Source of the DNA: a virus
DNA: 26,225 bases
IMG/VR virus record: IMGVR_UViG_3300000234_000024
Coordinates: 1-26,225 of that record
Reading direction: 5' to 3' (one strand)
Position numbers and translations under genes: made by a program. Shown here in pieces: positions 1 through 26,225 of this stretch. Positions within the stretch are counted from its first letter, which is position 1, and every line of letters starts with the position of its first letter. The notes under the pieces were generated by a model. It was not told the origin of the DNA, did not search any database, and was given only the letters and a program-made list of their open reading frames with translations.

Positions 1-367
1 GATATTTTGGATAAACTCCGTTAGGATCATTAAACCCTTTTCCAGGATCCTTTTCAGATGGAATACCTCCGATCGAACCCATGATGACGGGTTGTTGCGC
101 CTCATGCCCGTCCATAAAGAATCCGACGACCCAAGTGCCTTCTACAATACCCGTCGGCGACGTCCCTACGCCAGAAATCGCGGCAGATGTTATAGGTTGA
201 ACTACAGTCGCCCAAAACAGATCCTTACGTGGTATATCCTTACAGCAAGGGGAATGATATCCAACGATGCGAACTTTTAATCGCCCGAGCTTTTTTGGAT
301 CCGTGCGATTTTCAACAACACCTGTCCACCAAACAAACTCACCGAACGAAAATTGATTGACCTTCAT
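1..367 (-). CDS. 5: Baseplate hub subunit / tail lysozyme, gp5-like (3' part cut by window edge)
   Basis: The gene starts at an ATG at 367 and runs off the left edge, leaving about 122 N-terminal residues. These resemble the OB-fold domain of T4 gp5: GVVENRTDPKKLGRLKVRIV near residues 17-36, then VVQPITSAAISGVG, and GFNDPNGVYP near the cut. In T4, gp5 forms the central membrane-puncturing spike with gp27 and carries a lysozyme domain further on, which cannot be checked here. An AGGTG Shine-Dalgarno sequence lies just upstream, inside the end of the gp27-like gene 4 bp away. It is the last gene visible in a baseplate operon driven from the late promoter near 2903. The N-terminal match and synteny make the call firm; whether a lysozyme domain is present is unknown. 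Confidence 0.88.
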   Translation of the reverse strand, partial: MKVNQFSFGEFVWWTGVVENRTDPKKLGRLKVRIVGYHSPCCKDIPRKDLFWATVVQPITSAAISGVGTSPTGIVEGTWVVGFFMDGHEAQQPVIMGSIGGIPSEKDPGKGFNDPNGVYPKY

Positions 368-370
368 GTT

Positions 371-1603
371 TTATTCACCTAATTTTTTGTCCATGCGCTT
401 CTTAGCAAGATCTATATTGACCATGTAACTGTCCTTTGTAAAGTCGTGTTTTTGAGCAATGACCAAGTAATCCCCTTTGTAATTTCTATCAAACTCTTCG
501 TCCTCAAAGTCTTCTTGTCTCGGCATATCAACTTCGACTGTTTTTCCCATAATCTCCCATAAGCAGATATTTCCGGGAACTTGAATGATCAGTCGTTCTT
601 GTTCGAGTTTGAACAAGTTGCTTTTTCTGCTCTGTGCCCACTGATCTTGGTCTTCGAATGGAGTTTTGGATTCATGTAGCCCAAAATGCCTCGGGATAAA
701 CGTAACATGTGAGTCGGCGACATTATCCAATAGAGGATCATCCCAGCTTTTCTTCTCTTGGTCTTTAGTTAACTCTTGGCTAAAGTTATATTCGGTTGTG
801 ACGATTTTCTTATTAATGATATCGTGGCTAATGATCTTGGATCCGTGATATCCGCTTGACAGATTCTGCATCGCATCATAATGAACGAATTGATACGCTT
901 GCATTGAGATGAAAGAGTCTTCATCAATCGCTGTCGAATTTTCTCTGAAGTTTTGCGGTTTCTGAATAAATTTAATTCCGCTTTTATTATCAGTAAACAT
1001 CTTTTCGATGCGATGTAAAGCGTATTTTTCGTTATCCGTCATATACAACAGGAAATCCGCCACGTCCCCTTTCCTTGATACTTTTGTACACCACATCGCG
1101 GCATTCAATGGAGACCAATTTGGAACAATAATTGAATATGGAACATCGGGCGTTTCTTTAACTTCGAGTTCCATATTAATGCTTTTCAATACATCGGTTG
1201 CAATATCGGACGGTTTCATTGAGGCATAACTTTTGCGTATGCGCGTAGATTGATTTTTAATTAGACTCTCGTTAACGCAGATTAAACGATATTTCAATAC
1301 ATGCGCGTTCTCTCTATGCTTATCGGCGATAGAAAACACTCTAAATTTAAACGTCTTACGTCCTTGGCATGGCTTGGGAGCATCTCCTCCTAAAGTTACT
1401 TCAACGCGGGATGATGGTTTGATTGGAATGTTGATTAAGTTGTTATGTGTGTCAACGAAGTGTAGTGTGCATGACCACGATGTGAATAAGTCAAAAAATA
1501 ACTCAACTTTAGTCACGCCCATTGATACGTCTTGTCCATCAATTGTTACTTTATATTCATTAACGTCGCCGGGACGCTGTACGGATACTTCTTGAATTGC
1601 CAT
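371..1603 (-). CDS. 27: Baseplate hub protein, gp27-like
   Basis: This 410-residue protein is close to the length of T4 gp27 (391 residues). gp27 forms a trimeric torus at the end of the tail tube and carries the gp5 spike. The N-terminus (EYKVTIDGQDVSMGVTKVEL) looks like a beta-rich tube-type domain. The middle (VLKYRLICVNESLIKNQSTR, then PSDIATDVLKSIN) fits the hub fold of gp27/gpD-type proteins. The C-terminus contains DYLVIAQKHDFTKDSYMVNI, typical of hub C-terminal strands. It overlaps the upstream gp53-like gene by the stop/start sequence TAATG, implying translational coupling, and sits directly before the gp5-like gene. The assignment rests on length, fold-like segments and gene order. 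Confidence 0.8.
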   Translation of the reverse strand: MAIQEVSVQRPGDVNEYKVTIDGQDVSMGVTKVELFFDLFTSWSCTLHFVDTHNNLINIPIKPSSRVEVTLGGDAPKPCQGRKTFKFRVFSIADKHRENAHVLKYRLICVNESLIKNQSTRIRKSYASMKPSDIATDVLKSINMELEVKETPDVPYSIIVPNWSPLNAAMWCTKVSRKGDVADFLLYMTDNEKYALHRIEKMFTDNKSGIKFIQKPQNFRENSTAIDEDSFISMQAYQFVHYDAMQNLSSGYHGSKIISHDIINKKIVTTEYNFSQELTKDQEKKSWDDPLLDNVADSHVTFIPRHFGLHESKTPFEDQDQWAQSRKSNLFKLEQERLIIQVPGNICLWEIMGKTVEVDMPRQEDFEDEEFDRNYKGDYLVIAQKHDFTKDSYMVNIDLAKKRMDKKLGE

Positions 1604-2136
1604 TATTTAACATCCATTACTTTTTTGAATTCAAACATAACATCTCTAATATATCGGGGATTGATTACAAAAACTTCCCGGTGGGTTTCATTTAGTTGTT
1701 GCTCATATTCATAGTTGGTCACTGGGACAATGTCAATCGGATAATCTTTTATTTGGCGCATATTATACTCAGTCACTTCATCACAAATCTTATTTGTTTT
1801 TACATTAAAAAAGTGATGAATTTTATAAAGGTCATTTCCATATTTACCTGTTACATATAATTCAAGTTTGCGACTATCCATTAACCAATCAACTAGCGGA
1901 TTTTTTACATTATTAACTAAGTAAAACAACCATTCATATTGTGTAGTTTTATATAACTTATACGATAATGACATAGGAGTATCACTATCTTGGAGCCTAT
2001 ATTTTTGGAAAATTAAATCAAATGTCGCATCATTATAATTAATTAAAAATGATGTTAATAAGTTTCTAATTTTTGTAATGTAAACTTCATCGCCGATTTG
2101 AAACGCATACTCAATTTTTTCAAATTCTTTTAACAT
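1603..2136 (-). CDS. 53: Baseplate wedge subunit, gp53-like
   Basis: This 177-residue protein has the gp53 hallmarks: an N-terminal FEKIEYAFQIGDEVYITKIR, then DTPMSLSYKLYKTTQYEW near residues 52-69, and LVNNVKNPLVDWLMDS. The block in which a protein of the right structural type is said to be brought to the tail (Y..T..EWLFYLVNN..NP..DW) is the family signature. gp53 is a wedge protein that helps join the six baseplate wedges around the hub. The Shine-Dalgarno AAGGA lies in the end of the upstream gene, and the two are separated by 2 bp. The stop codon overlaps the gp27-like start (TAATG). Strong family call. Confidence 0.88.
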   Translation of the reverse strand: MLKEFEKIEYAFQIGDEVYITKIRNLLTSFLINYNDATFDLIFQKYRLQDSDTPMSLSYKLYKTTQYEWLFYLVNNVKNPLVDWLMDSRKLELYVTGKYGNDLYKIHHFFNVKTNKICDEVTEYNMRQIKDYPIDIVPVTNYEYEQQLNETHREVFVINPRYIRDVMFEFKKVMDVK

Positions 2137-2138
2137 AA

Positions 2139-2876
2139 TTAGAATCCTTCATCAATGTCTTGTGCGACGACGATTTCGATTTCAGAAAATCTCAAATTTA
2201 ATGATATGAATGCGGGCATTCCGTTTCTGTGCATAGAAAACATACCCGCTCCCGTATAATCCACATCGATATTAGTAATAACCGAGCGTTTAAATTTATG
2301 GATAAACTCGTTATCATTATCCATAAATTTATAAGCAATTTGGAATTCAGATGGATATCCTAAAATTGATCCACTATTTCTAAAATCTGGTAAAGCTGAT
2401 TTTCTAAATAGTTTAATAATATCGTGAATTAAATTACTTTGTCCTTCATCTTTTGGTGAAAATTTAAATTGGAATTCAAATGTTCTGAAGTCGACGCCGC
2501 GAAAAACCATCGTTAAAAATGGGTTTAGAATTTGAGCGCCAAATGCTCCTCCCGTCGCCGCGGTGTCAGCAGCAGTCGCTCCCCATTGAGGGGCAGCATT
2601 CATCACTACTTTTGCCGCATTCGCCGCCGCATCCCATGATGAAACGGCATCTCCTAATTCTCCGCTCCTATGAGCTGCAATAGCTCCACCTAAAAGCTGC
2701 TTAGGATCAGTGTCCCAAGAAACAGTGTTCGGGTTTGCAAATTTTTCAGGCATATATAAACAAATTGTATCTTTTGCGCTACTTTGTCTAATACTTGTTC
2801 GTTCAAAAATATCAAACTGCATCCAAGCTGGAAAGGCGGTGGCGTTTTTAATTTCTGGTGGATAGATTAAATTCAT
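2139..2876 (-). CDS. 48: Baseplate tail tube cap, gp48-like
   Basis: I chose the ATG at 2876 because GGAG lies 8 nt upstream; a TTG further up lies beyond the late-promoter box and is unlikely. The protein has 245 residues, shorter than T4 gp48 (364 residues). Conserved stretches are NPFLTMVFRGVDFRTFEF, a FKFSPKDEGQS motif, LGYPSEFQIAYKF and, near the end, NIDVDYTGAGMFSMHRNGMP. gp48 caps the baseplate hub and, with gp54, starts tube polymerisation. The alanine-rich segment near residues 75-115 probably forms a helical insertion. It is the first gene of the leftward late operon 48-53-27-5, with its promoter directly upstream. Confidence 0.8.
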   Translation of the reverse strand: MNLIYPPEIKNATAFPAWMQFDIFERTSIRQSSAKDTICLYMPEKFANPNTVSWDTDPKQLLGGAIAAHRSGELGDAVSSWDAAANAAKVVMNAAPQWGATAADTAATGGAFGAQILNPFLTMVFRGVDFRTFEFQFKFSPKDEGQSNLIHDIIKLFRKSALPDFRNSGSILGYPSEFQIAYKFMDNDNEFIHKFKRSVITNIDVDYTGAGMFSMHRNGMPAFISLNLRFSEIEIVVAQDIDEGF

Positions 2877-2889
2877 CTGTCCATCTCCG

Positions 2890-2897
2890 TATAAATA
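2890..2897 (+). promoter_or_regulatory. T4-type late promoter for the rightward gp4 operon
   Basis: The plus strand carries TATAAATA here. The expected transcript start is near 2904, some 20 nt before the gp4 ATG at 2924. Together with the minus-strand box at 2903-2910 it forms a near-perfect 21-bp palindrome, so the two polymerases would start in overlapping DNA and move apart. Confidence 0.85.
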
Positions 2898-2902
2898 ATC
2901 AT

Positions 2903-2910
2903 TATTTATA
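2903..2910 (-). promoter_or_regulatory. T4-type late promoter for the leftward baseplate operon
   Basis: On the minus strand the sequence reads TATAAATA, the exact T4 late-promoter box. The expected start of transcription is near 2896, giving a leader of about 20 nt before the gp48-like ATG at 2876. It overlaps head-on with the rightward late promoter at 2890-2897. Confidence 0.85.
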
Positions 2911-2923
2911 CACAAAATTTAAC

Positions 2924-3382
2924 ATGGCAGAATATATACAGGGAAAATATACTCTAAAGAATCCTTCAAAATATGTCGGCGATAAGACTAATATCGTGTT
3001 TAGATCTTCGTGGGAATATAAGTTTATGACTTGGTGTGATGCTAATCCAAGCGTGTTGCATTGGGGATCTGAAATTCATCCAATTGAGTATTTTTCAAAA
3101 ATAGATAATAAAGTTAGACGTTATTTCGTTGACTTTTTTGTGAAAATACTTAGAAATGATGGTAATACTGAAGTTATGATGGTAGAAATTAAACCACACG
3201 CTGAAAAGTTTCCGCCAAAAAAAGGATCTAAAAAAGAGAAAAGATATATTCAAGAAGTAGCAACATATCAACGCAATCAAGATAAATGGGACGCTGCTAC
3301 TAAATTTGCACAAAAACACAATATGAAATTTGTTATATTCGATGAATACGATTTAGGAATTAAAAAATGGCGGGAAAAATAG
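2924..3382 (+). CDS. 4: Head completion protein, gp4-like nuclease
   Basis: The protein has 152 residues starting MAEYIQGKYTLKNPSKYVGD. Later SSWEYKFMTWCD, VLHWGSE, RRYFVDFFVKI and MMVEIKPHAEK follow. This E...D...ExK order matches the TnsA/restriction-endonuclease-like fold predicted for the T4 gp4 family, which completes filled heads before tail joining. I chose the ATG at 2924 because the longer reading starts upstream of the late promoter. No good Shine-Dalgarno sequence precedes it, which is unusual in this window; the leader is short and AT-rich. Its end overlaps the next gene by 16 bp. It is the first gene of the only rightward operon in the window. Confidence 0.85.
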   Translation: MAEYIQGKYTLKNPSKYVGDKTNIVFRSSWEYKFMTWCDANPSVLHWGSEIHPIEYFSKIDNKVRRYFVDFFVKILRNDGNTEVMMVEIKPHAEKFPPKKGSKKEKRYIQEVATYQRNQDKWDAATKFAQKHNMKFVIFDEYDLGIKKWREK

Positions 3383-3921
3383 AAACAATTGTTAAACACA
3401 CTTCACATTCAGTTTCCAATAAAAAAGGAAGCGGATCGAAGGCGTGGTTTTTAAGTCGAATCAAAAATATGAATGTCGATCCTATTGGATATAACATTAG
3501 CGCAATGACATTTATTGGCGGTATGTTCTTTTTCAAATATGATGCTAAACATAAAGCGACACTTCCATATTGGGATAAATTCCCTTTAGTCATTCCGTTG
3601 AATATTTATGATGATGGGTTTCTCGGTTTGAATTTACACTATCTTCCCCCTATATTGCGAGCAAAATTGCTAGATGTTCTAGTATCAAATTTACAAAAGG
3701 CGAAAGGAAACCGAGGCGTATTTTTAAAAATTTCATACCCTCTACTTCAAACAGTAGCCAAAAATAAGAATTTTGAAGTGTGCATAAAACGTTACTTGTC
3801 AACACATATCAAATCGCGATTTGTCAGAGTAGAAGAAGAATCGTGGGAAGAAGCTGCTTTCCTACCATTACAACAATTTCAAAAAGAAACGGATAAAGAA
3901 GTATGGAAAAGAGCAAGATGA
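3367..3921 (+). CDS. Conserved T4-like phage protein of the structural operon, function not recognised
   Basis: The protein has 184 residues. AGGA lies 8 nt before the ATG, and the start overlaps the gp4 gene by 16 bp. A distinctive block covers residues 49-85: GGMFFFKYDAKHKATLPYWD, then FPLVIPL and GFLGLNLHYLPPILRAKLLD. Patterns of this kind (YDAK...LPYYD.FPL...GLNLHYLPP) recur in marine and other distant T4-like phages next to head- and tail-completion genes. I cannot name its T4 counterpart with confidence; a DNA-end or neck/tail-completion role would fit the position. The stop overlaps the next start as ATGA. It has no signal peptide or membrane segment. Confidence 0.6.
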   Translation: MAGKIETIVKHTSHSVSNKKGSGSKAWFLSRIKNMNVDPIGYNISAMTFIGGMFFFKYDAKHKATLPYWDKFPLVIPLNIYDDGFLGLNLHYLPPILRAKLLDVLVSNLQKAKGNRGVFLKISYPLLQTVAKNKNFEVCIKRYLSTHIKSRFVRVEEESWEEAAFLPLQQFQKETDKEVWKRAR

Positions 3922-4508
3922 GTGTGAGCGCTTTTTTAAGCGCTGCGTCGGCGGGATTAGCAAGACCTAACAAATATGAAATTGAACTAACGCTGCCACC
4001 CGGAATTCAAAGTGCATGGGATGGCGTTTCATTAAATTCTACCGCTGGAGTGATAGGATCGGTTGGAATGAGATTGAACTCAAATGGAGCATTAAACATG
4101 ATGTGCCATACAGTCACAATGCCTCAACGATCATTAATGACGACAGATTTAAGACAATATGGGTCGCCGTATAAAGTTCCACATTCGCAGTCATATGATA
4201 CTATCGCTTTATCATTTTACGCTCGACCTGAGCTACAAGAACGCAAATTCTTTGAAACGTGGCAGCAAACAGTCGTTAACATAACTTCAAATACGATGAA
4301 CTTTTATTATGAATATGTATCCGATGTTAAGATTCATCAGCTTGACGCTAAAGGAAACCGCACATATTCAATAATTGCTTACGAGGCATATCCTCTATCT
4401 GTTGGCGTCGTGGACTACTCATATTCGAGTATGAACGCAATTCAAAATATCACAGCAGTATTAACATTTAAGCATTGGAAAAACGCAGAATTTGACGGGC
4501 ATAGCTAA
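3918..4508 (+). CDS. Tail tube-family protein, gp54/gp19-like
   Basis: I prefer the ATG at 3918, which gives an ATGA overlap with the previous gene and 196 residues beginning MSVSAFLSAASAGLARPNKY. An alternative ATG lies at 3903. The sequence has the tube-protein layout: an N-terminal helix, ARPNKYEIELTLPPGI, a central CHTVTMPQRSLMT, LSFYARPELQERKFFETWQQ (the family's F......W...V segment near residues 108-127), and a C-terminal beta segment ending AVLTFKHWKNAEF. T4 gp19 (tube) and gp54 (tube initiator) share this fold. Because it lies with gp4 and opposite the gp48 operon, a gp54-like initiator role is likely. The main tube gene may lie outside the window. Confidence 0.72.
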   Translation: MSVSAFLSAASAGLARPNKYEIELTLPPGIQSAWDGVSLNSTAGVIGSVGMRLNSNGALNMMCHTVTMPQRSLMTTDLRQYGSPYKVPHSQSYDTIALSFYARPELQERKFFETWQQTVVNITSNTMNFYYEYVSDVKIHQLDAKGNRTYSIIAYEAYPLSVGVVDYSYSSMNAIQNITAVLTFKHWKNAEFDGHS

Positions 4509-4509
4509 T

Positions 4510-4935
4510 ATGTGGATTTTAAATGACGGCGCTGTAATAGAAGAAATTTCAGATGAATATGTCGGGTTCGTTTATCTGATTACTAACATCCAAACAGGAA
4601 GAATGTATGTTGGTAAAAAATTAGCTAAATTTAAGACGACAAAAATAAAGAATGTGACTTTAAAAAGCGGTCTTAAAAAGAAGAAAAAGGTAACTGAGTA
4701 TAAGGATTCGGATTGGAAAACGTACTACGGGTCAAGCAAAGAATTACTTGAGGATGTTTCTAATTTAGGCTCTGAAAATTTTAGACGCGAAATTATCCAC
4801 TTCTGCAAGACAAAAGGGACATTAAGTTATATGGAAGCGAGGGAACAATTCGATCGCCGAGTGTTAGAAAACGGCGATAAATTTTATAATGGACAAATCA
4901 TGTGTAGAGTTAATGCCACACATTTGAAATTTTAA
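4510..4935 (+). CDS. GIY-YIG-like putative endonuclease common in T4-like phages
   Basis: I chose the ATG at 4510, 2 bp after the previous stop; the longer reading would start at TTG 4492. The protein has about 141 residues. The N-terminal GFVYLITNIQTGRMYVGKKL is a variant of the GIY-YIG signature (GFVY...YVG), followed by a lysine-rich stretch (KKKKKVTEYKDSDWKTYYGS) and EAREQFDRRVL, where the usual catalytic Glu could lie. Similar proteins occur beside tail genes of cyanophages and other T4-like phages. A homing or Seg-type activity is possible, but its steady place in structural operons suggests a routine phage role. It ends convergently with the next minus-strand gene, overlapping by 4 bp. 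Confidence 0.65.
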   Translation: MWILNDGAVIEEISDEYVGFVYLITNIQTGRMYVGKKLAKFKTTKIKNVTLKSGLKKKKKVTEYKDSDWKTYYGSSKELLEDVSNLGSENFRREIIHFCKTKGTLSYMEAREQFDRRVLENGDKFYNGQIMCRVNATHLKF

Positions 4936-5162
4936 ACAATTCCTTTCTTCACATTAGATTGAATCCGCTCAAGCATTTTAAAGTGATCGTTCATCGCTTT
5001 TTTGTATCCAATTAAATCTTTCTTTTCAAGCGCGGCACATGCTGAATTAAGATGATCTTGTGCTTTTTTGAAATCTACTCGATCGTCTTTATCAACTACG
5101 AATACATCAGATTCCTCTTTGATTGTGTTTAGCCGTTCGATATACTGTGCAAATGAATTCAT
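4932..5162 (-). CDS. Small helical protein, unknown
   Basis: This 76-residue protein has no recognised family. It looks almost entirely alpha-helical, with repeated charged heptad-like stretches (DFKKAQDHLNSACAALEKKD). No membrane segment or signal peptide is seen. AGGGG sits about 7 nt before the ATG at 5162. It is the last gene of the leftward accessory cluster and its stop overlaps the end of the rightward late operon. Confidence 0.6.
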   Translation of the reverse strand: MNSFAQYIERLNTIKEESDVFVVDKDDRVDFKKAQDHLNSACAALEKKDLIGYKKAMNDHFKMLERIQSNVKKGIV

Positions 5163-5191
5163 AATTCAACCCCTATGTTTAAAACAATTAT

Positions 5192-5797
5192 TTAGTTGAG
5201 TAAAAATGATTTCCGAGTTTGAGTTAGATTGGAATGACAGCATACAAAATTCGCGCGATCATCTAAGCTCATGATAGATTCTGGAATTACATGAAACCCG
5301 CCAACGTCATATTCACCAAGACTAATAAAAATTTTATTGAGTTCATCTTGCGTAGATCTCTTTAAAAACGTTTCGTCTTCTTTACCGGGAGCGGCTACGA
5401 TTTCAATGCCGGGTTGGAGTAAAAATGTATGGCTAAAGACCGAATTTTGATATGCGAGTAATCGCCTTAATGCGGCATCAATAATAGCCATATCTATCGC
5501 TCGCCAAGTACCATGATATAAGTACGCGGCAACGTCGATGAAACTTCTATCTGTGATAAATGGTTCTTTTTGTTTTTCAAATTTTTCAAAAAGAAAATCT
5601 GAAATGCGCGATTGTACTTCATATCTCAGTTCCGGGGATAACTGTGTAGATGGTGTAATATTATACTTACTCCATACACTGCAAGATGAAACGCCAGTCT
5701 CGAGATAATGAATTCCATTATATCCTGATATGGTTTTAGCTAACGTTGATTTACCAACTCGATGAGCGCCTGAGATTGAGATTGTAGATGTGGACAT
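5192..5797 (-). CDS. P-loop kinase / AAA-domain protein
   Basis: This 201-residue protein has a Walker A motif GAHRVGKST at residues 10-18, directly after the first strand. A second motif, FITDRSFIDVAAYLYHG near residues 79-95, resembles the DRS/DRT segment of nucleotide or nucleoside kinases and AAA_28-type proteins. The substrate cannot be read from the sequence; a nucleotide- or nicotinamide-ribose-type kinase is possible. AAGGAAG precedes the ATG and overlaps the end of the upstream phosphoesterase gene, from which it is separated by 9 bp, so both are probably cotranscribed. The C-terminal third has no recognised motif. Confidence 0.7.
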   Translation of the reverse strand: MSTSTISISGAHRVGKSTLAKTISGYNGIHYLETGVSSCSVWSKYNITPSTQLSPELRYEVQSRISDFLFEKFEKQKEPFITDRSFIDVAAYLYHGTWRAIDMAIIDAALRRLLAYQNSVFSHTFLLQPGIEIVAAPGKEDETFLKRSTQDELNKIFISLGEYDVGGFHVIPESIMSLDDRANFVCCHSNLTQTRKSFLLN

Positions 5798-5806
5798 CTA
5801 GCTTCC

Positions 5807-6343
5807 TTAATGATGAGGCGTGAATGGACGCTTGTCTAAAATTTCAGCGATTTCGCGTTCAGTCCACAACCGTCCGAGATTTCCATCTACGCCCACATCC
5901 ATACAACGCCCAGTCCCCAAAATTGTAGATGGACTATTATGTTGATGCCCATGCAAATGAAACGCCCCATGATGTGCGCGATTCCATTCTTCGATTGGAT
6001 AGTGAAATAGAACTGTTAATTTATTTTCGATATAAATTTCTTTATACGACTCAACGCTCTCGAACATAGACATAAGTTCTGGATTCTTGGTAATTGATTT
6101 ATCGTGATTACCAAGAATAAGATGAATTTTACCATTTAACAATGAAAGAATTTCCAGTGTAATATCATCGCGAGCAAAAGAAAAATCGCCAAGATGATAC
6201 ACTTCATCAATTTCTGACACTTGTGAATTCCACTGTTCAATAATACCAATATTCATTTCGATGATGTCCTTAAACGGACGTTTACAAAATGAAATAATGT
6301 TTTTGTGACTGAAATGAGTGTCACTTGTAAAAAACCGCATCAT
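5807..6343 (-). CDS. Calcineurin-like metallophosphoesterase
   Basis: This 178-residue protein has the full set of metal-binding motifs in order: SDTHFSH (Asp8, His10), HLGDFSF, LILGNHDKS, LFHYPIEEW and HLHGHQHN. These bind two metal ions that hydrolyse phosphomono- or phosphodiesters. It is a compact, single-domain member with no extra targeting sequence. The start overlaps the upstream 65-residue gene as ATGATG, with GGAG upstream. The substrate is unknown. Beside a cREC protein, and with an RNA ligase nearby, processing of cyclic or terminal phosphates on RNA is one inference; cyclic-nucleotide hydrolysis is another. Confidence 0.85.
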   Translation of the reverse strand: MMRFFTSDTHFSHKNIISFCKRPFKDIIEMNIGIIEQWNSQVSEIDEVYHLGDFSFARDDITLEILSLLNGKIHLILGNHDKSITKNPELMSMFESVESYKEIYIENKLTVLFHYPIEEWNRAHHGAFHLHGHQHNSPSTILGTGRCMDVGVDGNLGRLWTEREIAEILDKRPFTPHH

Positions 6344-6537
6344 GCAATCTCCAAAGTATTTTTCGCGTCCAATCCAAGTAGGCGGCGCATTTTATTTTTT
6401 TGAACTTCTACATCTTCCTCGGAAGCAAATTTAACTGGCATTAATACTGTACAATGATCAAGTTTTACTTCAATGACTCCGTTAGGATCGATGAAGTTTG
6501 CAGTTGTAGTCGCAAACGTATCAAATTCGCTTTTCAT
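6340..6537 (-). CDS. Small protein, unknown
   Basis: This 65-residue protein (MKSEFDTFATTTANFIDPNG...) is not recognised. It has a beta-strand-like middle (VIEVKLDHCTVLMPVKF) and a charged helix (SEEDVEVQKNKMRRLLGL). It overlaps the cREC gene upstream by 17 bp and the phosphoesterase gene downstream by 4 bp, so it is embedded in one translationally coupled run. Confidence 0.55.
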   Translation of the reverse strand: MKSEFDTFATTTANFIDPNGVIEVKLDHCTVLMPVKFASEEDVEVQKNKMRRLLGLDAKNTLEIA

Positions 6538-6880
6538 TGCAAAATGCCATTTTTTTATAGTTTAAAAAATTTGTCAGTTCAGCTTCAATATTAGCTTTAC
6601 CTACTGGGTTTTGCGAGTGAACATAAAACTTAAAATTAGCTGGAATGAATCGACCATCATATTCGATGTCGGTATTGATTAACCACTTAGCACAATCATG
6701 CCCTGAAAGGGTTTGTCCGAGATCGTGATCAAAGCTAATGAATTCCGGGCATCCATTAGTTTGTAAATTATTTACGAATTCTTCATACGAACGCACAATA
6801 TCCCAATTAAAGCCGTCAATTGGAGGAAAACGTTCATCGTCAAGAAAAACTCTATTTGGGTTTGTTTGTGTATATTGCAT
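6521..6880 (-). CDS. Cyclic-phosphate-processing receiver-domain (cREC) protein
   Basis: I chose the ATG at 6880, 8 nt after GAAGG; a longer reading starts at TTG 6931 with no Shine-Dalgarno sequence and overlaps another gene. The 119-residue protein reads VFLDDERFPP near residues 10-19, WDIVRSYEEFV, and EFISFDHDLGQTLSGHDCAKWL near residues 49-70. The DDE and DHDLG blocks are the signature of the cREC family, receiver-like domains predicted in RNA-repair contexts to act on 2',3'-cyclic phosphates. A metallophosphoesterase follows 2 genes downstream and an RNA ligase lies upstream. The domain call is good; the biochemical role is predicted only. Confidence 0.75.
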   Translation of the reverse strand: MQYTQTNPNRVFLDDERFPPIDGFNWDIVRSYEEFVNNLQTNGCPEFISFDHDLGQTLSGHDCAKWLINTDIEYDGRFIPANFKFYVHSQNPVGKANIEAELTNFLNYKKMAFCNEKRI

Positions 6881-6884
6881 TGTC

Positions 6885-7055
6885 TTAACCTTCATTAAAG
6901 GGACGCGGCATTTCTCGTCCATCTTCTGCAAAAATTTCAGCAGTTGTTCTAATCGAGTCTTGAATCAATTCGCGCACGCGAGCTTCATACACCATCTCTC
7001 CGACAACTACAGCACGTTGAATTGAAATTTGATAATCAGGAATACTCATACGCAT
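6885..7055 (-). CDS. Small protein, unknown (56 residues)
   Basis: The ORF reads MRMSIPDYQISIQRAVVVGE and ends GREMPRPFNEG. The ATG at 7055 overlaps the upstream stop (TAATG), so I prefer it over the ATG at 7049; no separate Shine-Dalgarno sequence is seen. The predicted helix VYEARVRELIQDSIRTTAEI is amphipathic. The short gap to the cREC start (4 bp) and the GAAGG located in its last codons tie it to that operon. Confidence 0.55.
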   Translation of the reverse strand: MRMSIPDYQISIQRAVVVGEMVYEARVRELIQDSIRTTAEIFAEDGREMPRPFNEG

Positions 7056-7204
7056 TAGTCTTTATCGTTTTGCTGTTTCATCGCGCGCCGCTTGTTATAA
7101 GCGAACTCGCGGTTCGCATTGCTTAGATTTTTCTTCCACATATTGCGCATTGCGGCATCTGTAATAGTCGAAAGGAAGATTTTTTGAAGTTTAGTATGTG
7201 TCAT
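7055..7204 (-). CDS. Small basic protein, unknown (49 residues)
   Basis: The protein starts MTHTKLQKIFLSTITDAAMR and ends MKQQNDKD. It is rich in Lys and Arg (WKKNLSNANREFAYNKRRAM), which would suit nucleic-acid or acidic-partner binding. It is coupled on both sides by TAATG overlaps, with the 134-residue gene upstream and the 56-residue gene downstream. No family is recognised. Confidence 0.55.
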   Translation of the reverse strand: MTHTKLQKIFLSTITDAAMRNMWKKNLSNANREFAYNKRRAMKQQNDKD

Positions 7205-7608
7205 TATTTTGTTACCTTGAAAATAAGTTCTTGTGAGTAATTTATAACATTAAAAATAAAACAGTTAAAGTTACTATCACCGATGTCTGAATTTGGTTTC
7301 CAGCGTTTGTCGTGATTATTAAATTCGGGTTTTGATTCGTATGCGAATAGATTTCCGTCATTATCAATTGCAATATAATTAACCCATTTAGGTAATACTA
7401 TATTTGTAGTATCAAATTCCAACGTTATATTTCTTTCGCGTTTCACGCACTTTTCGCCGGGGAGCAAATTAATCTCATCGCTTTTTACAGCAATCAATTC
7501 ACCATAAGCAAGAACTAAATAATCAGCTTCATTCTCACTATTATGAAGTTCCAATGGAATTGAAAAAACGGGATATTCCACTCCACGTTGTAAGATTTCG
7601 ATTGACAT
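7204..7608 (-). CDS. Conserved-looking phage protein, unknown
   Basis: This 134-residue protein has no recognised motif. Its sequence is beta-rich (YLVLAYGELIAVKSDEINLL; WVNYIAIDNDGNLFAYESKP) and has no signal or membrane segment. GGAG lies 8 nt before the ATG and overlaps the end of the upstream 46-residue gene. It is part of the leftward accessory operon with the small genes on both sides. Confidence 0.6.
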   Translation of the reverse strand: MSIEILQRGVEYPVFSIPLELHNSENEADYLVLAYGELIAVKSDEINLLPGEKCVKRERNITLEFDTTNIVLPKWVNYIAIDNDGNLFAYESKPEFNNHDKRWKPNSDIGDSNFNCFIFNVINYSQELIFKVTK

Positions 7609-7610
7609 TT

Positions 7611-7751
7611 TTATTCTCCAGAAATAAGATCGACTTGATTGAATGAAAATTGCACATCGTCGCCATTAGCGTCAACTGCATTGATTACATTTTTTTCGTA
7701 ATCAATAGATGTAACATAATAAACAGCTGATTTTTTATCTACTACACACAT
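7611..7751 (-). CDS. Small protein, unknown (46 residues)
   Basis: The ORF reads MCVVDKKSAVYYVTSIDYEK and ends VDLISGE. GAGG lies about 8 nt before the ATG, in the same leader (GTGAGGATG) used by other early genes of this phage, which supports it as a real gene. Its last codons hold the GGAG used by the next gene. It looks like a small beta-barrel or SH3-like protein, but this is only an impression. Confidence 0.55.
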   Translation of the reverse strand: MCVVDKKSAVYYVTSIDYEKNVINAVDANGDDVQFSFNQVDLISGE

Positions 7752-7756
7752 TTCAT

Positions 7757-7898
7757 CATCCTCACATTTTGCTAGTTCATGTGTACACTATTAACAACTA
7801 TTTCATTTGTTTTAAATAGTTTTTAGTCCTTCATAAATTATATTCGGGAAATTTTCTCGTCAATTACAATTTTGTAATTGACTTCACACTGTTAATCA
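7757..7898 (-). promoter_or_regulatory. Early leader copy, upstream promoter candidate and inverted repeat
   Basis: A divergent copy of the early leader (GTGTACACATGAACTAGC, then GTGAGGATG) precedes the 46-residue gene, but the usual TATAAT is changed and the spacer is missing. About 60 bp further up, TTGACG, 15 bp and TATAAT may be the working promoter (near 7838-7864). Its -35 overlaps a 9-bp inverted repeat at 7861-7880 (CAATTACAA / TTGTAATTG), which could be an operator. No U-run follows the repeat, so it is not a good terminator. Confidence 0.4.
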
Positions 7899-8318
7899 TT
7901 AATCTTCATTATAGTAATCGTCTTCGTCTTCGTCTTCGTTGTAGTAATCGTCGTAGTAATCGTCTTCATCACCAGTTTGGATATTAACCGTATGTATAAA
8001 AAAGTTACCATTATCATAATGCGGAGTAAAGTCGCGATAGAACTCAATAATTTGTCCACCCGAGATTTCAGTAATATCATCGCTTACTCGAATAACTCCA
8101 ATCAATCCAGCATCGACCATATATTCGCGTCCGCTGTTGTCCTTAAATGTTCCGTCGCCGTAGGCTGTAGTGTGAAACCACATAAGAGTTCCATCAACTG
8201 TTATTTGTCCGCCGGAAAAGTCAATCTTTTCAGATTCAGCAATAAACGATTTCCAGTCGATTGCTTTATTGTAGCACAAGTCACCTACATAATAACGTCC
8301 AGCTTCAAACATTTCCAT
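7899..8318 (-). CDS. Conserved phage protein with GRYYVGDLCY motif and acidic tail
   Basis: This 139-residue protein begins MEMFEAGRYYVGDLCYNKAI. It then has TAYGDGTFKDNSGREYMVDA and GLIGVIRV, a pattern common to a family of small phage and bacterial proteins without known function. The C-terminal 25 residues are an almost purely acidic/tyrosine tail (DEDDYYDDYYN, EDEDEDDYYNED), encoded by imperfect GAC/GAA/TAC repeats. Such a tail suggests DNA mimicry or binding of a basic partner. It is preceded by a full early promoter-leader cassette at 8319-8381, whose similarity continues into the first codons (ATGGAAATGTT), as in the gene at 18976-19629. Confidence 0.65.
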   Translation of the reverse strand: MEMFEAGRYYVGDLCYNKAIDWKSFIAESEKIDFSGGQITVDGTLMWFHTTAYGDGTFKDNSGREYMVDAGLIGVIRVSDDITEISGGQIIEFYRDFTPHYDNGNFFIHTVNIQTGDEDDYYDDYYNEDEDEDDYYNED

Positions 8319-8353
8319 CTCTGCATCCTCACGTTTTGTTAGTCTATGTGTAC

Positions 8354-8381
8354 ATTATACACTCAAAATTTAAGAAGTCAA
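8354..8381 (-). promoter_or_regulatory. Early sigma70-type promoter (cassette copy)
   Basis: TTGACT (8381-8376), a 16-bp spacer and TATAAT (8359-8354) are followed by GTACACAT and a leader ending GTGAGGATGCAGAG before the ATG at 8318. The spacer is identical to that of the copy upstream of the RNA ligase gene. Confidence 0.85.
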
Positions 8382-8397
8382 CAACTATTTTCAGAAT

Positions 8398-9438
8398 TTA
8401 CTCATTTTTTAGTAACCAAGTATTACTAATAGCTTTGAATGAGAAGTTGCGCGAAGTGCTTTTATAGACTACACCTTCGCGTTGATTAGCAAATAATGAA
8501 GGACCTTCCGCAGTTAACAAAAGTTGATCAATTTGCGACGTTTCAAGTTTATGCGTTCCAAGTGTTGGAACATGATTGCCTGTGTAGCCAAATACTTCTA
8601 AGTCATTGAGACATTTATAACGTTCTTCAGGTAGTAAATAACGTTGTGTGTCAATATCAAAGATATCAAAGATAAAAAATAGATGGTAAGTGAAGTTTTC
8701 TTTGTTACCTTGGATACCCGGTCCCATGAGTTCGCCTTGTACTGCAAGATTGCGCCCTAAGTGAACATAAAGTGACAATAGTGCAGTACCAATACCTGTT
8801 TTAAATGCGGTTTTGATAAATGCGTTTTCTGCATTTTCATCATTAATCTTTAAGTTTTGATTACGCGAGCAAACACCCACTTCTCCGTTATTGCAGTAAA
8901 CAGTCATACTTGAACCATCAAGTTTAATAGTTCGCTCAAAGATTTCTTCATCGTCAAATGATTGTTGAATCTTTGATTTGATGTTTTGAATGCGTTCTTG
9001 GTCAGTTTTAGGAATGAAGCTGGGGAATGATCCTTTAGCTTGTCCGGCTAGATTTGGATTTTCAGGAGCTTCCCATTTTTGAATTTTGAGTAGTTCTGAG
9101 CAATCATCACCTTCTTCCCATTCCCCATCATCATCTCCAAACAATAATACTGAGATCGGTAATACCAAACCCTGAGAAAGTTCTCCACGAAGTTTGATAG
9201 TGCGTAGGCGATTACCTGTCACGCCATTAAATACTTTCGGCTCGCCCTTTGTTAGAAAAGGTGCAATATCATGTGGAATCCACGAGTCCACTTCACAATA
9301 GATAACTAGATCGTTAGCGGCATACTCACCTTTCTTGACGACGACTTGCCATCCACCGATAATCGCTAATTCAAGCGCGTCGGCATTTGTATGCTCAATA
9401 ATATTGTCGATTTTAACTACTTTTGCTAATTTGCGCAT
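8398..9438 (-). CDS. RNA ligase, DRB0094 / Rnl2-like
   Basis: This 346-residue protein has an N-terminal OB-like domain (residues 1-110: AKVVKIDNIIEHTNADALEL, GGWQVVV, YCEVDSWIP), then a nucleotidyltransferase domain. Motif I is TIKLDGSSMT with the adenylated Lys at about 172. Motif Ia-like SRNQNL, motif III FFIFDIFDI, motif IV EGVVYKS and motif V NFSFKAIS follow in order. Such enzymes seal RNA nicks or breaks through an enzyme-AMP intermediate; the Deinococcus type seals 3'-OH/5'-PO4 ends on duplexes. The gene has its own early cassette promoter (9477-9504), so it is probably made soon after infection, as a countermeasure to host RNA-cleaving defences or for tRNA/mRNA repair. Confidence 0.88.
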   Translation of the reverse strand: MRKLAKVVKIDNIIEHTNADALELAIIGGWQVVVKKGEYAANDLVIYCEVDSWIPHDIAPFLTKGEPKVFNGVTGNRLRTIKLRGELSQGLVLPISVLLFGDDDGEWEEGDDCSELLKIQKWEAPENPNLAGQAKGSFPSFIPKTDQERIQNIKSKIQQSFDDEEIFERTIKLDGSSMTVYCNNGEVGVCSRNQNLKINDENAENAFIKTAFKTGIGTALLSLYVHLGRNLAVQGELMGPGIQGNKENFTYHLFFIFDIFDIDTQRYLLPEERYKCLNDLEVFGYTGNHVPTLGTHKLETSQIDQLLLTAEGPSLFANQREGVVYKSTSRNFSFKAISNTWLLKNE

Positions 9439-9476
9439 CTCTACATCCTCACTTGGTTTCTTAACTCTATGTGTAC

Positions 9477-9504
9477 ATTATACACTCAAAATTTAAGAAG
9501 TCAA
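9477..9504 (-). promoter_or_regulatory. Early sigma70-type promoter (cassette copy)
   Basis: TTGACT (9504-9499), a 16-bp spacer and TATAAT (9482-9477) precede TGTACACAT. The leader AGAGTTAAGAAACCAAGTG and a GAGGAT Shine-Dalgarno sequence lead to the RNA ligase ATG at 9438. The same leader is found before the gene at 18976-19629. Confidence 0.87.
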
Positions 9505-9520
9505 CAACTATTTTCAGAAT

Positions 9521-9673
9521 TTATCTCGTAAATCCCCATGTAACCGACGCGGTGATGGCGAATGCGGATAACCAATAAAACATGTCTCCATATTTGCCAT
9601 GAGATGCCCACCATATCGCATTTAACACATACAGAAACATGATGAAATAATTAAATAGTTTCGGATCAATCAT
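9521..9673 (-). CDS. Small two-TM membrane protein, holin candidate
   Basis: This 50-residue protein begins MIDPKLFNYFIMFLYVLNAI. Two hydrophobic segments (about residues 6-23 and 31-49: FYWLSAFAITASVTWGF) are joined by a short polar turn (SHGKYGD), and the end is FTR. Size, two TM segments and position directly after a cell-wall hydrolase gene fit a class II-type holin or pinholin. Its ATG at 9673 overlaps the hydrolase stop, with no separate Shine-Dalgarno sequence, indicating coupled translation. The holin role is inferred from context; it could also be another small membrane protein. Confidence 0.6.
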   Translation of the reverse strand: MIDPKLFNYFIMFLYVLNAIWWASHGKYGDMFYWLSAFAITASVTWGFTR

Positions 9674-10139
9674 TTTTATAAAACGTATGTGAGCCCACCG
9701 TGGCAGTTTTTCTCATTTTTGCCGCCCACCTTGGGCGAGCTATTTTATTATTATGAAATGATACACTGCTTCCAACTTCCCGAACGCGATATCCTTTAAC
9801 AGCAAGTTGAACAACTTGCTCAATATCATTTTTAGCTTCACGATTGACAATTTTCTTATTTTTACCTACCCATGAAAACTGACCGGACTCATTAACAACT
9901 TGACATACATTCATTTTTGTCTCTTTCGCGCGATTTAATGTCACTTGAGCTACAGCAATCTGTCCTTCAATTGGTTCACCTCTAGCCTCATGATATACGT
10001 TATTAACAAGACATGCACGGTCATTTGGATTAAGTGTAACTTCTGGTTGCGTTTTAGTTATTGTGGCGCTAAACGTCGCAGGGTGAACTAATATCGCTAC
10101 AATAACAAATATGACTTTAATTATTTTCAGATTCTGCAT
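9666..10139 (-). CDS. SleB-type cell-wall hydrolase, secreted (endolysin candidate)
   Basis: This 157-residue protein has a cleavable-looking signal peptide: MQNLKIIKVIFVIVAILVHP with a likely cut after TFSA near residue 25. The Hydrolase_2/SleB domain follows: CLVNNVYHEARGEPIEGQIA near residues 43-62, then VAQVTLNRAKE, VCQVVNESGQFSW and a C-terminal VSFHN region. The Glu in YHEARGE (residue 51) is the expected catalytic acid of this lysozyme-like fold. A signal peptide allows Sec export, so activity may be held back until the membrane is depolarised. The gene overlaps the ClpP-like gene upstream by 23 bp and the holin candidate downstream by 8 bp. Confidence 0.85.
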   Translation of the reverse strand: MQNLKIIKVIFVIVAILVHPATFSATITKTQPEVTLNPNDRACLVNNVYHEARGEPIEGQIAVAQVTLNRAKETKMNVCQVVNESGQFSWVGKNKKIVNREAKNDIEQVVQLAVKGYRVREVGSSVSFHNNKIARPRWAAKMRKTATVGSHTFYKND

Positions 10140-10704
10140 TTTTAGCTTCTAACCAAGTTACTAGACGAGCTTCGATATCTTTAGAGGTTAGCCAAATTTC
10201 TATACCGTTACGAACATTGTTAAGCTCATCTTCTGTCAAAAATCCAGTATATGTAGTCTTAAACATTTTATCCATAATATCAGATAAGAACTGAGATCTA
10301 ACCTTCACGTTCAATGCGTGACCAGCAGTTCCGAAATGTGATGGATGAATCATCATACTACCATCTTCATAAACCATAATTTCAGGGCAATTTAACGCGA
10401 TAAGCGAACATGCGGAATGACATGATCCTATGATATGAGCAATAACTCGCGCTTGCGAATTTTTGATGGCGGCGATAATAGAAATGGCGCTTTCAACTGA
10501 ACCGCCACCAGAATTAAAATAAAAGTGAAATGTATCATGTTCAGATGCCGAACTCAATGAGCTAATCAACCTTCGATATCGACTAGGCTGAATAATTTCT
10601 GAATCGAAATGAACGTCGTGTTCATATACTGTCATTTCTCGAGTAAGAATAAACTGAGTGTTGTCAAATGCAAACTCGTATTCTTCGTCTTCTGAATTCT
10701 TCAT
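10117..10704 (-). CDS. ClpP-like serine protease
   Basis: This 195-residue protein is the usual length of ClpP. It shows the oxyanion loop NSGGGSVESAIS (residues 64-75), the nucleophile region IIGSCHSACSLIAL with Ser at about 97, and MMIHPS with the catalytic His at about 120. The third residue (Asp) is not clear in FKTTYTGFLTEDEL, and the C-terminus is of the phage type (IEIWLTSKDIEARLVTWL). It could degrade proteins with a Clp ATPase of the host, or process phage proteins. AGGAG lies before the ATG. It is the first gene after the permuted tmRNA and its terminator, so a working link between tagging and proteolysis is attractive but unproven. Confidence 0.85.
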   Translation of the reverse strand: MKNSEDEEYEFAFDNTQFILTREMTVYEHDVHFDSEIIQPSRYRRLISSLSSASEHDTFHFYFNSGGGSVESAISIIAAIKNSQARVIAHIIGSCHSACSLIALNCPEIMVYEDGSMMIHPSHFGTAGHALNVKVRSQFLSDIMDKMFKTTYTGFLTEDELNNVRNGIEIWLTSKDIEARLVTWLEAKNAESENN

Positions 10705-10720
10705 TATATTTCTCCTAGTT

Positions 10721-10750
10721 AAAAAAATAAGGGGAAAAATTCCCCTTATT
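10721..10750 (-). terminator. Rho-independent terminator of the tmRNA gene
   Basis: On the minus strand an 11-bp stem (AATAAGGGGAA / TTCCCCTTATT) with a 3-nt loop is followed by a run of Ts (10725-10721). It lies between the tmRNA coding piece and the ClpP-like gene. The ClpP Shine-Dalgarno AGGAG follows about 7 nt later, so read-through or a separate promoter is needed for that gene. Confidence 0.92.
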
Positions 10751-10939
10751 AACTTTAGCGATTCGTTAGATTATACAGTGAATCAAACTGCATCTTGTGG
10801 CATTAAGCAGCAAGAGCAAAGATGTTATCGTTTGCATTTACAGTCGTTTGTTTCTGCGTTTAGGAAAACCTAAACTTACGGGTTTCACATTCCCGAGCGC
10901 CTATATTTCTATCTTCCCACGTCGAAACCTAGCAGCCCC
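10751..10939 (-). ncRNA. ssrA: tmRNA coding piece
   Basis: It begins with the acceptor strand GGGGCTG and a D-loop segment GGTTTCGACG like that of bacterial tmRNAs. Next come the P2 strand, a CGGG/CCCG hairpin and a 7-bp GTTTAGG/CCTAAAC hairpin (the PK1 region), the resume codon GCA at 10835 and the tag. After the tag stop there is a possible short stem (GATTC/GAATC) before the terminator. The mature 3' end is unknown. Confidence 0.88.
10803..10835 (-). CDS. ssrA: tmRNA proteolysis-tag reading frame, ANDNIFALAA
   Basis: From the resume codon GCA the frame reads ANDNIFALAA and ends in TAA. With the alanine carried by the charged tmRNA the tag is A-ANDNIFALAA. E. coli uses ANDENYALAA, so the ALAA end read by ClpX and most of the SspB-binding N-terminus are kept. 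There is no start codon, as expected for trans-translation. Confidence 0.92.
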   Translation of the reverse strand, partial: ANDNIFALAA

Positions 10940-10985
10940 ATCAAATAAACAGAATTCTGTAAAGGAACTCATCTATCTGTTTATT
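10940..10985 (-). other. tmRNA intervening segment, removed by processing
   Basis: Forty-six nucleotides separate the CCA end from the 5' end of the coding piece. AATAAACAGA (10985-10976) pairs with TCTGTTTATT (10953-10944), which stacks on the acceptor stem and brings both pieces together in the precursor. The loop contains the 12-bp palindrome ACAGAATTCTGT. This is the expected layout of a permuted tmRNA precursor. Confidence 0.82.
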
Positions 10986-11055
10986 TGGTGGAGCTGGGGA
11001 GCATCGAAGCTCCCGTCCGCAAAACATTCAAAATATAAGTTTACGCTGTTTTAGT
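10986..11055 (-). ncRNA. ssrA: tmRNA acceptor piece
   Basis: This piece carries the P2 strand (TATATTTT), GCGGAC, a T-arm at 11014-10997 and the acceptor strand CAGCTCC with an encoded ACCA end. The T-arm reads GGGAGC TTCGAT GCTCCC, that is a 6-bp stem with a 6-nt loop (or 5 bp and 8 nt), one nucleotide longer than the E. coli form. The 5' end, between the exonuclease stop and about 11055, is not fixed. Confidence 0.88.
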
Positions 11056-11058
11056 TAT

Positions 11059-11646
11059 TTAGTTGAGCGCTAAGAACTGCATTCTCATCGCATCGAGTGC
11101 TGCATCATGTAAAGGATCGTGCATGATAAATTCTTTAGGAGTCCCGCTCGGAAGTTCAAACTTACCAGTGTTCGATCCTAGGAGTACGTCAATAACAGTT
11201 CGAATATCCCTCGCTTTCCATAAATTGACAGGTAGTTTCATTTCCGCTTGTCTGTAGATGGATTCAAGAATTGGAACATCGAACGCAATTCCTCGACTCA
11301 TTACAAATGATTGTTTGAAATCATATTTTGATGATTTAACCCAATCATCAAATGCGCCTAAACCATCGACAATGGAAACATCATTTGCACTTGGAGTAAA
11401 TGAAATCGCTCGAGCTTCTTCCGATTGCATTTTCCACCAATTTAATGTCTCCGGGCTAATTGTCCGCGCGTAATTATGCCGCTGATCTTTTACTGAGAAT
11501 TTAACAAAAAATCCATCATCAACGATATCGACAAATTTACCATCATCTTCAAAAGCAAAAACTGTCGCGCCGAGGGATAAAACGTATGCAGTCGATACTA
11601 CATCCAATGTTTCCCAGTCAAAAATCAAGTGATGCCTGATTGACAT
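11059..11646 (-). CDS. DexA-like 3'-5' exonuclease (DEDD family)
   Basis: This 195-residue protein has the first exonuclease motif at HLIFDWETLDVVSTAYVLSL (Asp and Glu near residues 10-12). Next are a typical ISPETLNWWKMQSEEARAIS segment of the Rv2179c-like/DexA group near residues 63-82, FDDWVKS, SRGIAFDVPILESIYRQ, and a final HDPLHDAALDAMRMQFL with the His/Asp pair. The enzyme should remove nucleotides from 3' ends of DNA (or RNA); T4 DexA does this to single-stranded DNA. GGGAGG lies about 8 nt before the ATG. It overlaps the small gene upstream by 22 bp, and its stop is next to the tmRNA acceptor piece, so the tmRNA precursor may be cut from the same transcript. Confidence 0.82.
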   Translation of the reverse strand: MSIRHHLIFDWETLDVVSTAYVLSLGATVFAFEDDGKFVDIVDDGFFVKFSVKDQRHNYARTISPETLNWWKMQSEEARAISFTPSANDVSIVDGLGAFDDWVKSSKYDFKQSFVMSRGIAFDVPILESIYRQAEMKLPVNLWKARDIRTVIDVLLGSNTGKFELPSGTPKEFIMHDPLHDAALDAMRMQFLALN

Positions 11647-11837
11647 AGTTTACCTCCCAATTTAACGAATTGCTTTTTTGATGCTTTTAGCGCATTTGTT
11701 AGGCTTGTTTTTTCAGCTTCAATCAATTCAATTTTGTTTTCGATGCGTTGATACAAATCATTACACATGATATTCTTTGCTCTGTTTTGCTCCAGTGAGC
11801 GAAGAAGAAATTGTAAATCATTGATGTCTTTTTTCAT
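11625..11837 (-). CDS. Small coiled-coil protein, unknown
   Basis: This 70-residue protein is nearly all predicted helix (DLQFLLRSLEQNRAKNIM; IENKIELIEAEKTSLTNALK), consistent with a coiled coil. It starts 4 bp after the upstream stop, with no strong Shine-Dalgarno sequence, suggesting coupling. Its end overlaps the exonuclease start, whose GGGAGG lies inside it. No family recognised. Confidence 0.6.
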   Translation of the reverse strand: MKKDINDLQFLLRSLEQNRAKNIMCNDLYQRIENKIELIEAEKTSLTNALKASKKQFVKLGGKLCQSGIT

Positions 11838-11841
11838 AATT

Positions 11842-12435
11842 TCATGTCCACAGTGAGTTTCGGATTTTAATCAAGCGCATAAGCATATCAGTATCTTCAG
11901 CTTCGTCGGCTAAGTATTGTTCAACTAACTTATCATTGCCAACATCTTCGCGAAGCTCTCGCAACGGTCGCAGGTTTGTCCACCAACTATAAATCGTTTG
12001 CATCTCTTTAATATCATCTCTATATTTTGGAGACCAATCATGATCAGGATCGAAATGTACATCATTGAAAAATGCTAATAATGCTTCTTCATTGCTAGAG
12101 TATTTTTCATCAAAGTTTTGCATTTCTGCTAGTTCGTTAATACAATAATCAACGAATGTATCCATTAAACAAAACAACATTCTTTCATCGAACTCGTAAA
12201 ATTTACCAGGTTCGAGGTGTTGTGAAGAAAGCTGATGAGTCTTATGAACCCAACGATTATAAATGTAATGTTTAACATTATATGCCCAATCAACCGGGGA
12301 ATAAACGATATCCTGAATCACATCAATTAGTTCAGTGCTCAACCAATATCGAATCGAAAATGTTTGATCTGGGATATCGTTTTTACGAATCCAATGAGCA
12401 AACTCAGAATCTGACCAAAGCATTCTAAATCTCAT
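11842..12435 (-). CDS. Conserved-looking phage protein, unknown
   Basis: This 197-residue protein is rich in aromatic and acidic residues (SEFAHWIRKNDIPDQTFSIR; YSPVDWAYNVKHYIYNRWVH; FDPDHDWSPKYRDDIKEMQ). Similar all-helical proteins occur in other T4-like phages, but I cannot assign a function. GAGG precedes the ATG by about 9 nt, and the ATG overlaps the stop of a 29-residue gene as TAATG. The C-terminal DEAEDTDMLMRLIKIRNSLW looks like an amphipathic helix. No membrane or signal segment. Confidence 0.6.
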   Translation of the reverse strand: MRFRMLWSDSEFAHWIRKNDIPDQTFSIRYWLSTELIDVIQDIVYSPVDWAYNVKHYIYNRWVHKTHQLSSQHLEPGKFYEFDERMLFCLMDTFVDYCINELAEMQNFDEKYSSNEEALLAFFNDVHFDPDHDWSPKYRDDIKEMQTIYSWWTNLRPLRELREDVGNDKLVEQYLADEAEDTDMLMRLIKIRNSLWT

Positions 12436-12524
12436 TACATCGACCTCAAGCGTTTAAACATAACAATCGGTTTATAAATATGCTCGCGCTTAATTGAAAA
12501 TTTACCTACGCGTCTCTTTTCCAT
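12435..12524 (-). CDS. Very small basic protein (29 residues)
   Basis: The ORF reads MEKRRVGKFSIKREHIYKPI and ends MFKRLRSM. Despite its length, it has an excellent AAGGAG about 7 nt upstream of the ATG, its own promoter at 12552-12580, and a TAATG overlap with the next gene. These support real translation. It is highly basic, 10 Lys/Arg among 29 residues. It may also serve as a leader ORF for the following gene. Confidence 0.6.
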   Translation of the reverse strand: MEKRRVGKFSIKREHIYKPIVMFKRLRSM

Positions 12525-12551
12525 ATATGCAACTCCTTAATTCTTATAAAG

Positions 12552-12580
12552 ATGATACACTAAGACATTCCGTTTGTCAA
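12552..12580 (-). promoter_or_regulatory. Early sigma70-type promoter
   Basis: TTGACA (12580-12575), a 17-bp spacer and TATCAT (12557-12552). The upstream flank GTTG is shared with the cassette promoters, but the TGTACACAT leader is absent. It would drive the run 12524 to the tmRNA. Confidence 0.75.
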
Positions 12581-12583
12581 CAA

Positions 12584-13438
12584 CTAAAAATTCATCAATT
12601 GACGCAATTGAATCCAATTTTTAAAGTTACCAGAAAAGCGCTCGCCATTCTTATTGACATGTGTAACGCCTTCAGTGAACAATTCCTCAAAAGACTTTTT
12701 ACCTTCCACATACGGCATTGGCATCGCTTGATGTTCGAAAGGACTTGCGTGAACGGGTTTAGTATCAACTAACCTATGATAAATTTCTTTAGCTTTATCA
12801 AGATCTTTATTGTTGCTTCTGTATGATACTTGCGCACAACAGGACGCCGAAACTTTGATTACATCATTAATTCCAAGTTTATCAGCTTCATCTTCTGATA
12901 CATACGGAAGATGCCATTCATTATCATCAATTAATACTGGAATAGTTTTTTTAATTGATAATTGCATTTGTCTTGCGAGTTCATGAATTTCAGGTTGCGC
13001 ATCTTCATGAACTCTCAACTCAAAGAAATTTTCCAATTCAGTTGTTGTTAGAACAGTTTTCATCCATTGGTACGGTTCAAGAATTCTATTGACAACTTGC
13101 TTATGAAGTTGTTGTTCAATCATTTTTTCCGCAACTTCAACCGCTTTCGATGCCCCTTCAAGCCAAAGCTGTTTAGCCGCTTCAATATTAGGAACTTGTT
13201 GTTGAGCTTGCATTCCAGATTGATTCATGCCCCAATGAATTGGCATCGCGGGTGTATTTTGAACCATCTCAATCATTTTACGAATCGGAATAGCGCGAGA
13301 TGAGCTCGAATTTCTCGAAAAAACTCTATGCGTATTTAATTCTGCAAGAATCATTCTTGGATACACAAGTTCAAATGTTACAATAGTTGAGCCGGAATAT
13401 GTAGAACTGTATTTGACGATGTCCGATGAAATAATCAT
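12584..13438 (-). CDS. thyX: Flavin-dependent thymidylate synthase ThyX
   Basis: I chose the ATG at 13438, preceded by AGAGG; the longer reading runs into the gp32 terminator. The 284-residue protein carries the ThyX signature in the phage form ELNTHRVFSRNSSSSRAIP (residues 33-51), corresponding to RHRxxSxNxxSxR. Later come VSASCCAQVSYR and HASPFEHQAMPMP, which belong to the FAD/dUMP-binding part, and a C-terminal SGNFKNWIQLRQLMNF. It makes dTMP from dUMP with methylene-tetrahydrofolate and FAD/NAD(P)H. It lies directly downstream of gp32, separated by a hairpin terminator, so its level is probably lower than gp32 through read-through. Confidence 0.93.
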   Translation of the reverse strand: MIISSDIVKYSSTYSGSTIVTFELVYPRMILAELNTHRVFSRNSSSSRAIPIRKMIEMVQNTPAMPIHWGMNQSGMQAQQQVPNIEAAKQLWLEGASKAVEVAEKMIEQQLHKQVVNRILEPYQWMKTVLTTTELENFFELRVHEDAQPEIHELARQMQLSIKKTIPVLIDDNEWHLPYVSEDEADKLGINDVIKVSASCCAQVSYRSNNKDLDKAKEIYHRLVDTKPVHASPFEHQAMPMPYVEGKKSFEELFTEGVTHVNKNGERFSGNFKNWIQLRQLMNF

Positions 13439-13462
13439 TATTTTTTTACCTCTATATAAAAT

Positions 13463-13490
13463 AAAAGGCAAGATATAAAACTTGCCTTTT
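13463..13490 (-). terminator. Hairpin terminator between gp32 and thyX
   Basis: A 10-bp stem AAAAGGCAAG / CTTGCCTTTT with an 8-nt loop, followed on the minus strand by ATTTTAT. The U-run is interrupted, so termination may be partial, letting thyX be read at reduced level. The stem is symmetric enough to work weakly in both directions. Confidence 0.75.
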
Positions 13491-13511
13491 CGATGATGAT
13501 TTTTTTAACTG

Positions 13512-14417
13512 TTAATCATCAAGCATTGCCTGATAACGCGCAAATTCATCATCCTGATCACTTGATGTTGGAGCAGCCTTGGTAACTGGAGGTTTCTTTG
13601 GCAAATCATCCGCGAACACATCGTCGCTTTCATCAATAGAGTTTGTGTTGCTTGCTGCATTTTGTGCTGGAGGACGTGATGCTGGAGCTTCGTTATTACC
13701 TAACACAAAATTAAAACGCTTTTTAAGTTCGTCATATGATTTAAACGTTTCCGATGCAATCAAAGGTTGAAGCGGATATTCCGCTTCCCAAACAGATTCC
13801 AATTCATCATCATTATCTTTCAATGGAGCGGGGCTTTCAAATGATGATTTGTCATAGTTGATTTGACCTTCAACTTTAACAACTTTCAATTTAAAATCTG
13901 AGCCTTCCCACAAATCAAACACATTAACTTGTTTTTCATCTTCGAATTTCGGATTCAACATGTCAGTAATCTTAGCGAAAATTTTAGCGCCATATTTAAA
14001 CAAAAATACTTTACCGTTATTTTCTGGATGCTTAGGATCTGAAATCATGTAGATATTTGACACGAAAGATTTCCGACGCTTGCGCTTGCGCACAATATCT
14101 TGATTCGCTTTTGTGTTCGTGTTCCAAAGAATATTATTCGATTCGTTAACTGGATCATCCTTTCCAATAGTGCTCAGACAGCGTTCAATATACCACTTAC
14201 CATTAGCTTCGTTTTGAAAACCATGATCGTATTGTGTGATATAAGGGATTTCTTCTCCTTCAGCGGCGGGAAGGAAGCGGAATACAGCGTATCCATTACC
14301 CGCTGGATCCAATTCCGGTTTCCAGAAACGTTCGTCGTTAAATGATTTTTCTTCCGTAGAAGCCATTAATTTTGTTAGTGTTGCGGTTGAGTTCTTTTTT
14401 AGTGCTGCGAATGACAT
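13512..14417 (-). CDS. 32: Single-stranded DNA-binding protein, gp32-like
   Basis: The protein has 301 residues, the same as T4 gp32. The N-terminal LAST-like segment (LKKNSTATLTKLMASTEEKS) is the cooperativity region, the core follows (DHGFQNEANGKWYIERC; SNIYMISDPKHPENNGKVFL; PLKDNDDELESVWEA), and the C-terminal 60 residues are acidic (FADDLPKKPP; SSDQDDEFARYQAMLDD), ending in the flexible tail that contacts other replication proteins. His65 and Cys80 match T4 His64 and Cys77, but the CPVC pair of T4 is replaced by a DPVNE segment, so the zinc site is missing. AGAGG precedes the ATG. It has its own promoter inside the end of the gp59-like gene. Confidence 0.95.
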   Translation of the reverse strand: MSFAALKKNSTATLTKLMASTEEKSFNDERFWKPELDPAGNGYAVFRFLPAAEGEEIPYITQYDHGFQNEANGKWYIERCLSTIGKDDPVNESNNILWNTNTKANQDIVRKRKRRKSFVSNIYMISDPKHPENNGKVFLFKYGAKIFAKITDMLNPKFEDEKQVNVFDLWEGSDFKLKVVKVEGQINYDKSSFESPAPLKDNDDELESVWEAEYPLQPLIASETFKSYDELKKRFNFVLGNNEAPASRPPAQNAASNTNSIDESDDVFADDLPKKPPVTKAAPTSSDQDDEFARYQAMLDD

Positions 14418-14488
14418 TGAGATTACCTCTTTTTAGTGCTTTAGTTTTAGTTTTAATTATCACACATCATCACGGTTCACATCAAATA

Positions 14489-14516
14489 ACTATACTTGAA
14501 ATTTGATATTTGTCAA
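14489..14516 (-). promoter_or_regulatory. Promoter of gp32
   Basis: TTGACA (14516-14511), a 16-bp spacer and TATAGT (14494-14489) sit over the last codons of the gp59-like gene. The roughly 65-nt leader (14482-14418) is AT-rich and could be the target of autoregulation, as T4 gp32 represses its own mRNA by binding an unstructured leader next to a pseudoknot. No pseudoknot was established here. Confidence 0.8.
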
Positions 14517-15074
14517 GTTTTCTACGCTTTTTAATGTGCGTTCAGTTATCGGAGGAATAAATTTTGAATATACTAATATGATTGTACAAATTTGAGTATA
14601 TAGTGGATTGAACACTGCGTTCATCCTAACCCACTTAAATACAATCTGTAGAGCTGCGAGCGTTTCCAACTTAATTTTATGTTTTAAATAAAGTCCTACC
14701 AACGTTTGAACGTTAAACAGTTCTTTAATTGTCATGTTTGCATTTATAAGAGTTTCAATATCATCTTCAAAAAAGACGTCAAATGAGTTAATGTATTTCA
14801 TTCGAGTTTGATGAAATTTATTAATCCTATCAAAGTCTAAAAACACATCCCTGATATACGCATCCGGATTATCTATAAACACACTAATCATAAAATCACT
14901 CAAGTCTTTTTCGGAATTGAACTTGACTGCTATCTTTTTAAACCAAATAGCATCGTTTCTTTTAGTTAATGAGTTAATAGATAAAGACCGCATATGAGTT
15001 ATCTCTCCGGTCTTAAATGCTATCTTTTTGCCGACGTACTCCGAAAACACAAACGAAGGTTTAATTCCGCTCAT
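14490..15074 (-). CDS. 59: DNA helicase loader, gp59-like
   Basis: This 194-residue all-helical protein is close to T4 gp59 (217 residues). The best-matching region is WFKKIAVKFNSEKDLSDFMI followed by SVFIDNPDAYIRDV and FEDDIETLINAN (residues 44-111), matching the T4 FFQKLSEKY...LVANQDAWIGDI...FEEDI. gp59 binds gp32 and forked DNA and loads the gp41 helicase. The order 59 then 32 is the T4 order. AGGAT precedes the ATG. It begins 9 bp after the end of the nadV remnant. Its 3' end contains the gp32 promoter. Confidence 0.85.
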   Translation of the reverse strand: MSGIKPSFVFSEYVGKKIAFKTGEITHMRSLSINSLTKRNDAIWFKKIAVKFNSEKDLSDFMISVFIDNPDAYIRDVFLDFDRINKFHQTRMKYINSFDVFFEDDIETLINANMTIKELFNVQTLVGLYLKHKIKLETLAALQIVFKWVRMNAVFNPLYTQICTIILVYSKFIPPITERTLKSVENLTNIKFQV

Positions 15075-15082
15075 GTTTTATC

Positions 15083-15495
15083 CTACTTAGTATTTTTGAT
15101 AGTCATTACTGGTGTTTTGATTGGAACAATAATGCCTTCCGGCAGTGCCTTGATTTCCAATGACAAATAATCAAGATGCCACAACTTGCTGAAGTTTTCA
15201 ATACCGACTTCAAAATCGCCTGCAAAGGGCGCAACAAGTTCACGAATTTCTTCAATTACTTTGTCTTTATTGTGCACAAAAAAGTCTTATCCCATTAGTC
15301 GATCATGTTTTGGATTACACCTTGTACACCAAACACACCATCATCGAGATGCTTTGGAATTGGGCTGTACTTATTAGTACGGGATGTGAGGTTAGAGTAT
15401 ACAAGTTCGGTTCCTTCTGGATACTGAATCATGCGCCCTAGTTTGTAGCTATCTGTCGCGATAGCGCGAGCGATTTGGAAAACTTGTCCGTTCAT
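15083..15495 (-). pseudogene. nadV: Remnant of nicotinamide phosphoribosyltransferase (nadV), frameshifted and truncated
   Basis: The first part (ATG at 15495, AGGATA upstream) reads AIATDSYKLGRMIQYPEGTE, VYSNLTSRTNKYSP and DDGVFGVQGVIQNMID, the N-terminus of the NAMPT/NadV family, then stops at 15295. In another frame from about 15286 the family sequence resumes: DKVIEEIRELVAPF, LWHLDYLSLEIKALPEGIIV and PVMTIKNTK, then stops at 15083. Family members have about 450-500 residues; only about the first 135 are left, without the catalytic C-terminal part. So it has one frameshift and a large 3' deletion. The intact enzyme makes NMN from nicotinamide and PRPP. The 5' Shine-Dalgarno sequence is still intact, so a short peptide could be made. 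Confidence 0.8.
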
Positions 15496-15511
15496 AATAA
15501 TATCCTATCTG

Positions 15512-15682
15512 TTAATAATTAAAACGCAATTCGCCGTACATCATTATCACAACTTTAAAATCTCTCATATCTTCGTGTACTTTGATATGAGTTTCGCCCG
15601 CAGGAAACTTGAATTTTTCAAACTCGACTTTTAAGTTCCCAAGAAGCTCACAAGTAAAAATCTTTCTAAGTTCTACTGACAT
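15512..15682 (-). pseudogene. prs: Probable 5' remnant of ribose-phosphate pyrophosphokinase (prs)
   Basis: A 56-residue ORF starts MSVELRKIFTCELLGNLKVE and contains EKFKFPAGETHIKVHED, which resembles the FPxGE segment near the N-terminus of phage PRPP synthetases (intact length about 290 residues). It ends at RFNY, before the conserved active-site region. In several phages prs and nadV form an NAD+-salvage pair, and here the nadV remnant follows directly, which supports the reading. It could still be an unrelated small gene; the similarity is short. Confidence 0.55.
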
Positions 15683-15704
15683 AATAGTATTCTATGTTAT
15701 CCGA

Positions 15705-15956
15705 TTAAGAGATGTGCGCGCGATATTGTAGATCGAGCTCCATCCAAAATCCAGGAGGTCCCCCAAGAATTTTTTCCAATTGAGCGGCGATATCGTGAGT
15801 AATTTTCATTTTACCATCTAATAAGTCATTCACATCCTGCGCATTCATTTCCATCATAGTAACGAAATCATCAGCATCTAAGCCTTGTTCGTCAAGTAAA
15901 TCCATGATCGTTTCGCCCGGATGACTGACCCAATCTGGGTTGAAATCTTCATTCAT
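15705..15956 (-). CDS. Orphan HigA-like antitoxin (XRE-type helix-turn-helix)
   Basis: This 83-residue protein matches the HigA layout: PDWVSHPGETIMDLLDEQGL near residues 8-27, a helix-turn-helix (DDFVTMMEMNAQDVNDLLDG), KMKITHDIAAQLEKILGGPP, and FWMELDLQYRAH at the end. In HigBA modules the antitoxin represses the operon and blocks HigB, an mRNA interferase. No HigB-like gene lies on either side. A solo phage antitoxin could neutralise a host toxin or serve as a plain repressor. It has a weaker copy of the early cassette promoter and the leader GTGAGGATATAGAG. Confidence 0.82.
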   Translation of the reverse strand: MNEDFNPDWVSHPGETIMDLLDEQGLDADDFVTMMEMNAQDVNDLLDGKMKITHDIAAQLEKILGGPPGFWMELDLQYRAHIS

Positions 15957-16005
15957 CTCTATATCCTCACTCTTTGGTTAAAATGATGTCCAGTTCGTGT
16001 ATACA

Positions 16006-16033
16006 CATTAAGTTAAAGTCGAATTTTAATCAA
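16006..16033 (-). promoter_or_regulatory. Early promoter, divergent cassette copy
   Basis: TTGATT (16033-16028), a 16-bp spacer and TTAATG (16011-16006), then GTGTATACAC, a perfect 10-bp palindrome where other copies have TGTACACAT. The -35 lies inside the last codons of the upstream gene. The leader ACCAAAGAGTGAGGAT is shared with the DUF932 gene. Confidence 0.6.
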
Positions 16034-16441
16034 GTCGTCAACCCTCGGACACAATCGTTGATTTTCGCCAGGAGTTACCGATTTAAAGTAAGGATTGTTA
16101 GTGCCATCGTCGCGCTGCAATTTGAAAACTACACCTTTCAAATAGCTGTCGATGTATGATGCGATAATAAACAAGTCATCTTTTGTATACCCAGCAGCTT
16201 CGAACGGGGTTTGATTCTTGGCGATTTTGACGATGTTTCGAATGTACTCGTACCCTAGACGGTTCTCACTCGTACAACTTCCTTGAACAAGCTCAAACCT
16301 AGGACAGTTGGATCCATCATCAATATTGAGTTTGATGATGGATCCAACTCCGAAGGAGTAACTTCTAACTTCTGGTCCAGATACCACGAAAGTATCATCT
16401 TTCGTGTATCCGGCAGCTTCGAACGGGGTTTGCTCGCACAT
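16013..16441 (-). CDS. Protein with two tandem copies of one domain, unknown
   Basis: This 142-residue protein is built from two copies of a roughly 68-residue unit. Copy 1 begins QTPFEAAGYTKDDTFVVSGP and copy 2 QTPFEAAGYTKDDLFIIASY. Each continues with a KL..DDG(S/T)N.P.F segment and ends in a VDDLIKI-like or IRNIVKI-like helix. The DNA of the QTPFEAAGYT block is almost identical in both (AGCAGCTTCGAACGGGGTTT at both sites), so the duplication is recent or kept by gene conversion. The function is not recognised. It starts behind an early cassette promoter, with GGAGA upstream of the ATG. Confidence 0.65.
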   Translation of the reverse strand: MCEQTPFEAAGYTKDDTFVVSGPEVRSYSFGVGSIIKLNIDDGSNCPRFELVQGSCTSENRLGYEYIRNIVKIAKNQTPFEAAGYTKDDLFIIASYIDSYLKGVVFKLQRDDGTNNPYFKSVTPGENQRLCPRVDDLIKIRL

Positions 16442-16479
16442 TTCTTTTATCTCCCTTGGTTTCTTAAAGCTATGTGTAC

Positions 16480-16507
16480 ATTATACACTTAAAATTTCAC
16501 ATGTCAA
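16480..16507 (-). promoter_or_regulatory. Early sigma70-type promoter (cassette copy)
   Basis: TTGACA (16507-16502), a 16-bp spacer and TATAAT (16485-16480), then GTACACAT and TTAAGAAACCAAGGGAG leading to the ATG at 16441. Confidence 0.85.
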
Positions 16508-16531
16508 CAACTATTTTTGTCTTTTTAAAAA

Positions 16532-16627
16532 TTATCTCGAATAAATTTCAGGATTTTTTCTCGCGACACGGATAAGGCTAAACTCTTCTTGTGTGAGGAT
16601 ATATTGTATCGTGCATTCGCTACTCAG
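16532..16627 (-). CDS. Possible very small protein without ATG start
   Basis: An open frame of 31 codons reads SSECTIQYILTQEEFSLIRV and then ARKNPEIYSR. The composition is protein-like, but the only start in frame is CTG at 16627, overlapping the stop of the 35-residue gene upstream. It may be a real small gene with an unusual start, or the displaced C-terminus of a gene that lost its frame. Confidence 0.3.
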   Translation of the reverse strand: MSSECTIQYILTQEEFSLIRVARKNPEIYSR

Positions 16628-16731
16628 ACATCATATTTCTCAAATAAAAAGCGAAGCCACGATTGTGCTCCAGCTTTAGTCAAATGATCTGGCATCTCAG
16701 CCATTTCGCGCGCTTGTATCGCAGTAATCAT
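16624..16731 (-). CDS. Small protein, unknown (35 residues)
   Basis: The ORF reads MITAIQAREMAEMPDHLTKA and ends LRFLFEKYDV. GAGGTG lies about 6 nt before the ATG at 16731 and overlaps the end of the upstream gene, so translation is likely coupled. No family recognised. Confidence 0.5.
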   Translation of the reverse strand: MITAIQAREMAEMPDHLTKAGAQSWLRFLFEKYDV

Positions 16732-16732
16732 A

Positions 16733-17110
16733 TTACACCTCAATTTCAATTTCAATTTCAATTCCATTAGCAATCCAATTCCAATGGGATAAGGATTTTT
16801 GAGAATCCATAGCAGCATCTAATGAGTTGTGCAGTTTTTTCATCACACATAACTCATTATTGTCATTAATATAAACGTTTATGAATTTAGTGACTTTTGT
16901 TGGTTTCATAACCAAATCAACATGACTGCCGGAACTGTTTCTCTTACCGTTTTCATCGTAAAAAAATGTAAGTCCTTTGATGACAACAACTACCTGGGAA
17001 TCAGATATAGCTTGCTGTAAACATGCGATTTCTGTAACTTCATCGCCATCTCTAGTCATCACAGGCTTGCCAGCTAGCGCATCTTCCAAGTTGAATTCTT
17101 TATATTTCAT
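16733..17110 (-). CDS. Small phage protein with IE repeat at its C-terminus, unknown
   Basis: This 125-residue protein starts MKYKEFNLEDALAGKPVMTR, a beginning shared by many small phage proteins (short DALAGKPVMTRDG module). The middle (VTKFINVYINDNNELCVMKK) is beta-rich. The C-terminus ends GIEIEIEIEV, coded by four 6-bp repeats whose number could change by replication slippage without breaking the frame. AGGAATTATAG precedes the ATG. The next gene's GAGGTG lies in its last codons. Confidence 0.62.
   Translation of the reverse strand: MKYKEFNLEDALAGKPVMTRDGDEVTEIACLQQAISDSQVVVVIKGLTFFYDENGKRNSSGSHVDLVMKPTKVTKFINVYINDNNELCVMKKLHNSLDAAMDSQKSLSHWNWIANGIEIEIEIEV
16741..16764 (-). repeat. Four tandem 6-bp repeats inside a gene
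   Basis: On the plus strand: three exact CAATTT units and one CAATTC. They code for the repeated Ile-Glu at the end of the 125-residue protein. As each unit is 6 bp, gain or loss keeps the frame. Confidence 0.85.
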
Positions 17111-17147
17111 CTATAATTCCTAATACTTTTGTTAGTCAAACAAACGA

Positions 17148-17378
17148 TCAAACATCAAATACAGATGCAGAAATTCCTTGCACATATTCGCGTTTGATTA
17201 AATTATTTAGCTGCGCATCAAGTGTGAGCTGAAATCGAAGATTGTCATCAATTTGAGAATTGAAATCTTCGAATGAAATATCATTCTTTTCACAAAATAT
17301 TGCAGTCGCTTCAATAAGGGATAACCCGCCTACTTGAAGTTTTTTAATCTCGCTTAAACATTGTTCCGAAAAAGTCAT
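17148..17378 (-). CDS. 33: Late-transcription coactivator, gp33-like (probable)
   Basis: This 76-residue protein matches the core of T4 gp33 (112 residues): GLSLIEATAIFCEKNDISFE near residues 18-37 against GMSYLEATTAFLEENSIPET in T4, then F...I and LDAQLNNLIK against ..AIDENLLR. T4 gp33 bridges RNA polymerase and the sliding clamp to activate TATAAATA promoters, with a hydrophobic C-terminal clamp-binding motif; here the end is SASVFDV. Such promoters occur in this window. Gene order 33, then 59, then 32 along the strand is the T4 order, with accessory genes between. AGAGGG lies before the ATG. It has its own promoter at 17416-17444. Confidence 0.7.
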   Translation of the reverse strand: MTFSEQCLSEIKKLQVGGLSLIEATAIFCEKNDISFEDFNSQIDDNLRFQLTLDAQLNNLIKREYVQGISASVFDV

Positions 17379-17415
17379 ACATAACCCTCTTAATTAAATG
17401 GCATTTACAATCATT

Positions 17416-17444
17416 ATTTTATTATATAAAACTGTAAATGTCAA
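17416..17444 (-). promoter_or_regulatory. Promoter of the gp33-like gene, flanked by an inverted repeat
   Basis: TTGACA (17444-17439), a 17-bp spacer and TAAAAT (17421-17416). An 8-bp inverted repeat CATTTACA (17402-17409) / TGTAAATG (17433-17440) embraces the -10 region and touches the -35, so it may be an operator or a hairpin in the leader. Confidence 0.6.
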
Positions 17445-17518
17445 GCGATAACTATTTGTTTTATATGATTATTCATAATTAAATGTCGTTTAAATTGCAG
17501 TTAAGAAAATTCTAACCG

Positions 17519-17555
17519 CTATATTGGTACATTTAATGTTTTTTCTTAAAATTAT
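17519..17555 (-). repeat. 37-bp direct repeat, copy 1, within a hairpin
   Basis: Identical to 17603-17639. On each side TTAAGAAAA / TTTTCTTAA arms enclose the same core TATATTGGTACATTTAATG. In copy 1 the outer arm starts at 17502. Confidence 0.9.
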
Positions 17556-17602
17556 GCTTTATAACTATTTGATTTATTTAATAATTATTTTAAGAAAATC
17601 CA

Positions 17603-17639
17603 CTATATTGGTACATTTAATGTTTTTTCTTAAAATTAT
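17603..17639 (-). repeat. 37-bp direct repeat, copy 2, within a hairpin
   Basis: Exact second copy, 84 bp from the first. Here the stem is longer (about 12 bp, ATTTTAAGAAAA / TTTTCTTAAAAT). The conserved loop and the conserved stem suggest a structured RNA or protein-binding element rather than a simple duplication. Confidence 0.9.
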
Positions 17640-17674
17640 AATTCCTCTAGAAATTCCATTTATAATTCCTAAGG

Positions 17675-17727
17675 GTTAAATTATTACGCTTCGCAATTTA
17701 ACATATATCCTTTCCGAAAGGATATAT
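17675..17727 (-). other. Two adjacent hairpins
   Basis: GTTAAATT (17675-17682) pairs with AATTTAAC (17695-17702). Directly next to it ATATATCCTTT (17703-17713) pairs with AAAGGATATAT (17717-17727) over a 3-nt loop. Neither is followed by a clear U-run in either direction, so they look like RNA structure rather than terminators. Confidence 0.7.
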
Positions 17728-17842
17728 TAGTTTCTACTTTCTTTATTATAATTCCTTTTAAATATAATATATAATTATTTTAAAAAATACATTATTTTAT
17801 TTTAATTTATAACATATCCAGTATACGGACTGAATTTTAGTC

Positions 17843-17970
17843 AAAGTTAGCTTACGCAGACTAACTTTAACTTTAAGAGAATGACATCCATACAAACGTC
17901 CTCATCCTAGCCCCGAATTATATTCTATTCACATTAATGTGATTCTAGCATGGGTCACGCTGTATGCTAG
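17843..17970 (-). other. Cluster of palindromes
   Basis: AAAGTTAG/CTAACTTT with a 10-nt loop (17843-17868), a perfect 14-bp palindrome TCACATTAATGTGA (17929-17942), and CTAGCAT/ATGCTAG with a 12-nt loop (17945-17970). Confidence 0.65.
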
Positions 17971-18406
17971 GTTTGAATATTAAGTTGTTATGACGCATTA
18001 CTAAGCAAGCCATATTCGGAATTCTTGCTTTTCATTGACAGTTGTACTTCTACAGAGCTGTCTCCTGATATCCGATATGATTGTGCGAAATTCAATCATA
18101 TTTTCAAATCTTTAAAGGTTCTACACTTTCTCGATCTAATGCACCATGTTAAACTCATTATCTAGATATAAACTTCATCAATATAACGTTCGGTTCGTTT
18201 TCAACCTAAGCTCACTGAATTCGTTTATATTATCATTACCTCAAACTTAAAATATTACTAACCTCAAAACCCCTATCAGTCGTCCCGATAAGATATAGTT
18301 AACATTTTAAATTTGATACCAACGCTTTCGCGACCGCCTCAACAACCGTCACCGCCTCTGTCTTTGTTATGTATTATGACCAGCGGATTAGTTGAGGATT
18401 AAAGTT

Positions 18407-18437
18407 TATTTATACAACAGAAAAGGTATTTTGTCAA
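18407..18437 (-). promoter_or_regulatory. Promoter with both early and late signals, reading into the gene-free region
   Basis: TTGACA (18437-18432), a 17-bp spacer and TATAAATA (18414-18407). It has a consensus -35 and near-consensus -10 (TATAAA) for the host polymerase and at the same time the exact T4-type late box. The first gene downstream is gp33-like, about 1 kb away, so its main product may be an untranslated RNA. Confidence 0.7.
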
Positions 18438-18441
18438 CCTT

Positions 18442-18558
18442 TTATGAATTAAAAATCAGATAAATTAAAATTCCGAGAATTACTAGCAAAATTACAATAG
18501 CAGTTCCAAGAAACGCTATTGAAAACATATATCGCCTTTCAATTTGTTCAAAACTCAT
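18442..18558 (-). CDS. Small single-TM membrane protein (38 residues)
   Basis: The ORF starts MSFEQIERRYMFSIAFLGTA; residues 12-35 form one strong hydrophobic helix ending LIYLIFNS. The charged N-terminus suggests the C-terminus faces the periplasm. Its ATG overlaps the stop of the upstream gene (TAATG). Function unknown; small phage membrane proteins of this sort can be lysis, superinfection-exclusion or host-takeover factors. Confidence 0.6.
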   Translation of the reverse strand: MSFEQIERRYMFSIAFLGTAIVILLVILGILIYLIFNS

Positions 18559-18869
18559 TATTCAATCCCCTTTTGTTTAATTAATCTTGCGGCTTGTTTA
18601 AGGACGCAAATGCAGTCTGATATCGATGTTCCGCCGCCCTCATTCGCTCTACTAATTTTACTTCCAACACTTGTGCGAACAAATTGCACAAGTGCATCCC
18701 ATTCCCGCAGCGGAATATCGTTAAAGTGTCTGTCAGTAGATGTTAAAATGCGAGAACGTCCAATTCTATTTTTAATCATCGAAATCAACGAAGGAGTTAC
18801 AAACTGTGAATAAAATTCATCATGTGTAACTTCGTTGCTCATGTACTGCGTCCGGGTCAACATTGCCAT
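18558..18869 (-). CDS. Small soluble protein, unknown
   Basis: This 103-residue protein is not recognised. It is mostly helical (EWDALVQFVRTSVGSKISRA; DCICVLKQAARLIKQKGIE). GAGGATGTAG, part of the early leader, precedes the ATG. It lies upstream of, and is coupled to, the 38-residue membrane protein, so the two may act together. Confidence 0.62.
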   Translation of the reverse strand: MAMLTRTQYMSNEVTHDEFYSQFVTPSLISMIKNRIGRSRILTSTDRHFNDIPLREWDALVQFVRTSVGSKISRANEGGGTSISDCICVLKQAARLIKQKGIE

Positions 18870-18975
18870 TTCTACATCCTCGCATTTTGTTAGTTCATGT
18901 GTACATTATTGTAAAACTGCTTCCAAGCATCCACCGCTTCGCTGTAATACTTATACCATTTACGGATTTATTACA
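18870..18975 (-). other. Short intergenic region with degenerate cassette and possible gene fragment
   Basis: The leader ATGTACACATGAACTAAC and the Shine-Dalgarno sequence are intact, but the -10 reads AATAAT and no -35 is found 16-17 bp above. The missing part is replaced by an open frame reading KWYKYYSEAVDAWKQFYNNV and ending HMN, without a start codon. The cassette therefore looks partly overwritten by the end of another gene; the gene at 18558-18869 may rely on read-through. Confidence 0.45.
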
Positions 18976-19629
18976 TTAATTCTCATTCCAGTTCGCTTTG
19001 CGAGTTGAAGCGTTTGCAAGTTTTTCGATTGCAACTTTCTTACTTACACGTTCCCCGTTATGAGTAAATGAAATATTTTCACGAAGTATTACCACGATTT
19101 TTACAACTCGATGTTCGCTTCCGCGTTCCATAAACTGAATTTCTATTTTACGTCCATAACCGGGCAATTCTTTAAGCGAAGTAACCGCATCATTGATTAG
19201 TCCTTTTGCGACTTGATCACCAAGCTCAATATCAGCGTCGTATGCAGCTTTCTTCTTCGCTTTTGCTTCTTCATCTTCTAAGCGATTCAACTCCCGCTGT
19301 TCCTGATATACTGCTTCAAATTCATCAGCTCGCGCTTGCAATTCAGCTGCATACTGTGTAGCAGCAATCAGTGCGTGTCCAAAGTTAAACTCAGCAATTA
19401 AATCACTTGGAACTACAGATGTATCTCGTCCACCCGAAGAATGAGTAATACTGAATTTCCATTGTGGAACTACTTCATCTTTATCACGGTAGAAATTAAA
19501 ATCTCGCGAAACATAAATGCTAATTGCTGAGCTTGACCAGTAACCGTACACTGATACGTTAATGTTAGTATTCCCGTTGCGTACGCGCTCTAACAAGTCT
19601 GCTGGCTTTTCAATTTTAAACATTTCCAT
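18976..19629 (-). CDS. Conserved-looking phage protein with central coiled coil, unknown
   Basis: This 217-residue protein begins MEMFKIEKPADLLERVRNGN. An N-terminal beta-rich half (VYGYWSSSAISIYVSRDFNF) is followed by a long charged helix (residues 90-140: EFEAVYQEQRELNRLEDEEA, KAKKKAAYD) and a C-terminal beta domain. No catalytic motif is seen. A full early cassette precedes it, with leader and first codons alike those of the gene at 7899-8318. It may end shortly before a displaced fragment (see 18870-18975). Confidence 0.62.
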   Translation of the reverse strand: MEMFKIEKPADLLERVRNGNTNINVSVYGYWSSSAISIYVSRDFNFYRDKDEVVPQWKFSITHSSGGRDTSVVPSDLIAEFNFGHALIAATQYAAELQARADEFEAVYQEQRELNRLEDEEAKAKKKAAYDADIELGDQVAKGLINDAVTSLKELPGYGRKIEIQFMERGSEHRVVKIVVILRENISFTHNGERVSKKVAIEKLANASTRKANWNEN

Positions 19630-19667
19630 CTCTACATCCTCACTTGGTTTCTTAACTCTATGTGTAC

Positions 19668-19695
19668 ATTATACAGTTAAAATTTCAGATGTCAA
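19668..19695 (-). promoter_or_regulatory. Early sigma70-type promoter (cassette copy)
   Basis: TTGACA (19695-19690), a 16-bp spacer and TATAAT (19673-19668), then GTACACAT, AGAGTTAAGAAACCAAGTG and GAGGAT before the ATG at 19629. Confidence 0.87.
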
Positions 19696-19745
19696 CAACT
19701 ATTTTCAGATTTCAGGATGTATTTTTCAATACATCCAAAATTGTT

Positions 19746-20726
19746 TTATACAGTTTCGAGCATGTCCTTCAGAGTAAGGAAAGATTGTGTTTTAATCTTA
19801 TTGAATTCCCCAATTGAGGATGAATCAAAGATTTTCGACTTGGATTTCCAAGATGAATTATAACCATGTGTAAACACGTTAGTGATACCGTTCAGTAATC
19901 CATAAACGCTATCGTGTCCGAATTGAGCTGCGCCATCTCCAAACTGAATTTTCATCATAATTTCGTCAATTTTCTTCTGGCTTGCTTTGCGAATTTCTTC
20001 TTCAACTTGATCACCCAAAATCATATCACGAACAAACTTGGATTGTTGTGCTCCCGTCATTTTAACATCCGACATTGTGCGTAAAGTTTGCATGAATTCT
20101 TCAAAATTCTTTTGAATCAAATCCATATCCAGCATGACTTTCTTAGCATCAAATACTTGAGAATGACGCACTCGAATTACATTTTTGTCATTCTCGGACA
20201 TTGCGACTTCAAGAGTGTTATTACAAACAACACGAGTTGAAACGTGCTTTGCTGTAGTGGAATAAGTTCCATCCGTTCCAGTCATTAGAAGAATGTTATT
20301 CTTCACAGTATCGCCAGTTTTAACATCTTCCGCGTTGATTTCTGCAAGCCCCCAAAAACGACGACCTCCAAACAACACACCAGCGGTTGACATTTTCATT
20401 TTGTTCTTTTCGCAGACTTCTTGGAAAAAGTCCAGGATTTCGTTCGGCTGAACAACTTTAAAGCGGTTTGATACGATTCCGATATCTGCACCCGTATCTG
20501 AACGATATAGAACATTTTTATTTGGAATTGTGATAACTTTGTCATCAACGTTATAATTCAGCTTTGTTGATTTGATCATCCAGTCCATGCCGGACATTTC
20601 TTTCCATTTTTGGAAATCAGAAGCATCTTCCATTTGATTACCAAGCCCGTGCCAAATAGCATTGCGCTCGCCAGTAAAAGCAAATTCAACAAATCCATCT
20701 TCACGAATTGAAAGTTCATGTGCCAT
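19746..20726 (-). CDS. DUF932 / phage-plasmid-like protein (TIGR03299 type)
   Basis: This 326-residue protein matches the DUF932 family throughout. Near the start are AIWHGLGNQMEDASDFQKWK, then VLYRSDTGADIGIVSNRFKV, IGIVSNRFKVVQPNEILDFF near residues 80-100 and GGRRFWGLAEI, and then TAKHVSTRVVCNNTLEVAMS. Members are common in phages and plasmids and are thought to be soluble, possibly linked to DNA metabolism or anti-restriction, but the function is not settled. It has a full early cassette promoter. Length and domain order look complete. Confidence 0.85.
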   Translation of the reverse strand: MAHELSIREDGFVEFAFTGERNAIWHGLGNQMEDASDFQKWKEMSGMDWMIKSTKLNYNVDDKVITIPNKNVLYRSDTGADIGIVSNRFKVVQPNEILDFFQEVCEKNKMKMSTAGVLFGGRRFWGLAEINAEDVKTGDTVKNNILLMTGTDGTYSTTAKHVSTRVVCNNTLEVAMSENDKNVIRVRHSQVFDAKKVMLDMDLIQKNFEEFMQTLRTMSDVKMTGAQQSKFVRDMILGDQVEEEIRKASQKKIDEIMMKIQFGDGAAQFGHDSVYGLLNGITNVFTHGYNSSWKSKSKIFDSSSIGEFNKIKTQSFLTLKDMLETV

Positions 20727-20771
20727 CTCTACATCCTCACTCTTTGGTTAAAATCTCTAGTTCATGTGTAC

Positions 20772-20799
20772 ATTATACAGTTAAAACTTCTTATGTCAA
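20772..20799 (-). promoter_or_regulatory. Early sigma70-type promoter (cassette copy)
   Basis: TTGACA (20799-20794), a 16-bp spacer and TATAAT (20777-20772), then GTACACATGAACTAG. The leader carries AACCAAAGAGTGAGGAT, as at 15957-16011. The -35 is 10 bp from the end of the next gene upstream. Confidence 0.87.
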
Positions 20800-20808
20800 C
20801 AACTATTT

Positions 20809-21249
20809 TCAGGTATTAAATTGAATAGTTGTGTAAGATTTAACTGTTTTGTTTTTTAGCACTTCGTATGGTGGAGCAAAGCGTTCTTTCATGCGATTGA
20901 TTGTATCATTCGGTACGTTGTGAATATTACCAAAATCATTTTTCATCTCGGTGATATTAACATCAATTCCGAGGTTCTGAGCAAATTCGATATAAGGTTT
21001 CAATTCTGAAAGTGTTGTAAACGTGTTTGATACGACGACACTGTTACCTTTTGAAAGTTCTTCAAAAGTGGTTTTCTGGCAATACAAATGAGCTTGATGA
21101 AGTTTATCTTTATCAAATTGATAAACACCATCTGTCATGAAATATTGATCCGCTTCAACGTGGAGAATTTTTGCGATATCTGCAAATTTTTTTGCAAACG
21201 TCGATTTTCCGCTTCCTGGGAGCCCGCGAATAATTTGAAGAAAAATCAT
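20809..21249 (-). CDS. P-loop kinase, polynucleotide-kinase-like (AAA_33)
   Basis: This 146-residue protein has Walker A GLPGSGKST at residues 9-17, then HVEADQYFMTDGVYQFDKDK (near residues 34-53), HLYCQKTTFEELSKGNSVVV and SNTFTTLSELKPYI, followed by NRMKERFAPP. This order is typical of small kinases related to the T4 PseT N-terminal domain and the N4BP2-like group. They phosphorylate 5'-OH ends of RNA/DNA or small nucleosides; the substrate is not certain here. No 3'-phosphatase domain is fused, unlike T4 PseT. GGTGA precedes the ATG, and a cassette promoter lies directly upstream. Confidence 0.8.
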   Translation of the reverse strand: MIFLQIIRGLPGSGKSTFAKKFADIAKILHVEADQYFMTDGVYQFDKDKLHQAHLYCQKTTFEELSKGNSVVVSNTFTTLSELKPYIEFAQNLGIDVNITEMKNDFGNIHNVPNDTINRMKERFAPPYEVLKNKTVKSYTTIQFNT

Positions 21250-21280
21250 GTCATATCACCTTTTGTTAGTTCATGTGTAC

Positions 21281-21308
21281 ATTATACAGTCAAAATTTCA
21301 GATGTCAA
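21281..21308 (-). promoter_or_regulatory. Early sigma70-type promoter (cassette copy)
   Basis: TTGACA (21308-21303), a 16-bp spacer and TATAAT (21286-21281), then GTACACATGAACTAAC and a shortened leader with GGTGA as Shine-Dalgarno sequence. The common GAGGATGTAGAG end is missing here. Confidence 0.87.
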
Positions 21309-21316
21309 CAACTTTT

Positions 21317-21808
21317 TCAAGATAGACTTAAAAAGTCGCCAACTGTCATTTGTTTTGCTTGGGCAATCTGAATAGCGTTCAATTTATTCAACACTTCCGT
21401 TAGATCGACCGCACTTCCGCCTGAACTATTAACGAAAACCGTATTCGTTAATGTGCTTCTATTGATTACAAAATCCGTTTCTTGGTTTGGAATATTTTCC
21501 ATCATCGGGATCGTCGAATCTTTCGCGTAAAGCGATCCATTAACAATAATACTAACATGATCTGCAATCGGCGGAACACCTCTCCAACCAAGGTCATTTC
21601 TCATGAATAAATATTGACCAAGGTCAGACGTTTCATCAAGAGGAATCATTACCGATTCGAATGCCGGAAGATATTTCGAGTTATCGCTTATAGAAACCCA
21701 AATAACCCATTCAGTCCACAATTGTTGAGGCGTAAATTTAATAACAGATCCGCTTGCGGCAGTTGGGTCTATAAAAATTCGTTTGGTCGGACCATCAAAA
21801 ATAAACAT
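21317..21808 (-). CDS. Phage tail/appendage-associated protein
   Basis: This 163-residue protein begins MFIFDGPTKRIFIDPTAASG. A pattern follows that is shared by small tail proteins of many phages: LWTEWVIWVSISDNSKYLPA, then FESVMIP, LGQYLFMRNDLGWRGVPP, ADHVSIIVNGSLYAKDS. The C-terminus is a helix (LTEVLNKLNAIQIAQAKQMT). It is probably virion-associated, at the distal tail or fibre base, but its exact role is not known. AAAGG precedes the ATG. A late promoter (21871-21878) and a hairpin lie upstream, which fits a structural gene, in contrast to the early genes that follow. Confidence 0.7.
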   Translation of the reverse strand: MFIFDGPTKRIFIDPTAASGSVIKFTPQQLWTEWVIWVSISDNSKYLPAFESVMIPLDETSDLGQYLFMRNDLGWRGVPPIADHVSIIVNGSLYAKDSTIPMMENIPNQETDFVINRSTLTNTVFVNSSGGSAVDLTEVLNKLNAIQIAQAKQMTVGDFLSLS

Positions 21809-21832
21809 TTGTATTTAACCTTTAAAGCTTAG

Positions 21833-21862
21833 AAAAGACTGTAAATTGTTCTACAGTCTTTT
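21833..21862. terminator. Hairpin terminator, probably two-way
   Basis: An 11-bp stem AAAAGACTGTA / TACAGTCTTTT with an 8-nt loop. T-runs follow on both strands. It should end the long transcript of the tail gene upstream. It also lies at or just after the predicted start site of the late promoter at 21871-21878. Confidence 0.82.
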
Positions 21863-21870
21863 TGTTTCTT

Positions 21871-21878
21871 TATTTATA
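21871..21878 (-). promoter_or_regulatory. T4-type late promoter
   Basis: TATAAATA on the minus strand, 15 bp after the end of the upstream gene. The predicted start, near 21864, lies at the foot of the hairpin, so the late transcript would have a 5' stem-loop ahead of the gene at 21808. Confidence 0.75.
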
Positions 21879-21892
21879 GAGTTTTATAGGTT

Positions 21893-23239
21893 TTACAAGA
21901 ATGCTCTATCCTGTTCTGCTACAAGCGAAATGCTGATACCTTTACTTCTTGTAATTGTTCCTGTCGCAACTACTGGTTTCGCGCTTCCATTATTACCAGC
22001 AACAACAACGACCGAAGCGTCTACACCCGCAGCGCGTCCTCCCTGAACATTACCATCATAATCAAATGTAAATGGAATTACAGCTCCGGTTATGACTCCA
22101 GCGATGGGATCACCATCTTTATCATCGACGGTAATTGCGTCTGCTGTTCCGTAGTCCCCATCAACTGTATCAGCAAAATACATTATAAAATATCCAGTTC
22201 CATTAGCTGTTAGTACCGCATTTGAATTTATTGCTCCTGCTGAACTGTATGGATATATTCTTTGAATTCCATTTTGGTCAACAAATACAATTCTATTCAA
22301 ATCTGCTGCTTGAATATTTGCAATGAATACACCAATCGTGGTGTATAAAGTATCACCAACGAAGTAGCAAAGTTCATCGGCAGTTTTACCCGTAACATCC
22401 CCGAGTCCAACATCAATGTCGACGTTTTGTCTTAATAAATATTGAACTTTAGTGTAAATTTGTTCCAGCGTCGCCGAATTTCCGTTAATCACTTTAGTAA
22501 ACGGATAAGATCCAGCACCAATGGTTTTAGTTTGGTTTGTTCCAAAGTATGTTACATCAATACCTGAATACGGCGCGTCAGTCGACACAACTCCGTCGGC
22601 AGCTTGAATTTTCAAGTCGTCTTCATTTGACAGAAGTACGTTAACTGTGTAAGCCCCAGTTGCAACTTGACCTGTATCAGCTAACGTTGAAGATTTATAT
22701 TTTTTACCAAATTCGCGCACAAATGCTTTATAAAATGCTCTTTTATCAAAATTGCCGTTTGTAGCATCTCCAAAAACTTGAACGCCTTCGTTCACTTCAT
22801 CCGAAAACGTGAAATTTGTCGGAGCATCAGTTGTGGCGCGCTGATAATATAACTGAGCTCCAGAATTCACTTCGCCCAAAGATACAATACCTACATATTG
22901 TCTTTGTAAAACGCCGACTGATGAATATTCAGACCACCCACCGTCTCGCAACGCTTGTCGAGTAGCATCATTAGCGGGTTTCCATCCGCTGAACGTTTGC
23001 CCGTCAGTACCAAATTGAAATTGCCCCGACTTGGCGTCAATTGCATACATGGGGAATGGAAATCCGTTATATTCTGGCTGTGTCCATAATTGCACAAACT
23101 TCGAATATAACGCTTGAATTGTAACACCATCTTTATAAATTAAATTTCCCAATTCAACTAAAGAAAATGTTTTCGCTGTAGTATTAATAACAAGTTCTGT
23201 TCCTACTACTAATAACGATTTACTGGTAATCTTAGCCAT
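21893..23239 (-). CDS. Large phage structural protein, tail/appendage region
   Basis: This 448-residue protein starts MAKITSKSLLVVGTELVINT with GAGGA upstream. It has a helical N-terminal part with many aromatic residues (YSKFVQLWTQPEYNGFPFPM; FQFGTDGQTFSGWKPANDAT). Next is a long beta-rich middle with conserved-looking VQVFGDATNGNFDKRAFYKA and ADELCYFVGDTLYTTIGVF. The glycine- and alanine-rich end (IPFTFDYDGNVQGGRAAGVD) resembles an Ig-like or fibre-type domain. Similar proteins lie beside fibre genes of other large phages. No catalytic motif seen. It lies between the fibre gene and the 163-residue tail protein and is read from a promoter outside the window. Confidence 0.7.
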   Translation of the reverse strand: MAKITSKSLLVVGTELVINTTAKTFSLVELGNLIYKDGVTIQALYSKFVQLWTQPEYNGFPFPMYAIDAKSGQFQFGTDGQTFSGWKPANDATRQALRDGGWSEYSSVGVLQRQYVGIVSLGEVNSGAQLYYQRATTDAPTNFTFSDEVNEGVQVFGDATNGNFDKRAFYKAFVREFGKKYKSSTLADTGQVATGAYTVNVLLSNEDDLKIQAADGVVSTDAPYSGIDVTYFGTNQTKTIGAGSYPFTKVINGNSATLEQIYTKVQYLLRQNVDIDVGLGDVTGKTADELCYFVGDTLYTTIGVFIANIQAADLNRIVFVDQNGIQRIYPYSSAGAINSNAVLTANGTGYFIMYFADTVDGDYGTADAITVDDKDGDPIAGVITGAVIPFTFDYDGNVQGGRAAGVDASVVVVAGNNGSAKPVVATGTITRSKGISISLVAEQDRAFL

Positions 23240-23256
23240 TTCTTATTCCTCTTTTT

Positions 23257-26225
23257 TTAAATAAAATTTCTATCTTGAATTTGATCAATAGGTAACGTTG
23301 TATTTATTCCAGTTAACATATAATTTCTTATATATTTTGGAACATATCCTTCTTTTAAAATTCCAATATCAATAAGTTCGCTTGATGTATATACATAACC
23401 AAATGTTGTTGCGTTTAGATCTTGAATATCAGCAAGTTGAATTTCTGTCGATGCCTTTAATATAACTATATCGCTTCCCGTTTTTAATCCGGTTAATGTT
23501 AATATATTAGTATCCAGCGGATAGTTAATCGCTTCCTGAGCCGTCTTGGTTGTCAGTGTAGTTACTCGCAAAAACGTAATCGCCGTGGTGTTAACGCTAG
23601 TTGTTGTGATTCTTATTTTTAACTTGAACCCGGTTGTAGGCGATACAGTTTCAGCGCTTAGGTTTGTATCGTTAAGTGTTTTCCATGTTCCGTTCCATCC
23701 TGAGCCGGTATCAATCTGGTACTCAAGCGTATAGTTACCAATCGTGCCACCAGTCATGACCGCAGCGGTATTCTTGAATCCCGTGTGACCTTGCGCAAAA
23801 TAAGGCATCTCCCATATTGCTTGCGCGCCTATTACACGCATTTCAATGCCGCCAGCACTATTGAACTTAGCGATTCCAGAGGGGTTGCCCCAATATGCAG
23901 CCGTTTCTGCGGTTGGTTCGTTCATTGCAAGAATCAAAGCGCCTTCCTTGCCACCATAGAAATACTCATACCAATGCGAGCCATATACAGAGGTTTGAGC
24001 TGCAACAATTGCTCCACCAGATGATATACCTTTAATGGATGCGTTCAACCATGCTAGCAGTTGAATCCGAGTGGATTTTGTCGAGTGTAACCAAGGGTCT
24101 TCGGTAATGACTTGTTCAACAATGACGTTCTTGTCTGAGTTAGTTGAGGATGATACTCCTATTCTTATCTTTCCTAGGAACCACTTTTGTAACTTCACGG
24201 TATTGTTGTTGCCGCCCGTAACAAATGAGTTTCCCATTGCGTAAAGGTTTGGTGCCCACCCGCCAGTTTTACAGTAACTGCTTGGTGAGCCTACGTTACG
24301 AATTTTGACGTTTGTTGCGGCGGTTGAGTACACAAGTGCAGTATATGGATGACAATCATCAATTGTATTACCAAGCCCCGTATTAAATCCATCGACTGTA
24401 ATACGGTCACATCCCGCACCGATACTTATCCCATAATAGGGCGTTGTTGCATTGGTATGACCAATCAAGCGATCGTTATAGTCAACATCGTTTAGTTCTA
24501 TACCAACGGATGTTGATATTAGTATGTTTCCGTTATACACAATAGGGTCGTTAATTACTATATTCTGGCATGTTCCGATGTTAATCGCTATACCGGTTGA
24601 TCGAACATAGTTAATAATCCCAGTACGAATACCGTTGAGCGTTTGCCCTGCACAATATAGAAATTCTGCCGCGTGGTCTGTTGTGCCAACTAATGCACGT
24701 CCGCCAGATATCTTACCTACCGTACCACCTGCGAAATTCGATATGAATTGAAACACTCTGGCATCTTGTGCCGAATACTGCCCGACACCGACGTCGTAAA
24801 TATCGAGCGCTGTAGCACACTCAGTTACTTGAAAAGAGTCTTGTATTGCGCAACGATGCATTCTTACTGAATATGCTTGGTTGAAAGTAGCACGACCAGA
24901 AAGCATGTAAATGCCCTCAAGATCAATAGCGCCTGCGGTCGTCGTTGTAAATTCAGGACGCGCTGCGATAGTTGCGTTTGGAACTGAGTTGGTAGCTCGT
25001 GAAGCTGTAGCACATTCAGACCATAGGATATTACTGATTTGTACCTTGCATCCAGAAACAGGAACATATCCGATCGTCCATTTTAGAGTCACGTCACCTT
25101 CCGCCATTCCAGTGACAAACGGATAGTTAATATCAATGGTGTTTGCTGCAACAGCACACATAATGAACTTACCATCAACTGCGCCGCCTGTTGTAAAATC
25201 ACAGTAAACTTCATTCCCAATCGCCATGCCGTGAGCTGTGGCAGTTATCTTTAGTTTGCTGTTTACAGTTACATTTCCAGAGGTTAATGCTGCATTGTGT
25301 GGATATTCGATTAGGTAAGTATTTGCGCCTGTTACTGCGTATATTTTATAAACACCGACAACGCCCGTTCCGGAGGTGAAGTCAGCATAGATGCTTTCGC
25401 CTTCGTTCAGTCTATGCGCTGTAAATGTGACCGTAACACCGGGGCGAATTGTGACGTCTCCGGAGGTGTTAGCAGTAGTCAGGTTGAATGTGTAGTTATA
25501 CGCATCAAGCACCGAAGTTATCGTATGCGTTCCGTTTGTGGCTGTGCCCGTTGTGAATTTGTGGTAGACCTGTTGCCCAACTTCAAATAAGTGTGCAATC
25601 GCTCCGGTTGTCACTGCGACAACATTATCGACCACTGTATATACACATCCAGTCGTGTGGGCAATACCTACATAAGTCGAAGCCTGTCCAGCTACCAGCG
25701 CATAAGTCCCGTCAAGCGTAGTGCTTTCACCAAACTGGATTTTTCCACCTGCAAAAGTTTTAACAAACTGCCCTCGCTTGTCTGCATATCCCTCTGCAAA
25801 ACCTAGTGCTGATTTCTGCCACCCGTTTGCAGCCGATGCAAGCCCAGGATAGAACTCATAATAGCCCGATGTCGGCGCAGTCTCTACCCATGCGCCGGGG
25901 CAAAAATTGTTTGCTATCGTTGATGATGTAGTAGGTGTTGTTAATGTCTGCCCAATTGTTCCGTTGGTTGTTCCGATCTCGTAGAAATTACCGCCGTCTC
26001 TTGTGGTGAACTGCCCGACACGACCGACGATAAAATTTGTCGCGGCATCCCAAACAATCTCAATCCAGCTCGTTCTCTGCGCTCCTGAACAAGTAGCGGT
26101 GATTCCTGTCAAATCACCCGCCTGAAACGAACCTGTGGTTTCACGAAACTTGATAATTCCGCTCGCAGGAATAGCTGCTCCAACTGCAATAGGCGATGAG
26201 CCAATAGCACTCCAGCACCCTAGAT
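23257..26225 (-). CDS. Tail fibre / receptor-binding protein with repeats and beta-helix (5' part cut by window edge)
   Basis: The frame is open to the window end (about 988 residues), so the start lies beyond 26225; a TTG at 26112 is not a real start. Visible order: an N-terminal SGIIKFRETTGSFQAGDLTG segment; a WQKSALGFAEG region; three tandem copies of a roughly 50-residue unit (G..VY..FTTG....G...I..V..., ending SGNVTV or GDVTI), about 23% into the visible part; then a right-handed beta-helix-like stretch (LEGIYMLSGRATFNQAYSVR, IAINIGTCQNIVINDP, NILISTSVGIELND). Then come a carbohydrate-binding-like domain (YTLEYQIDTGSGWNGTWKTL) and a C-terminal end. It is likely a homotrimeric fibre or spike that binds and perhaps degrades cell-surface glycans. 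Confidence 0.8.
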   Translation of the reverse strand, partial: LGCWSAIGSSPIAVGAAIPASGIIKFRETTGSFQAGDLTGITATCSGAQRTSWIEIVWDAATNFIVGRVGQFTTRDGGNFYEIGTTNGTIGQTLTTPTTSSTIANNFCPGAWVETAPTSGYYEFYPGLASAANGWQKSALGFAEGYADKRGQFVKTFAGGKIQFGESTTLDGTYALVAGQASTYVGIAHTTGCVYTVVDNVVAVTTGAIAHLFEVGQQVYHKFTTGTATNGTHTITSVLDAYNYTFNLTTANTSGDVTIRPGVTVTFTAHRLNEGESIYADFTSGTGVVGVYKIYAVTGANTYLIEYPHNAALTSGNVTVNSKLKITATAHGMAIGNEVYCDFTTGGAVDGKFIMCAVAANTIDINYPFVTGMAEGDVTLKWTIGYVPVSGCKVQISNILWSECATASRATNSVPNATIAARPEFTTTTAGAIDLEGIYMLSGRATFNQAYSVRMHRCAIQDSFQVTECATALDIYDVGVGQYSAQDARVFQFISNFAGGTVGKISGGRALVGTTDHAAEFLYCAGQTLNGIRTGIINYVRSTGIAINIGTCQNIVINDPIVYNGNILISTSVGIELNDVDYNDRLIGHTNATTPYYGISIGAGCDRITVDGFNTGLGNTIDDCHPYTALVYSTAATNVKIRNVGSPSSYCKTGGWAPNLYAMGNSFVTGGNNNTVKLQKWFLGKIRIGVSSSTNSDKNVIVEQVITEDPWLHSTKSTRIQLLAWLNASIKGISSGGAIVAAQTSVYGSHWYEYFYGGKEGALILAMNEPTAETAAYWGNPSGIAKFNSAGGIEMRVIGAQAIWEMPYFAQGHTGFKNTAAVMTGGTIGNYTLEYQIDTGSGWNGTWKTLNDTNLSAETVSPTTGFKLKIRITTTSVNTTAITFLRVTTLTTKTAQEAINYPLDTNILTLTGLKTGSDIVILKASTEIQLADIQDLNATTFGYVYTSSELIDIGILKEGYVPKYIRNYMLTGINTTLPIDQIQDRNFI

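Follow-up and report, generated by a model that had tools for sequence, protein, structure and literature searches.

Two-piece tmRNAs account for 53 of 133 unique phage tmRNAs, and 50 of these 53 came from marine or aquatic samples (PMC9004378). One described carrier is the OM43 phage Melnitz, a T4-like aquatic phage whose circularly permuted ssrA gene immediately precedes the late-transcription coactivator gene (PMC9004378), the spot of many of the phage tmRNAs listed in our searches. Phage ClpP proteins have also been published (PMC5964084), and Pseudomonas phage pf16 has an SspB analogue (PMC5587285). Phage tmRNAs and ClpPs have so far been listed as separate curiosities. Here we describe a phage locus in which a predicted two-piece tmRNA gene directly precedes a ClpP-like gene, and examine how far this linkage recurs in other phages.

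A predicted two-piece tmRNA gene beside a ClpP-like gene

The DNA analysed (the window) is an entire virus record of 26,225 bases, a 26-kb fragment of a phage genome. It carries T4-superfamily genes (gp32, a gp59 relative, tail-tube gp19 and baseplate genes), and by gene content the phage is assigned to the T4 superfamily. The only tmRNA that ARAGORN called in the window spans 10712-11080 on the minus strand; it is flagged as permuted and has the tag ANDNIFALAA. The Rfam model RF04321 (tmRNA_permuted) matched at 10803-11048 with 102.6 bits (gathering score 47), and RF01850 (beta_tmRNA) matched at 10725-11122 with 88.5 bits (gathering score 84). Reading along the minus strand, an acceptor piece bearing CCA comes first, followed by the intervening segment and then by the coding piece, which holds GGGGCUG, GGUUUCGAC and the tag frame with its stop codon (Table 1). 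The acceptor stem pairs CAGCUCC with GGGGCUG, includes a G3-U70 wobble and is followed by ACCA. A G3-U70 pair in the acceptor stem is a requirement of alanyl-tRNA synthetase. The resume region, this alanine identity pair and the complete tag frame are all intact, the chance expectation for the permutation-specific motif in the window was 0, and the precursor fold was far more stable than shuffled sequences (z -5.8). We therefore annotate a circularly permuted, two-piece tmRNA gene, with processing and tagging activity predicted; by analogy, the intervening segment would be missing from the mature tmRNA. The two-piece nature adds to the original prediction, which had rightly described a tag ending in ALAA.

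Table 1 Predicted features around the tmRNA and ClpP-like genes of the window
Feature	Positions	Strand	Basis or remark
3'-5' exonuclease (PF16473, phrog_255)	11059..11646	-	Ends about 11 nt before tmRNA
Permuted (two-piece) tmRNA gene	about 10720..11048 (precursor extent approximate)	-	ARAGORN tmRNA*, Rfam, fold
Acceptor piece: T arm, acceptor-stem 3' half, CCA at 10988-10986	10986..11048 (5' end approximate)	-	Sequence
Intervening segment, 46 nt, hairpin AAUAAACAGA...UCUGUUUAUU	10940..10985	-	Sequence, fold
Coding piece: GGGGCUG (acceptor-stem 5' half) through tag stop codon	10803..10939	-	Rfam, sequence
Tag reading frame ANDNIFALAA + stop	10803..10835	-	ARAGORN, sequence
Intrinsic terminator at tmRNA gene end, 11-bp stem + T run	10721..10750	-	Sequence; stable in precursor fold
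Shine-Dalgarno AGGAG for ClpP-like gene	10712..10716	-	Sequence
ClpP-like serine protease, 195 aa, phrog_1827 type, Ser97-His120-Glu169	10117..10704	-	Pfam, PHROGs, alignment
Cell-wall hydrolase CWH (PF07486), apparent N-terminal signal peptide by eye	9666..10139	-	Pfam

The exonuclease, the permuted tmRNA, the ClpP-like protease and the cell-wall hydrolase (CWH) follow one another on the same strand, the last three within a few kb. That the ClpP-like gene comes directly after the tmRNA terminator, as had been claimed from the sequence, was borne out: the terminator (10750-10726) and AGGAG (10716-10712) lead straight to its ATG at 10704. Thus the adjacency underlying the proposed tmRNA-ClpP pair is real, but the neighbourhood is larger than a pair, taking in CWH and the exonuclease, and a terminator stands between the two genes. 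The gap from this terminator to the ClpP start is too short for a promoter, and CWH begins within the end of ClpP, the two sharing 23 nt. The T4-late promoter TATAAATA did not occur on the minus strand between 9 and 12 kb of the window, and its count over the whole window did not exceed chance level.

The window tmRNA is of betaproteobacterial type, and the host is therefore probably proteobacterial. Tag-based host searches of genome_contigs with the patterns ANDNIFALAA and ANDN(x)FALAA gave no match, and ANDNIFALAA gave none in viral_contigs. A blastn search of the window tmRNA against isolate phages returned a 37-base match in Pseudomonas phages and nothing else, and close relatives of the ClpP or of the upstream exonuclease were not found in viral_contigs. 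Elsewhere in the window we noted an 83-aa ORF whose product looks, by eye, like a helix-turn-helix antitoxin of the HigA type and has no Pfam match (15705-15956, minus strand), a cREC_REC domain protein (PF20274; 6521-6931, minus strand) and a SegE-type GIY-YIG endonuclease (PF19835; 4492-4935, plus strand).

The ClpP-like protein retains the catalytic serine and histidine

The window protein matched PF00574 (6e-11, 43 bits; cut-off 20.2), and its best family was phrog_1827, annotated as "ATP-dependent protease" in the category "other" (6.6e-48). Ser97 and His120 were invariant in 24 of 24 aligned ClpP proteins. At the acid position of the triad, where most aligned proteins have Asp and two have Asn or Gln, the window has Glu169, as do four relatives (P26059A, Murica, PaoP5 and DC31). 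The N-terminal PMV[IVL]E axial-loop stretch is missing from the ClpPs of the window, of the L042 species and of the clade described below, and is present in the host-like phage ClpPs L041, L047 and L128. The predicted ClpX-docking positions, which we take from E. coli ClpP and transfer by alignment only, are His60, Tyr62, His90, Ile92, Met110 and Tyr112; four of the six are hydrophobic and the rest polar. Protease activity is plausible since the catalytic Ser and His are retained. The phage protein may also pair with host ClpX on proteins carrying ANDNIFALAA; the tag end retained among phages speaks indirectly for this, the missing N-terminal stretch and the partly polar docking positions against it.

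Linkage of tmRNA, ClpP and CWH in other phages

A motif search recovered at least 119 viral loci with a permuted tmRNA. Their tags were diverse, and 69 of the 76 unique tags among the matches listed end in AA. Many listed loci have the tmRNA flanked on one side by a PD-(D/E)XK nuclease gene that lies behind PhoH and on the other by gp33-gp59-gp32; CWH is often the gene immediately downstream of the tmRNA. Five permuted tmRNAs (L041, L064, L014, L071 and L051) have very long predicted tags of 27-33 aa, e.g. ANTVVSFARKAKVLAFPAMRPVNAGTVGLAMAA.

We aligned ClpPs of permuted-tmRNA loci, led by L049, L005 and L090, and used the alignment to seed a scan, which yielded 80 ClpP loci that form one clade of T4-like phages. 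In 78 of them CWH lies just upstream, abutting or overlapping ClpP. This order differs from that of the window, where CWH is downstream of ClpP. The tmRNA count was restricted to the 46 clade loci whose upstream sequence extends for 3.5 kb or more. A permuted tmRNA was present upstream of ClpP within a few kb in 45 of these (43 by ARAGORN and two by Rfam), although the 46 loci collapse to 34 clusters at 90% identity and belong to a single clade, so that they are not independent. ARAGORN missed the permuted tmRNAs of L250 and L267, to which Rfam gives 103 bits, indicating that ARAGORN-only surveys undercount. Linkage also occurs in a further lineage: in the L042 species (four records) the tmRNA is directly followed by ClpP, and in L315, whose ClpP is 65% identical to that of L042, the tmRNA is upstream of ClpP with one reverse-strand ORF intervening. 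By reading of the ORFs, L042 is flanked by primase- and topoisomerase-like genes, unlike the window.

As a control we used 80 T4-like loci found via gp32 alone, of which the 26 with at least 6 kb of upstream sequence contained tmRNA in 11, CWH in 10 and ClpP in one. Counted by ARAGORN, tmRNA was more frequent in the clade than among these control loci (43/46 vs 11/26, Fisher p = 3e-6, with the shared descent of the clade loci as noted). None of the 80 gp32-anchored loci held tmRNA and ClpP together, and among 22 larger records of this set tmRNA occurred in 11, ClpP in one and both in no record. The absence of ClpP from the gp32-anchored loci and records with tmRNA indicates that tmRNA does not depend on ClpP. 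By comparison, tmRNA and CWH were associated in the gp32-anchored sample (10/16 vs 10/64, p = 4e-4; covered subset, p = 0.04), and CWH is a more general neighbour of tmRNA than ClpP is. A PF07486 hydrolase directly or closely downstream of a permuted tmRNA, with no ClpP, was seen in L080, L009, L057, L105, L208 and L171.

Among 12 isolate phages with ClpP, 10 lack a permuted tmRNA; the exceptions, BUCT-ZZ01 and Phosso, have it far from ClpP. In several phages with both genes the distance is 6-40 kb or more. Whole-record co-occurrence of tmRNA and ClpP was unconvincing when taken by lineage (by hand count, about 7 of 16 tmRNA lineages with records of at least 40 kb, vs 1 of 11 control records). 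When tmRNA-ClpP closeness was tested roughly by lineage, p values ran from 0.0001 to 0.01 depending on the lineages admitted, with short fragments favouring close pairs. The expectation that linkage would be conserved in related phages thus holds for the clade and for the L042/L315 lineage, but linkage is not general, as the gp32-anchored loci and the ClpP-bearing isolates demonstrate.

Origins of the linkage

A ClpP tree placed the window protein among sequences of the phrog_1827 type (those of P26059A and of T5-like and Barba phages) and the clade ClpPs, which are just 14-21% identical to it, on another branch (support 0.95-0.97). The tmRNA and CWH of the window likewise fell outside the corresponding clade groups, with weak supports. 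Since all three window components fall outside the clade, these trees suggest more than one origin of tmRNA-ClpP linkage, or a reshuffling through ClpP replacement. A shared cargo locus can also explain linkage across ClpP subfamilies.

Proposed mechanism and host partners

We tentatively favour, at a little under even confidence, an operon-like segment that combines working tmRNA rescue with a co-expressed cytosolic ClpP raising protein disposal. Following known tmRNA biology, the tmRNA transcript would be cut into two pieces and the tmRNA charged by host AlaRS, after which the phage tmRNA and host SmpB would rescue stalled ribosomes and append ANDNIFALAA. The clpP gene would be expressed from transcripts reading through the terminator, and so would be co-expressed with the tmRNA. 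Its product would act as a non-structural cytosolic protease, alone or mixed with host ClpP, and would most likely boost disposal of truncated or host proteins, tagged ones included, that are fed to it by host unfoldases. A direct functional tie between tmRNA and ClpP is plausible and is the weakest step of this proposal.

No SmpB was found in 20 large tmRNA phage records. G032 and the jumbo phage Phosso alone had a ClpX/ClpA-type C-terminal domain, and pf16 alone had SspB; neither occurred in the beta-type cassette records tested. Given that SmpB and the ClpX/ClpA-type domain were missing from these records, rescue and unfolding would need host parts. Host tmRNA is still abundant in T4-infected E. 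coli (PMC9697503). The SspB of pf16 (record L329, 5929-6261), a T4-like phage with ClpP and without tmRNA, was confirmed by PF04386.

Joint action of tmRNA and ClpP is favoured by the intact tmRNA hallmarks, the catalytic Ser and His, recurrence in lineages with different ClpP subfamilies, retention of a proteolysis-type tag end in phages, and a separate gp21 in larger relatives. Against it stand the tmRNA phages that lack ClpP, the distant gene pairs, the terminator between the genes, Glu in place of Asp, the missing PMV[IVL]E stretch and the partly polar docking positions; in addition, the window is only a 26-kb fragment whose ClpP has no closely similar counterpart in viral_contigs. The joint rescue-and-degradation interpretation of the original prediction is thus partly supported. 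We consider it unlikely that several T4-like lineages independently assembled their own two-piece tmRNA with a dedicated ClpP, drawn from different subfamilies, that degrades the tagged proteins; if they did, the phage would be partly independent of host quality control, and amino acids would be recycled during infection.

Alternative explanations

It is seriously possible, although we somewhat doubt it, that tmRNA, ClpP and CWH are independent accessory genes that gather at one site of variable content in T4-like genomes (PhoH - nuclease - insert - gp33 - gp59 - gp32) with no joint function. Many phages carry a tmRNA at this site without ClpP there; in P26059A, Barba, ICP1 and Murica, which have no permuted tmRNA, ClpP adjoins PhoH or lies close to it; BUCT-ZZ01 has ClpP beside or close to PhoH with its tmRNA about 40 kb away; and the broader association of tmRNA with CWH also fits. 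This explanation is countered by the window and L042, in which tmRNA and ClpP are adjacent despite flanks unlike the usual PhoH-gp33 locus, and by the 45/46 retention in one clade, which far exceeds the general tmRNA frequency, though that clade shares descent. We also observed phrog_1827-type and related ClpP genes that adjoin PhoH, a P-loop ATPase, or lie within a few genes of it in the unrelated phages L121, L229, L225, L226 and L317 (P26059A, Barba7A, ICP1, Murica and BUCT-ZZ01).

Improbably, ClpP could serve with CWH in lysis, perhaps through processing of a regulator of lysis, with the tmRNA as a bystander. The close CWH-ClpP junctions of the clade and the overlap in the window, in opposite gene order, would suit such a role, as would a T5-like phage in which the gene directly downstream of ClpP is annotated as a holin. 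However, the L042 lineage pairs tmRNA and ClpP without CWH nearby, the ClpPs of P26059A, ICP1 and Murica have no annotated lysis operon alongside, and by eye no signal or membrane segment was evident in the window ClpP ORF.

A decoy tmRNA that titrates host SmpB or blocks rescue is very unlikely here: the tmRNA of phage DS6A, reduced to its tRNA-like domain, is a reported inhibitor of tmRNA function (PMC11915505, PMC4131195), but in the window tmRNA the tag frame is complete and its degradation end canonical, the resume region and the alanine identity pair are kept, and degradation-like tags persist across phages. A head maturation role for the ClpP-like protein, as assumed for the P26059A ClpP (PMC5964084), is barely conceivable, for although head-maturation PHROGs also match significantly (phrog_1684, 2.4e-24), phrog_1827 far outscores them, no capsid genes lie near ClpP in the window, and T4-type gp21 is encoded separately in seven larger cassette relatives and in the L042 species, the window record itself being too short to show its own. 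Action on capsid proteins only, which would have spoken against the predicted rescue-and-degradation unit, is accordingly unlikely.

Comparison with known systems

Like Melnitz, the window phage is a T4-like aquatic phage with a circularly permuted tmRNA; the Melnitz ssrA is of alphaproteobacterial type and that of the window of beta type, and the Melnitz report mentions no ClpP (PMC9004378). In addition, the window tmRNA is located downstream of gp32 and not ahead of gp33, and ClpP and CWH follow it. The ClpPs of several lytic phages (T5-like, ICP1, rV5-like, Pakpunavirus, Barba and Curvibacter phage P26059A) belong to the same phrog_1827 family and share the conserved Ser and His, but those phages have no permuted tmRNA. 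With bacterial ClpXP/ClpAP and SsrA tagging the locus shares the ALAA tag end and, by sequence, the ClpP fold family; unlike bacterial ClpP, the window protein is without the canonical N-terminal motif, carries Glu in place of Asp and keeps four of six hydrophobic docking positions. Phage pf16, whose ClpP is related to that of L042 and also lies near primase and topoisomerase genes, carries genes that resemble or target parts of the SsrA-ClpXP pathway, but has no tmRNA (PMC5587285 and this analysis).

Neither a phage tmRNA-ClpP link nor a tmRNA-CWH-ClpP cassette was found in the papers searched, which cover the literature in part. If the cassette is recurrent, each function becomes testable through the other, and the phage would contribute to trans-translation at its tagging as well as its degrading end; dozens of contigs of the beta-type clade are available for testing this idea. 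Two-piece tmRNAs of aquatic phages and ClpPs of lytic phages are each known, while their recurrent linkage looks new.

Follow-up and report, generated by a model that had tools for sequence, protein, structure and literature searches.

A complete, circularly permuted tmRNA gene of betaproteobacterial type and its ClpP-like neighbour in a T4-like phage genome fragment

Results

The locus and its genomic neighbourhood

The stretch of DNA analysed here (the window) is the whole 26,225-base virus record, a 26-kb fragment of a T4-like phage. The assignment to T4-like phages, already made in a first-pass annotation based on the letters alone, was confirmed by PHROG and Pfam matches to T4-type proteins. 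The PHROG matches comprised tail and baseplate proteins, a tail tube protein, homologues of gp4 and gp2, gp32 and a DexA-family exonuclease (the T4 gene names are those that we take the PHROG descriptions to denote), and Pfam indicated in addition an RNA ligase, a ThyX-like protein, a ClpP-like protease and a SleB-like hydrolase. On the minus strand, a gene for a DexA-like 3'-5' exonuclease (11059-11646; phrog_255, 1.5e-53; PF16473, 1.2e-25) lies directly upstream of a tmRNA gene, and since its stop codon is only 10 nt from the acceptor piece of the latter, the two are probably co-transcribed. The tmRNA gene is followed by an intrinsic terminator, found by a terminator and inverted-repeat search, that consists of an 11-bp stem and a T run (10726-10750, minus strand). 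Directly downstream of the terminator is a gene for a ClpP-like protease (10117-10704, minus strand; PF00574, 6e-11; phrog_1827, ATP-dependent protease, 6.6e-48), the end of which is overlapped by that for a SleB-like cell wall hydrolase (9666-10139, minus strand; PF07486, 3.4e-20). A gp32-like ssDNA-binding protein, a marker of T4-like phages, is encoded at 13512-14417 of the same strand (phrog_224, 8.1e-101; PF08804). Elsewhere in the window, the T4-late-promoter-like sequence TATAAATA is present on both strands, at 2890 (plus) and 2910 (minus), between a baseplate gene (2139-2915, minus strand) and a divergent gp4-like gene (from about 2903 on, plus strand).

Identification of the tmRNA gene

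The minus strand from 11048 to 10803 holds a complete, circularly permuted tmRNA gene of betaproteobacterial type. The Rfam model tmRNA_permuted (RF04321) matched exactly this span, from its first to its last position, with 102.6 bits (E 2.9e-19; gathering cut-off 47 bits), and the beta_tmRNA model (RF01850) matched 11122-10725 with 88.5 bits (E 1e-25; gathering cut-off 84 bits); these E-values exclude a chance match to the tmRNA models. ARAGORN, run separately, reported a permuted tmRNA (tmRNA*) with the tag ANDNIFALAA. The first-pass annotation had read the locus as a two-piece tmRNA gene with the acceptor part ahead of the coding part and had proposed a check with Rfam models and ARAGORN; two Rfam models scoring above their gathering cut-offs and the agreement of ARAGORN bear that reading out.

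The acceptor piece (10986-11048, minus strand), with boundaries derived from the RF04321 alignment and ARAGORN, comprises the 5' strand of P2, the T arm, the 3' half of the acceptor stem and an encoded CCA, its 3' end being CAGCTCCACCA (position 10986). It is followed by a 46-nt spacer (10940-10985, minus strand), presumably lost on maturation, which was recognised by an inverted repeat that forms a long hairpin beside the CCA and the start of the coding piece, an architecture like that in relatives. The coding piece was delimited with Rfam and ARAGORN as far as the stop codon of the tag (10803-10939, minus strand). It opens at 10939 with GGGGCTG, the 5' half of the acceptor stem, and continues with the D-loop GGTTTCGACG (10929-10920, minus strand), the 3' strand of P2, the resume codon and the tag; position 10803 marks the tag stop, and the piece runs on beyond it toward the terminator. 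The tag reading frame ANDNIFALAA* (10803-10835, minus strand; ARAGORN and sequence) starts at the resume codon GCA and reads GCA AAC GAT AAC ATC TTT GCT CTT GCT GCT TAA (10835-10803). A D-loop (here with the motif GGTTTCGAC), a resume GCA codon and a stop-ended tag, all of which had been noticed at first pass, were found, and the tag carries a Clp-type degradation end.

The announced 7-bp acceptor stem with a G-U wobble is also present, the wobble being G3-U70 and the CCA being encoded. This G3-U70 stem is common to all entries compared (127/127), many of which were picked by a pattern that fixes some of those bases, so that the count, although it confirms the form, does not amount to independent evidence. 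The hairpin that had been said to join the two pieces corresponds to a 21-nt inverted repeat, 90% complementary (10933-10953/10976-10996), and the precursor folds with -102.3 kcal/mol as compared with -73.8 ± 5.1 kcal/mol for dinucleotide shuffles (z = -5.6). The P2 duplex proposed between the pieces is possible (-17.3 kcal/mol) and belongs to the RF04321 model, but its energy alone is not significant, as 111 of 1000 letter shuffles match it.

The T arm, GGGAGC-TTCGAT-GCTCCC (10997-11014, minus strand), was delimited by comparison with other permuted genes and may be drawn either as 6 bp with a 6-nt loop or as 5 bp with an 8-nt loop. Compared with a canonical T arm (5 bp, 7-nt loop), it has the UUCGAU core but is 18 nt long, and the model reads one insertion. 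In the 125 other permuted genes compared, a redundant set, the arm measures 17 nt in 120 and 16 nt in 5; that of the window is one base above the commonest length and exceeds all 125. The 16-nt arms, one base under the usual length, are found in viral permuted tmRNAs (L050, L053, L063, L068 and L030).

The enlarged T arm and the long branch of the window tmRNA on the tree described below would fit a gene that is decaying, or one that does no more than inhibit the host tmRNA or serve as its decoy, without full trans-translation. For such an inhibitor there is a precedent, since the tmRNA of phage DS6A, which has no tag frame, inhibits the endogenous tmRNA when expressed in Escherichia coli, according to the summary of this work in PMC11915505. 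However, the tag frame, resume codon, G3-U70 acceptor stem, CCA, D-loop and terminator of the window gene are all intact, and five further viral genes of the permuted form have a T arm of non-standard length (16 nt), of which at least L050 has an ordinary tag; we give decay or a decoy role only a slim chance. The identity of the gene as a tmRNA follows from the agreement of two Rfam models with ARAGORN and from the presence of the acceptor stem with G3-U70, the CCA, the D-loop, the GCA resume codon and a stop-ended 10-residue tag with ALAA at its end, and we consider it quite probable, judging from the sequence, that this is an intact permuted tmRNA gene of betaproteobacterial type in a T4-like phage, the product of which would be processed by the host and would tag stalled translation products.

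Relatives of the tmRNA gene

The search of related phages suggested in the first-pass annotation was run on 51 phage records, nearly all from T4-like relatives and collected mainly through the gp32 of the window, and a permuted tmRNA scored above the cut-off in 25 of them. These carriers include the isolates Stenotrophomonas phage Marzo and Xanthomonas phage X1, and a permuted tmRNA is also present in the isolate BUCT-ZZ01. This survey, together with the tmRNAs published for Melnitz (PMC9004378) and Marzo (PMC8928761), refutes the view that a permuted form is little or not described in T4-like phages, and a claim to the first permuted tmRNA in such a phage was rejected on the same grounds. Many relatives had no detected tmRNA, some of them merely through short contigs, and the tmRNA therefore seems dispensable.

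A pattern scan of viral contigs yielded at least 80 loci, which may include host ssrA at prophage borders; among the 80 listed, ARAGORN reported a tmRNA in 77, permuted in 76. The metagenomic contigs compared are redundant and may be incomplete. In bacterial genomes, the pattern was present in 27 stretches, mostly from Betaproteobacteria and Stenotrophomonas.

The window tmRNA does not exceed 61% identity to any relative in the comparison and occupies a long branch on the tree of the compared permuted tmRNAs, which gives it no supported placement. At the DNA level, similarity to isolates was confined to short stretches, one of about 37 bases in the tmRNA and others in gp2 and gp4, and neither the ClpP nor the DexA of the window had a close relative in a single-protein scan of viral contigs. 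This divergence also bears on the origin of the gene. Since ssrA is often used by integrative elements (PMC11915505), the locus could in principle mark a prophage attachment site in a host ssrA, or stem from contaminating bacterial DNA. However, T4-like phage genes lie on both sides of it on one contig, the DexA-like gene ends 10 nt upstream, and no compared gene is closer than the identity given above; the attachment-site candidate was rejected because phage genes flank both sides, and we regard either origin as extremely improbable.

Among single genomes, X1 (L223; OQ427096, 121009-121337) has a permuted tmRNA with a tag read as VAANDADYSVARYA and no annotated feature at the site. In BUCT-ZZ01 (L389/L400; ON615601, 116952-117248), an RF04321 match above the cut-off overlaps an annotated hypothetical CDS. 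Another match above the cut-off, unannotated, is found in Sinorhizobium phage Phosso (L390/L399; PV764938, 349596-350198); it is 603 bases long and therefore implies a very long spacer.

Spacers and spacer reading frames

The spacer-end hairpin between the CCA and the coding piece is kept in all, or nearly all, of the permuted genes compared, in which the spacer ranges from 20 to about 196 nt. In five T4-like viral contigs, the spacer contains a small reading frame (L119:852-1349, L137:1876-2333, L327, L355 and L367, with 60, 44, 52, 41 and 41 aa, respectively) that begins just past a Shine-Dalgarno-like AAGGA in the 5' strand of the hairpin and ends with a TGA situated one base ahead of the coding piece. 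The spacer proteins of L355 and L367 are homologous (24/41 residues), and because the differences between their frames fall mostly at third codon positions (15/7/20 at the three positions; dN 0.33 vs dS 2.1), the comparison suggests that these frames are truly coding. The 46-nt spacer of the window is too short for such a frame. No tRNA genes were detected inside spacers by ARAGORN. We found no paper on tmRNA spacer genes in the open-licence literature, which is weak evidence of novelty. The 188-nt spacers of three further genes (L143, L146 and L213) look as if the beginning of the coding piece (TGATGGAGATGA) had been partly duplicated together with its hairpin.

The ClpP-like neighbour

About 100 nt separate the tag stop from the start of the ClpP-like gene, which lies 21 nt beyond the terminator. 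Its product matches the ClpP peptidase family PF00574 with 43 bits (curated cut-off 20.2); of the catalytic triad (Ser-His-Asp), Ser and His are aligned and invariant, and in one alignment of six sequences a Glu falls on the third position. A phmmer comparison with solved ClpP structures gave no match to this protein. In a T4-like viral ClpP subfamily other than that of the window, a permuted tmRNA is located 1.5-4.4 kb upstream of ClpP in 53 of 80 loci, always on the same strand, and a SleB-like gene was detected within those 53 loci, whereas only 2 of 80 bacterial-type ClpP loci, taken as a control, contain a permuted tmRNA. tmRNA, SleB and ClpP, in this order, form a block that is conserved among T4-like viral contigs. 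From the remaining 27 loci, 12 records were searched with Rfam: in 5, a permuted tmRNA is present that had escaped ARAGORN or is located beyond the locus, and none was found in the other 7, all of which are contigs of less than 14 kb.

The adjoining ClpP gene hints at a phage tag-and-destroy set. It is possible, if rather unlikely, that the tmRNA and ClpP genes form one module in which the phage ClpP subunit joins host ClpX and clears or recycles truncated or host proteins. The short distance between the tag stop and the ClpP gene in the window and the excess of same-strand tmRNA genes at T4-like ClpP loci over the control speak for it, as do another phage group (L017, L219) in which ClpP directly adjoins the tmRNA and a further one in which a bacterial-type ClpP precedes the tmRNA by 1-2 kb (L220, L221), with GroES and GroEL following in L220. 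On the other hand, the T4-like cases may reflect one inherited gene order, BUCT-ZZ01 and Phosso carry both genes far apart, and no ClpP was found in Marzo and X1, nor in the fragments searched of most gp32 relatives that have a tmRNA; in the window itself, a terminator separates the two genes and the third catalytic position seems to hold Glu. More doubtful still is a wider proposal, that T4-like phages possess a protein-quality-control set in which the phage tmRNA tags nascent chains and the phage ClpP joins host ClpX to destroy them, the targets possibly being host proteins or products of cut messages. Adjacency to ClpP as a general rule was rejected, given the 2/80 bacterial-type loci and the separation of the genes in BUCT-ZZ01 and Phosso. 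The open-licence literature yielded no paper on a tmRNA-ClpP link, again weak evidence of novelty. As a separate observation, bacterial-type ClpP, permuted tmRNA, GroES and GroEL stand in a one-strand row in L220 (G055:55000-62000), a possible phage proteostasis cluster; we take the last two genes to be GroES and GroEL from our own reading of the sequences.

Discussion

By analogy with known permuted tmRNAs, the 46-nt spacer hairpin would presumably be excised by host enzymes, among them RNase P for the 5' terminus of the coding piece, and the two pieces would stay joined through the acceptor stem and P2. The host alanyl-tRNA synthetase should charge the tmRNA with alanine through G3-U70. With host SmpB, the tmRNA would then enter ribosomes stalled on broken mRNA and append ANDNIFALAA, the LAA end of which would direct the product to ClpXP. 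The likely gain for the phage would be that ribosomes are kept available while messages are cut in infection, and the adjoining phage ClpP might conceivably help to dispose of the tagged products. An SmpB gene was found neither in the window nor in 19 other records by a search that was positive in 10 of 14 control genomes, and host SmpB is therefore presumably used. The fit to the beta model suggests a host with a beta-type tmRNA.

In trans-translation in E. coli, ClpX reads the terminal LAA and the adaptor SspB reads upstream residues. A comparison of 26 distinct viral tags of 10 residues shows A1 and N2 without exception and D3 almost always, F or Y at position 6 in 25 tags, variable positions 4-5, and an LAA-like end with A always as the last residue. 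Such constraints are the pattern expected of a tag that is used.

A different purpose would be served if the phage tmRNA took the place of a host tmRNA that host shut-off or RNA-cleaving defences had eliminated, by analogy with nuclease-evading phage tRNAs. This would suit a T4-like genome and the position of the tmRNA among tRNA genes in G040 and Marzo, and phage tRNAs have been published as a counter-defence (PMC10264068). However, the analysis gave no sign of host tmRNA destruction, and we hold this purpose to be unlikely; it is compatible with, and not exclusive of, the preferred reading of an intact gene that tags stalled products.

The window tmRNA is one more example of a phage feature already described, and the RF04321 model and a phage tmRNA count have been published. 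What the survey adds is that T4-like aquatic phages frequently carry permuted tmRNAs, many of which lie in a conserved neighbourhood that includes a ClpP-like protease, and that an unannotated copy is present in at least one publicly available phage genome (X1); through the survey, the purpose of the phage tmRNA becomes a testable question.

Comparison with known systems

Methylophilales phage Melnitz, of aquatic origin, resembles the window in being a T4-like phage with a permuted tmRNA gene (ssrA), and the paper that describes it counted 53 two-piece tmRNAs in phage genomes (marine or aquatic samples were the source of 50) and a permuted tmRNA in 17 of 47 related contigs (PMC9004378). However, the Melnitz ssrA is of the alphaproteobacterial type, whereas the window tmRNA fits the beta model; the former is said to be under the control of a glutamine riboswitch, and the paper mentions no Clp protease (PMC9004378), whereas the window tmRNA has a ClpP-like neighbour. 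The tmRNA of Stenotrophomonas phage Marzo (MZ326868, 70994-71368; 119 bits with RF04321) is likewise carried by a T4-like phage and has been called beta-class (PMC8928761). Unlike that of the window, it stands among tRNA genes before nrdA; its spacer measures 57 nt and its ARAGORN tag is VAANDDSYTVRIAA, as compared with 46 nt and ANDNIFALAA, and no ClpP was found in Marzo, whereas a ClpP-like gene adjoins the tmRNA of the window. With the betaproteobacterial two-piece tmRNA (RF01850), the gathering score of which it passes, the window gene shares the order of the pieces and a tag of the ANDxxFALAA kind (cf. ANDERFAIAA of Azoarcus), but it differs in its divergent sequence, its 18-nt T arm and its being phage-encoded. 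Finally, T4-like viral contigs such as L066/L216, L019/L215 and L075/L217 have, like the window, a permuted tmRNA, a SleB-like hydrolase and ClpP on one strand in one neighbourhood. In their block, the order is tmRNA-SleB-ClpP and then gp32, whereas in the window gp32 lies upstream and the order is tmRNA-ClpP-SleB, with a ClpP that belongs to a different subfamily (low identity) from that of the block.
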